DNA of 60,017 nucleotides, taken from an uncultured Oscillatoriales cyanobacterium (GTDB lineage Bacteria > Cyanobacteriota > Cyanobacteriia > Cyanobacteriales > Microcoleaceae). Where the stretch lies: NCBI GenBank assembly GCA_903893625.1, contig CAITND010000077.1:1-60017 (forward strand), given 5' to 3'. The translations under genes were made by a program, and so were the position numbers. Shown here piece by piece: positions 1-60,017 of the stretch. Each line of letters opens with the position of its first letter. The first letter of the stretch is position 1. A model generated the notes under the pieces. That model saw only the letters and a list, made by a program, of their open reading frames with translations. It did not search any database and was not told the DNA's origin.

Positions 1-131
1 ACGAACTCGAAGACGAAGACGAAGACGAAGACGAAGACGAAGACGAAGACGAAGACGAAGACGAAGACGAAGACGAAGACGAAGACGAAGACGAAGACGA
101 AGACGAAGACGAAAGTGGCGAGGAAGAATAG
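1..131 (+). CDS. tig: trigger factor (ribosome-associated chaperone), C-terminal tail only
   Basis: Only the last 42 codons are present, in the frame starting at base 3. They read Glu-Leu, then 17 perfect Glu-Asp pairs, then ESGEEE and a TAG stop. No folded domain is visible. Identity rests on position: in cyanobacteria tig lies directly upstream of clpP and clpX in the same direction, and trigger factors there can carry acidic C-terminal tails. Trigger factor would bind nascent chains at the ribosome exit, which fits with the protease genes that follow. The length and perfection of the acidic tail are unusual. Any protein with an acidic C-terminus would look the same from this fragment. Confidence 0.7.
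   Translation, partial: ELEDEDEDEDEDEDEDEDEDEDEDEDEDEDEDEDEDESGEEE
9..113 (+). repeat. perfect hexanucleotide tandem repeat (GAAGAC)n coding for Glu-Asp
   Basis: Seventeen uninterrupted GAAGAC units plus a final GAA, inside the 3' end of tig. Every unit uses the same two codons, which points to recent expansion by replication slippage and not to selection on the protein alone. The unit length is a multiple of three, so copy-number changes keep the frame. Confidence 0.95.
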
Positions 132-136
132 GGTGT

Positions 137-179
137 TGGCTGTTGGCGGTTGACTGTTGACCGTCAACCAACAACCCGT
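137..179. repeat. heptameric, partly palindromic intergenic repeat
   Basis: The short gap between tig and clpP is made of TGTTGGC/TGTTGAC-like heptamers followed by their complement (GTTGACCGTCAAC, then CAACAACCC). This is the short tandemly repeated repetitive (STRR) style of filamentous cyanobacteria and can fold into a hairpin. No T-run follows, so it is not a convincing terminator. Confidence 0.6.
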
Positions 180-203
180 TTCTGACTTCTGAGTTAAGGC
201 ATA

Positions 204-974
204 ATGGATCTTAACGAATCTTCTTTTGATCCCCGAAAACAATCAAGGTTTAGAAAAAAAGCAATGATATTTTCTGAGTCTTCCCGATACCGAATTAATA
301 ACTATTCCCATTACGGGCTCACAAGCGATACGCATTTGGAAACGCTGTCTCCAAGTAATATCGTGCCCATTGTGATCGAGCAGTCGGGTATGGGGGAACG
401 GGCTTTTGACCTTTATTCCCGTCTGCTGAGAGAACGGATTATTTTTCTGGGGACGCCCATTGATGATGATGTGGCTAATGCCCTCACAGCCCAGATGTTG
501 TTCTTGGAAGCTGAAGACCCAGAAAAAGATATCCAAATTTACATTAACTCTCCAGGTGGTTCTGTCACCGCCGGGATGGCGATTTTTGATACCATGCAGC
601 AAATCCGTCCTGATATTGTCACAATCTGTTATGGATTGGCGGCGAGTATGGGAGCATTTCTGTTATCGGCGGGAACTCATGGTAAACGGATGTCTCTGCC
701 CAGTTCTCGGATTATGATTCATCAACCGTTAGGGGGAGCCCAAGGGCAGGCGGTAGACATTGAAATCCAAGCCAAAGAGATTCTGTATCATAAACGGATT
801 CTCAATGAGTTATTGGCCGAACATACAGGTCAACCCATTGAACGAATTCAGGATGATACCGAACGGGACTTTTATATGTCTGCCGAAGATGCTAAAGAAT
901 ATGGTCTAATAGATAAGGTGATCTCCAGCACCCAAAGTCTTCCGATTCCCGGAGAGTCTGTTCCCGCAACCTAA
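204..974 (+). CDS. clpP: ATP-dependent Clp protease proteolytic subunit ClpP
   Basis: Serine peptidase subunit that forms the tetradecameric barrel degrading proteins unfolded by ClpX or ClpC. The catalytic triad is visible: Ser148 in [11 protein letters not shown], His173 in MIHQPLGG and Asp222 in TERDFYMS. The 256-residue length includes an N-terminal extension of about 50 residues before the conserved [17 protein letters not shown], longer than the usual 200-residue enzyme. The ATG used here has AAGG five bases upstream. A downstream ATG at 264 would shorten the extension by 20 residues. The stop is 12 bases before clpX, so the two are co-transcribed. Cyanobacteria carry several ClpP/ClpR paralogues; this is the active one paired with ClpX. 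Confidence 0.96.
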
Positions 975-986
975 GATGAGGCAACT

Positions 987-2333
987 ATGTCTAAATACGA
1001 CTCCCATCTAAAATGTTCTTTCTGTGGCAAATCCCAGGAGCAAGTTCGCAAGTTAATTGCAGGGCCAGGAGTCTATATCTGCGATGAATGTGTTGAACTC
1101 TGTAATGAAATTTTGGATGAGGAGTTATTTGACAATAGTTCCACCACTCCACCCTCTCCCACTTCTCGTCCCCAAGCAGCCCCACCCCCCCAACGTCGTC
1201 AACGAACTGGGCGAGTGGCTTTAAATCAAATCCCTAAACCGAGAGAAATTAAATCCTATCTGGACTTACACGTTATTGGTCAAGATGAGGCAAAAAAAGT
1301 TCTCTCGGTTGCTGTTTATAACCATTACAAGCGATTGGGATTTGTGCAAACTAAAGCGACAGGACGACCCACAGAAGATAATGTCGAGTTACAAAAATCC
1401 AATATTCTGTTAATTGGCCCCACCGGATGCGGGAAAACCCTATTGGCGGAAACCTTAGCCAAAATGCTGGATGTTCCCTTTGCGGTCGCCGATGCCACCA
1501 CTTTAACGGAAGCGGGCTATGTGGGGGAAGATGTGGAAAATATTCTATTGCGGTTATTACAAGTTTCCGATTTTGATGTCGAAGAAGCGCAACGGGGCAT
1601 TGTTTATATTGATGAAATTGATAAAATTGCCCGCAAAAGTGAAAATCCCTCCATTACCCGCGATGTATCGGGGGAAGGGGTACAACAAGCTTTATTGAAA
1701 ATGTTAGAGGGAACCATTGCTAATGTCCCACCCCAAGGCGGACGCAAACATCCCTATCAAGATTGTATTCAAATCGATACCAGTAATATTCTATTTATTT
1801 GTGGTGGGGCTTTTGTCGGGTTAGATAAACTGGTAGATCAGAGAACAGGTAAAAAGTCAATGGGTTTTGTTCAGCCGGGAGAGGGTCAACCCAAAGATAA
1901 ACGCACTGTTGATGCCCTCAAACACATGGAACCTGATGATTTGGTCAAATTTGGGTTAATTCCTGAATTGATCGGTCGGATTCCGATGATAGCGGTCTTA
2001 GAACCCCTAGATGAAGCTACCTTGGTCGCCATTTTAACTGAGCCGCGTAATGCTTTAGTCAAACAATATCAAAAACTATTGCGGATGGATAATGTGCAGT
2101 TAGAATTTGATGAGGATGCCATTCAAGCGATCGCCCAAGAAGCCTATCGTCGCAAAACAGGAGCGCGAGCGCTACGGGGAATTGTCGAAGAATTAATGTT
2201 AGATGTCATGTATGAAATTCCCTCGCGTAAAGATGTCAAACGCTGTCGAGTCACGCGGGAAATGGTAGAAAAACGATCAACAGCAGAATTATTATTACAT
2301 CCATCTTCTTTACCCAAACCAGAATCCGCTTAA
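987..2333 (+). CDS. clpX: ATP-dependent Clp protease ATP-binding subunit ClpX
   Basis: AAA+ unfoldase that recognises substrates and feeds them into ClpP. An N-terminal C4 zinc-binding domain (Cys10, Cys13, Cys32, Cys35) is followed by a Pro-rich linker (about 52-75). The AAA+ core has Walker A GPTGCGKT (144-151), the pore loop GYVG (177-180), Walker B VYIDEID (206-212), the RKSEN loop, and sensor II GARALRG near the C-terminus. The ClpP-docking loop reads SMGF where the E. coli motif is IGF. At 448 residues it has normal family length. The TAA stop is itself the first TAA of a TCAGTAA repeat that fills the downstream gap. Confidence 0.98.
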
Positions 2334-2420
2334 TCAGTAATCAGTAATCAGTAATCAGTAATCAGTGTAAGAGTTAATAATTAATAGTTATTCACTAAAA
2401 ACTGATAACTGATGACTGAA
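2334..2420. repeat. TCAGTAA-type tandem/inverted repeat, copy 1
   Basis: Four TCAGTAA heptamers and a TCAGTGT unit, the core GTGTAAGAGTTAATA, a variable A+T-rich middle, and then the inverted units AACTGATAACTGATGACTGA. The same architecture and core recur near 12024 and 31973, so this is a dispersed family. The two ends can pair to form a long hairpin. Confidence 0.8.
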
Positions 2421-2446
2421 CACATCATTTCATTGACGAATTTATC

Positions 2447-2737
2447 ATGATATTAAACCGATTAAATTCAGCGCATCTAAGATTCAGACAACCTCAATTC
2501 AAACTGAAAAAATTTATCCCTGTTTTCATTTGTCTATTTACCTTGTGGAACTAACAATTGTTTTAATAATAGTTTAGATGGTTTAGTCACACCGGATCAG
2601 TCTTTACCCAGATCGGCTTGGTGAAAGAATTAGTCACAATCCGCCAGGATAATATTGCTGTGAATAATCAACAATTAGTGCGGTTAACAATTCCTAATAT
2701 TCAACTTCACGAGGCTTATATACTAACAATTAGCTAA
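2447..2737 (+). pseudogene. decayed reading frame of unknown function
   Basis: An ATG-started frame (MILNRLNSAHLRFRQPQF...) runs into TAA after a hydrophobic stretch. A second frame continues with CGTNNCFNNSLDGLVTPDQ. A third then continues with LVKELVTIRQDNIAVNNQQ and on to a stop at the right border. Together they look like a small signal-peptide or lipoprotein gene broken by two frameshifts. No family recognised. The segment fills most of the 510-base gap between clpX and the next gene. Apart from this and the repeat I see nothing else there. Confidence 0.35.
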
Positions 2738-2843
2738 AGTTTACAAAGCAATCTCTAGCTTAACCTTGAACTTTTTAGTGGTAAGTCAGTCATTAACTAA
2801 AGAAGGGCTTAAAATCAAAGATAACTGTTTACTAGGTAATATT

Positions 2844-3311
2844 ATGTTGCTCCGTGATCAAATTTCCCGTACTGTTGTGGCAATGTTTGGGCTTTCAATG
2901 GTTGCTATGTTTACTGCTTCAACTCCTGTTCTAGCTGAAGTGATCGCTCAAGCTACACCCAATCAACCCGGAATGAATGGGCGTTCAGACCAACTGATCA
3001 ATTCACTGAATCCGACCCCAGAACAACAGCAGCAACTCCAAGCAATTCGCCAGGAATATCAGGGGAAAATGCGTCAACAACAACAAGAACTGCGTCAAAT
3101 TCAGCAGGAATTAAATGGGTTAATGGCAGGGAATGCTTCGGAAACTGAACTTCGTCAGAAGCATGATCAGTTTATGGTTTTAAAAGAACAGATGGGAAAA
3201 AGTCAGTTTGATATGATGTTAAAAATGCGAGAAATTTTAACACCTGAACAACGCAGTCAACTCGCTAATTTGATGCAAGAACATCGCCAAAATCCTCGCC
3301 GTGATCGCTAA
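2844..3311 (+). CDS. Spy/CpxP-like periplasmic LTxxQ-motif protein
   Basis: A 155-residue secreted protein. It has an N-terminal signal peptide (hydrophobic VVAMFGLSMVAMFTASTPVLA, cleavage likely after Ala), then a Gln-rich helical body with two copies of the LTxxQ signature (LNPTPEQQQQL and ILTPEQRSQL). This is the layout of the Spy/CpxP/zinc-resistance family of small helical periplasmic chaperones or stress sensors. The ATG at 2844 was chosen because it starts directly at the signal peptide. An in-frame start 26 codons upstream would place a non-signal sequence first. Transcribed alone. Role in envelope stress is inferred from the family. Confidence 0.75.
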   Translation: MLLRDQISRTVVAMFGLSMVAMFTASTPVLAEVIAQATPNQPGMNGRSDQLINSLNPTPEQQQQLQAIRQEYQGKMRQQQQELRQIQQELNGLMAGNASETELRQKHDQFMVLKEQMGKSQFDMMLKMREILTPEQRSQLANLMQEHRQNPRRDR

Positions 3312-3380
3312 AGGTTTGAAAAACTTGCTAAAATTCTATAGGATATAATCAGAAATCAAGTAATCATTGATAGGGATGGA

Positions 3381-3551
3381 ATGAAGACGGCAACTTACAT
3401 TTATTTACATGGGTTTGCATCAAGCCCTTCTTCAACAAAAGCTCAGTATTTGCGCGCTCGCTTTGCATCCCTCCAGATTAATTTAAACATTCCTGATTTG
3501 AATCAAGGGGATTTTTCCCATTTAACGTTAACTCGACAACTCCAATTTTGA
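3381..3551 (+). pseudogene. YqiA/UPF0227-like esterase, N-terminal fragment
   Basis: The 56-residue frame begins MKTATYIYLHGFASSPSSTK and continues with IPDLNQGDFSHLTLTRQ, which is the start of the YqiA-type alpha/beta-hydrolase (strand, oxyanion HGFxSSP loop, second strand). It stops at TGA shortly after TLTRQLQF. The nucleophile elbow (G-S-S-L-G-G), Asp and His are missing, so about two-thirds of the gene is gone. The last 49 bases overlap the 3' end of the convergent glycosyltransferase gene, which marks a rearrangement joint around 3535-3550. I did not find the remaining part elsewhere in the window. Confidence 0.7.
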
Positions 3552-4555
3552 ATTTTGACTTTCATATTTTTGAATTTTTGTTGGATTAATTGCTTGATTT
3601 TTGTTGAAGTTTCACTCATCCAACTAGGACGAATAAACTTCTGAGGACGTTGCTCAGGAAAGTTTAAATAACGATAGTATAAAAACAAGTTTTTGTAGGC
3701 AATATCCACATCATAACCTTGACAAAGCTCGGTAAATTTGCTAGAGGGAATACTCATATAATGTAGATAGGTTAGCCTTTTGCCGTGATCATAAAGAACG
3801 TGATCAATGTCCTCAAATTGAGAAGACCAATGACTTCCCGTTGCCTGTTCAACATGATGATAAGCAAAGTTATAATAGGAAATTCCACTCCGAAGAACCA
3901 TATAATTAAACAGGGATTGATCTGGCCCAAATAATGCCATTGTATCTGCTTCACCTGCTTTTAAATAAGCTAATAGTTGTTCTAATTGTGCATCAGAAAA
4001 AACTCCTTTTTTAGAAGCAAACCAACCCGCACAAAAAATTTGAGATTGTAATTGTTCTGCATTAAAAACTTTGAGTAATTTTTCTAAGGGTAGATCAAAA
4101 ATATATTTCCGATCAGATTTATATTGAAAATCATACGTTACCCAATTATAATTTTCTAACTTTTCATAAATAGCGGTTAAAGATCCCATTAACAAGGTAT
4201 CCGCATCAAAATAGATAAATTTATCAAAAGGGCCGTCAAGTCCGCAGAGTTTACGGTGCATCGCCAGACGGTACACAGGGGGTAAACCCCTTTCTTTCCA
4301 AACCTTTTGCGCTCTGTTATGGCACTTCCAGGCTTGGGTTGAAAAATTTTCCCACCGTTCTATTACTTGGTTATCTTCAAATAGTGTTACGTTTCTTCTT
4401 GTTGTAATTTCAGCTTTAACTTTTTCCAAACGATCATCATAAGGAATCACACAAACGGGAATATCCTCACCTGCATTCGCTTCAATACTATTCAATAAAG
4501 CCACCAATTGATCATAAACAACATCATTTGCTAATGTATAAATACCGTTAGTCAT
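3503..4555 (-). CDS. Npun_R2821/R2822-family glycosyltransferase-like protein
   Basis: A 350-residue cyanobacterial protein starting MTNGIYTLANDVVYDQLVALLNSI, with a FIYFDADTLLMG segment. The DxD-type motif is typical of metal-dependent GT-A enzymes, so a nucleotide-sugar transferase is likely, although the family has no proven activity that I know of. It is the third of three tandem paralogues, 17 bases after the previous gene. Oddity: the last 15 or so residues (from about NWSCRVN to KWEKSP) are encoded by the antisense of the truncated esterase fragment, so the native C-terminus has probably been replaced or extended by the rearrangement. Confidence 0.8.
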   Translation of the reverse strand: MTNGIYTLANDVVYDQLVALLNSIEANAGEDIPVCVIPYDDRLEKVKAEITTRRNVTLFEDNQVIERWENFSTQAWKCHNRAQKVWKERGLPPVYRLAMHRKLCGLDGPFDKFIYFDADTLLMGSLTAIYEKLENYNWVTYDFQYKSDRKYIFDLPLEKLLKVFNAEQLQSQIFCAGWFASKKGVFSDAQLEQLLAYLKAGEADTMALFGPDQSLFNYMVLRSGISYYNFAYHHVEQATGSHWSSQFEDIDHVLYDHGKRLTYLHYMSIPSSKFTELCQGYDVDIAYKNLFLYYRYLNFPEQRPQKFIRPSWMSETSTKIKQLIQQKFKNMKVKIQNWSCRVNVKWEKSP

Positions 4556-4572
4556 CGTTTTTGATCCTTAAT

Positions 4573-5466
4573 TTAGAAGTTACTGGAACTGGAAAGGAAG
4601 GGAAATAAACGAGTTAGTTTTCTTTGCCAAGCGGGTTTTCCTTCATGTAAATAACGATAGTATTCCCAAATATTCCAATAGGAACCTCCGGGTTTTAAGG
4701 GTGTTCCTGCCCAGTGTAAATACTTGAGCCGTTTACCATGATCATAAAGGATATGATCTTTTTCTTTAAAATGTTTAGAACCTCCCCAACTACCCGGCGC
4801 ATTTTCAGGTGGTTTGACTAAATTTCCCCGTTTAGAAATTTGTTTAAGAACCAGATAGTTTAAAACGGGCTGATCGGTTACTCCTTGGCTAAAATCAAAA
4901 TATTCTCGATGTTGGGAACAGTCTCTCAGGACATCATAAAGTTGTTCTAGGGTAAAAATTCCAGTTCGAGATGCCCAAAATCCACTGTTAAAAACATCCT
5001 CGATTTGTTCATCGCTGAAAATACCTTGTTCTTTAACAAGGGGGGAAAAGATATTGCTGATTTTTTCTCCAGCAAAGTGATAATCACAACAGAAGAAATC
5101 CCATTGTTTCAGGTAATCTAAGTTAGCAACAATATCCTCAAAAACGATAATATCGGTATCAATATACAGAAATTCGTCTAATGGCCCAAACCAAACGGCT
5201 AATTTCCGCATTTTATTGGGAAGTTTCAGAAAATCTCGATCAAAAATTTCCCCAATTTTCTGAGTTAATTGTTCCAGAAAGTTTAAATCGGGAAAGACTT
5301 GCACCCTATGTAATTTTCCCAATGTTTCTGCCACTTCCTGGTAATCTTCATTAAATGGGATGAGAAAAATGGGAACCTCTGAGTTATAATAGCGAATGCT
5401 ATTAAGAAGGGCGATCGCATTTTCCTTCACCCGATTATTGGCAACAATATAAATGCCTCGGTTCAT
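4573..5466 (-). CDS. Npun_R2822-family glycosyltransferase-like protein
   Basis: A 297-residue paralogue of its neighbours, starting MNRGIYIVANNRVKENAIALLNSIRYY. The metal-binding motif reads LYIDTDIIVFE, followed by a conserved segment HILYDHGKRLKYLHWAG that is also found in both flanking paralogues. It is the most divergent of the three and ends without the long C-terminal tail of the first gene. Gaps of 9 and 17 bases to its neighbours indicate one transcript. Predicted cytoplasmic sugar transferase acting in surface-glycan assembly, from the family and context. Confidence 0.8.
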   Translation of the reverse strand: MNRGIYIVANNRVKENAIALLNSIRYYNSEVPIFLIPFNEDYQEVAETLGKLHRVQVFPDLNFLEQLTQKIGEIFDRDFLKLPNKMRKLAVWFGPLDEFLYIDTDIIVFEDIVANLDYLKQWDFFCCDYHFAGEKISNIFSPLVKEQGIFSDEQIEDVFNSGFWASRTGIFTLEQLYDVLRDCSQHREYFDFSQGVTDQPVLNYLVLKQISKRGNLVKPPENAPGSWGGSKHFKEKDHILYDHGKRLKYLHWAGTPLKPGGSYWNIWEYYRYLHEGKPAWQRKLTRLFPFLSSSSNF

Positions 5467-5475
5467 AACTTCTCC

Positions 5476-6447
5476 TTAACTTAATAATTTTAATTTTCTT
5501 AAAACTCGTTTGAAGAGATTGGGTTGAGAATTCGGGTAGGGCGATACGGGTGGGGTTGTAAATACAGGACGTTTTTCGGGTTCATGTAAATAGCGATAAT
5601 ACAAAAACAAATCTCGATAAGGGAAATCCAAATTTTCTCCTGAACAAACCCTGGTCATCATATTGGGCTGAACACCAATATAATGAATAAAAGTTAAGCG
5701 ATTGCCTTTATCATAAAGAATATGCTCTTTTTCTTGAAAATGGCTAGAGGTTACACTGTTCCCCGTCCTGATTGTTTGAGGCAAGTGATAAGCAAAGTTA
5801 TAAATCGGAATTTCTGAGCGCATGAACATATAATTTAAAACGGGTTGATCTCCTCTTGGATAAAGAATTTCCGCCTCACCTCCTTCTTGCAAATTGGACA
5901 GTAACCATTGACATTTTTCTTGATCAAATAGTCCTCGTTTACTTGAATAAAACCCAGAACAAAAGATTTGGGAATCGATTAACTCTTGTGAAAAAACTTG
6001 GGTTAATTTAGGCGATTTAACATTATAAACTTTCTCCGGGTGGAGAAACTGAAAATCATAAACAACACAATCATATTCATCTAATTTTTTAAAAATAACA
6101 TCCAGGGGACTCATTAATAACGTATCGGCATCCATGTAAACAAACTGCTCAAAGGGGCCATTAAAGGCACAAAAGCGACGATGACCGCCATAAATTCTAT
6201 ATTGTCGATTAATACTGGCTGGACTGGCTCCCGCCATAAATTCATCCCATTGAGTGATAATCTCTTGGTTGTCATATAAACTGACATTTGGACGCCGAGA
6301 AATTTCCGCGCTTAATCGTTCTAGTTTTTCATCAAAGGGAAACACACAAACGGGAGTTTCTGGGCCTAAAATTGCATCAATACTGTTAAGCAGTGCCACT
6401 ATTTGATCGTAAACTACATCATTACCAAGGGTACAAATTCCCTGCAT
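5476..6447 (-). CDS. Npun_R2821-family glycosyltransferase-like protein
   Basis: A 323-residue member of the same family, starting MQGICTLGNDVVYDQIVALLNSI, with YMDADTLLMSPLD as the DxD-type motif and HILYDKGNRLTFIHYIG near the C-terminus. It is much closer to the 350-residue gene than to the one between them, so the array arose by at least two duplications. It follows the GT10 gene by 64 bases and precedes the 297-residue gene by 9 bases. Function inferred: transfer of a sugar onto a glycan or protein acceptor. Confidence 0.8.
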   Translation of the reverse strand: MQGICTLGNDVVYDQIVALLNSIDAILGPETPVCVFPFDEKLERLSAEISRRPNVSLYDNQEIITQWDEFMAGASPASINRQYRIYGGHRRFCAFNGPFEQFVYMDADTLLMSPLDVIFKKLDEYDCVVYDFQFLHPEKVYNVKSPKLTQVFSQELIDSQIFCSGFYSSKRGLFDQEKCQWLLSNLQEGGEAEILYPRGDQPVLNYMFMRSEIPIYNFAYHLPQTIRTGNSVTSSHFQEKEHILYDKGNRLTFIHYIGVQPNMMTRVCSGENLDFPYRDLFLYYRYLHEPEKRPVFTTPPVSPYPNSQPNLFKRVLRKLKLLS

Positions 6448-6511
6448 ACCGAGTCCTCTCCTTTTATAAATTGTTTAGATGATGCCAGCCGATTATTAAA
6501 GATTGATCAGA

Positions 6512-7477
6512 TTAGAGTTTAAAGGCTTGAGCAAACTCGGATAACCAATTCAATAAATTCAGTTTGTGTAAAATAATTTGTCGAGCTTCTGCGATCGCAG
6601 CTTTAGCTTCAAACCAAACATCAGGGCTGCTAATAACCTCCTGAATATAGGATATTCCTTTTTCATCTAAACTGGGTAATCTTAAGAAACTGCCTGGAGG
6701 GAGTAATCGATCAGCCGCTGGCCCTCCATAATAAATGGGGAGACACCAAGCCAGTAAAGAATCCCACAGTTTTTCAGTAACATACCAATCATTATCGGCA
6801 TAATTTTCAATCGCTAAATTGTAATAATAAGGTGCCATTCCATACCATTTATTTTTTAATTCTCCCGATGCTTTTACCCAGGTTGGTAATCCCCGGCCAT
6901 AAAAATCGATTTCCCCATTTTGAGCTTGTAATGCTTGCAAAAAATCTAATCGTTTCCGATGATTAGCCGTGCGATTAATTCCTGATGTAATCCAACTACA
7001 AGCTTTCAGTTTTTCAGGAGGATTCATTTCATTTAACTCTCGAAAGGAGTTAGAATGATACCAAATCGCAGGCATATAATCGGGTGTTGGAGCTAAATCA
7101 TCAGGGCCAGAAATGTAACCACAATACTGTTTCGCTTTTTCATAATTAGTTTTATTAATTTCTACAATTTCTTCTAAGGGGGGTTCTCGCAATAAATAAA
7201 TCATCCGGTCTTTGGGAACCCCTCTAAACTTTTCCTGCATATTCGGTTCAGGCGGTTGGGGTTTGAGGGTTTGTTTTAAGCGTTCTTTCCATGATAATTT
7301 TTTAGGGGGTTTCCAAAAATCAAATTGATAAAATAACAGAAAATCCGGCTGAGGATGATTCGCTTGAATCCTAATATTACCCCACTTTCCAAAATGATAA
7401 GGCGTTTGTTGCCAAAGCCAATCACTTTGGTTTACCCCTGGATAGCTGGTGATCATGCCTACAATTTTTTCAGTCAT
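6512..7477 (-). CDS. glycosyltransferase family 10 (fucosyltransferase-like)
   Basis: A 321-residue protein. The C-terminal half contains the GT10 signature: NLAIENYADNDWYVTEKLWD, then SLLAWCLPIYYGGP. This is the nucleotide-sugar-binding part of alpha-1,3-fucosyltransferases. The N-terminal half (MITSYPGVNQSDWLWQQTPY) is the variable acceptor-binding part. Expected to move fucose from GDP-fucose to a GlcNAc-containing glycan. Donor and acceptor are not readable from sequence. Lies 18 bases downstream of a GT4 gene, in the minus-strand glycan operon. Confidence 0.85.
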   Translation of the reverse strand: MTEKIVGMITSYPGVNQSDWLWQQTPYHFGKWGNIRIQANHPQPDFLLFYQFDFWKPPKKLSWKERLKQTLKPQPPEPNMQEKFRGVPKDRMIYLLREPPLEEIVEINKTNYEKAKQYCGYISGPDDLAPTPDYMPAIWYHSNSFRELNEMNPPEKLKACSWITSGINRTANHRKRLDFLQALQAQNGEIDFYGRGLPTWVKASGELKNKWYGMAPYYYNLAIENYADNDWYVTEKLWDSLLAWCLPIYYGGPAADRLLPPGSFLRLPSLDEKGISYIQEVISSPDVWFEAKAAIAEARQIILHKLNLLNWLSEFAQAFKL

Positions 7478-7495
7478 CGGTTTATCCTAATCTAA

Positions 7496-8704
7496 TTACA
7501 ATGCAACGGTGGGACGCATCGGTTCTGGAACGTGAGCTAAAATTTTAGAAATCCGATTTTCCCAAGAAAACTGACGAGCAAATTCTATATTTTCTGCATA
7601 TCCCTCTAGTTTGCGTGGATATTTTTCCAAAACTTGCTCAAGACATTGAGCAAATAAATCAGGCTGATCCGGTTCACACCAACCTGATTTGATATTAGCA
7701 GATTTAAACTCCATCAAAGGGGGAATTTCGGTCGATATGATAGGAGTTCCTGATGCTAAATAATCAAAAAATTTCAGGGGAGAGGTAAATGTCGCGGCTT
7801 GAGTTAAGCAATGGGGATGAGCTAGAATATCCGCCGCTTGTAATAAACTAGCGAGTTGATTTTGAGGCAGAAATCCTAAAAATTCAACGTTATCGACCTG
7901 TTTTTCTCGCGCTTGGGTTTGATAAGCTTTGACCTGGGATGGATCACCGCCTGCAAAAACAAACTGAATTTTAGGTAAGGTTTTAGCCACATCTATCAAT
8001 AGATCAATACCTTTAAAAGCATATAATCCTCCTGAATAAACAACTAAATACTGTCGCTGATTGTGTAGAAGTTTTTCTCGCCATTTTTTGGCATCTTCAG
8101 GCTGCCGAAATAGAAAAAAATCATTACAACCGTTGTGGAGGGTAATCACTTTTTCGGGAGGCATTCCATTATTAATCATGCTGTCTCTCACGGTATCAGC
8201 AACGGTAACAGTAATAGTTAATAAAGGACTATTGACTATTTCAGGTTCAAATTTCCATTTTTCATGATGATGCTGTTCATAAATGGCGGGAATGCCGGAA
8301 CGAATAGCTAATTTAGCAAAGCTCCAATCACGAGTATGGACAATTTTTGCAACAGGCTTAATAAAGGCCGGAAAATAATATTTAGAAATAATTGTATTCG
8401 AGTGAGTCCATTTTCCTCCCCAATGGCGATCAACAGGCCAGGGCCGAGGTAGGGGAGCCACTTTTAATTTGTTTTGGACATTATAAGCTTGGACGAGTTC
8501 TGCTTCTGGTGTTTGGGGTGAAAAGGGATGCAACAATTTCTGGGGATTAAAAGAAATCATTGCTTTCTGAAGATAAACTAAGACCGTTGAGTAGCCTAAG
8601 TTAGCGGCTGCATTGGCAGAATTAACAACCTGTACCAAACTAGCTACATTCGTTTGCGGCAAAACATTCCGAGTGTAAAAAATATAATATTTAGGGGGTG
8701 ACAT
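7496..8704 (-). CDS. glycosyltransferase family 4 (GT-B fold)
   Basis: A 402-residue retaining glycosyltransferase. The acceptor-side half contains MSPPKYYIFYTRNVLPQTN. The C-terminal Rossmann half contains VVYSGGLYAFKGIDLLIDVA, FVFAGGDPSQV and HCLTQAATFTSPLKFFDYLASGTPIISTE, where the final Glu region is the usual donor-binding EX7E-like site. Likely transfers a hexose during exopolysaccharide or lipid-linked glycan assembly. It sits 32 bases downstream of the ABC exporter gene, so it is probably co-transcribed with it. Confidence 0.85.
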   Translation of the reverse strand: MSPPKYYIFYTRNVLPQTNVASLVQVVNSANAAANLGYSTVLVYLQKAMISFNPQKLLHPFSPQTPEAELVQAYNVQNKLKVAPLPRPWPVDRHWGGKWTHSNTIISKYYFPAFIKPVAKIVHTRDWSFAKLAIRSGIPAIYEQHHHEKWKFEPEIVNSPLLTITVTVADTVRDSMINNGMPPEKVITLHNGCNDFFLFRQPEDAKKWREKLLHNQRQYLVVYSGGLYAFKGIDLLIDVAKTLPKIQFVFAGGDPSQVKAYQTQAREKQVDNVEFLGFLPQNQLASLLQAADILAHPHCLTQAATFTSPLKFFDYLASGTPIISTEIPPLMEFKSANIKSGWCEPDQPDLFAQCLEQVLEKYPRKLEGYAENIEFARQFSWENRISKILAHVPEPMRPTVAL

Positions 8705-8736
8705 AAAATTTATACCTCTGAGTGTATATTGTAGCG

Positions 8737-10746
8737 TTAGGTTTTGCTATTCAAGCGAATTTTTACACTTTGTTCAATAAATTCTAGGCTATCTAGGATA
8801 TAAGTTGCTGAACGATAGGACTCATTGAGAAGTTCCTGCCGTTCTTCAAGATCATCGACTAAATCATCTGCCAGTAATTGCAGGAAACCCATCATGGGGT
8901 TGAGACGACTACGGACATCATAGGAACTGCGAATAATGGCTCGATCTCGCGCTGCTTCATCGGCAAATTGTAGGGTATACAGTTGAGCGTATTTTCCCCC
9001 TTTAGCCAGCAGTTGATCATGGGTTCCCACCTCTGCCACACACCCTTGGTCTAAAACGGCAATTTGATCGGCTTTTTGAATAGTAGATAAACGGTGAGCA
9101 ATCACAACTGTTGTGCGATCGCGACTAATTTTATCAATCGCTTCTTGAACTAAACGTTCTGAAACGGTATCTAAGGCACTGGTAGCTTCATCTAAAATCA
9201 GAATATCAGGATTTTGTAAGATCGCCCTGGCAATTGAAATCCGTTGACGTTGGCCACCTGAGAGTAACACGCCGCGATCACCGATGGAGGTTAAAAATCC
9301 TTGAGGTAGCTTAACAATAAATTCCTCAGCATTGGCTTGTTGAGCAGCTAAAATAATCTCTTCATCAGTGGCATTGGGTCTGGCATAGGCGATATTATCT
9401 CGAACAGAGGCATTAAATAGGAAGGTATCTTGACTAACAATTCCCATTAATTGTCTGAGACTGTTGAGATCAAAGTCGCGTAAATCACGACCATCCAGTT
9501 GAATACAACCTTGAATTGGATCATAAAATCGAGGGAGAAGATCCGCTAAAGTAGACTTTCCAGCCCCGGAACCTCCTACTAATGCTAACGTTGTCCCACA
9601 GGGAACATATAAATCGATATCCTGAAGGGCAAGTTTGTCATGACCGGGATAGGAAAAAGAAATGTGATCAAAATGAATCCCTTCTTGAAGTCCTGTAAAC
9701 TGCATGGAACCGGAGTTCATAATTGGCTTATTATCCCGTCTTAAAAACTCGCCAATAATGTTGATCGCTGCTATCCTTTGAGCTAAGTTACTACGAGCAT
9801 TATTCAATTGAGAAATTAGGGGTAAGGTGCGGAATAGGATAAACAGATAGGTGAGTAAAATTGTGGATAATGCCGTGATTTGATCTTGGGATAAAAAGAA
9901 TTTTCCGATCACAATCAGCACTAATAGCACCAGCATATTCACCACTTCATTGATTGGTGCAATTGCCGCGGTTGCCATTTGAGCTTTATAATCTGCTTTT
10001 TCTCGTTCCCGAATTAAATGTTTAAGCTGCTCATATTCGGATTTTTCATTAGCAGTGGCTTTGACTAAGCGAATTCCATTCAGGACTTCCATCTGCTTAA
10101 TGGAATAATTTCGAGATATTTTTGACAGTAAATTTCCCGATAGTTTAGATTTAGAAATAATATATTGATTTAATAAGGTTACGATAAACAGTAAAACGGC
10201 TGTTGCTAATGTCAGTTGCCAAGAAATAGATAGGAGAATGATCACAAAGACAAAAATGGTGATGGATGTGGTAAACATTCCAACATAAATACTAATGGCA
10301 CTGGAAGCCCTGGCGATTTCTCCTCCTAATTGGTTAATTAAATCACCAACTTTTGTTTTTGCATAGAAATCTAAATCCACATCCAACAGTAACTTTAATC
10401 CAGCTTCTCTCATGTCACAGGTTAAGGCACGACTGAGAGAACTCGAAACTAAGCTACTCCAATAGGTTGTTAAATTTTTTAAAACTAACGCCAATAAAAT
10501 TGCCCCTGCCATTAACCCCAAGCGATAGGCTTCTGGAACATCACCAAAGGGCATTAATATCCTTTGGATTAAAGGAGGAGCGCCTTTCATTTCCATTTCT
10601 TGGCCTAGTAAATTTAAGACAACAGGAACAATTAGGGTGGTACTGACCCCACTAAAAATTGCTCCAGAGAAACCCAACACAATTGTCAAGATAATCCTAA
10701 TCGGATATTGCCGTGCATATTTGACTAAATAGTTTTGATTAAGCAT
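8737..10746 (-). CDS. HepA/MsbA-type ABC exporter with a degenerate histidine-kinase-like C-terminal tail
   Basis: A fused permease-ATPase half-transporter of 669 residues. Six membrane segments span roughly residues 18-315. The nucleotide-binding domain has Walker A GGSGAGKST (391-399), signature LSGGQ (495-499), Walker B ILILDE (515-520) and switch His551. Such exporters flip lipid-linked glycans or export glycolipid/polysaccharide (HepA, MsbA). After the ATPase ends (about 590) there is an 80-residue tail. Its sequence SYDVRSRLNPMMGFLQLL (608-625), followed by a second helix, mirrors a histidine-kinase dimerisation domain (SHELRTPLNxxxGFLQLL), but Tyr replaces the phospho-accepting His. 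It is the likely glycan exporter of the island. Confidence 0.9.
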   Translation of the reverse strand: MLNQNYLVKYARQYPIRIILTIVLGFSGAIFSGVSTTLIVPVVLNLLGQEMEMKGAPPLIQRILMPFGDVPEAYRLGLMAGAILLALVLKNLTTYWSSLVSSSLSRALTCDMREAGLKLLLDVDLDFYAKTKVGDLINQLGGEIARASSAISIYVGMFTTSITIFVFVIILLSISWQLTLATAVLLFIVTLLNQYIISKSKLSGNLLSKISRNYSIKQMEVLNGIRLVKATANEKSEYEQLKHLIREREKADYKAQMATAAIAPINEVVNMLVLLVLIVIGKFFLSQDQITALSTILLTYLFILFRTLPLISQLNNARSNLAQRIAAINIIGEFLRRDNKPIMNSGSMQFTGLQEGIHFDHISFSYPGHDKLALQDIDLYVPCGTTLALVGGSGAGKSTLADLLPRFYDPIQGCIQLDGRDLRDFDLNSLRQLMGIVSQDTFLFNASVRDNIAYARPNATDEEIILAAQQANAEEFIVKLPQGFLTSIGDRGVLLSGGQRQRISIARAILQNPDILILDEATSALDTVSERLVQEAIDKISRDRTTVVIAHRLSTIQKADQIAVLDQGCVAEVGTHDQLLAKGGKYAQLYTLQFADEAARDRAIIRSSYDVRSRLNPMMGFLQLLADDLVDDLEERQELLNESYRSATYILDSLEFIEQSVKIRLNSKT

Positions 10747-10822
10747 ACTAAAGTTTGATAATTTATTGCCTGATAGCCAGGGAATTTATTCTACTCTATC
10801 CCATCGAGTCCTGACTGAAATT

Positions 10823-11998
10823 CTAACGCAGTTTATTAATAACCTCCTCTAAAATCATGGCCATTGAATCTATACTATAGTTCTCAATACATCGTTGGCG
10901 AGCTTGCCAACCTTTAGCTTGTGCATCTCCAAAATTATTAAAAATCTCCGTTAGGGTTTGAGCAATTTGTTCAGGTGAACCCGACTCAACTAAATATCCT
11001 GTTTCACCCAGAATTTCTGGAATATCTCCGACTTGAGTTGCTAGAATCGGTTTTGCCATAGCCATACCATCCGTCAACTTCAAAGGAAATTGAGCTTGTG
11101 CTGCGGGAATATCTCGTTGAGGAACCACAATAACGTGGGCAGCGGCAACGACTTCAGGCATCATTGTAGCTGGAGTTTTTGGTAACTTAATGATCCACCG
11201 TCCCCATCTTTGGATTAATTGATCATCATACTGATCATAGGGGCTTCCTCCCACAATCACCAATTTAATATCGTCTTGATTGAGTTGTTCTAAGGCAATT
11301 AGAATATCTTCTAATCCTTTATAGGGTCGTGGAGCTCCAGGAAACATTAAAATTCGATATCCCTTTAACCCATAACGCAGGCGACTTGCTTCTGCATCAT
11401 AACACTGGGGATCAAATAATGTCGTATCTTTTCCATTGGGTAAATAAATTCCTCCAAAGCGTTGCTTTAAAAATTCAGTATGAAGGGTGACACAATTGGC
11501 TTGAGAAACCAACCGTTCTATCCATTTTAGATAAAGGGGATAGTCAGGTTGTCTTAAAGAACCATCAGATTTGAGAATATCTCTTCCCAATTGTTTAAGA
11601 GAAGGTTTATATTGGTATTGTTCCCCCCCATACCAGCTTAATTCCCAATCATCAATGTCCAAAATTACAGGACGATGGGTTTGTGTTCTTTTTAGGAGAG
11701 ACACCCCAAAGCTTGTTGGTTTGAGTTTATAAGCATAGATGATGTCCCCATTAATCTGCTGCAAAAGTTGTTGAGCCGACTTAAAAAATTGAGGATAGTA
11801 GTTTTGTTTCACCACTGAAACAATCGGAATATCTTTACTAAGGGTTAAGGGTTCATCTGTTGCTTGAATAAAGCCGACCATTTCGACTTCACAGTTAATT
11901 TTCTTCAGGGCTTGAGCTAGTAAAAAAGGTCGGACGGCTCCTCCCCACCGTCCGGCTCCACTACTGGATAGATCGCCAACAACAATTGAAACTTTCAT
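10823..11998 (-). CDS. glycosyltransferase family 4 (GT-B fold)
   Basis: A 391-residue GT4 enzyme. The N-terminus MKVSIVVGDLSSSGAGRWGGAVRPF gives a Gly-rich acceptor/donor loop. The C-terminal half has RILMFPGAPRPYKGLEDILIAL, LVIVGGSPYD, and the donor-site region VPQRDIPAAQAQFPLKLTDGMAMAKPILAT with PLKLTDGMA at the EX7E position. First gene of the minus-strand block, 76 bases before the ABC exporter. It is divergently arranged with the GT39 gene across a 123-base gap that holds a TCAGTAA-type repeat. Confidence 0.85.
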   Translation of the reverse strand: MKVSIVVGDLSSSGAGRWGGAVRPFLLAQALKKINCEVEMVGFIQATDEPLTLSKDIPIVSVVKQNYYPQFFKSAQQLLQQINGDIIYAYKLKPTSFGVSLLKRTQTHRPVILDIDDWELSWYGGEQYQYKPSLKQLGRDILKSDGSLRQPDYPLYLKWIERLVSQANCVTLHTEFLKQRFGGIYLPNGKDTTLFDPQCYDAEASRLRYGLKGYRILMFPGAPRPYKGLEDILIALEQLNQDDIKLVIVGGSPYDQYDDQLIQRWGRWIIKLPKTPATMMPEVVAAAHVIVVPQRDIPAAQAQFPLKLTDGMAMAKPILATQVGDIPEILGETGYLVESGSPEQIAQTLTEIFNNFGDAQAKGWQARQRCIENYSIDSMAMILEEVINKLR

Positions 11999-12023
11999 AA
12001 TACAATTTGCTATTTTTTGGATA

Positions 12024-12118
12024 CAATCAGTAATCAGTTATCAGTGTAAGAGTTAAGAGTTAACGGATAAACTGTCTACTATTCACTGCTTGACTGATTA
12101 CTGTTTACTGATAAAAAA
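12024..12118. repeat. TCAGTAA-type tandem/inverted repeat, copy 2
   Basis: Lies between divergent genes. ATCAGTAATCAGTTATCAGT is followed by GTGTAAGAGTTAAGAGTTAA and then the inverted end TGACTGATTACTGTTTACTGA. It shares the core ATCAGTGTAAGAGTTAA with copy 1. Because it occupies the whole gap, the promoters of both flanking genes must lie within or beside it. Confidence 0.75.
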
Positions 12119-12121
12119 ACC

Positions 12122-13816
12122 ATGAAAACAACTAATAAAGTCAATTTATTATTCCCTGAATTATCTCTTGAAAATTTACTAATTGCGGTAATTTTCATTG
12201 GCATTCTTGTTAGATTTATTAACCTCGGAACCCGCGAATTTTGGTATGACGAAGTATTATCGCTGCTGTTATCGACAGGACAAAAAACGGCTTACGTTAC
12301 TCCCCAACAGTTTCCCGTGATTTTAGCCGATTATACTCAACTGCTCAATTTACCACAAGAGTCTAACTTCGGTGATGTTATCAAGACTTTAGTAAGTTTG
12401 CTCCGAGGAACTGTAGCTGAACCCCATCCCCCTTTATTTTACCTCAGTCAGCATTTGTGGTTACGGTTATTGGGCAATAGCGAAATCGCTCAACGGAGTC
12501 TCAATACTTTACTGAGTCTATTAAGTATTTTTTGTGGTTATGGTTTAGGACGAACATTGTTAGGATATCGAGGCGGTTTATTATTTGCAGCATTATTAGC
12601 AACCAATCCCTTCTTTTTATTTCAATCCTTAAATGTACGAATGTATGCTCCTTTAGTTCTATGGACAATTTTAAGTGCTTGGGCTTTAATTCAGTTAATC
12701 GGTGTCGATAAAATTCAACCTCAAAGCTCTCAAATTGAAATCAAATCTTCTCTAAGTTTTAAACAAAAACTGTTTTGGACAGGAGTATTAATTCTATCGG
12801 TAGTGGCGGGATGTTTGACGTTTTATTTATTTGCTTATTGGGTGATTGCTTTAGCAGCTTTGGTTTTATACTTAGATCGGCATCACTGGTGGCAACACGC
12901 CTTACGTTTGGGAACTGGGGTATTAATTACTGTTCCTTGGGTGTTATGGGGAACTCGTCAACAATTGCGAAATGCTGACTTAGGACGGTTTAGCACTCCT
13001 CCCAGTTTTTTTGCAACAATGCTTCAGCATTTACAAGATGTTGCCTATCTTTTAGGTGTGCAATTATTAGTAGGAGATTGGATTACCAGTATTCCTACTT
13101 TGATTGCAGTTATGGCAGGAATTTTCTGGATTATTGTTTTTATAGTTGGCAGTATTCGGCTTTGGAAATTGGGAGAACATCAACGGTTAGGGGTAGCATT
13201 AATTTTAGGAATACTCCCTCTATTATTGGCTTTAATAGCGGATATTTTGGGTAAAAAATTTACAATTGGCTTTGGCTGGGGAAGAAGTTTGATGATTATT
13301 CTTCCGGGTTGTTTATTATTGATTACGCTCTTGATTCAACGGACAACAAAAGGACAGTTATATCGTCTAACCGCAACGGGTTTAATTTTTATCTATTTAA
13401 GTATTAGTATCGCAGACTATAGTTTAAGACATCGACAAATGTTTCACCAGATTTCTGATATTATTTCCCAAGAACCGACCACTCCCACATTAATTGTCAT
13501 GAATTCTAAAGCTTGGGGTCATGTTAACCGTTTAGCTTATTATATATCTCCTCAATATCCTGTGTCTTTACTCGCTCAAAAATCCAGTAAACTGTCTCCT
13601 GCTTTACAAAAATCTTTAACTGCAAAACCTTCAGTATATGGTAGAATTATCTGGTTAGAAGCGGCTGAACCTGTTTGGTCTGAACCCACAACAGATGATC
13701 AAAGACAAGAGATTGAAAACTTTTTAAAGCAACAATACCAACTTCAAAACAGTCAAGTTGTTTTTGGAACAATGAGTCTGGATAAATTTACAATTAATCT
13801 GTATGAAGCGAAATAA
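12122..13816 (+). CDS. GT39/ArnT-like polytopic glycosyltransferase
   Basis: A 564-residue integral membrane protein with about eleven hydrophobic segments. The first loop has the acidic motif REFWYDEVLSL, equivalent to the catalytic Asp-Glu of protein O-mannosyltransferase and ArnT-type enzymes. PHPPLFYLSQHLWLRLLG and QRSLNTLLSLLSIF follow and are also typical of the family. These enzymes use polyprenyl-phosphate sugars as donors and work on the outer face of the membrane. The C-terminal soluble part (about 435-564) is periplasmic by analogy. Acceptor unknown. Only plus-strand gene in this part of the island apart from the one at 18.6 kb. Confidence 0.8.
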   Translation: MKTTNKVNLLFPELSLENLLIAVIFIGILVRFINLGTREFWYDEVLSLLLSTGQKTAYVTPQQFPVILADYTQLLNLPQESNFGDVIKTLVSLLRGTVAEPHPPLFYLSQHLWLRLLGNSEIAQRSLNTLLSLLSIFCGYGLGRTLLGYRGGLLFAALLATNPFFLFQSLNVRMYAPLVLWTILSAWALIQLIGVDKIQPQSSQIEIKSSLSFKQKLFWTGVLILSVVAGCLTFYLFAYWVIALAALVLYLDRHHWWQHALRLGTGVLITVPWVLWGTRQQLRNADLGRFSTPPSFFATMLQHLQDVAYLLGVQLLVGDWITSIPTLIAVMAGIFWIIVFIVGSIRLWKLGEHQRLGVALILGILPLLLALIADILGKKFTIGFGWGRSLMIILPGCLLLITLLIQRTTKGQLYRLTATGLIFIYLSISIADYSLRHRQMFHQISDIISQEPTTPTLIVMNSKAWGHVNRLAYYISPQYPVSLLAQKSSKLSPALQKSLTAKPSVYGRIIWLEAAEPVWSEPTTDDQRQEIENFLKQQYQLQNSQVVFGTMSLDKFTINLYEAK

Positions 13817-13833
13817 AATTTTACTTGTGTCTG

Positions 13834-15465
13834 TTATGAACGCTTATAAATTTTACCTTTATAAATAGGCGTATTTCCCGCTTTTTCTAATTCTGTAAAG
13901 TTAATTAAAAACTGATTGTTATCGACACTAAAGGTTAAATTTTCTGGATTTTCTTGAAAAATTTCACAGCGACTATAGGCATAACAGACATATAGAAAAT
14001 CAGGATAACCTTGTTTGACTAACTGATTACCCAAAAGTCTTAAACTCTCTGTATTTTTAACTAAAAGTATAGTTTTTTCCAGATTACCAAATAGTACAGT
14101 TTGGGCTACATACTGATGGGAAACAGCAATGATTTGATGAGGGGTATCATTTATAGCTTTCATCAAGGCTACTCCATTTTTATTATCTTGCTGTATATAA
14201 ATTGATCTTAAATAAAAATTATTATAAATAGAAATAGTTAATAAAACTACATAGAATACGAGAGCTAAATAGGCTAAAATCTTTCGATTGATTTTTAAAA
14301 TAGCATTAAACGAAATAACAGCTAGCCAAGAAATAACAGGAATTAAAAATAGCAAAAACCGAGGCCCCCATTGTTTACCACCTGTGCGAGATTCCAAAGA
14401 TATTCCTTCAGAAGCGGGAAGAATCATTGAAATTAAAATAATAAACAAAATGCTTATAAAAAATATAATTTTATGCTTTTTATCTAATTTTAATTTATCT
14501 TGATATAAAATAGAAAATGGGTAAGTAATCAAGATAAAAAATGTAAGGGGGAATTTTTGAAATAAATATTCATTCAATTTTTTAAAGTTTTCAATTGCTT
14601 TCCTAATTCTACTTTTCCAAGAAGGATCTTCTAATACTTGAACCGCATGAACTCCTAATGGATGATGATAAATTAGGAAATTAGCGGTAAAAAATAACAA
14701 TACTGTAAAACTCATTGTTCCTAAAAAAATCAATTTATGCTTAGGAATTAAATTCCAACTTCTGCACTGGGGCAAAGTAGAAACAATTACAGTTAAAAAT
14801 AGAAGGAAAACTAAAAGGATCATCTCCTCTCGGAACCAAACGGATAAACCGATTAAAATTCCACTCCCAATGGCTTGGATTTTAAGAAAATTCTCTGAAT
14901 TGCTTTGTAGAAGAATAGCTATACCGCCAAAACTAAGCGCAACAGCTAATGTATGTTCCCAATAAGTTGCACTATAAATCGAAAGGGGAGAGCCAAAAAT
15001 CAAGGTAATTAACCCTAAAGTAGTTAATAAACTTGGGATTTTGAAGCGTTGGCATACCCAATAAAATGTCACCCAAACACACCAAGTAGAAACCAAAGGA
15101 ATAACATATAGTCCATAGTATCCGAATAAAGAATAAAATGGAGCAGTCACCAAAGGAAAGGTAAAGGGAAATGTGATATAGTATTGATTAGAGATTAGAT
15201 AAATAAAAGGTGCTTCAAAAGGATATAGTCCCTTTTTCCAAAGTTCTTCAACCCAAGGTAAAGTAGGTAATGTTAGATCAAACCTTAGATTTCCTGTGGC
15301 CCATTGTCTAGCTAATAAAGCTTTTAGACCCCCATCTCCACTAAAAAATATATTTTCTGGATTCTGAAAAACCAAAAATAATGTCCATAAAATTCCGAGT
15401 AAAATAATTGATAGAGGAATTAGGTTGGTTTTGGTTTTGATTAGATTTAATGCTTTTGTTTTCAT
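13834..15465 (-). CDS. polytopic membrane protein, probable GT-C-type glycosyltransferase
   Basis: A 543-residue protein with about eleven membrane helices. A short N-terminal helix is followed by a first loop FFSGDGGLKALLARQWATG. Charged residues in the first extracytoplasmic loop and a C-terminal soluble domain (about 430-543) match the GT-C layout of ArnT/Wzy-like enzymes. I do not recognise a precise family. Convergent with the preceding GT39 gene, with 17 bases between the stops. Context suggests a role in glycan assembly at the membrane. Base composition is A+T-richer than the housekeeping genes. Confidence 0.6.
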   Translation of the reverse strand: MKTKALNLIKTKTNLIPLSIILLGILWTLFLVFQNPENIFFSGDGGLKALLARQWATGNLRFDLTLPTLPWVEELWKKGLYPFEAPFIYLISNQYYITFPFTFPLVTAPFYSLFGYYGLYVIPLVSTWCVWVTFYWVCQRFKIPSLLTTLGLITLIFGSPLSIYSATYWEHTLAVALSFGGIAILLQSNSENFLKIQAIGSGILIGLSVWFREEMILLVFLLFLTVIVSTLPQCRSWNLIPKHKLIFLGTMSFTVLLFFTANFLIYHHPLGVHAVQVLEDPSWKSRIRKAIENFKKLNEYLFQKFPLTFFILITYPFSILYQDKLKLDKKHKIIFFISILFIILISMILPASEGISLESRTGGKQWGPRFLLFLIPVISWLAVISFNAILKINRKILAYLALVFYVVLLTISIYNNFYLRSIYIQQDNKNGVALMKAINDTPHQIIAVSHQYVAQTVLFGNLEKTILLVKNTESLRLLGNQLVKQGYPDFLYVCYAYSRCEIFQENPENLTFSVDNNQFLINFTELEKAGNTPIYKGKIYKRS

Positions 15466-15660
15466 GGGTATTAATGCAGTTAATTCCGTTAAATTTACGC
15501 TTTCCTAAATCTTGAATAAGCTTTTAAGCATCTAAATTGGTTATTAGAAAATCGGTAATACCTTGTATGGAAAGCGTTATTACTTGCTACATAATAAGGT
15601 TTAAATGCTTAACAGCTTATGAGATTTATGCTAAAATAATCAGCTTTTTATTAAAACTAA

Positions 15661-16866
15661 TTATTTCACTTCCGTTACTCGCCAACTCAATTTTAAATTT
15701 AGCCAGAAATTCCAAAAAGTGACAATAGCGATCGCAATTACTTTCGCTAAATAGGCATTCATCCCAAACACATTAAATAGGAGATTCACCAGCAACACAT
15801 TTAAAATCAACCCTGACAAACAAATTAAGTTGAACTTCAAAAATCGTTTCACCCGTTTTCTCATGCCTTTTTGATGGCTAGAAATATCTCCAAATGTCCA
15901 AAGATCATTCCAGAGAAAATTATTAACAATCGCTACTTCTGCGGAGAATATGGCACTACGGGTTAAAGCCAAACCAACAAAAGTATAGAGGAGATAAAAC
16001 ACTCCCATATCGACAAAAACGCCACTAAAACCCACAACTCCAAACTGCAAAAACCGCGTTACAGGCCATCGGGATAAACGTAATTTAACTAAATGTTGTA
16101 AATATTCAATATATTGTTTCCAAGTGACTTTACTTTCCCCGTCTAAGCGTTCTTGGAACACATAACCTACTTCTGCGACCCAACGAATTTGCCCCCGACC
16201 TAACACTTCAATCAGGATTTTATAGCCAACCGGATCAAGAGTTCTTCCAGCAATTGCTTCCCTTCTAACCATAAAATACCCACTCATCGGATCGGAAACT
16301 CGACCAATAACACCGGGTAAAATAATTAATCCTAAAACCTGCGCCCCTCTCGATAAAAAGCGCCGAATCACACTCCAATCACTAACACCACCGCCTTCTA
16401 CATGGCGACTACCAACGGCTAAATCTGCACCCCGTTCTATTTCAGCTAAAAGTTGTAATAAACTCTCTGGCGGATGTTGTAAATCGGCATCAATTACCCC
16501 TAAAATTTCCCCTCTCGCCACTTGCCAACCCCGAATCACTGCCGTTGATAATCCCCGTTCTTCTTGACGGCGCATTACCCGTAATTGGGGAAATTCTGGC
16601 ATTAATTCTGCCGCGACTTTCCACGTTAAATCTGGACTATCATCATCAACAATAATTAACTCATATTCATTGGGAATTGCTACATTTAATAACTGAGTTA
16701 ATTGTTTGACAATTGCCCTAACATTTTCACTTTCTTTATAAGTGGGAATTATCAAGGATAATCTAATCGCAAACTCACTAATTTCCGTTGAAATATTGGC
16801 TTGAGTAGGAACCTGTAATGACCCGGTTGGAACCGGGATCAAATCATTGACTTCTGTAAAATCCAT
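15661..16866 (-). CDS. dolichol-phosphate-mannose-synthase-like GT2 fused to a GtrA-like membrane domain
   Basis: A 401-residue fusion. Residues about 35-260 form a GT2 domain: LSLIIPTYKESENVRAIV, LIIVDDDSPDLTW, then GVIDADLQHPPESL with the DAD metal site and DPMSGYFMVRR. Residues about 270-400 hold four hydrophobic segments of the GtrA type (FLQFGVVGFSGVFVDMGVFY, IVNNFLWNDLWTFG). The GT2 domain should make a polyprenyl-phosphate sugar, and the GtrA part is thought to help flip it. That would supply the donors needed by the GT39/GT-C enzymes beside it. Confidence 0.9.
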   Translation of the reverse strand: MDFTEVNDLIPVPTGSLQVPTQANISTEISEFAIRLSLIIPTYKESENVRAIVKQLTQLLNVAIPNEYELIIVDDDSPDLTWKVAAELMPEFPQLRVMRRQEERGLSTAVIRGWQVARGEILGVIDADLQHPPESLLQLLAEIERGADLAVGSRHVEGGGVSDWSVIRRFLSRGAQVLGLIILPGVIGRVSDPMSGYFMVRREAIAGRTLDPVGYKILIEVLGRGQIRWVAEVGYVFQERLDGESKVTWKQYIEYLQHLVKLRLSRWPVTRFLQFGVVGFSGVFVDMGVFYLLYTFVGLALTRSAIFSAEVAIVNNFLWNDLWTFGDISSHQKGMRKRVKRFLKFNLICLSGLILNVLLVNLLFNVFGMNAYLAKVIAIAIVTFWNFWLNLKLSWRVTEVK

Positions 16867-16993
16867 ATTGGGTTTGACCTGATTGATTTTTGCTGTTCAC
16901 ATATCATTAAATCTAACACGACCCGTCTGAACATAATCAAATACTCGATTAATTTGGTTGCGTTCAGATTCGGTAATATCTTTAGAGGTGATT

Positions 16994-17821
16994 TTAGCGA
17001 TTTCTCCAGCTATTTTTAGTTTGGTTGGGAAGAAAATATTGCGCCAGTCGATCAAAAATTCTTGTCAGTAGAGAACGAGTGACGTTTTTGGCGTATTGGG
17101 GTCGATAGGGATAGGTACAATGCAAAACTTTAATCGGTTCATTGATGGTGTAACATTGCTTCCACTTATCTAGGTAATTATAAATTGGAGATAAAATCTC
17201 AACATGGGGTTGGGCTGTTTCTAAGGCTGATGCAAAAGCTCCTTGATCTTTTAATAATAAAATATCTTGATGCTCTAAGATGATATTGAAATAGTGGCGG
17301 AAGGCTTGGAAAAACTGTTGATTTTTAGAGCTTTTTCTAAACGCTATAAACCCTCCATTATATTGAATGCTGGTTTCTTTTAACGGTAATCCTATTGATT
17401 GTAAAGTTGGTAATATTTCTTGTTTAACTCGCAGTAAATTAGAAGCTTGTGCAATAGAAGGTTGTACATCTTCTGTAATTAGAATATCATTAACGTTTAG
17501 ATACTCAAATATTTCTGGAATTGCTGAAAGTAAACAAATATCACAATCTAAATAAATTGTTTTTTCAAACGGGGATTTTTCATATAACTCTAACTTTGAC
17601 AATCGAGAAGCTAAAACAGGGTTAGGGTGAGTAGGTGCTGATTTTAATTGAATATTGCCAAAAGTTAGAAGTAAAAGCTGCAAGTATTTAGGAACTTGAT
17701 CAATTAAGATGACAATTGGTTCTTGATGAAATTTACGCACAGAAGCTAAAAAATGGATGCAGTCTTGAAAAGAATAAAGACCTGTTAAAATGGTGATAAA
17801 TCCTTGCTTTTCATTGTTCAT
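16994..17821 (-). CDS. GT8-like glycosyltransferase, possibly frameshifted at the C-terminus
   Basis: A 275-residue GT-A enzyme with KTIYLDCDICLLSAIPEIFEYL, where DCD is the metal-binding DxD, and a C-terminal VLHCTYPYRPQYA resembling the HxxG..K-type donor site of GT8 proteins. It resembles the three Npun-type paralogues in overall plan but is clearly distant. After ...NQTKNSWRNR-stop, a +1 shift within the A5 run at about 17018-17023 opens a frame that continues as KIAGEIAKITSKDITESERN to a stop at 16897, adding about 33 residues. Either the true C-terminus is longer and this copy is frameshifted, or a fragment of another gene lies there. Confidence 0.75.
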   Translation of the reverse strand: MNNEKQGFITILTGLYSFQDCIHFLASVRKFHQEPIVILIDQVPKYLQLLLLTFGNIQLKSAPTHPNPVLASRLSKLELYEKSPFEKTIYLDCDICLLSAIPEIFEYLNVNDILITEDVQPSIAQASNLLRVKQEILPTLQSIGLPLKETSIQYNGGFIAFRKSSKNQQFFQAFRHYFNIILEHQDILLLKDQGAFASALETAQPHVEILSPIYNYLDKWKQCYTINEPIKVLHCTYPYRPQYAKNVTRSLLTRIFDRLAQYFLPNQTKNSWRNR

Positions 17822-17906
17822 GATTTTAGTATTAATAGCTGGTTTTTAACTAGAGAAACATCACTAATTTGAGCAGAGACTACCTTGAACAAGAATAGTA
17901 TCAGGT

Positions 17907-18506
17907 CTATTGTATACTGTCGTTGATTAAGTTGTCTTGTTGATCTAACTTTTCATAATGTTCTCGTTCCCGATATTTGAGAGTTCTCATGGGTTGATTT
18001 CCAACAATCGCTAGAGGTTCAACATTTGCTGTTACAACTGTACCTACTGCGATAATAGCTCCATCTCCAATCGAAACCCCTGGAATAATGATAACATTCC
18101 CGCCAATCCAAACATTGCGTCCAATAACCACAGGTTTATGAATATAAACATTATGTTCATAAGGGAGAGCATTGCTTTGATAATCATGGTTAGCTGAAAG
18201 AATCACAACATTAAATCCTATAGTCGTTCTATCCCCAATGGTAATTCCTCCGCGACCATCTAAAATAGTATCTGATCCAATATAAACTTTATACCCTAAA
18301 GATACATTTTCTGGATAGTCGATTTTCAAATCTTTTTTAAACCGCACCCCCTCGGCGCAAAATTTTAATTTTTCCTTAAGTTTTTTATGCTTATATCTCC
18401 TGATTTTGCTTTGCCAGTAGTCTTGCCATTGGACAATATGGGGAATCAAATCTTGATCAATAATTCGTTCTAATTTATTTTTCAGTTTTAATAGGATGGG
18501 CATCAT
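17907..18506 (-). CDS. hexapeptide-repeat (left-handed beta-helix) O-acetyltransferase
   Basis: A 199-residue protein with a helical N-terminus (1-60) followed by hexapeptide turns: VSLGYKVYIGSDTILDGRGGITIGDRTTIGFNVV and VVIGRNVWIGGNVIIIPGVSIGDGAIIAVGTVVT. The catalytic His lies in SANHDYQSN. This is the maltose/colanic-acid (WcaF, NodL) acyltransferase group, which uses acetyl-CoA to acetylate a sugar. In this setting the substrate is probably a glycan intermediate. Divergent from the 680-residue membrane protein. Confidence 0.9.
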   Translation of the reverse strand: MMPILLKLKNKLERIIDQDLIPHIVQWQDYWQSKIRRYKHKKLKEKLKFCAEGVRFKKDLKIDYPENVSLGYKVYIGSDTILDGRGGITIGDRTTIGFNVVILSANHDYQSNALPYEHNVYIHKPVVIGRNVWIGGNVIIIPGVSIGDGAIIAVGTVVTANVEPLAIVGNQPMRTLKYREREHYEKLDQQDNLINDSIQ

Positions 18507-18643
18507 GTTAAGCTAGTTAATTATCATTGTTAAATTGTCTGAGCAGTTGTCAACCTTAAACTTGATCAACTTCTAGTCAAGTTAATTTTTGTTTAGACAC
18601 CTTTTCGGTTGAGCGTTAACTGTGTTAAAATGATTGCGATCAT

Positions 18644-20686
18644 TTGCTGAATTCAAAACTATCCCTAGATTTTATTGAAGTTAGTAACGGGTTAATTTGT
18701 TATAGTTTAGTTGAGAATAATCGCCATCAAAAAAATATGCTTTCTTTTTTGCTTTTAACGCCCTGTGTTGTCCTGTGGTTAATTTTTTATGCTCAAGGAC
18801 AATTTTGGCGTCAAAGTTTGCTATCTGCCTTTGTGGTATGGGGTTTGTTGATTACTGGCATCACTGAATTCCTAAGTTTGTTGAATTATTTTACTATAGC
18901 TTCTGTTTCAGGAGTTGGGCTATTTCTTAATTTTATATTAATTTTTTTATATGTTAAAACTTATTCTTTACCGAGTCTAGATTTATTCAGGTTTACAAAA
19001 GAGCAATTTAAGATGCGCTCAAAATTTTTATTGTTTGTTTTAATGAGTGTAATCTTTATTGTGGTGATTATTGGATTAATTGCTATTCTTTCTCCTCCTA
19101 ATAACTGGGATTCAATGGATTACCATCTGAGTCGTGTTGTTCATTGGATACAAAATCATAGTATTAAACATTATCCAACGAGTTATACCCACCAACTTTA
19201 TCAAAATCCCTGGTCTGAATATGTAATTCTTCATTTTCAAATCTTAACAGGAGGAGATTACTTGGCTAATTTCGTCCAGTGGTTTAGCATGGTTGGAAGT
19301 ATTATTGGAATTTCACTCATTGCTCAACAGCTAGGTGCAAATTTCAATGGTCAAATTTTTGCTGCTGTTTTTACCGCAACAATTCCTATGGGAATTTTGC
19401 AAGCGTCTAATACTCAGAATGATTATGTTTTAGCGTTTTGGTTAGTTTGTTTAGCGCACTTTATTCTATCTGCAATCCAACAAAAAGATAGAATTAACTG
19501 GGTGAATGCCTTTTATATAGGGAGTACCACTGGGTTAGCTATTCTTTCTAAGGGAACTTCCTATTTTTATGTTTTACCTTTCTTAATTTGGTTCGGACTT
19601 TATTCCCTAAAACAATTAAAATGGCAATTTTGGAAACCCAATTTAATTATAGCTATTATTACTATCTCATTAAATATAAGCCACTATTTGCGTAATTATC
19701 AAGTCTTTGGTTCTTTCCTCGGTTCCCCAGGAGATTACCGTAACGGTGTAATTAACTTAAATACATTAATATCGAATATATTGAGAAATGTAGCATTACA
19801 TTTAGGCTCTCCTTTCGGCTTTATTAATGGAAGATTTAATAAATTAATTCATGTTATTCATGATATTTTAGGAATCAATATTAATGATCCTCAAACCACA
19901 TTCTCTAGTGTTTTCTCTGTACCTGGAGGTTGGTCAACCCTTGGAATTTGGGGAAATGAAAATAATGCTCCTAATTTGTTACACACTTTATTGATATTGA
20001 TATTTTTGTTAATTTTTTGCTTCAGGAAAGACTTGAAAAAAAATTACTACCTCGTTAGTTATTTAACGGTTGTAGTCAGTGGTTTTTTAATCTTTTGCTT
20101 CCTTGTAAAATGGCAAATTTGGCCTAGTCGTTTACATCTACCTTTATTTGTATTATTCTCGGCTTTTCTCGGATTAATGTTATCTCAAATTAAACCTAAA
20201 ATTGTTGTTCAATTAATTTTAGTTGTTTTTCTTTTGTCATCTTTTCCTTGGTTATTTTTAAATAAGTATAGACCTATCTTTCACCCCACCAATAGTATTC
20301 TTGTTGTCAACAGAATGGATCAATATTTTAGTAATCGTCCTGAACTTTTAGAACCTTTTAAGGAAACTGTAAAATTTTTAAATTCGCAAAATTGCCCTAA
20401 AATTGGTTTACAAATGGGAAATGATGCGTGGGAATATCCCATTTGGGTTATGTTACAAACTTCTCAACCCCAGAATTTAGAAATCCGACATATTAATGTT
20501 GATAATGCCTCAGCAAAGTTAGCTGAAACTTCACCGCATAGTAATTTTGTTCCCTGTAGGATTATACAGATGAGAACTAAAAGAAGTGGTCAAAAATCTC
20601 AAGAAAATATTGTTTTTAAAGATCAAACTTATCAACAACAATGGAAAAAAGAACCTATAGCTATTTTTAAACCTGAGTCACCGTAA
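18644..20686 (+). CDS. ArnT-like polytopic membrane glycosyltransferase
   Basis: Up to 680 residues with about twelve membrane helices. The diagnostic piece is NNWDSMDYHLSRVVHWIQNH in the first periplasmic loop, where the Asp pair matches the catalytic acidic residues of ArnT/GT83-like enzymes. SNTQNDYVLAFWLVC follows. The C-terminal soluble domain (about 570-680) ends the protein. The start is uncertain: TTG at 18644 gives a 31-residue N-terminal extension, and an ATG at 18737 begins right at the first membrane helix (MLSFLLLTPCVVLWL). Neither has a strong ribosome-binding site. Convergent with the hydrolase gene, 12 bases apart. Confidence 0.75.
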   Translation: MLNSKLSLDFIEVSNGLICYSLVENNRHQKNMLSFLLLTPCVVLWLIFYAQGQFWRQSLLSAFVVWGLLITGITEFLSLLNYFTIASVSGVGLFLNFILIFLYVKTYSLPSLDLFRFTKEQFKMRSKFLLFVLMSVIFIVVIIGLIAILSPPNNWDSMDYHLSRVVHWIQNHSIKHYPTSYTHQLYQNPWSEYVILHFQILTGGDYLANFVQWFSMVGSIIGISLIAQQLGANFNGQIFAAVFTATIPMGILQASNTQNDYVLAFWLVCLAHFILSAIQQKDRINWVNAFYIGSTTGLAILSKGTSYFYVLPFLIWFGLYSLKQLKWQFWKPNLIIAIITISLNISHYLRNYQVFGSFLGSPGDYRNGVINLNTLISNILRNVALHLGSPFGFINGRFNKLIHVIHDILGININDPQTTFSSVFSVPGGWSTLGIWGNENNAPNLLHTLLILIFLLIFCFRKDLKKNYYLVSYLTVVVSGFLIFCFLVKWQIWPSRLHLPLFVLFSAFLGLMLSQIKPKIVVQLILVVFLLSSFPWLFLNKYRPIFHPTNSILVVNRMDQYFSNRPELLEPFKETVKFLNSQNCPKIGLQMGNDAWEYPIWVMLQTSQPQNLEIRHINVDNASAKLAETSPHSNFVPCRIIQMRTKRSGQKSQENIVFKDQTYQQQWKKEPIAIFKPESP

Positions 20687-20698
20687 CTACATGATTAA

Positions 20699-21574
20699 CT
20701 AACGTCTTAAAAAATTCAGTAATTCTCGATTTACCGTTTGGGGAACTTCCTGTTGAATCCAATGACCACAATCAGGAATTAATTGTAGTTTAAAGGGGGC
20801 TGCAATTAATCGGTCTAAACCTTCCGTGAGGTGATGACTCAAAAATGAATCTTCCTTTCCCCATAATACTAACGTAGGAGACATAACTTTTTGAGGGGTT
20901 CGCACCCAATCTAATAACCAAGTGGGCGGCCAAAATAAATGACGATAATAACTCATCGCCGCTTGTAATACTCCTGGTTTTTCTAAAGCTGCTTCATAAA
21001 TTTGAGTTTCTTCGGCGCTAAATGCACCTTTACGAATGGCGTGTTCTCGCAACGCATTCGTAACAAATTCTTTTAAATTCTGTTGAATTAACCATTCGGG
21101 AATTCCCGGAACCTGAAACGCAAAAACGAACCAACTGCGACGAATTTGATCCAAATTACTAACTAATTCTTGAACAAAGCGATGGGGGGGAGGGGCGTTG
21201 AGAATCACCAAACGGTTGAGAGATTCGGGAAACTTTTGAGCAAAATGCCATGCAATTAACCCCCCCCAATCATGCCCAACGATATGAGCTTTGACGTAGC
21301 CTAGACGCTCAATTAATCCTTGAATATCGGTACAGAGCGTGTCTAAATCATAGCCACTTTCCGGTTTATCCGAATCGTTGTAACCGCGTAAATCAGGGAC
21401 AACGACTTTAAAATAACGGGCTAGGGCGGGAATTTGATAGCGCCAAGCGTACCAAAATTCAGGAAACCCATGCAGGAGTACGACAAGTTCACCCTCGCCT
21501 TGGGTAACCGTGTGTAAGCGAATATTATTCGTCTCAACAAACAGATGTTGCCAATCAGATTCTAGTGTCACCAT
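20699..21574 (-). CDS. alpha/beta-hydrolase (epoxide hydrolase / haloalkane dehalogenase-like)
   Basis: A 291-residue hydrolase. The oxyanion motif is VVLLHGFPEFWYAWRYQIP, and the nucleophile elbow is HIVGHDWGGLIAWHFA with Asp as nucleophile, typical of epoxide hydrolases and haloalkane or haloacetate dehalogenases. A cap region with the FAFQVPGIPEWL segment follows, then LWGKEDSFL for the acid and DCGHWIQQE for the catalytic His. The substrate cannot be told from sequence. The ATG chosen has GGAG just upstream, and a TTG three codons earlier is possible. It marks the return to non-island genes. Confidence 0.85.
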   Translation of the reverse strand: MVTLESDWQHLFVETNNIRLHTVTQGEGELVVLLHGFPEFWYAWRYQIPALARYFKVVVPDLRGYNDSDKPESGYDLDTLCTDIQGLIERLGYVKAHIVGHDWGGLIAWHFAQKFPESLNRLVILNAPPPHRFVQELVSNLDQIRRSWFVFAFQVPGIPEWLIQQNLKEFVTNALREHAIRKGAFSAEETQIYEAALEKPGVLQAAMSYYRHLFWPPTWLLDWVRTPQKVMSPTLVLWGKEDSFLSHHLTEGLDRLIAAPFKLQLIPDCGHWIQQEVPQTVNRELLNFLRR

Positions 21575-21678
21575 AAACTCCAATCTTGTTGCTCACAAGC
21601 GCTGCGGCTGACATCTTAGAGAATTTCCTCAACGGATTGGAGCAATGCTGAACAGTTCTTCTGATTTCAGATTACCAC

Positions 21679-22035
21679 TTACACAGGCTGAACAAGTTTG
21701 GGAGTCATGACCAAGGGGGAAGCAGATGGCATTCCTCGGTAAATCACTAAGTTGGCCAATTCCTGTAACTGTTGAATGGCTTCAGCCCCTTCTAATTTCA
21801 TAAGTTCCCGGTCGTCGCGCATTTCCGTCCAGGTAATTCCATAGTCCGACACCAGGAAACGAATCAGATGACTTTCGCCTAAACTCACCATGAAGGAGGC
21901 GCTATTCATCTGACCGCCACAGGTGTAGCAGGAGGCGAGATACCCCTGCCGTTCTAGCACAGTGGCTAGAGCTTGGAGGTTCATCACCAAGTCCTGAACA
22001 AATTTGCGGTGTTGTTCTGCAAGTCTGAGAAACAT
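21679..22035 (-). CDS. DUF1815 family protein
   Basis: A 118-residue cyanobacterium-specific protein starting MFLRLAEQHRKFVQDLVMNL, with YLASCYTCGGQMNSASFMV and FLVSDYGITWTEMRDDRELM. The start is fixed by a strong Shine-Dalgarno site (AGGAGG seven bases before the ATG). A further upstream start would read through that site. Function unknown in the family; soluble, no signal peptide. The paired Cys of YTCGG could bind metal, which is only a suggestion. Confidence 0.85.
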   Translation of the reverse strand: MFLRLAEQHRKFVQDLVMNLQALATVLERQGYLASCYTCGGQMNSASFMVSLGESHLIRFLVSDYGITWTEMRDDRELMKLEGAEAIQQLQELANLVIYRGMPSASPLVMTPKLVQPV

Positions 22036-22302
22036 AAATTGTCCTCCTATCACCACACCTAAGATCATTTTCAAAATGTAACATAATCTTAAGGTTTTGG
22101 TGCTGAAATATTAATCTTAGTCTGACAGGCTTAAATTGAAAAGATCACCTCCGGTGATGTTAAAACACAGAATATTTTGCAGATTAACGGAACTACTGCG
22201 TTAGGAAGGTATCTAGGAAAACAATAAGGTTAAATTTTTTCTAACTTTACTGTTCTAGTGAGGCTCAGATCCTGACCCACAAGGGATTAGCCAGAGAATC
22301 CG

Positions 22303-22346
22303 GTCTAAACTGATTAAAAGATTTAATAGTTTTGATAAGTTTAGAC
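22303..22346 (-). other. long imperfect hairpin between DUF2839 and DUF1815 genes
   Basis: The arms GTCTAAACT and AGTTTAGAC pair perfectly (9 bp). The stem continues with about seven further pairs around a 10-base loop. It lies about 90 bases beyond the stop of the DUF2839 gene and upstream of DUF1815, in a 400-base gap whose only other visible structure is a small ATCACC-TCC-GGTGAT hairpin near 22143. There is no T-tract, so it could be an attenuator, an mRNA-stabilising structure or a small RNA. I cannot decide. Confidence 0.4.
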
Positions 22347-22434
22347 TAAGAGTGATCGGATCTTTGATGTCCAGTGTAGGGAAAGAGTTCCCATCACAGA
22401 AACAAAATCGAGATGAATTTATCTTTCCTGAACC

Positions 22435-22647
22435 TCAATCAATTTGCCACCAACCAAATCCAGGGCCGATAAATCGAATCGTCACCCAGACAACAACCAG
22501 TAACCCAATGCCAAACCAACTGGCTTTGGTGGTAATCTCGATGAACTGTTGGCTTTGGTTTTTGGTAATCGGCAGCCAAGACACCATCTTTTCTTCTTGG
22601 CCATACTGTTGTCCCATTGTTTGTTTCCGACGTTTTGCTTCACCCAT
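22435..22647 (-). CDS. DUF2839 family small membrane protein
   Basis: A 70-residue cyanobacterial protein starting MGEAKRRKQTMGQQYGQEEK, then WLPITKNQSQQF and one membrane helix (ASWFGIGLLVVVWVTIRFIGP) near the C-terminus. These match the conserved DUF2839 pattern well. The ATG before GEAKRRK is preferred over an in-frame TTG four codons upstream. Function unknown. The Lys/Arg-rich N-terminus should face the cytoplasm. Confidence 0.85.
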   Translation of the reverse strand: MGEAKRRKQTMGQQYGQEEKMVSWLPITKNQSQQFIEITTKASWFGIGLLVVVWVTIRFIGPGFGWWQID

Positions 22648-22739
22648 ATTTATATACAAAAGTTAACAGGGAGTCTCATTTACTCAACTTTATTTTATTT
22701 CATTTATTGGAAAGTTGCAGGATCAAAACTTAATTGGCA

Positions 22740-25676
22740 TTAATTGGCAACAACAACGCGATCTCGTCCTTGAACTTTCGCCTGATATAAGGCTTTATCT
22801 GCCTCTTGAATCACCAATTTTGCCGTTATTCCCTGTTGGGGAAATATTGCAATCCCTAAAGAAATCGTTACAGGACTTAAAAATTGATTGCGATTGTAAA
22901 TTTTTAACTCTTTAATTCTCTGACGAATCTGTTCAGCACGTTGCTGACAATCTTCTAGGGAAGTTTCAGGAAAAATCAAGGTTAATTCTTCTCCGCCATA
23001 ACGACAAGCAATGTCAGAATTGCGAATATTTTGTTGTAAAAAATTGCTAATTTCAATCAGAACTTGATCTCCCATTTCATGGCCATAAGTATCATTAAAC
23101 TTTTTAAAATGATCCACATCAAGCATGACAATTCCTACGGAATATTTACCCCGATTTGCTCGTGTAATTTCCCGTTCTAAGGATTCTTCCATATAGCGAC
23201 GATTATATAATCCAGTCAAAGGATCTCGAATACTTTGATGGCGTAATTTTTCTCGCAGTTCTAAATTAGCCAAAGCTAATCCTAAATTCTCCGATACCAT
23301 TTGAGCTAATTGACGTTTAGAATCGGTCATTATCCCTGCCGTTTCCGACCTTATATGTAATAATCCTAATGCTTCTCCTTGAGCCATCATCGGTAAACAT
23401 AAAGATTCTGTAGGGATATTTTCAGGGTGAATATGTTGACAAAGTAACCCCGTATGATTTTGATCAACCCAATGGATTTGACCCCGACGTAAAGCCCAAC
23501 ATTGGATCGAGGAAAACGTATGTTCACAAGGCATAGAGTGACCCCAACGGGTAACAGCATCAACCATATTTTTAGAAGCCGTAATCACAAAAACTGCACC
23601 CGAACACTGGGGAAATAAAGGTTTAATTAAATCTCCTACCATTGCATAGGCTTCCTCTAAGGACATACAAACTTGTAAAAATTCATTCATTTCTTTTAAA
23701 AGCACCATTTCTTGATTTCGGCATTCCAATTCCTTCACCCAAGACAGCAGTTTTTCATTCATTTTTTTTAAGGTTTCTTGAGTTTGTTTCCGTTCTGTGA
23801 TATCACTAGCAGTCCCTAAAAGTTGTTTCGGTTTTCCCGTTGACGTGCGGCTAAAAACCATTGTGCGATGGCTTAACCAATACCATCCCCCTTGTTTGTG
23901 TTTAAATCGGCATTCAAATTGAAAGGTTTTGTCCTCCTCTCCACTTTTTAATTGTTTAAAACACTCTAATATTTTTTTTAAGTCTTCAGGATAAATATTC
24001 TTTTTAATCGTTTTCCAAGTAAAATTTTTGATGTCTTCTTCCGTATATCCTAAAATTTCTGTTAATTCATAATTACTATAACTTAATCGTTTTTCCGTTA
24101 AATCATAGATATATAAAATACAAGGGGTTGAGTCCGCAATTTTTTGAATAAATCCCTGTTGTGTTTTGATGGCTTCTTCAGCATCTTTACGTTCGGTAAT
24201 ATCAATACATGATCCGATATATCCTAAAAAATCTCCATCCGGTGTAAACCGAGGAACACCCATGTCTAATAGCCAGCGATATTCGCTATCAGCGCGTTGG
24301 AGACGATATTCCATCGAAAAATTAATCCGACGTTGAAACGCACTTAAATAGGTATCTAAACAGGGTTCTAAATCATCTGCATGAACCCCTTTTGCCCAAC
24401 CGTTTCCAAATTCCTCCTCTAAGGTTTTCCCTGTAAAATTCAGCCAAGTTTGATTAAAAAAATAACACAAACCATCCGTACCCGAAATCCACATTAACAC
24501 CGGAGAAGTATCTGCCATCCAGCGAAATCGAGCTTCACTTTCTCGTAAAGCATTCTCCATTTGTTTACGCGCAGTAATATCAGTTACTAATGCAAAAGCT
24601 CCTGTATAATTTCCGGCTTGATCATAAATCGGAGAAGTAGAAAGCATTGTCCACAAGGGTTCCCCCGTTTGACGACAAAATTTAAAATCATGCTGTTCGG
24701 AAATTCCTTGGTGACGACGTTCGACATAATTTAGGGCTATTTCATATTCTTCATCATCCATAAACTCAAATAGAGATCGACCCATCATTTCTTCAATGCT
24801 ATAACCCAACATCGTTGCCATTTGAGTATTGACAAACGTGGTTTTATTTTCAGCATCAATAATCCAAAATCCTTCTAAACTGGTTTCAATTAAACGTCGA
24901 TAACGTTCTTCACTGTCTTGCAAAGCAGCTTCAACTTGTTTGCGAATTGTAATATCACGGTTACTCGCTCTTTGTCCTAACCAAACTCCATCTGGACTAT
25001 AAATAGATTGACACCAATGGGAAATCCAACGAATGTCACCTTGATGATGAATTAGGCGAAAATCTGAAGCCTGAACTTGATCGGCATCGGCTTTATAGAC
25101 AAAAGAATTCACAAATTTTTCCCGATCCTGGGGATGAATAATCTGGCTTAATAATTGAGGATTTTCTAAAAATTCTGTAGCGGAATATCCCGTAATTCGT
25201 TCACAGGAAGGAGAAACATAAATAAAATTTCCTTGGGAACTCAACCAATATTCCCAATCATAGGTTGAGTCTGCCACTAAACGAAATTGTGCTTCTGTTT
25301 TTTGCAGGTTTTGAAACTGCATTTGTAAATCAGTTAGTTGCTCTTGAGTTTGAGATAATTCCTGTTGAATCCGATGACGTTCTTCAACTTCCCGCAGAAA
25401 AGCTTGATAGAGTTTTTGAAATTCCGGCTCGGATTCTAAAGGTAATTGTGCACCGTTTCGGTTCCATTTTTGAAGATACCCAAACAAAAGTAATCCCAGT
25501 CCACTAAATCCCATCAGGGCGGTTAAGTTAATGATCAATTCTGGGTAAATTGCCTCTGACTCCTGAGCCAAACTTAGGATAGGTTGAGACAGAATATAAA
25601 GGCTAACGCCTGAAATCAGAATGCAGAGGATTGTCAAGGTTGCAATGAACCCTGGCAGTGACTGACAATTATTCAT
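22740..25676 (-). CDS. membrane-anchored multi-PAS, GAF, GGDEF diguanylate cyclase
   Basis: A 978-residue signalling protein. Two membrane helices (about 8-30 and 47-67) and a coiled coil (about 85-130) are followed by four PAS/PAC units (about 130-250, 255-375, 380-505, 510-635), each closing with an ITERK/ITARK-like linker. A GAF domain (about 665-805) precedes a C-terminal GGDEF domain. The active site reads YGGEELTLIFPE (G894-L898), a functional GGEEF variant, with DPLTGLYNRRYMEESL at the domain start. It should make cyclic-di-GMP in response to ligands sensed by PAS/GAF. No EAL domain follows. Ends 3 bases before nagA starts to be read in the same direction, so nagA may share its transcript. 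Confidence 0.92.
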   Translation of the reverse strand: MNNCQSLPGFIATLTILCILISGVSLYILSQPILSLAQESEAIYPELIINLTALMGFSGLGLLLFGYLQKWNRNGAQLPLESEPEFQKLYQAFLREVEERHRIQQELSQTQEQLTDLQMQFQNLQKTEAQFRLVADSTYDWEYWLSSQGNFIYVSPSCERITGYSATEFLENPQLLSQIIHPQDREKFVNSFVYKADADQVQASDFRLIHHQGDIRWISHWCQSIYSPDGVWLGQRASNRDITIRKQVEAALQDSEERYRRLIETSLEGFWIIDAENKTTFVNTQMATMLGYSIEEMMGRSLFEFMDDEEYEIALNYVERRHQGISEQHDFKFCRQTGEPLWTMLSTSPIYDQAGNYTGAFALVTDITARKQMENALRESEARFRWMADTSPVLMWISGTDGLCYFFNQTWLNFTGKTLEEEFGNGWAKGVHADDLEPCLDTYLSAFQRRINFSMEYRLQRADSEYRWLLDMGVPRFTPDGDFLGYIGSCIDITERKDAEEAIKTQQGFIQKIADSTPCILYIYDLTEKRLSYSNYELTEILGYTEEDIKNFTWKTIKKNIYPEDLKKILECFKQLKSGEEDKTFQFECRFKHKQGGWYWLSHRTMVFSRTSTGKPKQLLGTASDITERKQTQETLKKMNEKLLSWVKELECRNQEMVLLKEMNEFLQVCMSLEEAYAMVGDLIKPLFPQCSGAVFVITASKNMVDAVTRWGHSMPCEHTFSSIQCWALRRGQIHWVDQNHTGLLCQHIHPENIPTESLCLPMMAQGEALGLLHIRSETAGIMTDSKRQLAQMVSENLGLALANLELREKLRHQSIRDPLTGLYNRRYMEESLEREITRANRGKYSVGIVMLDVDHFKKFNDTYGHEMGDQVLIEISNFLQQNIRNSDIACRYGGEELTLIFPETSLEDCQQRAEQIRQRIKELKIYNRNQFLSPVTISLGIAIFPQQGITAKLVIQEADKALYQAKVQGRDRVVVAN

Positions 25677-25679
25677 AAG

Positions 25680-26906
25680 CTAGTAGAAGTCAGGCAACAG
25701 TCGCTGCCAAGTCAAGGTAGTGGTTTGGGAAGAGAGATGAACTTTCCAGCGCAAGAGATGGGTAGCAGATTGACCAACGAGAGAAAACAGACCCAGTGCC
25801 TGTCGGGGGGCTGTAGTGGCTAAGGAGATCGCCTCTCCCACGTTACAACAATTCCACCGAACTAAATTTTGAACCCCTATTAATAAGGGTAATGTAGTTC
25901 CGGCTAAAGTACCATCGGGTAGACGGGCTGTTCCTTGTTTGACTTCAATTTGTCGTTCATCCCAAGGATAAACGCCATCGGGTAGTCCCAAGGGTGCTAA
26001 GGCATCACTGACTAAAAATAGGGGTGTTAAACCGGGTGTCTGTTGAGGAGGGGTCATCCCTGACATTCGCAAGAGCAACTCCACCATTAAGGGGGAAAGG
26101 TGTTGTCCGTCAGCAATAAAGCCACATTTAACGCTTTGATTAACTAATGCCGCCCCTAATAAACCGGGTTCTCGATGATGTAAACTCGGCATGGCATTGA
26201 ACGCATGAGTTACCATCGTTGCCCCCTGTGCAAAAGCTTGTTCTGCCTGGTCTGCGGTGGCTTGGGAGTGGCCTAAACTCACAATAATGCCTAAATTCTT
26301 TAAATAGGGAATTACCGTTCCTGTGGGGTCTAATTCTGGGGCTAAAGTCATAATTTTAACCCAGTTTCCATAGTTTCCTAGAACCTGTTGAACATGATCT
26401 AGGGTTAGGGATAATAAATGTTCTTGAGGATGGGCACCGCGTTTACTGGGATTAAGAAATGGCCCTTCGAGATGAACCCCTAATATTTTAGCGGTGGGTT
26501 TGTTTTGAGGAATCTGTTGGGTAAATTGGGCAATTGTTGATAGCGATCGTTGAATTTTCTCAACAGATGTAGTAACAATTGTGGGCATAAAACCATCAAT
26601 TCCCTGTTGCCATAAATATTGACAAATTTCAGTTAATTTAGGGAAATCTTGGGGTTCTAAATCGGGAAAGGCTAATCCTAATGCTCCGTTAATTTGTAAA
26701 TCTATTCCTCCCAAGGATAGCCAATCTCCTTCGAGATCTAACCGTTCTATTTCTGCTGTTGATCCAGGTTGAGATAAACTTTCCATCGGTTCAATATCAT
26801 AGATTTGACCCTGGCGAATTAAAACTTGTTGTAAATTTTGTGATCCAGGGAGACGGACATTGATAATATCGAAGGTAGCGGCGTCTTGCTGTTGTGTTGT
26901 TGTCAT
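25680..26906 (-). CDS. nagA: N-acetylglucosamine-6-phosphate deacetylase
   Basis: A 408-residue amidohydrolase that removes acetate from GlcNAc-6-P. Seen motifs: [14 protein letters not shown] (the Q-x-N variant of the N-terminal metal loop, as in E. coli NagA), [16 protein letters not shown] (metal Glu), [10 protein letters not shown] (His), VTHAFNAM (His), and [11 protein letters not shown] (catalytic Asp). Full family length. Three bases upstream of the diguanylate-cyclase gene on the same strand. The start codon lies only 9 bases from the proposed divergent purE start, so its promoter must sit inside purE. Confidence 0.93.
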
Positions 26907-26915
26907 GAGGAACCG

Positions 26916-27458
26916 TTGCTGGCTTTGAACTCTACATCATTATTTCCTAACTCTACTCCTCCTGTCGTCGGGATTATCATGGGGAGTGATTCCGATTTAC
27001 CCACCATGGCTGCTGCGATCGCAGTCTGTGAAGAATTTGGTATTCCCCATGAGGTGGCAATTGTTTCGGCGCACCGCACCCCAGAACGAATGTTTGAGTA
27101 CGCGAAAACCGCCCATCTGCGAGGTCTGAAGGTTATTATTGCTGGGGCAGGAGGAGCAGCGCATCTACCGGGAATGGTAGCTTCTTTAACGCCTCTGCCT
27201 GTGGTTGGAGTTCCGGTGACGACTCGCACCTTACAGGGGGTTGATTCTCTCTATTCTATTGTACAAATGCCGGGGGGAATTCCGGTGGCAACGGTAGCGA
27301 TCGGCAATGCTAAAAATGCGGGTTTATTAGCCGTACAAATATTAGCTAGTCATGATTCTGAACTATTACAAAAGGTTTTAGATTATCGAGAAAATCTCAA
27401 GCAATCTGTTCTGGATAAACAAGACCGTTTAGATCAGGTGGGTTATGCAGAATATTAA
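26916..27458 (+). CDS. purE: N5-carboxyaminoimidazole ribonucleotide mutase (PurE)
   Basis: Class I PurE, which rearranges N5-CAIR to CAIR in purine synthesis. The signature [14 protein letters not shown], the SAHRTPERM catalytic segment and [16 protein letters not shown] are all present, with [21 protein letters not shown] near the C-terminus. There is no in-frame ATG before the MGSDSD motif itself, so a TTG start is required. I chose TTG at 26916 because GAGGA lies just upstream, and a TTG at 26886 would overlap nagA. Length 180 residues, about 15 more than usual at the N-terminus. cobK follows 18 bases downstream. Confidence 0.93.
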
Positions 27459-27476
27459 TATTCAACAACAATTGAA

Positions 27477-28256
27477 ATGTTGAAATCAAATCATCGAGTT
27501 TGGTTAATTGGAGGAACCAGCGAAAGTGCAATCTTAGCGGAGGCGATCGCCCAATCCCAGATCCATTGTATTATTAGTGTAACGACAGAATCCGCTAAAT
27601 CTCTCTATCCCGAATCAGAATTTTTAACTGTTTGGGTGGGTAAATTAGAGGAAAGCCAAATCAGCCAATTTATTAATAATAAAATCAACAGGATTTTAGA
27701 TGCTTCTCATCCCTATGCGGTAGAAATTTCTCAATTAGCGATCGCCGTTTCCCAAACTCATAATATTCCCTATTTACGGTATGAACGTCCGGCTATAGTT
27801 GCTCAAAATTTAGCTAATATTGTTTATTTAGATAGCGTTGAAACTTTATTAACCGGCGATTATTTAACCGGAAAACGAGTCTTACTAACTTTGGGATATC
27901 GAATGTTATCCCAATTTACAAGATGGCAAGATCGAGCGATATTATTTGCTCGAATATTACCTTCTGCTATCGCTTTAGATGCTGCCTTAAAAGCCGGGTT
28001 TACCCCCGATCGGATCATTGCTATTCGTCCTCCCCTCTGTTTAGAATTAGAAACAGCCTTATGGCAACATTGGAATATTTCTCTGGTGGTGACAAAAGCC
28101 TCTGGAACGGCGGGAGGGGAAGACAATAAAATTAATCTAGCCAATCAATTAAACATTCCTTTAATTATTATTGAGCGACCCTTGATTAATTATCCCCAGA
28201 TGACTCAATATTTTCAAAGTGCTATAGAATTTTGTCAACCCTTAAATGGGGAATAA
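27477..28256 (+). CDS. cobK: precorrin-6A (cobalt-precorrin-6A) reductase
   Basis: A 259-residue NAD(P)H-dependent reductase of corrin-ring synthesis. It starts VWLIGGTSESAILAEAIA (nucleotide-binding GGTSE), continues with ILDASHPYAVEISQLA and IPYLRYERPA, and ends with VVTKASGTAGGEDNKINLANQLNIPLIIIERP. All are hallmarks of CobK/CbiJ. Overall length is normal. It lies 18 bases after purE in the same direction, probably one transcript, though the pathways are unrelated. HIP1 octamers occur twice inside the gene. Confidence 0.93.
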   Translation: MLKSNHRVWLIGGTSESAILAEAIAQSQIHCIISVTTESAKSLYPESEFLTVWVGKLEESQISQFINNKINRILDASHPYAVEISQLAIAVSQTHNIPYLRYERPAIVAQNLANIVYLDSVETLLTGDYLTGKRVLLTLGYRMLSQFTRWQDRAILFARILPSAIALDAALKAGFTPDRIIAIRPPLCLELETALWQHWNISLVVTKASGTAGGEDNKINLANQLNIPLIIIERPLINYPQMTQYFQSAIEFCQPLNGE

Positions 28257-28353
28257 AAACCATCTTAACCCGTCTAATCTTTAATCCTCCTAGACCTTGG
28301 CCAAAACTCAATGCCGAATTTTCATCCGGTCTTGAAGACTCCGATCACATCCA

Positions 28354-28381
28354 ACACCGGACACCGGACACCGGACACCGG
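28354..28381. repeat. ACACCGG heptamer, four tandem copies
   Basis: Perfect 7-base units directly repeated four times, 17 bases upstream of the likely promoter region of acpP. STRR-type repeat of cyanobacteria. Confidence 0.9.
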
Positions 28382-28396
28382 AAAAAGTAGGAGATC

Positions 28397-28461
28397 GTTG
28401 CTGCGGTGATCCCCCTTTCAGATAAGATGGTATACGCGGCATCCAACTAAGGAAAGATAGG
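28397..28461 (+). promoter_or_regulatory. probable ancestral acpP promoter and leader
   Basis: A TAAGAT/TATACG box near 28427-28440 is followed by AACTAAGGAAAGATAGG, which looks exactly like a leader ending in a ribosome-binding site. No acpP start codon follows within normal spacing. The sequence runs straight into the structured RNA element instead. I infer that this was the original acpP leader before the insertion. The -35 assignment is weak. Confidence 0.4.
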
Positions 28462-28790
28462 ATGTCAACAACCCACCACTGACTTGAGTACAAGTACAGT
28501 GGGGGCTTGAAATACAGCCCTCGTTGACCAGCCTAAGTCTTAACTGACTCCGTTATTTGGGTCATGACACCTTGGGATGCGAAGCTAGTCCCCTGCTCTG
28601 TCGCTGAGTATTAAACAGCTATTTGGGAGGCAGTGTACTCAGCCTAACAAGCCTAATTAACATTGGCAAAGCTAACATTACCCTAGAAATAGGAGGGGGA
28701 GAAATCCCCAAACCCAATTAAACGCCCTACCGAGGCGGGTCTAACTAGAACAATATCGGTAGCTTCTACCAGAAAGAGTGCGATTCAGGT
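28461..28790 (+). ncRNA. structured RNA resembling a HEARO / IscB omega RNA (mobile-element relic)
   Basis: About 330 bases with dense, nested complementarity and no coding capacity. GTCAAC (28464) pairs with GTTGAC (28523), closing a junction. That junction holds the hairpin CCACTGACTTG/CAAGTaCAGTGG (28476-28502) and the hairpin GGGCT/AGCCC (28503-28520). A further 8-bp stem GCTGAGTA/TACTCAGC (28603/28636) follows, then GGGGA-gaaa-TCCCC (28696-28709), CGCC/GGCG (28723/28734) and GGTAG/CTACC (28758-28770). The order of stems, the CTAAGT and AACAAGCCTAATTAACATT linkers and the end GAGTGCGATTCAGGT match my memory of cyanobacterial HEARO RNAs, the guide RNAs of IscB nucleases. In that family the guide is the sequence just 5' of the RNA. 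A TnpB-type omega RNA is the main alternative. No full nuclease gene is present. Confidence 0.6.
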
Positions 28791-28851
28791 ATGCCAAAAA
28801 GAATCACCACTTTTGAAGCGTAACGGTTTCTTTTTTCTTTTGGAGATAATT

Positions 28852-28941
28852 ATGCCGAAGTATAAACCCCTATCCCCCTTTCCTCTCACCGCTAATCGGA
28901 GTAACGATTTAGCGCATGGCTCCAAGGGGGAAAAACGATGA
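28852..28941 (+). CDS. 29-residue leader ORF overlapping the acpP start
   Basis: [20 protein letters not shown]... of 29 residues, with its own ribosome-binding site (TTGGAGATAATT before the ATG). Its TGA overlaps the acpP ATG as ATGA. It is translated across the hairpin that hides the acpP ribosome-binding site, so coupling is likely. The beginning MPKY-KPLSP resembles the N-terminal start and K-P-L-x-P signature of IscB proteins with the intervening residues lost, so it may be the residue of an internally deleted iscB. That reading is inference. Expression is untested. Confidence 0.5.
28874..28930 (+). promoter_or_regulatory. terminal hairpin of the inserted element, sequestering the acpP ribosome-binding site
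   Basis: CCCCCTT (28874-28880) pairs with AAGGGGG (28924-28930). Inside it GCTAATCG (28891) pairs with CGATTTAGC (28905-28913) with one bulge. The right arm AAGGGGGA is also the only Shine-Dalgarno-like sequence for acpP, seven bases before its ATG. An imperfect palindrome just inside the right end is typical of IS200/IS605-superfamily elements, to which IscB elements belong. Translation of the 29-codon leader would melt it. Confidence 0.55.
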
Positions 28942-29180
28942 GTAATACATTTGAAAAAGTGAAAGGAATTGTTAAAGAACAGTTAGACGTTGAGGAAGAC
29001 AAAATTACTCCAACTGCTAACTTCCAGGACGACTTAGGCGCCGATTCTCTGGATACAGTGGAACTGGTCATGGCGTTGGAAGAAGAATTTGAAGTAGAAA
29101 TTCCCGATGAAGACGCTGAAAATATTAAGACCGTTCAAGACGTTGTAGACTACATCAAGAAGAACGCAGCCAAGGGATAA
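28938..29180 (+). CDS. acpP: acyl carrier protein
   Basis: An 80-residue carrier for fatty-acid synthesis. The phosphopantetheine attachment Ser37 lies in [21 protein letters not shown]. The protein is acidic and helical as usual. fabF follows 179 bases downstream, the common acpP-fabF order. Unusual upstream region: the gene starts flush against an inserted RNA element and overlaps a leader ORF by ATGA, so its ribosome-binding site comes from the element. Confidence 0.98.
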
Positions 29181-29359
29181 CCTGCAACTGAGGTAAAATC
29201 AACAGAACGAGCGGAGGATTAGCCTTTCACCAGTCTCACAGAGATTTTTTACTGCGTCCGACTGTCTGGATTAGGCAATCCCACCCCATCTTAATCAAAC
29301 TGCTGTTATAAGGTTAGTTTTGCTTCTCACTGACGTTCTGCATTTTGGGTGATAAATTT

Positions 29360-30604
29360 ATGAATTTGAAGCGCGTTGTTGTAACAGGTTTAGGGGCAAT
29401 TACTCCGCTTGGAAATACCAAGGCTGAATATTGGGAAGGGTTAATTAACGGACGCAATGGAATCGGCCCAATCACCCGATTTGATGCTTCAAAACACGAT
29501 TGTCGCATTGCGGGTGAAGTCAAGGGATTTGACCCCTGTGATTACATCTCGCGCAAAGAGGCTAAACGGATGGATCGCTTTGCCCAATTTGCGGTGGCGG
29601 CTAGTCAACAGGCTATAGCAGATGCTGGATTTGTGATTAATGACCTAAATGCAGAACAGGTGGGTGTCATTATTGGAACAGGCATTGGCGGACTGAAAGT
29701 GCTTGAAGATCAGCAAGAGATCTATTTGAATCGTGGCCCAGATCGCTGTAGTCCGTTCATGATCCCGATGATGATTGCGAATATGGCGGCGGGACTCACG
29801 GCGATTCATACGGGAGCCAAAGGGCCAAACTCCTGTTCTGTAACGGCTTGTGCGGCGGGATCAAATTCTGTGGGCGATGCCTTTCGTTTAATTCAACGCG
29901 GCTATGCTCAAGCGATGATTTGTGGGGGGACAGAAGCGGCAGTTACACCTTTATCTGTCGCTGGGTTTGCCGCAGCACGGGCATTGTCCACACGCAACGA
30001 TGAACCCCTCAAAGCTTGTCGTCCCTTTGATAAGGATCGAGATGGGTTTGTGATGGGAGAAGGGGCAGGAATTCTGATCTTAGAAGAATTAGACTGTGCC
30101 TTAAGTCGTGGTGCTCGCATTTATGCAGAATTGGTGGGTTATGGTATGACCTGCGATGCGTATCACATGACCTCCCCAGTTCCCGGTGGGGAAGGGGCTG
30201 CTAGAGCCATCTCCTTAGCGATGAAGGATGCTGGGTTAACCCCTGAACAAATTAGTTATATTAATGCTCACGGAACCAGTACCGCCGCTAACGACACCAC
30301 AGAAACGGCAGCAATTAAAAAGGTATTAGGCGAAAGTGCTTATCAGGTGGTGATTAGTTCTACTAAGTCGATGACGGGTCATTTATTAGGGGGTTCTGGA
30401 GGAATTGAAGCGGTAGCAACGGCGATGGCCATTGCTGAGGATCGAGTTCCTCCGACGATTAATTTAGATAACCCTGACCCAGACTGTGATTTGGATTATG
30501 TTCCTCATACCAGTCGCGCTCACACCGTTAACGTCGCCTTATCGAATTCTTTTGGGTTTGGGGGCCATAATGTGACGTTAGCGTTTAAAAAATTTCAGCC
30601 CTAA
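29360..30604 (+). CDS. fabF: 3-oxoacyl-[acyl-carrier-protein] synthase II
   Basis: KAS II, which condenses acyl-ACP with malonyl-ACP for chain elongation. 414 residues from the ATG before [19 protein letters not shown]. The Cys-His-His triad is seen: Cys164 in TACAAGSNS, His304 in [12 protein letters not shown], His341 in [11 protein letters not shown]. The C-terminal [10 protein letters not shown] motif is intact. A TTG five codons upstream is a weaker start. A strong terminator follows, so acpP-fabF ends here. Confidence 0.97.
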
Positions 30605-30609
30605 CCCTG

Positions 30610-30635
30610 TAGAGACAAGCTATGGCGCGTCTCTA
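30610..30635. repeat. short palindromic dispersed repeat, copy A
   Basis: TAGAGAC and GTCTCTA arms around AAGCTATGGCGC. Its reverse complement contains AGACGCGCCATAGCTTGTCT, which matches the unit at 32073 at 17 of 20 positions. It lies directly after fabF, before the terminator. Confidence 0.65.
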
Positions 30636-30641
30636 TATTGG

Positions 30642-30691
30642 GAAAATAGCCACTTCGTCACCCGTTGATAGAGTGGCTATTTTCCTTTTTA
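30642..30691 (+). terminator. Rho-independent terminator after fabF
   Basis: A 12-bp perfect stem, GAAAATAGCCAC paired with GTGGCTATTTTC, around a 19-base loop and followed by CTTTTTAT. Good position 38 bases after the fabF stop. Confidence 0.85.
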
Positions 30692-30802
30692 TCCTCGGTT
30701 CGCGGTTTCCTTTGAAAAAGTTTTGTCCCCTATCAGGGTAGGATAGAAAAATAAAGAAAATTTAATAATTGTTGTCTTTGTAGTCAACCTAGAGAGGTAT
30801 CC

Positions 30803-31978
30803 TTGAGTCATCATCTCGACGCCATTGCTCCCCATGGTGGACATCTAATTAACCGCATTGCATCCCCTGACCAACGGCAGGAATTTTTGGACAAAGGGGA
30901 ATATTTACCCAGAGTTCAGTTGGATGAGCGCTCGCTCTCTGATTTAGAATTAATCGCCATTGGTGGTTTTAGTCCCCTCACCGGGTTTATGGAACAGACG
31001 GACTATAAAACCGTTGTTGACCAAATGCACCTCAGCAATGGTTTAGCTTGGTCAATTCCGATTACTTTGTCTGTGCCTGAAGAGGTAGCCTCGAACCTGA
31101 CGGAAGGGGGTTTGGTGCGTTTAGACTCCCCTGCGGGTGAGTTTGTGGGTGTTTTGGAACTGACCCAAAAATATACCTACGATAAAGAAAAAGAAGCCCT
31201 CAAAGTTTACCGTACCACAGAAGATAAACATCCAGGGGTGAAAGTCGTTTATGATCAAGGGGGTGTGAATCTTGCTGGCCCCGTTTGGTTATTAGAGCGT
31301 CAAGCCCATCCCTACTTTCCGAAATATCAAATTGACCCCGCAGAATCACGGGCGATGTTTCGAGAAAAAGGATGGAAAACGATTGTGGGATTTCAAACTC
31401 GAAACCCTATCCATCGAGCCCACGAATATATTCAAAAATGTGCTTTAGAAACCGTTGATGGCTTGTTTTTGCATCCCTTAGTCGGGGCGACAAAATCCGA
31501 TGATATTCCAGCCGATGTACGGATGCGCTGCTATGAAATTTTAATTGATCATTACTATCCTAAACAACGGGTGATTTTAGCAATTAATCCGGCTGCGATG
31601 CGTTATGCAGGCCCCCGGGAAGCGATTTTTCATGCTATTGTGCGGAAAAATTATGGCTGTACTCACTTTATTGTGGGTCGAGATCATGCCGGGGTGGGCG
31701 ATTATTATGGCACTTACGATGCTCAATATATTTTCGATGAGTTTGAACCAGGGGAATTAGGCATTACGCCGATGATGTTTGAACACGCTTTTTATTGTAC
31801 GGTGACAGAAGGCATGGCTACTAGCAAAACCAGTCCTAGCACCCCAGAACAGCGTATTCATTTATCGGGAACTAAGGTACGAGAATTACTCAGTCGGGGA
31901 GAACTTCCACCCCCGGAATTTTCCCGACCTGAAGTTGCTAACGAACTGATTAAAGCAATGAAAACAAATAATCAGTAA
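30803..31978 (+). CDS. sat: sulfate adenylyltransferase (ATP sulfurylase)
   Basis: A 391-residue enzyme that makes adenosine 5'-phosphosulfate from ATP and sulfate, the first step of sulfate assimilation. Motifs: GFSPLTGFM at the N-terminal domain, [14 protein letters not shown] (the nucleotide-binding HxxH of sulfurylases), [19 protein letters not shown] and [12 protein letters not shown]. No APS-kinase domain. The start is TTG, supported by GAGG six bases upstream, with no ATG near the conserved N-terminus. The last codons NNQ-stop run into a TCAGTAA repeat, which supplies the stop codon. Confidence 0.96.
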
Positions 31979-32136
31979 TCAGTAATCAGTAATCAGTAAT
32001 CAGTGTCAGAGTTAATATTATAGTTAATAGTTTATTAGCTATTTATTAAATTCTTACCTGATAACTGATAACGGTTATAGACGCGCCTTAGCAAGTCTAA
32101 CCACTGATAACTGATAACTGATAACTGATAACTGAT
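31973..32136. repeat. TCAGTAA-type tandem/inverted repeat, copy 3 (interrupted)
   Basis: TCAGTAA units are followed by the core ATCAGTGTCAGAGTTAATA, an A+T-rich middle, and then inverted ACTGATA units ending just before the next gene. The inverted half is split by the palindromic insertion at 32073-32102. Confidence 0.8.
32073..32102. repeat. short palindromic dispersed repeat, copy B, nested in the TCAGTAA repeat
   Basis: GGTTATAGAC and GTCTAACC arms around GCGCCTTAGCAA. The core AGACGCGCCTTAGCAAGTCT is the reverse-complement partner of the unit at 30610. Its neighbours on both sides are ACTGATAACTGATAAC units, so it appears to have landed inside the other repeat. Confidence 0.65.
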
Positions 32137-32144
32137 TTTTGGTA

Positions 32145-34436
32145 ATGGGATTAAAACGACGGGAATTTTTACAACAGGCTGGCTTGCTGCTGGCGGTGCT
32201 GGGGATTCATGAAAGATTGTATTATCGTTCATATCAAGCCTTAGCACAGCCAACCCGACGGAAGTTAGCCCTATTGGTAGGAATTAATCAATATCCAACA
32301 GTCAATCGGATTGAAGAACCGTTGCAAGGATGTTTGACGGATGTGGAATTGCAACGGAATTTATTAATGTATAAATTTGGGTTTCAACCCAATGATATTG
32401 TCACGTTAACGAACGAAGAAGCCACTCGAAATCAGATTGAATCTACATTTATTTCCCATTTAATTGAACAGGCACAAATGGGGGATGTGGTGCTGTTTCA
32501 TTTTAGTGGTTATGGTAGTTGTATTCCTCGTGCTAATTCGGTTTCTAGTCAACCCCAAATTCAATATTCTTACCTTCCTGTTGATGTCGCGTTATCAGAA
32601 CAGGAACCTATTAATGATATTTTAGAAGATACGTTATGGTTGTTATTGCGATCGCTTTCAACTTCTGATGTAATTACTGTTTTAGATACAAGCTTTATTT
32701 ATCCAGGTCATCATCAACAAGGGACTCTCAAAATTCGCGCGGTTGACCGTCCAATGACCGTTGAAGTCAACCCAGCAGAACTGGATTTACAAAATCAATT
32801 ATTATCCCATTTAAGCCTTTCGCGTGAAGAATTAGAACAACGAAAACCGGGTCAATTACCGGGATTAGTCTTAGCCGCATCTAAACCTTCCCAAGTCGCC
32901 ACAGAAGGTCGCTGGGATGGATTTAATGCAGGATTGTTTACCTATAGTTTAACTCAAACTCTCTGGGGGGCGAGTTCACCCGATAGTTTACCTGCCCAAA
33001 TTAGCCGAGTGGCTGGGGAAGTCGAACAAATTGTTGGCCCCTGTCAACAACCCCAACTGCGACGCACATTAACGGGGTCTAATGTTAAAACTGAACTGGA
33101 ATTTTCTTTGGGGAATTTAGGGGTTAACTTTCATCCCGTTGATGGCGTAATTACCGGAGTTGAAGAGAATGGAAAAACCGCCAAAATTTTATTAACGGGG
33201 CTTCCTGCTTTTGTTTTAGATTCTTATAGTTTAAATAGTATATTTACAATTATATCAGAGTCTAATACTTTAGAAAATCCCCTATATTTACAAATGCGTT
33301 CTCGCACAGGGTTAAATGCCAAAGCGCAAATCAAAACCAGTGATTTAACATCATCTTTTGAGTTACAAACCGGGCAACAGGTACAAGAAGTTATTCGGAT
33401 TTTACCCCGACAAATTAATTTAAAAATTGCCTTAGACCCTAAATTAAATCGAATTGAACGAGTTGATGCGACCAGTGCTTTTTCGGGTTTTTCTCGGATG
33501 ACAATTGTAACGAGTGATCAACCTGCGGATTATTTACTCAGTCGTGTTACTGATACCACTATTGCCCAAACTTTGAATACACCCTTATCCCCAGGTCTGT
33601 TTCAAGGACGATATGGATTGTTTTCCAAGGGTTCAGTATTACTTCCCGATACCGTTGGTGAAGGGGGAGAAGCGGTAAAAGTGGCGGTGCATCGGTTAAT
33701 TCCCCAACTCAAAACCCGTTTAGCAATTAAGTTATTACGATTAACAGAAAACGAACGTTCTTCGCAATTAAAAGTCAAAGCAACTTTAAATTTATTAGCC
33801 CCCCAGTCTCAAGTTTTAATCAAACGAGAAACCAATGGAATTCTCAATCAAGTTAATCGAGAAAATATTCAAACTGTTAATTCTAAATCCAGTTCAAATC
33901 AATCGATTGTTTCTGCTTCAGAAAATATAGGAATTGTCACGGTTTCTGTGGGAAGTCGATTACAATATCAACTGCAAAATCAGGGGGAATTTCCGGTTTA
34001 TTTTCTTCTATTTTATTGCAATAGTGAAGGACAAACTTATATTTTTAATTCAGGTTTTGATCCTCAGCAACAAGAAATTGCACCAGGCAAATCCCTAAGT
34101 TTACCTCCAGCGACTGTTTACAGTGGAAATTCTTCAACAGAAATCATTGGGGAACTGGTAAAAGGGCCAGCAGGATTAGCAGAAACTCACGTTATTTTAA
34201 GTCAAAACCCTTTCATAACAACCTTAACAAATTTAGATAGAAATGTCAAGAAAAAAGAGGGAATATTAAAGTTTAACTTAGTCTCTAATCCTTTGGATCT
34301 TGCAGATTCAGTTTTACAAGATTTGAATCGAGGAAGTCAACCGACGTTAGAAAAAATGGGAGTTATAACTGATGATTTAGCCCTGGATATTAATAGTTGG
34401 GCGACGTTGAATTTTGTTTATCGAGTTGTGGGATAG
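32145..34436 (+). CDS. orthocaspase (metacaspase-like) with inactive YS dyad
   Basis: A 763-residue protein with an N-terminal twin-arginine-like signal (KRREFLQQAGLLLAVLG), then a peptidase C14 p20-like domain: RRKLALLVGINQYPTVNRIEEPLQGCLTDVELQRN. The usual HFSGHGS reads HFSGYGS, so the catalytic His is Tyr123. The usual LDSCHSG reads LDTSFIYPG, so the catalytic Cys is Ser183. It therefore should not be a cysteine protease. YS pseudo-orthocaspases are known in cyanobacteria and may bind substrate or regulate active relatives. The long C-terminal part (about 330-763) is rich in beta-type sequence with no domain I can name. Confidence 0.88.
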   Translation: MGLKRREFLQQAGLLLAVLGIHERLYYRSYQALAQPTRRKLALLVGINQYPTVNRIEEPLQGCLTDVELQRNLLMYKFGFQPNDIVTLTNEEATRNQIESTFISHLIEQAQMGDVVLFHFSGYGSCIPRANSVSSQPQIQYSYLPVDVALSEQEPINDILEDTLWLLLRSLSTSDVITVLDTSFIYPGHHQQGTLKIRAVDRPMTVEVNPAELDLQNQLLSHLSLSREELEQRKPGQLPGLVLAASKPSQVATEGRWDGFNAGLFTYSLTQTLWGASSPDSLPAQISRVAGEVEQIVGPCQQPQLRRTLTGSNVKTELEFSLGNLGVNFHPVDGVITGVEENGKTAKILLTGLPAFVLDSYSLNSIFTIISESNTLENPLYLQMRSRTGLNAKAQIKTSDLTSSFELQTGQQVQEVIRILPRQINLKIALDPKLNRIERVDATSAFSGFSRMTIVTSDQPADYLLSRVTDTTIAQTLNTPLSPGLFQGRYGLFSKGSVLLPDTVGEGGEAVKVAVHRLIPQLKTRLAIKLLRLTENERSSQLKVKATLNLLAPQSQVLIKRETNGILNQVNRENIQTVNSKSSSNQSIVSASENIGIVTVSVGSRLQYQLQNQGEFPVYFLLFYCNSEGQTYIFNSGFDPQQQEIAPGKSLSLPPATVYSGNSSTEIIGELVKGPAGLAETHVILSQNPFITTLTNLDRNVKKKEGILKFNLVSNPLDLADSVLQDLNRGSQPTLEKMGVITDDLALDINSWATLNFVYRVVG

Positions 34437-34513
34437 AAATTAACTTCTGTATTTAGTTTGCCATCGAACGATTAATAAGCTCAATTTATCACCACAAGTA
34501 CGGGAGAGCCTAT

Positions 34514-34601
34514 CTGTTAAAAGCAATAGCCAGCGAGGACGCTGGCACTGCTGTCAGCTATAAGATTAAATTAATTTAACAGTGCTACGTCTGTCCTCGC
34601 T
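34514..34601. repeat. compound inverted repeat with alternative pairings
   Basis: AGCGAGGAC (34532) and GTCCTCGCT (34593) are perfect 9-bp inverted arms, with GCACTG and CAGTGC nested inside. A local hairpin CCAGCG-AGGA-CGCTGG and an outer 8-bp pair CTGTTAAA/TTTAACAG (34514/34575) are alternatives that exclude the first pairing. Lies in the gap between two convergent genes. It may be a small palindromic element or a bidirectional structure; there is no T-run. Confidence 0.5.
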
Positions 34602-34649
34602 TGCTAGAAAATATAATTTCTGACAATATTAAACAGAAATAGTTGAGGA

Positions 34650-35912
34650 CTAATAAACCTGTTCAATAACAGTTGCCAACCGTTTCATACCTTCTGTAAT
34701 TTCTTCATCTGTAGCCGTTAAACTAATCCGAATACATTGGTTTTTATGACTCCATTCTCCTTGTAAACCAGGGAAAAATGAACTTCCTGGAACTACAATT
34801 ACCCCAACTTCTTTTAACTGTTGATACAATTCCCAGTCGGTTATCGGTAAATCTTTAAACCACATCCAGGCAAAAATTGCCCCTTCTCCTCGATGTAAAA
34901 ACCAGGGTAAATTTTGAGGCATGGCTTGATTTAATGCTGTTTCAACAACGGTGAATTTATGTTGATAATAGGGACGAATTATCTCAGTCGCAATTTCTGA
35001 TAATGCTCCAGAACCAATAGCACGGGCGGCAATAGCTTGTCCATAACGAGGGGAATGAATACACATATTGGTTTGAAATGCTTCTAATACTTGAATTGTG
35101 CTTTCATCCCCCATAGCAATCCCTAATCGTTCCCCAGGTAAACCCGCTTTTGATAAACTAATACAATGAATAATATTATCCCCAAAAACGGGTTTCATTT
35201 CGATGAAATTTAGGGCAGGAAATGGGGGAGCATAGGCAGAATCAATGAATACTGGAACGTCAAAAGGTGCTGCTAACGCTGCGATTTTTTTAACTTCTTC
35301 TTCCGTTAAAACATTGCCACTGGGATTACAGGGACGGGAAAAAACGACACATCCGGTTGTTTCATCAATGGTTAATTGACTGAAATTAGGACGATATTTA
35401 AAATAATGATTGACTTCATCAATATCTAAGGCGGGTTGATAGGAAAAAACGGCTTCAGGAATTAAACTAACACCTCCATATCCGGTATAATCAGGACTCA
35501 AGGGGAGAACAATTTTTTTCAGTTTGCCATCGGTGGTATATCCTCCAAAGGCATTAGCGGCATAAAAATAAATCGATTGACTACCCGGTGTAATTAATAC
35601 ATTTCGTTCGGTTAAATTTAACCCATAACGAGAGTTAAAATCCTCAACAATGACATCAATAAATGGTTGATATCCCTGACTAGAACCATACCGACAAACG
35701 ACTTCCCCATATTCAGGACTTGATAGTAATTGTGCGGTACAATCTCGCCAAAGTTGTTCAACTTCGGGCAAAATTACGGGATTTCCTGCACTTAAATTAA
35801 TAAAATCTTTTCCTTTTCCTGATCTTAAGGTTTCAATAATATCTTTCATAATGGCACGAACCCCGGTTAAACGAGACATCCGTTCACCAAATTGTGTCAA
35901 AGCAGGATTCAT
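34650..35912 (-). CDS. avtA: valine--pyruvate aminotransferase (AvtA-like)
   Basis: A 420-residue fold-type I PLP aminotransferase of the AvtA group. MNPALTQFGERMSRLTGVRAIMKDI is the typical N-terminus. FINLSAGNPVILPEVEQLW, ITPGSQSIYFYAANAF (cofactor phosphate loop), RPCNPSGNVLTEEE and SLSKAGLPGERLGIAMG (Schiff-base Lys) follow. It would interconvert valine and alanine using pyruvate and 2-ketoisovalerate. Monocistronic, on the opposite strand to its neighbours. Confidence 0.88.
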   Translation of the reverse strand: MNPALTQFGERMSRLTGVRAIMKDIIETLRSGKGKDFINLSAGNPVILPEVEQLWRDCTAQLLSSPEYGEVVCRYGSSQGYQPFIDVIVEDFNSRYGLNLTERNVLITPGSQSIYFYAANAFGGYTTDGKLKKIVLPLSPDYTGYGGVSLIPEAVFSYQPALDIDEVNHYFKYRPNFSQLTIDETTGCVVFSRPCNPSGNVLTEEEVKKIAALAAPFDVPVFIDSAYAPPFPALNFIEMKPVFGDNIIHCISLSKAGLPGERLGIAMGDESTIQVLEAFQTNMCIHSPRYGQAIAARAIGSGALSEIATEIIRPYYQHKFTVVETALNQAMPQNLPWFLHRGEGAIFAWMWFKDLPITDWELYQQLKEVGVIVVPGSSFFPGLQGEWSHKNQCIRISLTATDEEITEGMKRLATVIEQVY

Positions 35913-36107
35913 AGTTTTATCACCAAATTAATTAACATCATCCCCCTATAATTAGGAGGTAGTAGGTAGGAGCTAGAATCATAACCAGAAATCCGATACC
36001 CACGACTTTAGTGATGGAATCTGACATCTGTTAATCATCATTTGATCAATCTTAACCTTAGAATTGAAAATATAGAATAGTTTTCAACCAGAATATTAGG
36101 ATTTTTT

Positions 36108-36956
36108 GTGTCTATGGTAATTTGGCAAGCTGATTTTTATCGTCGTCCCTTAAAGGATGCAAGCGGACAACCCCTGTGGGAGTTGTTAGTCTGTGACGAA
36201 ACTCGCCAGGTTGAGTTTATAGCGATGTGTCCTCAGTCGCAAGCAAATTCTACTTGGTTAGTCAAACAGTTGCAGCAAGCAATAGTTATGCAAAAACCGG
36301 ATAGAATTCAAGTGTTTCGTCCGCAGTCTTTAAGTTTATTAGAAATAGCTGGAAAAGCATTAGGAATTTCCGTAGAACATTCTCGAAATACAGTAACATT
36401 AAAACAGTGGTTAAAAGAACGATCAAAATACTATTCTGAGTTAGAATATTATACAGGTGAACCTTATGAACCTGTCAATTTAGAACAACTGCCACCTTTA
36501 CCTTTACCAGAGGATTTATGGGGCGATCGCTGGCGATTTGCTAACATTCCTGCAGTAAATTTACAGGAATTTTTTGCAGATCGTCCGATTCCTATTCTAC
36601 AAATGCCTGATGAATTTTTACCTTTTAATTTAGGGTTAGCCTCTGTGGTAGCTATTCCAGGGATTGTGATTGATGGAGGTAAAAAATCGATGCCGTTGGC
36701 GCGATGGTTAGCGGAAATTCAACCTTTTTCTTGCAATTATATTGCGGGTTCACCCGATGGATTAATTTTAGAATCCGGCTTAGTTGATCGTTGGGTGATG
36801 GCAACCTTTGAAGATACGGAAGTTAGGGAGGCTGCTAAAACCTTTGAAGTCAGAAAACAGTTAGCCAAGGGATTACATTTTCTGTTAGTTCAACCGGATG
36901 ATTCGGGGATTACTTTTAGTGGATTTTGGTTATTAAAAGGGGAAATAAAAAACTAA
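36108..36956 (+). CDS. Tab2/Atab2-family RNA-binding protein
   Basis: A 282-residue protein of the family whose chloroplast members (Tab2, Atab2) are needed for translation of photosystem I psaB mRNA. Recognised from VIWQADFYRRPLKDASGQPLWELLVCD, DRIQVFRPQSLSLLEIAGKALGI, WGDRWRFANIPA and the C-terminal KGLHFLLVQPDDSGITFSGFWLL. The GTG start has AGGA six bases upstream, and an ATG two codons later lacks such spacing. A perfect hairpin follows the stop by 7 bases. A role in photosystem synthesis is inferred from the plant and algal homologues. Confidence 0.9.
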   Translation: MSMVIWQADFYRRPLKDASGQPLWELLVCDETRQVEFIAMCPQSQANSTWLVKQLQQAIVMQKPDRIQVFRPQSLSLLEIAGKALGISVEHSRNTVTLKQWLKERSKYYSELEYYTGEPYEPVNLEQLPPLPLPEDLWGDRWRFANIPAVNLQEFFADRPIPILQMPDEFLPFNLGLASVVAIPGIVIDGGKKSMPLARWLAEIQPFSCNYIAGSPDGLILESGLVDRWVMATFEDTEVREAAKTFEVRKQLAKGLHFLLVQPDDSGITFSGFWLLKGEIKN

Positions 36957-36963
36957 TGATTTG

Positions 36964-36996
36964 AGAAATCGGGTTTCTTCAAGAAACCCGATTTCT
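36964..36996. repeat. near-perfect palindrome, AGAAATCGGGTTTCTT
   Basis: Two 16-base arms separated by one base, then GAATAGTC. It lies between the convergent Tab2 and antitoxin genes, so it can fold on either transcript. A half copy (CAAGAAACCCGATTTTTGAA) sits at 38624 beside the duplicated Rpn fragment with a similar flank, GAATAATC. Common type of dispersed palindrome in filamentous cyanobacteria. Confidence 0.7.
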
Positions 36997-37003
36997 GAAT
37001 AGT

Positions 37004-37357
37004 CTACAGTTTAACTTCTACAATTTCAGCAACAGATTCTAGTGTATAATTCGGTTCAGAATTAACGATAACGCTTAAAGTCAGTCCTAAAGATTGCAGC
37101 CAACTTGATAAGCTATAAATCCCTTGGCTTCCTGGTTGGTCAAGAACTGTTTTCAAATGCGATAAATGTTCTTGAAGTTGTTCTGGAGACATTTTTTCTT
37201 GTCCCAGTGCCATTGCAACATCTTGAAGGGCAGATAATAATAATTCAGGTTCAGGATCTTTTTCTTGTAAAATTGCCCAAAGATATAATGCTGCTTCAGA
37301 TGGATCTTTGAGAGATTCAATTAAATAGTCTTGATAATTTCTAGTTAAAGGTTGCAT
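37004..37357 (-). CDS. HigA/antidote-like antitoxin of a toxin-antitoxin pair
   Basis: A 117-residue protein starting MQPLTRNYQDYLIESLKDPSEAALYLWAIL and continuing LLLSALQDVAMALGQEKMS. This matches the 'addiction module antidote' family, whose N-terminus reads xYLKDPEEAxxYLxxAL, before a C-terminal helix-turn-helix-like part (about 60-117) that here is degenerate. The ATG was chosen for AGGAGA nine bases upstream. The toxin frame extends 17 bases into this gene, giving the toxin-first order usual for this family. With the toxin broken, the antitoxin is either orphaned or acts in trans. Confidence 0.75.
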   Translation of the reverse strand: MQPLTRNYQDYLIESLKDPSEAALYLWAILQEKDPEPELLLSALQDVAMALGQEKMSPEQLQEHLSHLKTVLDQPGSQGIYSLSSWLQSLGLTLSVIVNSEPNYTLESVAEIVEVKL

Positions 37358-37709
37358 TAAACCGTCTCCTGTAATCTTCCCAATAAGTTTTAGCTGTTCT
37401 AATATCTTCTTCTTGAGTGCTTTTATCTCCACCACAAAGAAGTAAAATAACCGTTATACCGACCTGACCAAAATAAATTCAATAACCTGAACCAAACTGA
37501 ATTCTTAACTCATAAACTCCCTCTCCTACAGAACGATAATCTCCTAGGTTTCCTTGTACAACTCGTTTAAGTCTGGATTTGATAATCGCTTTTCCTTTAC
37601 TATCTCGTAAAGCCTTAAGCCAATTTTCAAAAGGACTTTTACCATTGATTGTTAGATAATTCTGGATTTGTCTGGGCTGTACTTCCATAAATTTATTATA
37701 ATTGATCAT
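37341..37709 (-). pseudogene. RelE/HigB-like toxin interrupted by an in-frame TGA
   Basis: Reads MEVQPRQIQNYLTINGKSPF (start at 37688, or 37709), then RSRLKRVVQGNLGDYRSVGEGVYELRIQFGSGY. TGA at 37479-37481 comes next, then in the same frame IYFGQVGITVILLCGGDKST, QEEDIRTAKTYWEDYRRRF and a TAG inside the antitoxin gene. The family consensus at the stop is GYRIYFG, so a CGA to TGA change at one Arg explains the break. The lost C-terminal part includes the last beta-strands and the catalytic-side helix, so the 76-residue product is probably not toxic. Confidence 0.85.
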
Positions 37710-37751
37710 GTAAAATGAATAGATCAGAAGATTGGGGAGGAATAATCAGGG

Positions 37752-38576
37752 GTGTTTGACAGTATTTGCAAGTTTCTGGCAGAAAATTTTTCTGAAGATT
37801 TGGCGAGTTGGTTGTTGGGTTCTCCCGTTGCGTTAACTGAGTTGAGTCCCCAAGAGTTATCATTGGAACCGATTCGTGCTGATTCTTTAATCTTACTGCA
37901 ATCGGATGATCTGGTTTTGCACACAGAATTTCAAACCGAACCCGATGCTAAAATCCCCTTTAGGATGTTAGATTATCGAGTAAGGGTCTATCGTCGTTTT
38001 CCCAACAAAGTCATGCGTCAGGTGGTGATTTATCTGGGTCGAACTAATTCTCTTTTAGTCCAAGAAAATAGTTTTCGTCTGGAGAATACGTTTCATCAGT
38101 TTGAGGTGATTCGTCTTTGGGAACAACCACCTGAACGGTTTTTGAATGTAACGGGATTGTTACCATTTGCGGTACTTAGTCAGACCGATGATCCGACAAT
38201 GATATTAAGTCAAGTTGCTGAAGTAATTGAGGGAATTACCGATCAACAGGTTCAAAGTAATCTTGTTGCTGCTTCGGCAATTTTGGCGGGTTTGGTTTTA
38301 AATAAAGATACAGTGAAAAGACTTTTAAGGAGTGATCTTATGCGAAATTCAGTCATTTATCAAGAAATTCTACAAGAAGGGAAATTGGAAGGGAAATTGG
38401 AAGGGAAATTGGAAGGGAAACTAGAAGGAAAACTAGAAGGAAAACTAGAAGGAAAATTGGAAGGAAAATTGGAAGCAAAGGAAGAAATTGCTTTAAATTT
38501 ATTGCGAATAGGTTTGAGTTTAGAGCAAGTTGTTCAGGCAACTGGATTAAGTCTTGAAGAGATTCAATCTTTGTAA
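37752..38576 (+). CDS. Rpn/DUF4351-like (PD-(D/E)XK) nuclease-family protein
   Basis: A 274-residue protein. It starts with GTG (GGAGG eleven bases upstream) as FDSICKFLAENFSEDLASWLLG. RADSLILLQSDDLVLHTEFQ is the PD-(D/E)XK-like core (Asp, then E-x-Q). FRMLDYRVRVYRRFPNKVMRQVVIYLG follows. This is the Rpn/YhgA-like recombination-promoting nuclease group that is highly expanded in cyanobacteria. The C-terminal region carries eight tandem GKLE tetrapeptides in a likely charged helix, ending ATGLSLEEIQSL. No other mobile gene is adjacent, but its 3' part was duplicated in tandem just downstream. Confidence 0.8.
   Translation: MFDSICKFLAENFSEDLASWLLGSPVALTELSPQELSLEPIRADSLILLQSDDLVLHTEFQTEPDAKIPFRMLDYRVRVYRRFPNKVMRQVVIYLGRTNSLLVQENSFRLENTFHQFEVIRLWEQPPERFLNVTGLLPFAVLSQTDDPTMILSQVAEVIEGITDQQVQSNLVAASAILAGLVLNKDTVKRLLRSDLMRNSVIYQEILQEGKLEGKLEGKLEGKLEGKLEGKLEGKLEGKLEAKEEIALNLLRIGLSLEQVVQATGLSLEEIQSL
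38379..38474 (+). repeat. 12-base tandem repeat coding GKLE, eight copies
   Basis: GG(G/A)AAA(TTG/CTA)GAA units. The codon variants fall in blocks (first four GGG units, then four GGA units), which indicates stepwise expansion. The partial duplicate downstream carries only five units, including GCG variants. Confidence 0.9.
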
Positions 38577-38638
38577 AACGCTTTAGTATTGGGGTCAGTG
38601 ATATCGAGAATTTATGTATTGTTCAAGAAACCCGATTT

Positions 38639-38926
38639 TTGAATAATCTCCTTGCTGCTTCGGCAATTTTGGCGGGTTTAGTTTTAAATAAAGATACCGT
38701 AAAAAGACTTTTAAGGAGTAATCTCATGCGAAATTCAGTCATCTATCAAGAAATTCTACAAGAAGGGAAATTGGAAGGGAAACTGGAAGCGAAATTGGAA
38801 GCGAAATTGGAAGGGAAACTGGAAGCGAAGGAAGAAATTGCTTTAAATTTATTGCGAATGGGTTTGAGTTTAGAGCAAGTTGTTCAGGCAACTGGATTAA
38901 GTCTTGAAGAGATTCAATCTTTGTAA
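38639..38926 (+). pseudogene. 3'-terminal duplicate of the Rpn-family gene
   Basis: LLAASAILAGLVLNKDTVKR, then RNSVIYQEILQEGKLEGKLE, and finally SLEEIQSL repeats the last 92 or so codons of the preceding gene with few substitutions. It lacks the nuclease core and any plausible start. It most likely arose by unequal recombination or a local duplication, and a half palindrome (CAAGAAACCCGATTT) lies at the joint. Confidence 0.85.
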
Positions 38927-39013
38927 ATTAGCTTTGACAGTATTAATAATTGATGAATGGAGGTGAACAAGATGCAAATTTATTCTATTAAATCAGGATA
39001 ACGAATAATTCAG

Positions 39014-39057
39014 CTAAAATAACATCTAAAAAACAATATTTTTAGATGTTATTTTAG
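39014..39057 (+). terminator. perfect 19-bp hairpin (probable terminator or palindromic element)
   Basis: CTAAAATAACATCTAAAAA pairs perfectly with TTTTTAGATGTTATTTTAG around a 6-base loop. It is A+T-rich with T-runs on both strands, so it can terminate transcription both ways. It lies 88 bases after the duplicated Rpn fragment and 64 before hisC. A strong Shine-Dalgarno site (GGAGGTGA) just upstream at 38957 leads only to a 9-codon frame at 38972, probably a gene remnant. Confidence 0.55.
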
Positions 39058-39120
39058 TCTAAATTAAGGGATAATAGATTTTGTCTAAACTTCAGAAAAA
39101 ATTATAATTACCTCAACGCC

Positions 39121-40251
39121 ATGCTGTCTTTTCTTCGTAACGACCTCAAACAACTTCACGCCTATGCTCCCCACCCAGGAGGCAATTCTGGCAGTCCGAT
39201 CCAGACTCAAATATTAGATCGTTTAGATACTAATGAATGTCCCTATGATTTACCTGAAGAATTAAAACAAAAGCTGGCGTGGACATATCAACATCAAATT
39301 GAAACAAATCGTTATCCTGATGGCAGTCATTTTCCTTTAAAAATTGCGATCGCTAGTTATATTAATGAAATCATTTCTAATTCTGAAGCCTTTGTCAAGT
39401 CTGATCAGATTTCCGTTGGTAATGGGTCAGATGAATTAATTCGATCTATCTTAATTGCTACTTGTTTAGGGGGAGAAGGCTCAATTTTAGTTGCTAATCC
39501 CACTTTTTCAATGTATGGAATTATTGCTCAAACGTTAGGAATTCCCGTTATTAGTATAGGACGGGATAAAAATACCTTTGAGATGGATTTAAACGCGGCT
39601 CAAGCTGCCATTGAAACTACACAAAATCCTCCCATTAGAGTTGTGTTTGTGGTTCATCCTAATTCCCCAACGGCGAATGCTTTAACCGACGATGAATTAG
39701 ACTGGTTGCGTCATTTACCAGAACAGATTTTAGTGGTAATTGATGAAGCCTATTTTGAGTTTAGTCAAACCAGCGTTATAGAGGAGTTAAAACAGCATCC
39801 CAATTGGGTGATTTTACGCACTTTTTCTAAGGCATTTCGGTTAGCTTCATTGCGAGTCGGATATGCGATCGCTCATCCTGAATTAATCACCGCTTTAGAA
39901 AAAGTTCGTCTTCCCTATAATCTCCCTAGTTTCACACAAACGGCTGCTTTATTAGCCTTAAATAATCGTCAAGATTTACTCGCCGTAATTCCTAAAATTT
40001 TAGGAGAACGGACTCGTTTAATTAATGCTTTGTCTCAAAATCAACAGTTGAAACTTTGGCGCAGTGATGCTAATTTTATTTATATTAGACTCGCCGATGA
40101 ACGCAATTCTGAGCCAGCCTTGAACGAGGTTATGCAGCAATTAAAAACGAAAGGAACATTAGTTCGTCACACGGGAGAAGGACTGCGAATTACGGTTGGT
40201 CGTCCCGATGAAAATCAACGTACCATTGAACGATTATTTGCTATTTTATAG
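39121..40251 (+). CDS. hisC: histidinol-phosphate aminotransferase
   Basis: A 376-residue PLP enzyme that transaminates imidazole-acetol phosphate to histidinol phosphate. [50 protein letters not shown] (phosphate-binding loop), [20 protein letters not shown] and [17 protein letters not shown] with Schiff-base Lys237 are all present. Full length. Other cyanobacteria often have two HisC-like genes with aromatic activity, so the exact amino-acid specificity is not settled by sequence. Confidence 0.9.
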
Positions 40252-40267
40252 TAAAAATAATCGAGTT

Positions 40268-40325
40268 GGGCGGGTTTATAGAGATTATGGTGATTAGTCA
40301 AGCCTTTGGGTGAACCCGCCCCTAC
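40268..40325. repeat. inverted repeat with GGGCGGGTT / AACCCGCCC arms
   Basis: Nine-base arms 36 bases apart, ending ...GGGTGAACCCGCCCCTAC. The G+C-rich arms stand out from the surrounding A+T-rich DNA. It occupies the gap between hisC and the permease. It resembles the dispersed 'GTAGGGGCGGG' palindromes of Planktothrix-type genomes. A related CGCCCCTAC end occurs at 45102. Confidence 0.6.
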
Positions 40326-40355
40326 AATGAATTTATTATTAATTTTGTATGAATT

Positions 40356-41138
40356 ATGCAACGCTATTTTAAGATTTTAACCCTATTTTGGGAAACTGCG
40401 ATCGCCGCCGAACTCGAATATCGGATTAACTTTCTGATTTCTGCTATCACCAGTTTAGGAAGTTTAATTGGCAGTATTTTTAGCCTATTTCTATTTTATA
40501 GAACGGGTTATAGTTTTGAAGGATGGAGTTGGGAAGAAGTCTTAATTGTTCTAGGAATCTTTACAATTTTACAAGGATTTTCAACAACAATATTAGTTCC
40601 CAATTTAAACCGAATTGTCACCCATGTTCAAGAGGGAACCTTAGATTTTGTCTTACTAAAACCCATCAGTAGTCAATTTTGGCTATCGACTCGCATGATT
40701 TCCCCTTGGGGAATACCCGATCTAATTTTTGGGTGTTCAATTGTTGTCTATGAAGGGAATAAACTCGGCTTAACAGCGAAAGATTATCTAGCCAGTTTAT
40801 TGCCTCTTTCCTTTGGAATGATGAGTTTATATAGTATATGGTTTATCCTGGGAGCAACCAGTATTTGGTTTGTTAAAATTTATAATGTTACTGAAGTATT
40901 GCGAGGATTATTAGAAGCAGGACGATATCCAATGGTCGCTTATCCAATGGCCTATCGTTTCTTTTTTACCTTTATTGTTCCCGTCGCTTTTTTAACAACA
41001 ATTCCAGCAGAATCTATCTTAGGACGAACTGAAATTTCCTGGGTGATGGGTTCAGGATTATTAGCCCTGGGATTATTAATCATTTCAGCTAATTTTTGGC
41101 AATTTGCCTTAAAATTCTATACCAGTGCATCAAGTTAA
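40356..41138 (+). CDS. ABC-2 family transporter permease (DUF990-like)
   Basis: A 260-residue membrane protein with six hydrophobic helices, starting MQRYFKILTLFWETAIAAELEYRINFLI. EGTLDFVLLKPISSQFWLS lies at the coupling-helix region typical of this permease group. It would form a half-channel of an ABC-2 exporter. The partner ATPase and the second permease are not adjacent, so they must be encoded elsewhere. Stop is one base from the stop of the convergent histidine-kinase gene. Confidence 0.85.
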   Translation: MQRYFKILTLFWETAIAAELEYRINFLISAITSLGSLIGSIFSLFLFYRTGYSFEGWSWEEVLIVLGIFTILQGFSTTILVPNLNRIVTHVQEGTLDFVLLKPISSQFWLSTRMISPWGIPDLIFGCSIVVYEGNKLGLTAKDYLASLLPLSFGMMSLYSIWFILGATSIWFVKIYNVTEVLRGLLEAGRYPMVAYPMAYRFFFTFIVPVAFLTTIPAESILGRTEISWVMGSGLLALGLLIISANFWQFALKFYTSASS

Positions 41139-41139
41139 A

Positions 41140-44100
41140 TTATCCAATAATTCCAATTAAATTGGTAATTGTAAATAATAATTCATGAGCTTCTACAGGT
41201 TTTGCTAAATGAGCATGAAACCCGGCGGAAAATGCTGCTTTACGATCTTCGGCTTTAGCATAGGCTGTAAGGGCTAAAGCGGGAATTTTTCCTCCTTCCT
41301 CCGGGGGTAATAAACGAATTTGACGTAATAATGAATAACCGTCCCCCTGTGGCATTCCAATATCACTGACTAAGATCTGAAACGGGGATGTATTACTATT
41401 AGCTTTTAACGTATTTATTGCTTCTTTAGCACTACCCACTGTCACCACATCCGCCCCACAATTTTGCAAAATATGAGCGACTAAATCACGAGCATCTGCT
41501 TCATCATCAACAACTAATATTCGCACTCCCTTTAACTTCAAACAACTCTCCAGCATCAACTCATTTTCACTCAAAAAATCTTCAAAACCATCATTACCCG
41601 TGAATAAATCCGATGTCATAAGCGGTAACTTAATTGTAAATGTTGCACCCTGTCCTAACCCTGGACTATCAACACTAACACTTCCTCCATGCAGTTCCAC
41701 TAAATGGCGCACAATGGCTAATCCTAATCCTAATCCCCCCTGTTTGCGAGTAATTGAACCATCGGCTTGACGAAAGCGTTCAAACACAAAAGGTAAAAAG
41801 TCCGGGCTAATTCCTTGTCCGGTATCACTGACTTGAATTTCTGCATAATTCACCGTCTCAATCTGCTTAATATCTGCTTCCAAAGATTCTTGATTTAGGG
41901 AAAGTTGAGGGTCTGAACTGGAAAAAGAACTTTTCTCTTGAGACTTGTCAAGTCGAACTTCAATTTGTCCTCCTTCTGCGCTAAATTTCACCGCATTAGT
42001 TAGCAGATTCCAAATCACTTGTTGTAAACGGTTGCCATCCCCTAAAATAATCCCAATATTAGGCTGAAGAGAAACATGAATTGTAATATTTTTCGCCTCA
42101 GCCGCCGGACGTACTGTATCAATTGCTGCTTCAATAATAGGAATTAAAGAGGTGGGATTCGGACTTAAATTCAATTTTCCATTAATAATTCGAGAGACAT
42201 CTAATAAATCCTCAATCAGTTGAGCTAACGCCCGGGTATTGCGATTAATTGTTTCTGTGGCTCGATTAAATGTTTCTTCATCTAAATGCCGAGACATTAA
42301 CAGTTGTGTCCATCCTAACATGGCATTTAAAGGAGTCCGCAATTCATGGGAAAGCGTGGCTAAAAATTCATCTTTGAGGCGGTTGGCTTCTGCTAACTCT
42401 TCAGCACGGGTGAGGAGTTGCGCTTCTAATTGTTTGCGATTTGTAATATCTCGTAGGGCTGTAACTTGAACTTCACGCCCTTGATAAACTTGAGAACGAC
42501 CGATAATTTCTACATAAAAAGTTGTACCATCTTTTCTTAATCCCACTGCTGAATATGGGGCTTCTAAATTCTTCGTAATATTGTGTAAAATTAAAGCTTG
42601 ACTATTCGGGGCGACAAAATCCAGAAAAGAAGACCCAATCATTTCCCCTAACAAACAATCAAACATGATTGCCGCCCCTTGGTTAGCATCCAAAATAATC
42701 CCATTTTCATGAATAATAATTCCATCAAATGTCGTTTCAATTAACGTTCTAAACCGAGCTTCACTTTCTTGTAATTCTTCTTCGGCGTGTTTGCGTTCCG
42801 TAATATCTTCATAGATAAACACCACTTCTCGAATTTGACCAATTTCATCCCGCACGGGGTAAACATAAGCTTGTACCCAGCGTTGAGCATACCTATAACT
42901 CGACAATTCAGGGAAGGTTTGATGGGGATCATATAAAATCGGAGGAATCGCAACTGCTTCCCCAGCAAACCCTCGTTGAATATAAGGAATGATCCCTTTT
43001 TCAATTAATTGTTGATCCCCTAAAAGATTGTAGTCTTTGATGTCTTCCCCTTTAATTCCCCAGAGGTCTTCCCAGGCTCGATTGACACGCTGAACAAAAC
43101 CATCTAAGGATAAAATTAAAATACTCAGGGGAGATTGTTCAATCATCGTTCGATACTGCACTTCTGAACGACGTAATAAGGCTTCAGCTTGACGGCTTTC
43201 CGTGCGATCAATTGCTACACCCCCGACTAATGGTTGTCCGTAAGCATCCCAAATTGGAAATTGATAGGCTAAAAATTCTCCGATTTTTCCATCTCGTCGA
43301 GGAATAGAATCAATCACTTCTAAAACCCGGTTTTCCGAAGCCACAATAGAAATTTTCTCCAGAAATTTCGAGGCTAAGTTTGGGGGAAATAAATCAAAGA
43401 CTGTTTTTCCTAAAGCATCATCTGAAATGTTAAAGGTTTGGGTATAACTTCGACTAAAATACAACATTCGGCCTTCGAGATCGCAAATCCAAGCCACCGC
43501 CGGACTATGATCCATAAAAGCCTGAAATCGGGCTTCACTATCTCGCAGAGCTTTTTCTGATTTTCTTAATTCTGTTGTGGTTTTTTCAGCAATGCGTCTG
43601 GCTTGAATTTGCGATCGCATTAATCCAAATAAAATCAGACTTACCAAACTTCCAGATAAGGCAATATAGGGAGCAATCAAGCGTTGAGAATTAAAATCTA
43701 ATTCAGGACGAGAGGTATATACAATTGTCCAAGTTTGTTCCGCAATTGAGATCATTTTTCGACGCTCAAATCGAGGCTTGAAGCCCAAGGAACGACGAGT
43801 ATTAGAATCATACAGGAGATGATCCGGAGTAATCGCTAAACCATCATAAATTTTAAAATCAATAAAAGACTCTCGATTGCTTCCGAAAAGCCCTTGCATT
43901 AAGTCACCCATCCGAAACGGACTATAGATAAATCCCAGTAATTTCTCGCGTCTTTCTGTTACAGTTAGGGGAATAGAATTGCCTTGATAAATCGGGAAAT
44001 AGATTAAAAAACCCGCTTGTTTGTGTGCATCAATTTCTTGTCGGAGTGTCACTCGACCCGATGCCGCAGGTAAACCCCCGTCCCTGGCACGTTCCATTGC

Positions 44101-44619
44101 CTTGCGACGCACAGGTTCACTGAACATATCATAACCAATCGCAGCTTGGTTACGTTGATCTAAGGGTTCAAGGTAGATAATGGCATGATATTCGGGTCGA
44201 TTATAATCAGGATGAATCGAAAAATTAGAGATGCCTTCCCTTTGGATTCGGGCAATTAATTGCTCTTTTTCGGATGCTGGAAACCGAATTGTAAACCCAA
44301 TTCCTTGAATACCGGGATATTCTTCACGCAATTGTAACCGTTCCATGTAAGCCCGAAATTCCTTTTGATCTACAGGTTCATGGGCTGCAAATAATCCGCT
44401 TCCTGCCCGGAGTAAGGCAATATAGGTTTTAACATGATCTCGAATCAGATTTTCCGTGCGTTGGATAGAGGTATCAAATCGTAATCGATCCTGGGTGCAA
44501 GCCGTAGATTCAACATAATAAGTGGCGATCGCCGTCAGTAGCAACGTGCTTAACAGAACTAGATAGGGAACAATCTGTCGATTGGGTGATAAGAACTTAT
44601 AGAGCCATTTACGCTTCAT
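41140..44619 (-). CDS. CHASE-PAS hybrid histidine kinase with C-terminal receiver
   Basis: A 1159-residue sensor. A membrane helix (about 15-33) precedes a CHASE domain (about 60-300, with GIGFTIRFPASEKEQL and HPDYNRPEYHAIIYLEPLD) and a second helix (about 316-336). Three PAS/PAC modules follow (about 358-480, 485-610, 615-735). The HisKA motif LSHELRTPLNAMLGW has His758. HATPase shows NLLTNAVKFSAEGG, DTGQGI and GGLGLGLAIV. The C-terminal receiver (about 1030-1155) has phospho-acceptor Asp1086 in LVSDIGMPQGDGYS. It senses an extracytoplasmic ligand through CHASE. No response-regulator gene is nearby, so the output partner is unknown. Confidence 0.95.
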   Translation of the reverse strand: MKRKWLYKFLSPNRQIVPYLVLLSTLLLTAIATYYVESTACTQDRLRFDTSIQRTENLIRDHVKTYIALLRAGSGLFAAHEPVDQKEFRAYMERLQLREEYPGIQGIGFTIRFPASEKEQLIARIQREGISNFSIHPDYNRPEYHAIIYLEPLDQRNQAAIGYDMFSEPVRRKAMERARDGGLPAASGRVTLRQEIDAHKQAGFLIYFPIYQGNSIPLTVTERREKLLGFIYSPFRMGDLMQGLFGSNRESFIDFKIYDGLAITPDHLLYDSNTRRSLGFKPRFERRKMISIAEQTWTIVYTSRPELDFNSQRLIAPYIALSGSLVSLILFGLMRSQIQARRIAEKTTTELRKSEKALRDSEARFQAFMDHSPAVAWICDLEGRMLYFSRSYTQTFNISDDALGKTVFDLFPPNLASKFLEKISIVASENRVLEVIDSIPRRDGKIGEFLAYQFPIWDAYGQPLVGGVAIDRTESRQAEALLRRSEVQYRTMIEQSPLSILILSLDGFVQRVNRAWEDLWGIKGEDIKDYNLLGDQQLIEKGIIPYIQRGFAGEAVAIPPILYDPHQTFPELSSYRYAQRWVQAYVYPVRDEIGQIREVVFIYEDITERKHAEEELQESEARFRTLIETTFDGIIIHENGIILDANQGAAIMFDCLLGEMIGSSFLDFVAPNSQALILHNITKNLEAPYSAVGLRKDGTTFYVEIIGRSQVYQGREVQVTALRDITNRKQLEAQLLTRAEELAEANRLKDEFLATLSHELRTPLNAMLGWTQLLMSRHLDEETFNRATETINRNTRALAQLIEDLLDVSRIINGKLNLSPNPTSLIPIIEAAIDTVRPAAEAKNITIHVSLQPNIGIILGDGNRLQQVIWNLLTNAVKFSAEGGQIEVRLDKSQEKSSFSSSDPQLSLNQESLEADIKQIETVNYAEIQVSDTGQGISPDFLPFVFERFRQADGSITRKQGGLGLGLAIVRHLVELHGGSVSVDSPGLGQGATFTIKLPLMTSDLFTGNDGFEDFLSENELMLESCLKLKGVRILVVDDEADARDLVAHILQNCGADVVTVGSAKEAINTLKANSNTSPFQILVSDIGMPQGDGYSLLRQIRLLPPEEGGKIPALALTAYAKAEDRKAAFSAGFHAHLAKPVEAHELLFTITNLIGIIG

Positions 44620-44903
44620 AGAGGCATCACGGAACGTCTGTTGATTAGAAATGCTGGTAATCTGGGTTTTTTGCCGGATTGCTGTTTCTGAAGGGATCAG
44701 AATGACAACAACCTATTTTTATTGTGATGCAGTCTTGGCTCTAATGTCACATTGATTTAACAAAAACGGATATTTTCTAGCGGGGGGCATACTCAATTGT
44801 AGCATTTTCAATCTCTTTGTTCATTTTGAAATTGATGGACAAGAAGATCAAGCAGAATTAGGGTTTGTCTTCTTCCGTCGGAAAATGAATAAACCTTTGC
44901 ATT

Positions 44904-45005
44904 TTAAATCGGTTTTACCTCTCCATATTGCTTGAGGCGATCAGCAATTTCTACAGGTAAAATATTTAATAAAAGTTGATTCGCAAAATATCGTAATATT
45001 ATCGT
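44904..45005 (-). pseudogene. fragment of an adenylate/guanylate cyclase gene
   Basis: The 33-codon open stretch contains YFANQLLLNILPVEIADRLK, the signature linker that precedes class III cyclase catalytic domains (LLLNILPxxIAxRLK), and stops shortly after. Neither a sensory domain upstream nor the catalytic DEVTVLFADIVGFT part downstream is present. I take it as a relic of a decayed cyclase gene. The match rests on one motif. Confidence 0.5.
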
Positions 45006-45052
45006 TCAAACTCTAATCAACCATCACCCTAATATTTTTAAGAAAAAGTGTA

Positions 45053-45108
45053 AGGGCGAGTCGAAGTTCAGATTGATGGGAACTTCGATCTTATCTGCTT
45101 TCGCCCCT
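45053..45108. repeat. inverted-repeat hairpin GGGCGA / TCGCCC with inner CGAAGTTC / GAACTTCG
   Basis: Outer arms AGGGCGA and TCGCCCCT and inner arms CGAAGTTC (45062) and GAACTTCG (45080) fold together. It ends in CGCCCCTAC like the palindrome at 40268, which suggests a shared family of small palindromic elements. Confidence 0.55.
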
Positions 45109-45510
45109 ACCTACAAACCCGCTACCACATCTTCCAACAGGGATGCTACCGGATTGAGTCTAAATCAGGCTCCTCTGAGTCACTCAAACGGATTGATTAA
45201 CCAAGAGAACCCAGACTGAGCGCGTAGGATTACATCTCTCTGCTACTGTGGTTTGATTATCGCAATAGCACTATGGGTTTGAAAATCGATAAAGTTAACA
45301 AGTTTGAACTGTAAAAATACTGATTCGATGATTTAATCCCTTAAAATACATAGTTTGTGCATTTTGTCAATATATAAAAGTAGCGATTTTGGGAACAAAA
45401 AGCTGAAAATAGGCCCAAAATTGTAGCCAATATTTTCAGAATGATCTGGAAAAATCGATCAAGCCAAAACGGAGGAATCTTTACAAAAGTTTTCACAACT
45501 GTTAATTACT

Positions 45511-45526
45511 TGTGATTTTCGTCACA
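45511..45526. promoter_or_regulatory. perfect CRP-type operator TGTGA-N6-TCACA
   Basis: TGTGATTTTCGTCACA is an exact match to the cAMP-receptor-protein consensus used by cyanobacterial SyCRP1. It lies about 65 bases before the ATG of the 59-residue gene. TAGAAT (45553) and TATAAA (45565) are the candidate -10 boxes. With TATAAA the site would centre near -58, an activator position. Such an exact palindrome is unlikely by chance at a promoter, but binding is inferred. Confidence 0.6.
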
Positions 45527-45590
45527 CAATCTGGAGAGAAGATCAAGTGGAATAGAATAAGAGGTATAAAAGTTTAGGGAGTAAAAAACT

Positions 45591-45770
45591 ATGTTTATCA
45601 ATCTTTCTTGGATCAAACCGCTTTCTCATCCCCATTTGGAAAAATCTGCCGTAGAACCTCCGATTCTCACCCAGACCCAAAGCAAAAGCCTAGCAAAAAA
45701 AGGACAATTAGTGGCACTTTGGGTAAAAGATGAGAATTCTCGGCTTTTTTGTCAATGGGTGAATGAGTAA
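45591..45770 (+). CDS. small conserved-looking protein of unknown function (59 residues)
   Basis: Starts MFINLSWIKPLSHPHLEKSA and ends with KGQLVALWVKDENSRLFCQW and four more residues. AGGGAG lies ten bases before the ATG, and a strong terminator follows the stop, so it is a complete single-gene unit. No membrane helix or signal. The C-terminal QLVALWVKDENSRLFCQW looks like a compact beta-rich module. I do not recognise the family. The upstream CRP-type site suggests cAMP-dependent expression. Confidence 0.65.
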   Translation: MFINLSWIKPLSHPHLEKSAVEPPILTQTQSKSLAKKGQLVALWVKDENSRLFCQWVNE

Positions 45771-45816
45771 TTCCATCTTATAAAAATATTCAACAATTTA
45801 TGCAAGTACACAGTAC

Positions 45817-45857
45817 AAACCGATCAGGACACCATTCTCCTGATCGGTTTAAACGTT
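45817..45857 (+). terminator. Rho-independent terminator between convergent genes
   Basis: The 13-bp perfect stem AAACCGATCAGGA / TCCTGATCGGTTT with an 8-base loop is followed by AAACGTTTTTA on the plus strand. It ends the transcript of the small gene. On the minus strand it lies 9 bases beyond the dnaJ-like stop but lacks a T-run. Confidence 0.75.
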
Positions 45858-45858
45858 T

Positions 45859-46872
45859 TTATAGCTTTATATCTTTGAAGCTACTGCGGGGATTAAACGT
45901 GCGACTGTCGCGAATTTTTTCATAATATTCTCGTTCATTAGGACTGAGTTCTTTAGGTGGCACCACCACAATTTTGACTAATTGATCCGTGCGACCTCCA
46001 GCTTTAGGTTTTGGCCATCCTTTCCCCCGCAACCGCAACGACTGTCCCGAACGAATACCGGGCGGAATATTCATCGTCACCATCCCATCCGGTGTAGGCA
46101 CTTCAATAGATGTCCCTAAAACCACTTCATCGGGCGTTACAGGCAGTTCACAGACCAGATTTTCCCCGTCAAATTGAAAGAAAGGATGGGGTTGAATTTC
46201 CACTTTTAGGTATAAATCCCCCCGTTGTTGGCTGTAGGGATCGACTTGACCTTGACCTCGCACTCGAATTCTGCTTCCGGGTTTGACTCCCGCCGGAATT
46301 GTTACTTCTCCGGCTGCATAGCGTTTTTGAGTCCCATGAAACGCTTCACTGAGGGTGAGGGTAATAATGGCTTCTGTATCGGCGATGGAAGGGGTATTGC
46401 GAGGATTAAATCCAGAGGAAAAATCATTATTGTAGGGGCTGCCACTGAATCCCGATGGCCCGCCAGTCTGGGGACGATAGGAATAACTGCGACTGCTACT
46501 ACTTCCGGGTCTAGCACCTGGGGCACCACGACCTAAAAGGGCGTTAATAAACTCATCAAAACTGTTAAATTGGCTAAAATCAAACCCGCTAGAGTCTGGA
46601 TTAGAACCTGCCCCACCGGGCCAACCTCCACTTCCGGCTTGGTTCCAATATTGACCAAATTGGTCGTATTTGCGGCGTTTATCGAGGTCGGATAACACCT
46701 CATAGGCTTCATTAACTTCTTTAAAACGCGCCTCAGCTTGTTTATTCCCCGGATTCATGTCCGGGTGAAATTTACGCGCTAGTTTCCGGTAGGCCTTTTT
46801 AATATCATCCGCCGTTGCGGTTTTGTCTAGTCCTAAAATGGTGTAGTAGTCTTTATAGTCAGTCGCAGGCAT
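45859..46872 (-). CDS. DnaJ-like co-chaperone without zinc fingers (CbpA type)
   Basis: A 337-residue type II J-protein. The N-terminal J domain has [24 protein letters not shown] and the HPD motif in [10 protein letters not shown], which stimulates Hsp70 ATPase. A Gly/Ser/Phe-rich linker (about 75-150) follows, then the two beta-barrel client-binding domains: [33 protein letters not shown] and [15 protein letters not shown]. The Cys-rich zinc domain of classical DnaJ is absent. The ATG was chosen because of GAGGAGAGGGGG directly upstream. An open frame continues 54 codons further but would cover that site. Divergent from ccsA. Confidence 0.92.
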
Positions 46873-47116
46873 TCGTCCCCCTCTCCTCAATGAGCGTGAT
46901 CCCTTGGCCAGTCGTTTTGTGACAGTATGCTTCTTTGTATAGGGTATCAAAGTTAAAAGCCGGATTGGGTTCGGACATTGCTGATCTGGCGATCGCAATG
47001 TCCGAACTAAGGGTGATCGAATCGAAAAAATCATCTCAGATCGTCAGGAATCGGTAGGATCATGAAATAGAGTTAAAAAAACTCGGTAATTAATACCGTT
47101 ATCAGGAGAACCGTTC

Positions 47117-48148
47117 ATGAATCTGGTTTTACTCCAGAATGGATTAGATAATATTTCTTTTGCCATTTTGCTGATCACTCTATTGTTGTATTGGGTGGGG
47201 GCTGCGTTTCCCAATATCCCCTATTTATCGGTATTAGGAACCGCAGGAATGGCGATCGCTAATCTCTGTATTGCTGCTTTATTAGGGGCAAGATGGATCG
47301 AGGCGGGTTACTTTCCGATTAGTAATTTATATGAATCCCTGTTTTTTCTAACTTGGGGAATTACTACAATTCATCTAATTGCTGAACAAATGAGTCGTAG
47401 CCGTTTAGTTGGGGTTGTCACCTCTCCGGTGGCGATGGGAATTGTCGCATTTGCCGCCCTGAAGTTACCGCCCCAAATGCGAGTTGCTGAACCCCTAGTC
47501 CCGGCGTTAAAGTCTAATTGGTTGATGATGCACGTCAGCGTCATGATGTTGAGTTATGCAACGTTGATGGTGGGTTCTTTATTAGCAATCACTTTCTTAA
47601 TTCTGACACGGGGGCAGGAAGTAGAATTGAGTGGCAGTTCTCTGGGAACTCGGATTTCTCGAAATCATCAGAAACCCGTTACTGATTTCATCAATTATTC
47701 TCAAGAAACCGTTGCGGAGTCTAACCCCAAAGGGTTCACGACCAATGGTAATAGCACAACGGCCGTGTTAGAGTTTGTCAAAACCACAGACAATCTTCAA
47801 TCTGCTACACCCCTTTCCCCACAGCGATTAACTTTAGTGGAAACTATTGACAATATCAGTTATCGGATTATTGGATTAGGATTTCCGCTTTTAACCATTG
47901 GTATTATTGCCGGGGCAGTTTGGGCGAATGAAGCTTGGGGTTCCTATTGGAGTTGGGACCCTAAAGAAACTTGGGCGTTAATTACTTGGTTAGTTTTCGC
48001 AGCTTATTTACACGCCCGAATTACTCGCGGTTGGCAAGGCCGAAAACCTGCTATTTTAGCAACAACAGGATTCGTTGTGGTTTGGGTCTGCTATTTAGGA
48101 GTTAATCTATTAGGAAAAGGGCTACATTCCTACGGTTGGTTTTTCTAA
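47117..48148 (+). CDS. ccsA: c-type cytochrome biogenesis protein CcsA (ResC/Ycf5 family; also annotated CcsB)
   Basis: A 343-residue membrane protein with about eight helices that carries haem to the lumen/periplasm side and ligates it to apocytochromes with Ccs1. The haem-handling motif [20 protein letters not shown] is clear (tryptophan-rich WWD), with conserved His in [11 protein letters not shown] and in LHSYGWFF at the C-terminus. A cytoplasmic or lumenal insert of about 75 residues lies between helices at 175-250. Strong expectation for cyanobacteria, where system II is used. The KGK gene follows 44 bases downstream. Confidence 0.95.
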
Positions 48149-48192
48149 ATTAGTTAATCCTTAGTACAAAATACAATTTTTAGGACATAAAC

Positions 48193-48561
48193 ATGAGCGA
48201 TTCAACCTATATTCTCGGCGATGATGATGTGATTAATACCAGTGAAAGTGCTTTGATGTTTCAATGTACATTTAAAGCTAGTGAGTTTTTGTCAATTATG
48301 GAATCTAAGTTAGAGGAGGAAAATTTATTTAAAGAAGGAATTGAGTGTCAACTTTTGCGTCCGGGTCAATCTTGGCAAACTGGAAAGTTTCGGATTTGTT
48401 TGGAATTTTGCCCTGATGAAGCCGAAGTAGAGTCAAAAGGAGGTGTTCCCACTTCTGAATATACTCCCCCCACAACCTCTCCTTCTGTTCCCTCTGACTC
48501 CAATTCTGATATTCCACCTTTTATTAACCGACCCACTAAAAGTGTAGGAATGTGGAGTTAA
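48193..48561 (+). CDS. KGK-domain-like protein
   Basis: A 122-residue protein starting MSDSTYILGDDDVINTSESA with GIECQLLRPGQSWQTGKFRICLEFCPDE in the middle. This resembles the KGK domain found in short cyanobacterial proteins, in which the G-x-W-x-x-G-K stretch gives the name. The C-terminal 40 residues are a Pro/Ser/Thr-rich tail. Function unknown. It may be co-transcribed with ccsA. Confidence 0.65.
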   Translation: MSDSTYILGDDDVINTSESALMFQCTFKASEFLSIMESKLEEENLFKEGIECQLLRPGQSWQTGKFRICLEFCPDEAEVESKGGVPTSEYTPPTTSPSVPSDSNSDIPPFINRPTKSVGMWS

Positions 48562-48594
48562 TTATTAGTCGGAAATTCAACGAATTTTATTAAT

Positions 48595-48638
48595 GTTCAA
48601 AGTTCAAAGTTCAAAGGATTGAATTTTGAATTTTGAAT
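48595..48638. repeat. GTTCAAA / GAATTTT heptamer repeat
   Basis: Three GTTCAAA units, five spacer bases, then two GAATTTT units, which are partly complementary and can form a hairpin. Same STRR style as the other intergenic repeats. The rest of the 230-base gap before the metallopeptidase gene has no feature that I can identify. Confidence 0.75.
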
Positions 48639-48792
48639 ATTTTTTATGAACTTAAGGCTGGAAAGTTGATCTAAATATATTCAAAATTAATGTTACTAAT
48701 AATGAGAATTTCCCCGCTACGTCTATCCCTTTTATTAAGCCTTGAGGTGGATAGCTAACATTCTCTATCTAACTCAGGTTAATATGGAATAC

Positions 48793-49482
48793 TTATGCAA
48801 TTTTCTCTCCTGTAGCAACAACCCAAGTCCCATTACCAGTTACCTCAATTTGCCGTCCTAGAGAATCATAATCGAGATAGGCAAGAACTGGAGGGACATA
48901 TTCACGCCCAGCGAAAAGTTCTTGTCGCATAAACTCAAATTTATCCGGGTTGTAAAACTTGAGTTTTTCGGGATCGCGTACATAGGACTGATAAGATTCT
49001 GCAAAGTCTTCGTAAACGTTTGTACGAGCGTAATCTGAGACAAACCCTGAACCATCTTTGACATACTGTTCTAGACTTTTCTGATGAATGTCAGACCAGC
49101 GTTGAGCCACATCAGATCGATTTTCCATAATATTGGCATGGGCATTATGACCAACTTCATGGGTCAGAGTTTCCAAAAGTTGCTCTTTGCTTTGATTTGT
49201 ATTCAATATTTTGATCTCATGATTATCATTGCGGAAATAACCCAGAGCATTAGGACAGGAGGGATCAGTTATTGGCTCATACTGAATTTTAGGACACCCT
49301 TCCAAATGACTAGGTGGAAGAGTTTCACGGAGGTAGCTTGATACCTCCTCTGTAGAGGTGAAACCTGCCGCCTCAAAGTTACCCACTTCTGTATAACCCA
49401 CTAGCTCAGAGCAAGTTTGCCCGATTTCAGTCGGGATCTCGTTCCAGGTGTTGATACCTTCTCCCGAATATGAGTCAATCAT
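48793..49482 (-). CDS. zincin metallopeptidase with lethal-factor-like (ATLF) signature
   Basis: A 229-residue protein with THEVGHNAH (His108, Glu109, His112 as zinc ligands and catalytic Glu) and, 46 residues later, VYEDFAESYQSYVRDPEKLKFYNPDKFEF. There Glu158 or Glu162 can be the third ligand, as in anthrax lethal factor-type proteases. The N-terminal 85 residues (containing CSELVGYTEVGNFEAAGF) are not recognised. No signal peptide. The ATG is supported by GGGAGAAC nine bases upstream. An earlier in-frame start would run into the preceding gene. Last gene of the seven-gene operon, 13 bases after its neighbour. Likely the effector or processing enzyme of the system; the substrate is unknown. 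Confidence 0.8.
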   Translation of the reverse strand: MIDSYSGEGINTWNEIPTEIGQTCSELVGYTEVGNFEAAGFTSTEEVSSYLRETLPPSHLEGCPKIQYEPITDPSCPNALGYFRNDNHEIKILNTNQSKEQLLETLTHEVGHNAHANIMENRSDVAQRWSDIHQKSLEQYVKDGSGFVSDYARTNVYEDFAESYQSYVRDPEKLKFYNPDKFEFMRQELFAGREYVPPVLAYLDYDSLGRQIEVTGNGTWVVATGEKIA

Positions 49483-49495
49483 GATAGTTCTCCCA

Positions 49496-49828
49496 TTATT
49501 CCTGGATGAAACCAAATAGCCGAATTTTTCTTTCGCCAAAGGTGTATCGGCTAATAGCATCACCTAAAGCTTGTAAGAATCTTTGATCATCCGGTTTGAC
49601 TGTAAACTGCTCATCCACAAAAACTGTTCCATTTGCTTGTTGCACCTGACGACCAGTACGAAATGGAAGACCTTGGTGTTGGCAGTTGTTCACAAAGTCA
49701 GTCAAAGCGGATTTAAAGTCGACATCAGTTTCTGCTTCTAAAATCTCTAGTTGCAATTGATTATCTGGTGTCCAAGTAATTTGGGCTAAGGGCTGACGGT
49801 GATGATTAACAATTTTCAGCATCTTCAT
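49496..49828 (-). CDS. small soluble protein of unknown function, next to the metallopeptidase
   Basis: 110 residues: MKMLKIVNHHRQPLAQITWT, then DVDFKSALTDFVNNCQHQGL, then TVFVDEQFTVKPDDQRFLQA. It looks like a mixed alpha/beta fold with no membrane segment. A perfect Shine-Dalgarno site (AAGGAGGT, six bases before the ATG) indicates strong translation. It ends 13 bases before the protease start, so it could be an inhibitor, adaptor or substrate of that enzyme. This is suggested only by proximity. No family recognised. Confidence 0.6.
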   Translation of the reverse strand: MKMLKIVNHHRQPLAQITWTPDNQLQLEILEAETDVDFKSALTDFVNNCQHQGLPFRTGRQVQQANGTVFVDEQFTVKPDDQRFLQALGDAISRYTFGERKIRLFGFIQE

Positions 49829-49875
49829 AGATGTACCTCCTTGTAATGCGCTTTTTAGTTATACACATAAATTTG

Positions 49876-50280
49876 TTAATTATGAGCAATTTTTTCAATT
49901 TGCGAAAAAATTGTTTGGCGGAATTCGCCTTTAGCATACATTCCCCATCCGGCTGTAAGAAGCATAGGCCAAGCTATAAACCAAGCTACTCCTAAGCTTA
50001 CTAATTGGCTACGAATATCACCATTATCAACCACAACAAGGAGTGAATGGTCTGCTCTGCTTAATTGAATTTTATATGTAAACACCAACCCAGATAATTG
50101 GCGAAAAAAACCAGTTTTCTTGACTTCTACTACATAATGATCTTTGTCCTCCCAGTGCTTATGGTGTAAGGCAAAATCATGCTCTTCCAGCAGCCAATCA
50201 GATAATTTAGCAGCTATTGTCTCCAATTCTTCTAAATTAATATGTCTGCCAATCTCAATAGTGCGACTATCAATACCCAT
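49876..50280 (-). CDS. small protein with a hydrophobic segment near the C-terminus, unknown function
   Basis: 134 residues. The N-terminal 75 are polar and alpha/beta-like (MGIDSRTIEIGRHINLEELE, then LEEHDFALHHKHWEDKDHYV, then FFRQLSGLVFTYKIQL). One hydrophobic helix follows at about 95-115 (LVSLGVAWFIAWPMLLTAGW), then an amphipathic tail. It looks membrane-associated with its bulk in the cytoplasm. Lies 76 bases after the 201-residue gene and 47 before the 110-residue gene, in the same direction. No family recognised. Confidence 0.6.
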   Translation of the reverse strand: MGIDSRTIEIGRHINLEELETIAAKLSDWLLEEHDFALHHKHWEDKDHYVVEVKKTGFFRQLSGLVFTYKIQLSRADHSLLVVVDNGDIRSQLVSLGVAWFIAWPMLLTAGWGMYAKGEFRQTIFSQIEKIAHN

Positions 50281-50356
50281 AACGATTATTCTCCTTTTGA
50301 TGTGTAATTTTTTTCACCTCTAATTTAAGAGATGTGAGTAATTTGTTAATTTTCTG

Positions 50357-50962
50357 TCAACTTTTGGGAACTTGAATGGCTAGATTCTTTCTTAATGTCT
50401 GGCTAATTTGTCTCAAGTTATTAGTATAAACCTCAAGTTTTTGAGCATCTGCATTCACTAAAGCTTTTTCCATATCTTGAGTAATGTTTTCAAGTTTTAG
50501 CATCATCTCTACTAAATGCTTAGAGACATTTTGCAGCTTAGAAATACCGATATTATCTAGTTTTCTTCCTACAATTGGCAAAGTAGTTACTAGAGGTAAA
50601 ATCATATCTGAAACCCTATCCCATGCTTTGATATGACTGATGGTAAATGACTCAAGAAAATTAAAAGTTTTTGTTAATTCGATCGCAGTCTCCTGAGCTA
50701 AATCAATAGATTTCTGATTTTGTTCGATTAGTTGAGATATTTCTTTTAAACCTTTTAACTGAGCGTAGATAAAAAAGCCTAAACAAGAAATAGTTAACAA
50801 GATGCCAACACCAAATAACCAATCGTTAACAAAATGTCCAATCAACGTAACAAAAATACCAACAGACATACAGACTAAACTCAAGTTACCAATTCGATAA
50901 ATATCGGTTAATGAATTAGCCAGATTGTCAGAAAACTTTTTGAAATTAAAGTTTGATGTCAT
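50357..50962 (-). CDS. two-helix membrane protein with coiled-coil C-terminus, unknown function
   Basis: 201 residues. Two adjacent membrane helices (about 26-48 and 50-68, LVCMSVGIFVTLIGHFVNDW and LFGVGILLTISCLGFFIYAQ) are followed by a long helical, Leu/Gln-rich region that is probably coiled coil (about 70-200). The plan resembles methyl-accepting or stator-like anchors, but no family is recognised. Start and spacing (41 bases after the HerA-like gene) fit operon membership. It may tether the soluble ATPases to the inner membrane. Confidence 0.6.
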   Translation of the reverse strand: MTSNFNFKKFSDNLANSLTDIYRIGNLSLVCMSVGIFVTLIGHFVNDWLFGVGILLTISCLGFFIYAQLKGLKEISQLIEQNQKSIDLAQETAIELTKTFNFLESFTISHIKAWDRVSDMILPLVTTLPIVGRKLDNIGISKLQNVSKHLVEMMLKLENITQDMEKALVNADAQKLEVYTNNLRQISQTLRKNLAIQVPKS

Positions 50963-51003
50963 AATTATACCTTCCTTTTTGAATTAGAAATTTTGACAGA
51001 TTA

Positions 51004-53733
51004 CTATTTCAAAACCTGTACCCAAGCTGCCATATCGTCTTGTTCGCCACAAACTATTGCCTGTCCAGGTCGTAAATGATTAATAATTGCACTCTGTTCT
51101 GGGGTTAAAGTCATACAAGAACCCATTGCGTCTCGGTCATCAGCAGCTACTAAACGATGAACAATTTTAAGATTAGTATTCTTGATAGCATCGGGAACTA
51201 GACGCGCAGGAACTTGATCAGCAATTAATAATCCTTGACCGTAAGCTCTAATTTCTGACAAAATATTAGCAAACATCTCTGCTACTTTGCCTTGGGGATT
51301 AGCTTGTTCTGAAATACCTGACGAGACTTTCAAGAGGAGACGATGGGCTTCTTCAATCACGGCTAGGTGACGCAAGCCTAAATTTTCTCGTTCTTTTTGG
51401 GATAGTAAATCATTTTGAATTTGTCGGTATTCATAAAGGAATTGAAGCAGTATCGCCATCGCAAAAGCTTTATCCGCATCATCGCCCAAATAGGATAGGT
51501 TAATAATAACAGGGCGATCGAAGATTTCTGCCCAAGGAGTGGAAATTGGACGATCGAATAATTGTCCTTTCCAACCTCGACGTAAACTTTGGATTCGAGT
51601 GGTTAAGGCTGCGGTCAAATTCGCTGTAACCCTTTCTTCGTAACCTTTTCCTCTGATTACAGGTTGAATCTGGTCGAGGAGTTGAGTTAAAGTTGGTCTG
51701 GGTGTGCCAAAGGGGGGAAGTTTGTCATCTAGCCAGTTTTGTGGACGGGTATAAGCATAAAACAGGACATCTTCTAGTAACACAGGTAAGATTTCCTGCA
51801 TGGGGAAAGAAGCGTTGAGGATGGATTTAACGCGATCGATATGAGGTAAAACTTGGGGAGTGGAGTCTTCAGAAAGCCAAACGAGATCAAAAGGATTGAG
51901 AGTAAGTTGATTTTCTAGTTTTTGACCTCGCCAAGTTTGAACTCCGGGCATATAAATGGCTATTCTGTTAGGGCTATTTTTGGGTAATTGTGCATTTAAA
52001 CTCATTGCCCATTCTACATATTCGTCTTTGGCAGGTTCAATAACTAAAAAGGGTATTTGTTGCTGATTTAATTCCGTTAACATTTTCCGACAAGTGGTAG
52101 ATTTCCCAGAACCTGTAATGCCTGTTATTAAGCAATGTTTGGCTAAACTTGACAGAGAGATACTATATTTAAGAGATGTTGATTCACCTCCCTCTAGTAC
52201 GTTACCCAATACAATAGCTTTGCCTTCTACTATGGGGGGATTGAGGCTAAAAGTAGCTGTTGGCATAACTTTTACCCCTGGTACTTCATGGCGTGGTAAG
52301 TTGACCAGTAAGGCTAATTCTTGGGTGTTGAGAGGTGTGGTTAAACCATTAAATGCTTTTCCTAGTGGATGATCTAGTTTTTGCTGTTGGTTGTTAGGAT
52401 TAACCAGAGCTAAATCAGGGTGGTCAAAGTTTCTTAAAGAATTTTTAGTCTTATTCCAGACTCGTTTTAAGTCATGAATACGGATCGGTTCAAAAACACT
52501 GTTTTCTCCACTCAACAATGCTCGCAATTGGGTACTAGCTTGTTGGAGAATATCGGGTTTTTCAGCGAGTAAATAAGCTCCTACATTCCAACAACCTAAA
52601 GCACGAGCTTGTTCAAAACGTTCCAGATATTTTTTTATTTGTGCTTCTGCTGCCTGGGCATGAGCATTGATATATTCTTCACCAAAACCTTGTGCTGAAC
52701 TTAAGTTCAAACCCTTAGTTTCAGAATCACTAATCCCTGTTGTTTTAGTAATAGTTGTTCCTTGAGTTTGTTGATATTTATTGCTAAGTAATATATCTGA
52801 TGCCGTATCTATCATTAAGAAAGCCATGAAGTCCATTGCAGGAAATAGCAATCCCAAGCCTAAACCAGCCATCGTTGTAAGTACAGCCATGTTTAATGCG
52901 GAATTATCAACCTCCTCATAACTGGTACTGTTTGATTCAGAGATTGATTCACTACTATTATCTGTGTGGCCTTGCGTCAGAGAAATGCCTTTAGTAAAGG
53001 TTTCATTAAAGTTAATTTTACTGAAAGAATGGACACGCCCCATCAGTTCTCGTAATCCATAAATAATACCGTTAACTTGAGATTCACTCATCGGTTCAGC
53101 AATGACCATATACATAAAAGGTGATCCTCGCATCCCTCTTAAAAGACGATCTAAGCTTTGAGGGTAGCCCGGATTATCACCAGGTTTAAGAGATGGTATT
53201 CCAGTAATTGCTTGAGCGTAATGATATTTATTAAGTGGTTGAATAATATGGCTTTTTACTTCTGGGGAATCAGTATCAAGCTCCCGAAATTTTGTTCCTT
53301 GCCAATTTCCTTGTAAGAATTTGCCAATATTACTGATAAATTCTTCAGATGAACTATCCAAACTATCCTTACTACAAATTCCTAGATAAACCTGATTCTG
53401 ACTGCCATCACTAGAGATAATAAAAACTAGATTATATTTTTCAGGATTGTGACAAGCAGAAAGAGCAGTTTGTAAGGCTGTAAAAGGTTGAGAAAGTGAG
53501 TCCACCAGAGAATTTCCCACCTGTTCTACTTTTAGAAAATAGGCATCTCCCATCAAGATTCCTTTAGGTGGCATTGGTTGAATGTATTTAGCATCTGCTA
53601 ACGGAATTTCAAGATATTGTCTCCCTAAACTAAAGAGAAGGGATTGAGACATTACATTAGCAGCAGCGATTTTTAAATCTAATTGATTTAATTGTTGTGA
53701 ATCTTGAGAAGGAACAATGTCAGATGATCTCAT
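51004..53733 (-). CDS. HerA/VirB4-type ATPase with large N-terminal domain
   Basis: A 909-residue P-loop ATPase of the HerA-FtsK superfamily. Walker A is GITGSGKST (538-546) in HCLITGITGSGKSTTCRKML. Next come FLVIEPAKDEYVEWA and Walker B HLAVIEEAHRLL with Glu794-Glu795. The Gln/Arg end QGLLIADQVPARLVPDAIKNTN, then RLVAADDRD, matches the arginine finger/sensor part. The first 500 residues are unusual. They hold a Ser-rich segment (about 250-275) and a hydrophobic stretch (about 280-308, MAVLTTMAGLGLGLLFPAMD) that could touch the membrane. HerA-like ATPases pump DNA or protein and partner with nucleases or secretion machines. Here no nuclease is adjacent. Fourth gene from the 3' side of the tandem Hsp70 operon. 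Confidence 0.8.
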   Translation of the reverse strand: MRSSDIVPSQDSQQLNQLDLKIAAANVMSQSLLFSLGRQYLEIPLADAKYIQPMPPKGILMGDAYFLKVEQVGNSLVDSLSQPFTALQTALSACHNPEKYNLVFIISSDGSQNQVYLGICSKDSLDSSSEEFISNIGKFLQGNWQGTKFRELDTDSPEVKSHIIQPLNKYHYAQAITGIPSLKPGDNPGYPQSLDRLLRGMRGSPFMYMVIAEPMSESQVNGIIYGLRELMGRVHSFSKINFNETFTKGISLTQGHTDNSSESISESNSTSYEEVDNSALNMAVLTTMAGLGLGLLFPAMDFMAFLMIDTASDILLSNKYQQTQGTTITKTTGISDSETKGLNLSSAQGFGEEYINAHAQAAEAQIKKYLERFEQARALGCWNVGAYLLAEKPDILQQASTQLRALLSGENSVFEPIRIHDLKRVWNKTKNSLRNFDHPDLALVNPNNQQQKLDHPLGKAFNGLTTPLNTQELALLVNLPRHEVPGVKVMPTATFSLNPPIVEGKAIVLGNVLEGGESTSLKYSISLSSLAKHCLITGITGSGKSTTCRKMLTELNQQQIPFLVIEPAKDEYVEWAMSLNAQLPKNSPNRIAIYMPGVQTWRGQKLENQLTLNPFDLVWLSEDSTPQVLPHIDRVKSILNASFPMQEILPVLLEDVLFYAYTRPQNWLDDKLPPFGTPRPTLTQLLDQIQPVIRGKGYEERVTANLTAALTTRIQSLRRGWKGQLFDRPISTPWAEIFDRPVIINLSYLGDDADKAFAMAILLQFLYEYRQIQNDLLSQKERENLGLRHLAVIEEAHRLLLKVSSGISEQANPQGKVAEMFANILSEIRAYGQGLLIADQVPARLVPDAIKNTNLKIVHRLVAADDRDAMGSCMTLTPEQSAIINHLRPGQAIVCGEQDDMAAWVQVLK

Positions 53734-53769
53734 GTCAATTACCTCTTATTGGTATGGTTGAGATTAAAT

Positions 53770-56700
53770 TTAAGCAATTAATATTTTTACGGAATCAGCT
53801 TGTTGTCTCACTTCCTTACTCAACCAATCTTTTACTGAGTTAGTAATTTCATCACTAAATGTTGGTGAATTTTTCGCAAGAGATTCTTCTTCCTCTTTCT
53901 TAAGACCTTCCTCAACTTTGGCTTTCAAAGTTACTTTTAGGTCGCTAGTCATTTTTGAGATTTTGTTATCAGAAACCCATCCACGAAAAAATTTAGGGAT
54001 ATCTGAATCTTTGATGATATCTTCAGCAATAGATTGACCCACTATAGCAACAACAATACCAATTATTAGCCCTATTCCTGTTGTTGCAAGAGCTAACGTT
54101 ATCAATCCTATAACAATACCAATAATCCAGTTAACTATTGCTGTCATTGCGGTTGGATCGATAATAATCACATTTCCTGACTTTAGATTCTCAGCATTAG
54201 GATTATAGTTTAGTGAAGGTGGAACCAGTTGATTTAACTTTAGTCCATATTTACTACAAATAGAATTAGTTTTTTCATTTAGCTTTGGTTCGAGGTCTTG
54301 TTTTAGCCAATTTTGAATTGCTGTTGTAACAGCTTCTTTACCTTCCCTTCCTTTCAACCAAGCTTCCGATCTTGAGACAATGTTTGACTCAAGACCATTT
54401 AAGGTATAAATTTCATTACGATTACGCCAATCAAACAGAACAGGTTGAATGATTTTATTAGATAAACCATTGATTAAATTTTCTGTTAATTTACTACGCA
54501 AAGAATCAATATTGCCACTTACAATTTTGGGTAAATCATTCTGCAAAAATTGCTCTACTTCATTCGTAAAGTGAATTGTATTAATATTCCGTTTTCCCCA
54601 ACGTGCAAGACCCATAGCAATACAAAGACTGGGTTCAGTATCTCTTGTACATTTGCAATTAGAAAAAATCTCGTGGACGATTTCAGGAATAAAGTCCATT
54701 TTGGAAGCACCACCAGTTAGGATAATTGTATTTACCTTAATTCCTTTATTTTCTAATTTTTGTTTGGTTTCCATCAAGAAATAACGAAAATTGTCTTGCC
54801 AACTTTTTTGAAAATCAACACCTTTTAGAGAAAGTAAAATATGCTTAGAATTTGGCAGACAATTATTCAAAGGTATGGTAACAATTGTCTCAATAGTTTC
54901 CTTATAAACAATTGGCTCAAAAACAACCACTTTTTGATATTTTTCTGATCCTACCTGAACGGAAGAATCAGCATCAGTATAGTTTAGAGAATTACAAAAG
55001 TATTCTTCTTTAGCTCTACGACACTTAAATTCACAGCGATGTTTATATAAGGAAGCTGTCTGAAAAACATTTTCAATTTTTGCTTGATCTTCGTTTTGAC
55101 TAAGACTGTAATCGAGAATAGCTTTATCAATCAAACCTGCGCCTAAGTCAATGCCAAAATCATCATCTTCCTCATGTATTCCTGCTTTAATAAGAGTACA
55201 ATCTGTAGTAGATGAGCCAACATCAATAACTAATACATTACTTTTGATTTCTTCACCTGTTAACAAGTCACTCCCTCTTGATTGCATCAGCGCGGCAAAA
55301 GATTCTTTTGTTACACTCACTTCAGGTAGATTAGAAGATTTTAAAAGTTTTTGGTATCCAGCTATATCTGCATTAGTCCATTCTGACGGACAGCCGATAA
55401 AAAAATGATTTTGGTCGTCTTTTTTAAGTTGATCAGTTTGTAAGAGATGTTGATAAATTGCATTAACATAATCTATCATAACTTTCTGATAATTGGATTC
55501 AGAAGTCGGTCTTTTTTTGAAAGCAATTTGAAAATCAGTAACCTTGGCATTTAAAGCTTGTTCACCAAATAAAATCCCCTGTTCAGGATGATAGGCTATC
55601 ATTGTCGGTTGACAATCTTTTTTATGAAGTAGCAGTTTTTTGGGTGGCTCTTCTTTCTTAGAGCTTACTATCTTGGTTAATGCAGTTTCTCCATGTCCCA
55701 AATCAAAACCGATAATTTCAACATTGTTATTACTCATCGTGATGTCCTCTACTTTTTTGATGTCTTGATTGTTTTGTGATTTTGAATTTTGAGGTATATT
55801 GTATTTTTCAATTAATGAGTATTGCTTTCCCCAACGTACAAGACCCATCGCAATACAAAGACCGGGTTCAGGATCACTTATACACTTACAATTAGGAAAA
55901 ACCTGGTGGACAATTTCAGGGATAAAGTTCATTTTGGAAGCACCACCAGTCAGAAGGATTGAACCAAGCTTAATCTCTTGCTTTTCTAGTTGCTGTTTAT
56001 GTTGTTTCAAGAGATTCCGAAACGAATCAATCCAACTCTGATTTCCCAATTCGGGTAAGGGTTGATTGAGAATCTTCTCCATGATAAGTTTATAAACAAT
56101 TGGTTCAAAAATGCCAACATCACGGATTTTTAGAGAGCCAACGCTTACCCCACAGTCCTCATCTGGGTACTGGTTAAGATTACAAAAATATTCTTCTTTA
56201 GCCTCACGACATATATATTCACAGCGTTCTCTCCAAAAAGGTGCTGTTTCAAAAGCCTTCTCAATCGCCTCCCGATCTTCGTTTTGACTCAGACTGTAAT
56301 CGAGAATAGCTTTATCAATAAGAGATGCGCCCCAATCAGTGCTAATACTTTGGGAATCTCTATTGATAAAATTGATAAAATTGTCTATATCAAAACCCAA
56401 TATTAATTTGAGTTCTGGAGGTATTGAGGAACTACTCTGTTGAGAAGTCTGCTTTTTAACAACAGTTAAATCTATAGTGGATGAACCCACATCAATAACT
56501 AACACATTACCTTTGACATCTTCATATGTGAACAGTTCACTCGCTCTTGCTTGCATCAGAACGGCAAAAGATTCCTTAATTACTTTCACTCTAGGTAGAT
56601 TAGAAGACTTTAAAATTTTTTGGTATTCAGCTACCTCTGCATCAGTCCATTCTGACGGACAGGCTATAAAAAAATAATTCTGATCGTCTTTTTTAAGTTG

Positions 56701-57006
56701 ATTAGTTTCTAAGAGATGCTCATAAATTGCATTGACATAATCTCTCATAACTTTCTGATAATTGGGCTCAGAAGTCGGACGTTTTTTGAAAGGGATTTGA
56801 AAATCAGTAGCTTTGATATTTAAAGCTTGTTTACCAAATAAAACTCCCTGTTCAGGATGATAGGCTATCATTGTTGGTTGACACTCTACTCTATGAAGTA
56901 GTAGTTTCTTTGGTGGCTCCTTTACGTTGTCTCCTACAATTTTCGCTAAAGCGGTTTCTCCGTGACCTAAATCAAAACCGATAATTTCAACATTGTTATT
57001 ACTCAT
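53770..57006 (-). CDS. fused tandem Hsp70/actin-like ATPase with membrane helices
   Basis: A 1078-residue protein made of two similar actin-fold ATPase domains. The first (about 1-400) has phosphate-1 IIGFDLGHGETALAKIV, phosphate-2 VLVIDVGSSTIDLTVV (about 165-180) and adenosine loop ILLTGGASKMNFIPEIV (about 350). The second repeats this from Met424: IIGFDLGHGETALTKIV, VIDVGSSTTDCTLI (about 590), LTGGASKMDFIPEIV (about 765). It is followed by a helical region and paired membrane helices (about 950-993, IIGIVIGLITLALATTGIGL...). The restart sequence MSNNNVEIIGFDLGHGETAL is preceded in-frame by VEDIT, the translation of GAGGACATCACG, a relic ribosome-binding site. So two tandem genes appear fused, or the second half is also made alone. 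It lacks the classical Hsp70 substrate domain. Confidence 0.82.
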   Translation of the reverse strand: MSNNNVEIIGFDLGHGETALAKIVGDNVKEPPKKLLLHRVECQPTMIAYHPEQGVLFGKQALNIKATDFQIPFKKRPTSEPNYQKVMRDYVNAIYEHLLETNQLKKDDQNYFFIACPSEWTDAEVAEYQKILKSSNLPRVKVIKESFAVLMQARASELFTYEDVKGNVLVIDVGSSTIDLTVVKKQTSQQSSSSIPPELKLILGFDIDNFINFINRDSQSISTDWGASLIDKAILDYSLSQNEDREAIEKAFETAPFWRERCEYICREAKEEYFCNLNQYPDEDCGVSVGSLKIRDVGIFEPIVYKLIMEKILNQPLPELGNQSWIDSFRNLLKQHKQQLEKQEIKLGSILLTGGASKMNFIPEIVHQVFPNCKCISDPEPGLCIAMGLVRWGKQYSLIEKYNIPQNSKSQNNQDIKKVEDITMSNNNVEIIGFDLGHGETALTKIVSSKKEEPPKKLLLHKKDCQPTMIAYHPEQGILFGEQALNAKVTDFQIAFKKRPTSESNYQKVMIDYVNAIYQHLLQTDQLKKDDQNHFFIGCPSEWTNADIAGYQKLLKSSNLPEVSVTKESFAALMQSRGSDLLTGEEIKSNVLVIDVGSSTTDCTLIKAGIHEEDDDFGIDLGAGLIDKAILDYSLSQNEDQAKIENVFQTASLYKHRCEFKCRRAKEEYFCNSLNYTDADSSVQVGSEKYQKVVVFEPIVYKETIETIVTIPLNNCLPNSKHILLSLKGVDFQKSWQDNFRYFLMETKQKLENKGIKVNTIILTGGASKMDFIPEIVHEIFSNCKCTRDTEPSLCIAMGLARWGKRNINTIHFTNEVEQFLQNDLPKIVSGNIDSLRSKLTENLINGLSNKIIQPVLFDWRNRNEIYTLNGLESNIVSRSEAWLKGREGKEAVTTAIQNWLKQDLEPKLNEKTNSICSKYGLKLNQLVPPSLNYNPNAENLKSGNVIIIDPTAMTAIVNWIIGIVIGLITLALATTGIGLIIGIVVAIVGQSIAEDIIKDSDIPKFFRGWVSDNKISKMTSDLKVTLKAKVEEGLKKEEEESLAKNSPTFSDEITNSVKDWLSKEVRQQADSVKILIA

Positions 57007-57057
57007 TACTCACCTTCTCCCTTTACTAGAAAGATTTAAGATATTAAGTGAATTACT

Positions 57058-57981
57058 TTACTCTTGTGTAGTAGCCGGTTCAATTACTCGCCCCTGTAAA
57101 ATCACCTCATCGCCTTTAACAAATGCAGGTTTCATGGTGACATACTCTTGTAAATCAGGCTCTAAACTTGGCTCAAATTCAAACATTTCCCAATCCCGAC
57201 TAGATGGTTCACCCTTTGGTTGATAAACCCGTGCTTCCATACCATAATGTCTCAAGACAGAAGGAATACGTTTTAACTGTTTGCTCACTAAAGTAGGGAT
57301 TTGATTTTGATCATCTAATTCCTCTCCCATTAAATCTTGTAAAACTTCTAAAACATCGGTCAATTTATCTAAACTTGGTTTATCTGGTTGTTTTTTTCGA
57401 TCTTCTAAACAACGGGCAACCGCCAGATCAATCTCTTTAAAACCCTGAGACAAATTAGATAATATGAGATCAAGATTTATCCGTAATCGTGGTACTTCAT
57501 TCTCTACGGTTGTCTTTGACTCAACCTTTTCTGTTTCTTCATTTTTTGGCATTAAGTTAGAAACAACCCCTACTCCAGCGCCCACAGCAATACCTACAGC
57601 CGTACCAACAATAGGAACTCCTGTTAAAGTTCCTGCAATACCTCCACTCAATGCGCCGATGCCGATATGAATCATCTCTTGATTGCTGTTATCTTTATGA
57701 TGGGGTTTGTGATGATGGCTTTGGAAATTTTCCTCTGCATGAACTTGAGGCAATTTAATTGCTGTCAGAATATTAAAAGACTTACTCAAAGATTCTAACC
57801 GTTCCCATGCTAAGGTTCTTTGAGAATCAGTTAAACCAAGAATATACTCACTGTTATGATTGGCAATTATTCTGATTTCATTCTGAATAATTTGTACAAT
57901 TTCTTCAGATGTGGTTGTTCTTTTGAATTCTTGATAGAGCTTGGTTTCGATTTGTGTATAGTAGTTCTCTAATGCTAACAT
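57058..57981 (-). CDS. GrpE-like protein with a glycine-rich membrane segment
   Basis: 307 residues from an ATG with AAAGGAGG nearby. The N-terminus (1-80) is helical, and a His-rich linker (about 81-100) follows. A Gly-zipper membrane stretch (about 105-143, IGIGALSGGIAGTLTGVPIV...) precedes a helix and a C-terminal domain. The final part, LRHYGMEARVYQPKGEPSSR..., then DLQEYVTMKPAFVKGDEVIL, follows the layout of the GrpE head domain (nucleotide exchange on Hsp70): Gly-x-Pro-hydrophobic, ...V...kGY.l.d.vLrpA.V. The match is by pattern only. First gene of the operon, 51 bases ahead of the Hsp70-like gene, so a GrpE-Hsp70 pair is plausible. Confidence 0.6.
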   Translation of the reverse strand: MLALENYYTQIETKLYQEFKRTTTSEEIVQIIQNEIRIIANHNSEYILGLTDSQRTLAWERLESLSKSFNILTAIKLPQVHAEENFQSHHHKPHHKDNSNQEMIHIGIGALSGGIAGTLTGVPIVGTAVGIAVGAGVGVVSNLMPKNEETEKVESKTTVENEVPRLRINLDLILSNLSQGFKEIDLAVARCLEDRKKQPDKPSLDKLTDVLEVLQDLMGEELDDQNQIPTLVSKQLKRIPSVLRHYGMEARVYQPKGEPSSRDWEMFEFEPSLEPDLQEYVTMKPAFVKGDEVILQGRVIEPATTQE

Positions 57982-58251
57982 TTTATCCTCCTTTGGAATA
58001 AGCCAATTCATGTAAAATTGGCAAAACTATTAGTTGAGATTTTCCGCCCGAAATATAACCCTATTGATCTGGATTAGCTCAAGTATGCACGCTGCCAAAT
58101 AGAATTCGGGAAAGTCGTTACAAAACCTTACATTTAGGAGGAGAATAAGTTGAGTTGGCTGCTAATGCTTCAAATTTCCATCAGATAACAATTTTGTCGG
58201 CTTTTTGAGCGATAATTTGCACATCTTCTTGTTAAGACATACAGTTTACCT

Positions 58252-59124
58252 CTATTGATTCAATTTTCTAAATAACGATTTTTGCCAGATAAAAATTCCA
58301 ATTGCACCCAAACAAAACAACCCCATCACCCCGGCTAACGGATTTTTATCAATTCCGGTGATAGCCTCAGAAACGGTTCCAGAATAATCAATCAATTGCC
58401 CTATATTAATCATATAATAACCCCAAACTAACCCCCCATGCAACCCCATCGGCAAACCCAACCAACCGGACGGACTTAACTGTAAACGATGAGAAGAAGC
58501 CGGAAACCAGGCTAGTTTAGAGACAACTAAGATTAATCCTAATAAAACTAACCCCGGAAATTGTAACGCCGTTCTTTGAATTTCGGCTAAGGGTTTAATA
58601 AAATGTAAACTCGCAAAGATTAAACTATTAATTCCTAATGCAATTTTCGGGGAATAATCTCGGTTTAATTCATCGAGTAACCATCCCCTAAAAAATAATT
58701 CTTCCGCAAACCCTACCCCAAAAGCCACTAAAAGTCCTTCTAAACTAATTCTTAAAAAATTAGGGCTTGGAGATTGCCATTTCACCCAACCGAATATAGA
58801 TTCAATTAAGAATAATCCCATTAAACTGATTAATCCTAATCCTAATCCTTTGAGATAATTTTGATAATTTTTAGGAGTAAAAACTAAACCGTAGCGAGTT
58901 AGGGGGTGAGATTCCTGATCAATTATTTTTCCCCAGACGTGAATTAAAATCAGAAACTCGACATACAGGAAAATCAATGTAATAATACTAACAAAATTGC
59001 GATCGCTCACCCATAAATAAAAAGGTGCTGCTAAGGGGAGCCAAAGCAACACCAAAACCAGGAGAAAAATCACAATTCTCAGAAAAGCAGGATAGTTTCT
59101 TAACAATTCAAAATCGTATTTCAA
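58252..59124 (-). CDS. CPBP-family intramembrane metalloprotease (CAAX/Abi type)
   Basis: A 290-residue protein with about eight membrane helices. The family signature is complete: EELFFRGWLL (EExxxR) and, after a helix, NSLIFASLHF (FxxxH). A His-containing third helix has GLPMGLHGGLVWGYYM. Members cleave membrane proteins or prenylated peptides, and some protect against bacteriocins. No operon partner. It starts 26 bases after the ClpS stop on the same strand, so it may be co-transcribed with clpS. Confidence 0.88.
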   Translation of the reverse strand: MKYDFELLRNYPAFLRIVIFLLVLVLLWLPLAAPFYLWVSDRNFVSIITLIFLYVEFLILIHVWGKIIDQESHPLTRYGLVFTPKNYQNYLKGLGLGLISLMGLFLIESIFGWVKWQSPSPNFLRISLEGLLVAFGVGFAEELFFRGWLLDELNRDYSPKIALGINSLIFASLHFIKPLAEIQRTALQFPGLVLLGLILVVSKLAWFPASSHRLQLSPSGWLGLPMGLHGGLVWGYYMINIGQLIDYSGTVSEAITGIDKNPLAGVMGLFCLGAIGIFIWQKSLFRKLNQ

Positions 59125-59150
59125 ACCTATTGTCCTATCATTGAGGAAGT

Positions 59151-59432
59151 TTATTCATCCGGTTCAATGGTGCTGATGAGTCCATGAGTTTTCAAAGTTT
59201 CGCAGTAAAATTCTGCGTGTTCTTGAGCGCAAGTAATCACCAATGCCAAGCCATTTGTATGCGCTTCCATCATAATACTCACCGCCTGGGGTTGAGTCAA
59301 ACTAGGAACAGTTTTCATCAACACCTGGACGACATACTCCATCGAATTAAAATCATCATTATGCAGCAAAACCCGATAACGGGGTGCAATTTTTCTAACG
59401 GTGGCACTCTTTTGTACTGTCTCAACAGACAC
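59151..59432 (-). CDS. clpS: ATP-dependent Clp protease adaptor ClpS
   Basis: 93 residues. APRYRVLLHNDDFNSMEYVV carries the conserved N-end-rule binding pocket (Asn/Asp pair and the following Met), with HTNGLALVITCAQEHAEFYC at the second half. It hands N-degron substrates to the ClpC unfoldase. The extended N-terminal tail (1-18) that engages the unfoldase is present. The window also holds clpP-clpX at its other end, but there is no direct link. Confidence 0.96.
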   Translation of the reverse strand: MSVETVQKSATVRKIAPRYRVLLHNDDFNSMEYVVQVLMKTVPSLTQPQAVSIMMEAHTNGLALVITCAQEHAEFYCETLKTHGLISTIEPDE

Positions 59433-59607
59433 GGCTTTTTCTCCTTTTTGAAAAAATGGAAAGGGTTTAGGATTAGTAAAATCTATAAATTCTTAGACTT
59501 TATACAGTTTAATGAATCCTTGTGGCAGCGACAAGGTTGTTAAGGGTTGACTCTTGTTCAGTCGCAATTGGAGTTAAACTATTGAACAGTGGTATCCGTG
59601 ATGGCTG

Positions 59608-60017
59608 ATGACAGAGGAAAAACTGCGACAACTAATCGAACAAGCAGCTAGAGAAAATTGGACAGAACTCGATCTCTCTGGTAATAAGTTAACGGCTTTG
59701 TCCCCGGAAATCGGTCAACTCACGAATCTGCAAACCCTCAACCTGGGTGACAATCAACTCAGCAGTCTGCCTGGGGAAATCGCTCAACTCACGAATCTGC
59801 AAACCCTCGACCTGCGTGACAATCAACTCAGCAGTCTGCCTGGGGAAATCGGTCAACTCACCCATCTCCAATCCCTCTACCTGTTTAACAATCAACTCAG
59901 CAGTCTGCCTGGGGAAATCGTTCAACTCACCAATCTGCAAACCCTCCACCTGTTTAACAATCAACTCAGCAGTCTGCCTGGGGAAATCGGTCAACTCACG
60001 AATCTGCAAACCCTCGA
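59608..60017 (+). CDS. leucine-rich-repeat protein (Roco-like), N-terminal part
   Basis: 136 codons, running off the right edge. A helical start (MTEEKLRQLIEQAARENWTE) is followed by a cap and 23-residue leucine-rich repeats: LDLSGNKLTALSPEIGQLTN, LQTLNLGDNQLSSLPGEIAQ and so on, five or so units. Cyanobacterial proteins with this start and repeat type normally continue into a Roc-COR GTPase or further LRRs. That part is not visible. The repeats are nearly identical at DNA level (69-base period), so their number is expected to vary between strains. The antisense frame is open only because of the repeat. Confidence 0.85.
   Translation, partial: MTEEKLRQLIEQAARENWTELDLSGNKLTALSPEIGQLTNLQTLNLGDNQLSSLPGEIAQLTNLQTLDLRDNQLSSLPGEIGQLTHLQSLYLFNNQLSSLPGEIVQLTNLQTLHLFNNQLSSLPGEIGQLTNLQTL

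Follow-up and report, generated by a model that had tools for sequence, protein, structure and literature searches.

A variable cyanobacterial island with a VirB4/HerA-type motor, an Hsp70-like ATPase and a zincin as a candidate toxin-immunity conflict system

The operon situated at positions 48793-57981 of the window (the whole 60,017-nt stretch of DNA analysed here) probably encodes, although only by a little, a mobile conflict system of the toxin-immunity type, equipped with a VirB4/HerA motor. Toxin and immunity genes lying beside some distant relatives of this motor point, on sequence comparison, to an undescribed toxin-deploying machine.

The operon, its island and its distribution

The region contains seven ORFs, all on the minus strand, separated by 51, 36, 41, 76, 47 and 13 bases, with purine-rich Shine-Dalgarno-like stretches upstream of the starts. 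This ORF and sequence check bears out the layout given in a previous reading made from the sequence only (seven minus-strand genes, 13-76 bases apart, with Shine-Dalgarno sites). The zincin ORF is open up to a GTG at 49563, and its homologues set the start at 49482, in agreement with that reading. The coordinates of all features are collected in Table 1.

The operon is carried by a ca. 9.6 kb island, and none of the three same-genus relatives examined has this island at the corresponding site. A comparison of the two 300-base edge regions found no common repeat of 10-20 bases. A neighbourhood check found the same gene set in other genomes, where the genes also adjoin each other as had been anticipated, and because of this and of the sharp island edges the association of the seven genes is more than chance.

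Strong matches to the motor, the small protein and the zincin came, for each of them, from the same three of 386 cyanobacterial genomes, and the full-length motor was found in 3/386. Loci from Microcystis, Planktothrix and Anabaena also carry these three genes, in the last two on plasmids. A zincin lies downstream of the full-length motor in seven of seven cyanobacterial loci, one of the zincins being degenerate; loci L038 and L040, which contain the motor N-terminal region alone and look like truncated genes, were excluded from the seven. The two membrane genes, mem1 and mem2, are variable among loci and, additionally, seven other cyanobacterial loci contain a gene A homologue and a single Hsp70-like gene with the motor absent. 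The proposal of one machine made of exactly these seven proteins is therefore supported only in part: by sequence comparison the conserved core consists of the ATPase, the small protein and the zincin. As judged from hydropathy alone, mem1 contains two helix-length hydrophobic stretches and mem2 one, in keeping with their previous designation as membrane proteins.

Table 1. Features of the variable island, in window coordinates
Feature	Coordinates	Strand	Description and basis
Variable island	48675..58253	none	DNA identity with three same-genus relatives ends at 48636-48674 and resumes at 58254
Gene A, 307 aa	57058..57981	-	Glycine-rich hydrophobic segment at ~115-143; N-terminus helical as judged by eye
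Tandem Hsp70/actin-fold ATPase, two nucleotide-binding halves	53770..57006	-	MreB_Mbl and HSP70 matches; C-terminal hydrophobic/glycine-rich segment at residues ~946-999
Motor, VirB4/HerA-type ATPase, 909 aa, with ~500-residue N-terminal region	51004..53733	-	DUF87, motifs, family alignment, fold matches
mem1	50357..50962	-	Accessory; predicted two-helix membrane protein; also in Sphaerospermopsis and Microcystis loci
mem2	49876..50280	-	Accessory; one predicted membrane helix; also in Microcystis locus
Small protein, 110 aa, putative antidote to the zincin (or its substrate)	49496..49828	-	Alignment, co-occurrence
Zincin, HEVGHNAH ... EDFAESY, candidate toxin/effector protease	48793..49482	-	Motifs, alignment, sub-cut-off family matches

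The motor and the toxin genes beside its relatives

The motor has intact Walker A (GITGSGKS, at 538) and Walker B (VIEEAH, at 792) motifs and matches DUF87 (E = 2e-10; 41.6 bits, cut-off 23.2); together with fold matches, these support the HerA-like ATPase of the previous reading, as a HerA/VirB4-like protein. Its best solved sequence relatives are HerA-type motors, several of them from antiphage complexes, and the PADLOC models for HerA and mad8 match its ATPase domain. The structural model is of low confidence; among the matches listed, its best fit over the longest stretch was to the T4SS ATPase VirB4, with the TrwK/VirB4 matches spanning model residues ~57-898 (490-550 residues aligned, rmsd 12-13, the N-terminal half being largely of low pLDDT). 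Counting against a VirB4-type motor, DndH-C tied with VirB4 for the best match to the fold of the ATPase core. The motor probably sits at the membrane. VirB10/TrbI (PF03743) was not found in any of the three carrier genomes, whereas it matched in 2/14 control genomes, and a canonical T4SS channel is therefore taken to be absent. VirB8 was likewise found in none of the three, with no control genome giving a match either, and Pfam identified no other T4SS parts among the seven window proteins.

The N-terminal region of the motor is homologous to those of toxin-linked ATPases (E = 1.6e-36) and, from these alignments, the window motor is assigned to the same family as the toxin-adjacent motors, being homologous along its whole length. 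A second cyanobacterial class of HerA proteins (L050-L055) was rejected as a relative, with only the ATPase core in common and an hhalign E of 0.29 for the N-terminal region, a weak test because only one of five class-2 sequences passed the Walker filter.

A recognised toxin domain is encoded by the very next gene after the motor in 7/27 non-cyanobacterial loci, the toxin gene overlapping the motor or starting within 6 bases of it in all seven. Different effector domains occupy this fixed place: an HNH nuclease in E. coli, Lactococcus, Exiguobacterium and Treponema (from record annotation, Pfam-checked for Treponema), followed by an SMI1/KNR4 gene in three of the four (E. coli, Exiguobacterium and Treponema); an ADP-ribosyltransferase in S. 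clavuligerus; a RelA_SpoT domain (below cut-off) in S. antimycoticus, with an HD gene two genes on; and a WHH/colicin-DNase in L079. In the cyanobacterial loci the zincin lies downstream of the motor. Pfam or, where unscanned, record annotation revealed no recognised toxin domain in the next gene of the other 20 loci. These include Nocardia, whose motor locus has an ankyrin gene, and L098, both with weaker or more distant toxin/immunity signs; the 27 also include Streptomyces NBC_00708, in which a partial motor match within a gene annotated as 'zeta toxin' was not scored as a toxin. Because toxin/immunity genes directly adjoin the ATPase in part of its relatives, the suggestion that the operon belongs to the field of defence or toxin delivery was right.

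The partners of the motor also differ among loci, and comprise dynamins, one of which, from Treponema, matches LeoA (3.8e-9), a GTPase and Hsp70. Hsp70-like proteins go with the motor family in cyanobacteria, and three IMG/VR contigs have Hsp70 genes in the vicinity of the motor. The dynamin and Hsp70 versions of the motor loci have in common a domain of ~130 aa, which is undescribed. HEPN and Csm6 genes are located several genes past the motor in Acinetobacter and Photobacterium. When the motors of S. clavuligerus and E. coli were used as queries against viral contigs, no relative came up. At megablast sensitivity the E. coli version of the locus was present in only one of 5426 E. coli genomes, and within-species toxin swapping could therefore not be shown.

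The zincin, the small protein and the chaperone-like genes

The zincin matches two families, both under cut-off (Peptidase_Mx1, 1.7e-5; TIGR04549, 1.5e-6). HExxH, with a downstream EDFA(E/D)(S/T)Y, is present in six of seven cyanobacterial homologues, that from Okeania being degenerate. Its description as a lethal-factor-like protease did not hold: Pfam gave no lethal-factor family at E ≤ 1, and a profile search of solved chains at E ≤ 10 returned two chains, neither of them lethal factor. The chain nearest to the zincin, with E = 0.34, is described as a 'substrate import-associated zinc metallohydrolase lipoprotein'.

The small protein showed no family match in Pfam and other profile libraries, including PADLOC, and Foldseek found no match at E ≤ 0.001 for its low-confidence model (pLDDT 65). 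The alignment of its homologues shows conservation along the whole length, including a C-terminal R..FG tail. It accompanies all six HExxH zincins and is absent beside the degenerate Okeania zincin, although this joint loss of HExxH and of the small gene is a single case. From this co-occurrence, the small protein is likely the antidote of the zincin, or its substrate. Gene order counts against a toxin-immunity pair, because the cyanobacterial small gene is upstream of the protease, whereas in the motor relatives the toxin is upstream of the immunity gene.

The zincin N-terminus, MIDSYSGEG, resembles the N-termini of some cargo genes from IMG/VR loci L098-L101. The motif was found in 5/6 zincins tested (that of G082, whose start is beside a transposon block, was left out) and in 10/961 distinct ORFs with a length of 100 aa or more from the loci compared, eight of the ten being zincins or the source cargo. 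As a general cargo signal it was rejected, because the pattern was chosen post hoc and none of 15 further cargo candidates had it; it is a hint at most.

Gene A had been considered GrpE-like, which was not sustained: PF01025 did not match the protein at E ≤ 1 or contig C77 at E ≤ 10, and hhalign against true GrpE sequences from 12 genomes gave E = 0.058, with a match probability of 0.9 %. By eye only, and unproven, the pattern of its C-terminal part is reminiscent of the GrpE beta-domain. PADLOC yielded weak matches for gene A (LeoB, 2.5e-5; PDC-M09A, 0.0073) and for the Hsp70-like protein (PDC-M61B, 1.2e-5).

The tandem Hsp70-like protein exceeds the cut-offs of MreB_Mbl (40.6 bits, cut-off 27) and HSP70 (PF00012; 29.4 bits, cut-off 20.6), the best stretch of the latter corresponding to profile positions 272-369 of 599, with a hydrophobic/glycine-rich C-terminus. 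Both halves contain actin-fold nucleotide motifs and are 61 % identical as protein, and 85 % as DNA across the first 552 bases; Microcystis has two separate Hsp70-like genes where the window has the tandem gene. The tandem nature of this protein, proposed earlier, is thus real.

Interpretation and comparison with known systems

In the toxin-immunity system that we favour, the zincin would be the effector, or cargo, of the motor, and the 110-aa protein, encoded directly before it, would bind the zincin and keep it harmless in the producer, as an immunity protein or, less likely, as a pro-effector substrate. Glycine-rich hydrophobic segments occur in gene A as well as in the tandem ATPase, and the two proteins may form an ATP-dependent membrane partner that keeps the effector or the motor loading-competent, a role that dynamin pairs or GTPases would fill in relatives. 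We deem delivery outward into neighbouring cells somewhat likelier than release inside the producer upon phage attack. More tentatively, and with rather less than even confidence, we propose a new class of toxin-delivery machine, in which a VirB4-like motor free of a T4SS channel, and coupled through the ~130-aa adaptor to a membrane-remodelling dynamin pair or an Hsp70 partner, would move varying toxins across the membrane or out through it; in the cyanobacterial branch, a zincin would be delivered.

Several observations would also suit an intracellular defence, unlikely in our opinion, in which the motor and its Hsp70-like partner would sense infection or membrane stress and release the zincin from its complex with the small protein, whereupon the protease would destroy essential proteins of the infected cell (abortive infection); HerA-Sir2 and HerA-DUF4297 are thought to act with partner enzymes in a comparable manner. 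The antiphage origin of several of the best solved relatives, the PADLOC matches of the ATPase domain, the HEPN and Csm6 genes past the motor and the island behaviour of the operon all argue for it, and the weak matches of the Hsp70-like protein and gene A to candidate-defence models (PDC-M61B for the former, LeoB and PDC-M09A for the latter) suit it as well. Hsp70 and GrpE have also been described in GTPase-centred conflict systems (PMC7159879). Nevertheless, Pfam and PADLOC scans of the seven proteins detected no partner of the Sir2, DUF4297 or NurA type, and full-length VirB4 covers more residues of the motor model than any other match listed. Additionally, SMI1/KNR4 immunity proteins and colicin-type DNases, found beside motor relatives, are typical of exported toxins.

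It is improbable that the operon directs maturation and export of a RiPP-like peptide, with the small protein as precursor or carrier, the zincin as maturation protease, the motor as exporter and ThiF (E1-like) or DUF692 proteins modifying the product. Such genes do occur nearby in other loci, the zincin of L037 and L036 being directly followed by a gene of the ThiF family (2e-43 and 2e-40), with DUF692 plus a ~130-aa gene after the zincin on the Planktothrix and Anabaena plasmids, and the small protein has a conserved C-terminal tail. However, Pfam gave no ThiF or DUF692 match for any of the seven proteins, the plasmid DUF692 genes are 0.5 and 1.4 kb off, within the shared gene order, and the small protein is conserved over its full length, unlike what is usual for leader-core peptides. 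A housekeeping role in membrane protein quality control, with the Hsp70-like protein as unfoldase and the metalloprotease degrading damaged membrane proteins while the ATPase serves as translocase, agrees with the composition of chaperone, ATPase and protease and with the seven loci that have the gene A and Hsp70-like pair without the ATPase. We regard it as very improbable in view of the patchy presence of the motor (three of 386 genomes, plasmids in two species), the island missing from three same-genus relatives, and the toxin genes abutting some motor relatives.

If the proposed machine is real, membrane-remodelling GTPases or an Hsp70-type ATPase would replace the usual secretion channel in a toxin-deploying apparatus. 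Orphan Hsp70-like, dynamin-pair and DUF87 genes, carried by plasmids of hosts as different as cyanobacteria and lactococci, would then have a function. Whether a VirB4/HerA motor moves toxins without a T4SS core becomes testable, and culturable hosts carry versions of the locus, namely the pB26B-type operon on a dairy Lactococcus plasmid and that on plasmid pANACY.04 of Anabaena cylindrica PCC 7122.

Judged by titles, term counts and abstract starts, no paper among those listed in the literature searches deals with this combination of genes. Compared with the pumping ATPases of the VirB4/HerA-FtsK type, the window operon is devoid of other T4SS parts and, in relatives, toxin/immunity-like genes lie beside the motor. 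LeoABC of enterotoxigenic E. coli is a dynamin set tied to toxin release, and the accessible part of its description does not mention a HerA/VirB4 motor (PMC4159319); one Treponema motor-locus dynamin matches LeoA and gene A weakly matches LeoB, but the window operon has no dynamin. The GAP1-N2 conflict systems, nearly absent from cyanobacteria, include an Hsp70, sometimes without the peptide-binding domain, with a GrpE partner (PMC7159879); at their centre are a DO-GTPase and GAP1, for which the seven proteins of the operon gave no match, and 'HerA' appears in that article once only, within a reference title. Polymorphic toxin systems likewise display, at one fixed position, varied toxin domains with an SMI1/KNR4, ankyrin or HD gene beside them, as do some motor relatives; the accessible part of their survey names type I to VII systems, PVC, TcdB/TcaC and PrsW as delivery routes, and contains neither 'dynamin' nor 'Hsp70' (PMC3482391). 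With HerA-Sir2 and HerA-DUF4297, which are among the best solved relatives of the motor, the operon would share the coupling of a HerA-type ATPase to an effector, although the window motor is longer, its model fits full-length VirB4, and it is accompanied by chaperone-like partners and a candidate antidote.

A seven-gene operon on a genomic island

The seven minus-strand open reading frames described in the sequence-only reading are all present at the positions it gave, separated by 51, 36, 41, 76, 47 and 13 bases and with starts preceded by Shine-Dalgarno-like stretches. DNA identity to the same-genus genomes G001, G002 and G008 stops at 48636-48674 and resumes at 58254, showing that the operon sits on an island of ca. 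9.6 kb, with a G+C content of 0.366 versus 0.390 for the rest of the window, that is absent at that place from these genomes. The two flanks are not adjacent in the same-genus relatives, being 2.6 Mb apart in G001, and there may thus be a rearrangement or an assembly join at the island. A DnaJ-type gene and a short repetitive ORF were also noticed in the window, the former inside DNA common to G008 and G002.

The 1078-aa product, read as a tandem Hsp70-like protein, is indeed a double ATPase: its two actin/Hsp70-fold halves share 61 % identity, and a hydrophobic tail comes after them. Two separate genes take its place in Microcystis. The GrpE-like assignment of gene A was not borne out, as PF01025 gave no match and a profile-profile test was not significant. 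The 909-aa VirB4/HerA-type motor has intact Walker motifs, and its top NCBIfam matches scored 89 bits for NF033849, a 'serine-rich protein' family, and 65 bits for CedD, both far under the cut-offs. The predicted membrane proteins mem1 and mem2 contain two and one hydrophobic stretches, respectively. Family-model searches with the 110-aa small protein returned no convincing match, and the zincin, with motifs HEVGHNAH and EDFAESY, matched generic zinc-metallopeptidase models under their cut-offs.

Features of the window and of related loci
Feature	Source	Coordinates (strand)	Remark
Gene A	window	57058-57981 (-)	glycine-rich hydrophobic segment; C-terminal part GrpE-like by eye
DnaJ-type gene	window	45859-47034 (-)	1.8 kb past operon end, outside island
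Short ORF	window	59689-60009 (-)	near-perfect repeats of about 23 residues
Full-length motor, zincin downstream	Sphaerospermopsis (L021/L036), Microcystis (L023), G082 (L037), Planktothrix plasmid p1 (L056), Anabaena cylindrica plasmid pANACY.04 (L057)
Full-length motor, zincin homologue downstream	Okeania (L022/L041)	L022:13276-13917	coordinates of zincin homologue
ThiF-type (E1-like) gene	cyanobacteria	L036:12187-13239, L037:12314-13363	directly after zincin
DUF692 + ~130-aa gene	two cyanobacterial plasmids	L056:17038-18257, L057:17974-19179	after zincin
HNH next to motor	E. coli, Lactococcus, Exiguobacterium, Treponema		record annotation
ADP-ribosyltransferase next to motor	S. clavuligerus
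RelA_SpoT domain next to motor	S. antimycoticus		under cut-off
WHH/colicin-DNase next to motor	L079
Glycine/serine-rich starts, genes after motor	Acinetobacter, Photobacterium	L058:13018-13936, L060:12727-13368	similar to each other
~130-aa N-terminal domain	four loci + six others	L101:9893-10282, L062:4504-4893, L061:3756-4145, L064:4649-5038

A conserved core and a separable chaperone pair in cyanobacteria

Seven cyanobacterial loci, window included, hold a full-length motor and, downstream of it, the zincin; this count leaves out L038 and L040, which hold only the N-region (ca. 500 residues) of the motor. The small protein is present in six of the seven; no trace of its gene was found in 22.7 kb of the Okeania locus, where a zincin homologue beside the full-length motor has a degenerate active site, with YEVGL replacing HEVGH. 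In 386 sampled genomes, motor, small protein and zincin all had their strong matches in the same three (G000, G082 and G394), with full scoring of two motor candidates per genome only and leaving out, as short or partial, weak matches to the small protein in eight further genomes (E 1e-4 to 6e-4) and to the zincin in fifteen (E 1e-10 or worse). Seven cyanobacterial loci (L043-L049; the L049 sequence ends 1 kb past the Hsp70 gene) have gene A and a single Hsp70-like gene (639-657 aa) but no motor. The chaperone pair is therefore an independent module, and the core comprises motor, small protein and zincin; the proposal of one seven-gene set is only partly supported, since these three genes recur together and the pair also occurs apart from the motor.

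In L037, an AAA/transposase/resolvase block lies between the small gene and the zincin. The ThiF-type genes of L036 and L037 have an N-terminal extension that resembles, by eye, a peptide-recognition domain. A second class of cyanobacterial HerA-type ATPases (615-1079 aa) was seen in L050-L055, with TPR, kinase-like and pilin-G/H genes nearby in L051 and L052, and FHA too in L051.

Motor homologues, neighbouring toxins and partner NTPases

Searched against plasmids by tblastn, the window motor matched 43 records; the non-cyanobacterial set comprised 27 loci, of which six were distinct IMG/VR loci (L079/L093, L097-L101) and 21 came from other records, and the motor alignment 17 sequences. After dropping sequences without the Walker pattern (3/10 of the E. 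coli/Firmicutes/Treponema group, 1/5 of the S. clavuligerus group), hhalign with the N-region alone aligned the cyanobacterial motors to the E. coli/Firmicutes/Treponema group (E=1.6e-36), Acinetobacter/Photobacterium (E=4.6e-25), the Rhodococcus/Streptomyces type (E=2.7e-9) and, confined to about 107 columns, the S. clavuligerus group (3e-6).

The gene that follows the motor has a recognised toxin domain in seven of the 27 loci, the Treponema HNH gene being a colicin-type DNase (2.1e-34). The nuclease is followed by an SMI1/KNR4 gene in E. coli, Exiguobacterium and Treponema, and by a hypothetical gene in Lactococcus. No such domain was recognised in the other 20, many judged by record annotation and some unscanned (e.g. 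L097, L099-L101). Weaker signs are, in Nocardia, a 725-aa protein that carries a GHSLG motif, lacks a Pfam match and stands ahead of an ankyrin gene, and, in L098, HNH and SMI1/KNR4-like genes, both under cut-off, as fifth and sixth ORFs past the motor. In all ten hand-picked loci (the seven with toxin domains, Nocardia, Ruminococcus and Hymenobacter), the motor and the gene that follows it overlap or lie at most 6 bases apart; gaps are larger in, e.g., Priestia, Kocuria, Rhodococcus and Streptomyces NBC_00105.

Upstream of the motor there is a dynamin pair in E. coli, Lactococcus and Treponema (one or two small genes between), a single dynamin in L079, a GTPase in Anabaena, an SPFH gene in Kocuria and an Hsp70-like gene in five of the seven cyanobacterial loci. 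In L099 (2.7e-124), L100 and L101 (both by BLAST only), an Hsp70 gene stands downstream of the motor at a distance of two or three genes, accompanied by a protein of ca. 525 aa and by a TPR protein; the latter gives a weak J-domain match (0.02) in L101. A profile from the first ca. 130 residues of seven ca. 525-aa-type partner proteins, searched against 1056 ORFs of 172 fetched loci, matched its own seven and the second dynamins of the Lactococcus (2.4e-14), E. coli (4.5e-8) and Treponema (1.8e-4) operons; in this set the L079 dynamin and the cyanobacterial operons were unmatched. The region, with a frequent NPY/NPF ... W ... F-x-G pattern, had nothing convincing in Pfam or among solved structures (PDB), and its profile matches define a predicted, undescribed domain common to dynamins and ca. 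525-aa partners of motor operons. It may be an adaptor through which membrane or chaperone NTPases are coupled interchangeably to the motor.

Proposed function and known systems

What is observed is the homology of the motors and the order of the genes; the identity of the cargo, its neutralisation and its direction are inferences. Most likely, producer cells would make the zincin along with the small protein as antidote, while a membrane partner of Hsp70-like protein and gene A, with the VirB4/HerA motor, would load and drive the zincin, probably outward into competitors. The main rival is that the same parts serve intracellular suicide. A RiPP-like export reading would account for the neighbouring ThiF and DUF692 genes, but the window does not fit it.

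The combination of a VirB4/HerA motor with toxin-immunity genes and dynamin or Hsp70 partners sharing a new domain did not come up among the papers listed in searches of an open-access library without most subscription journals and without bioRxiv preprints. Its components are of already known kinds. Hsp70 with GrpE has been described in GTPase-centred conflict systems (PMC7159879), and a dynamin set has been linked to vesicle-borne toxin release (PMC4159319).
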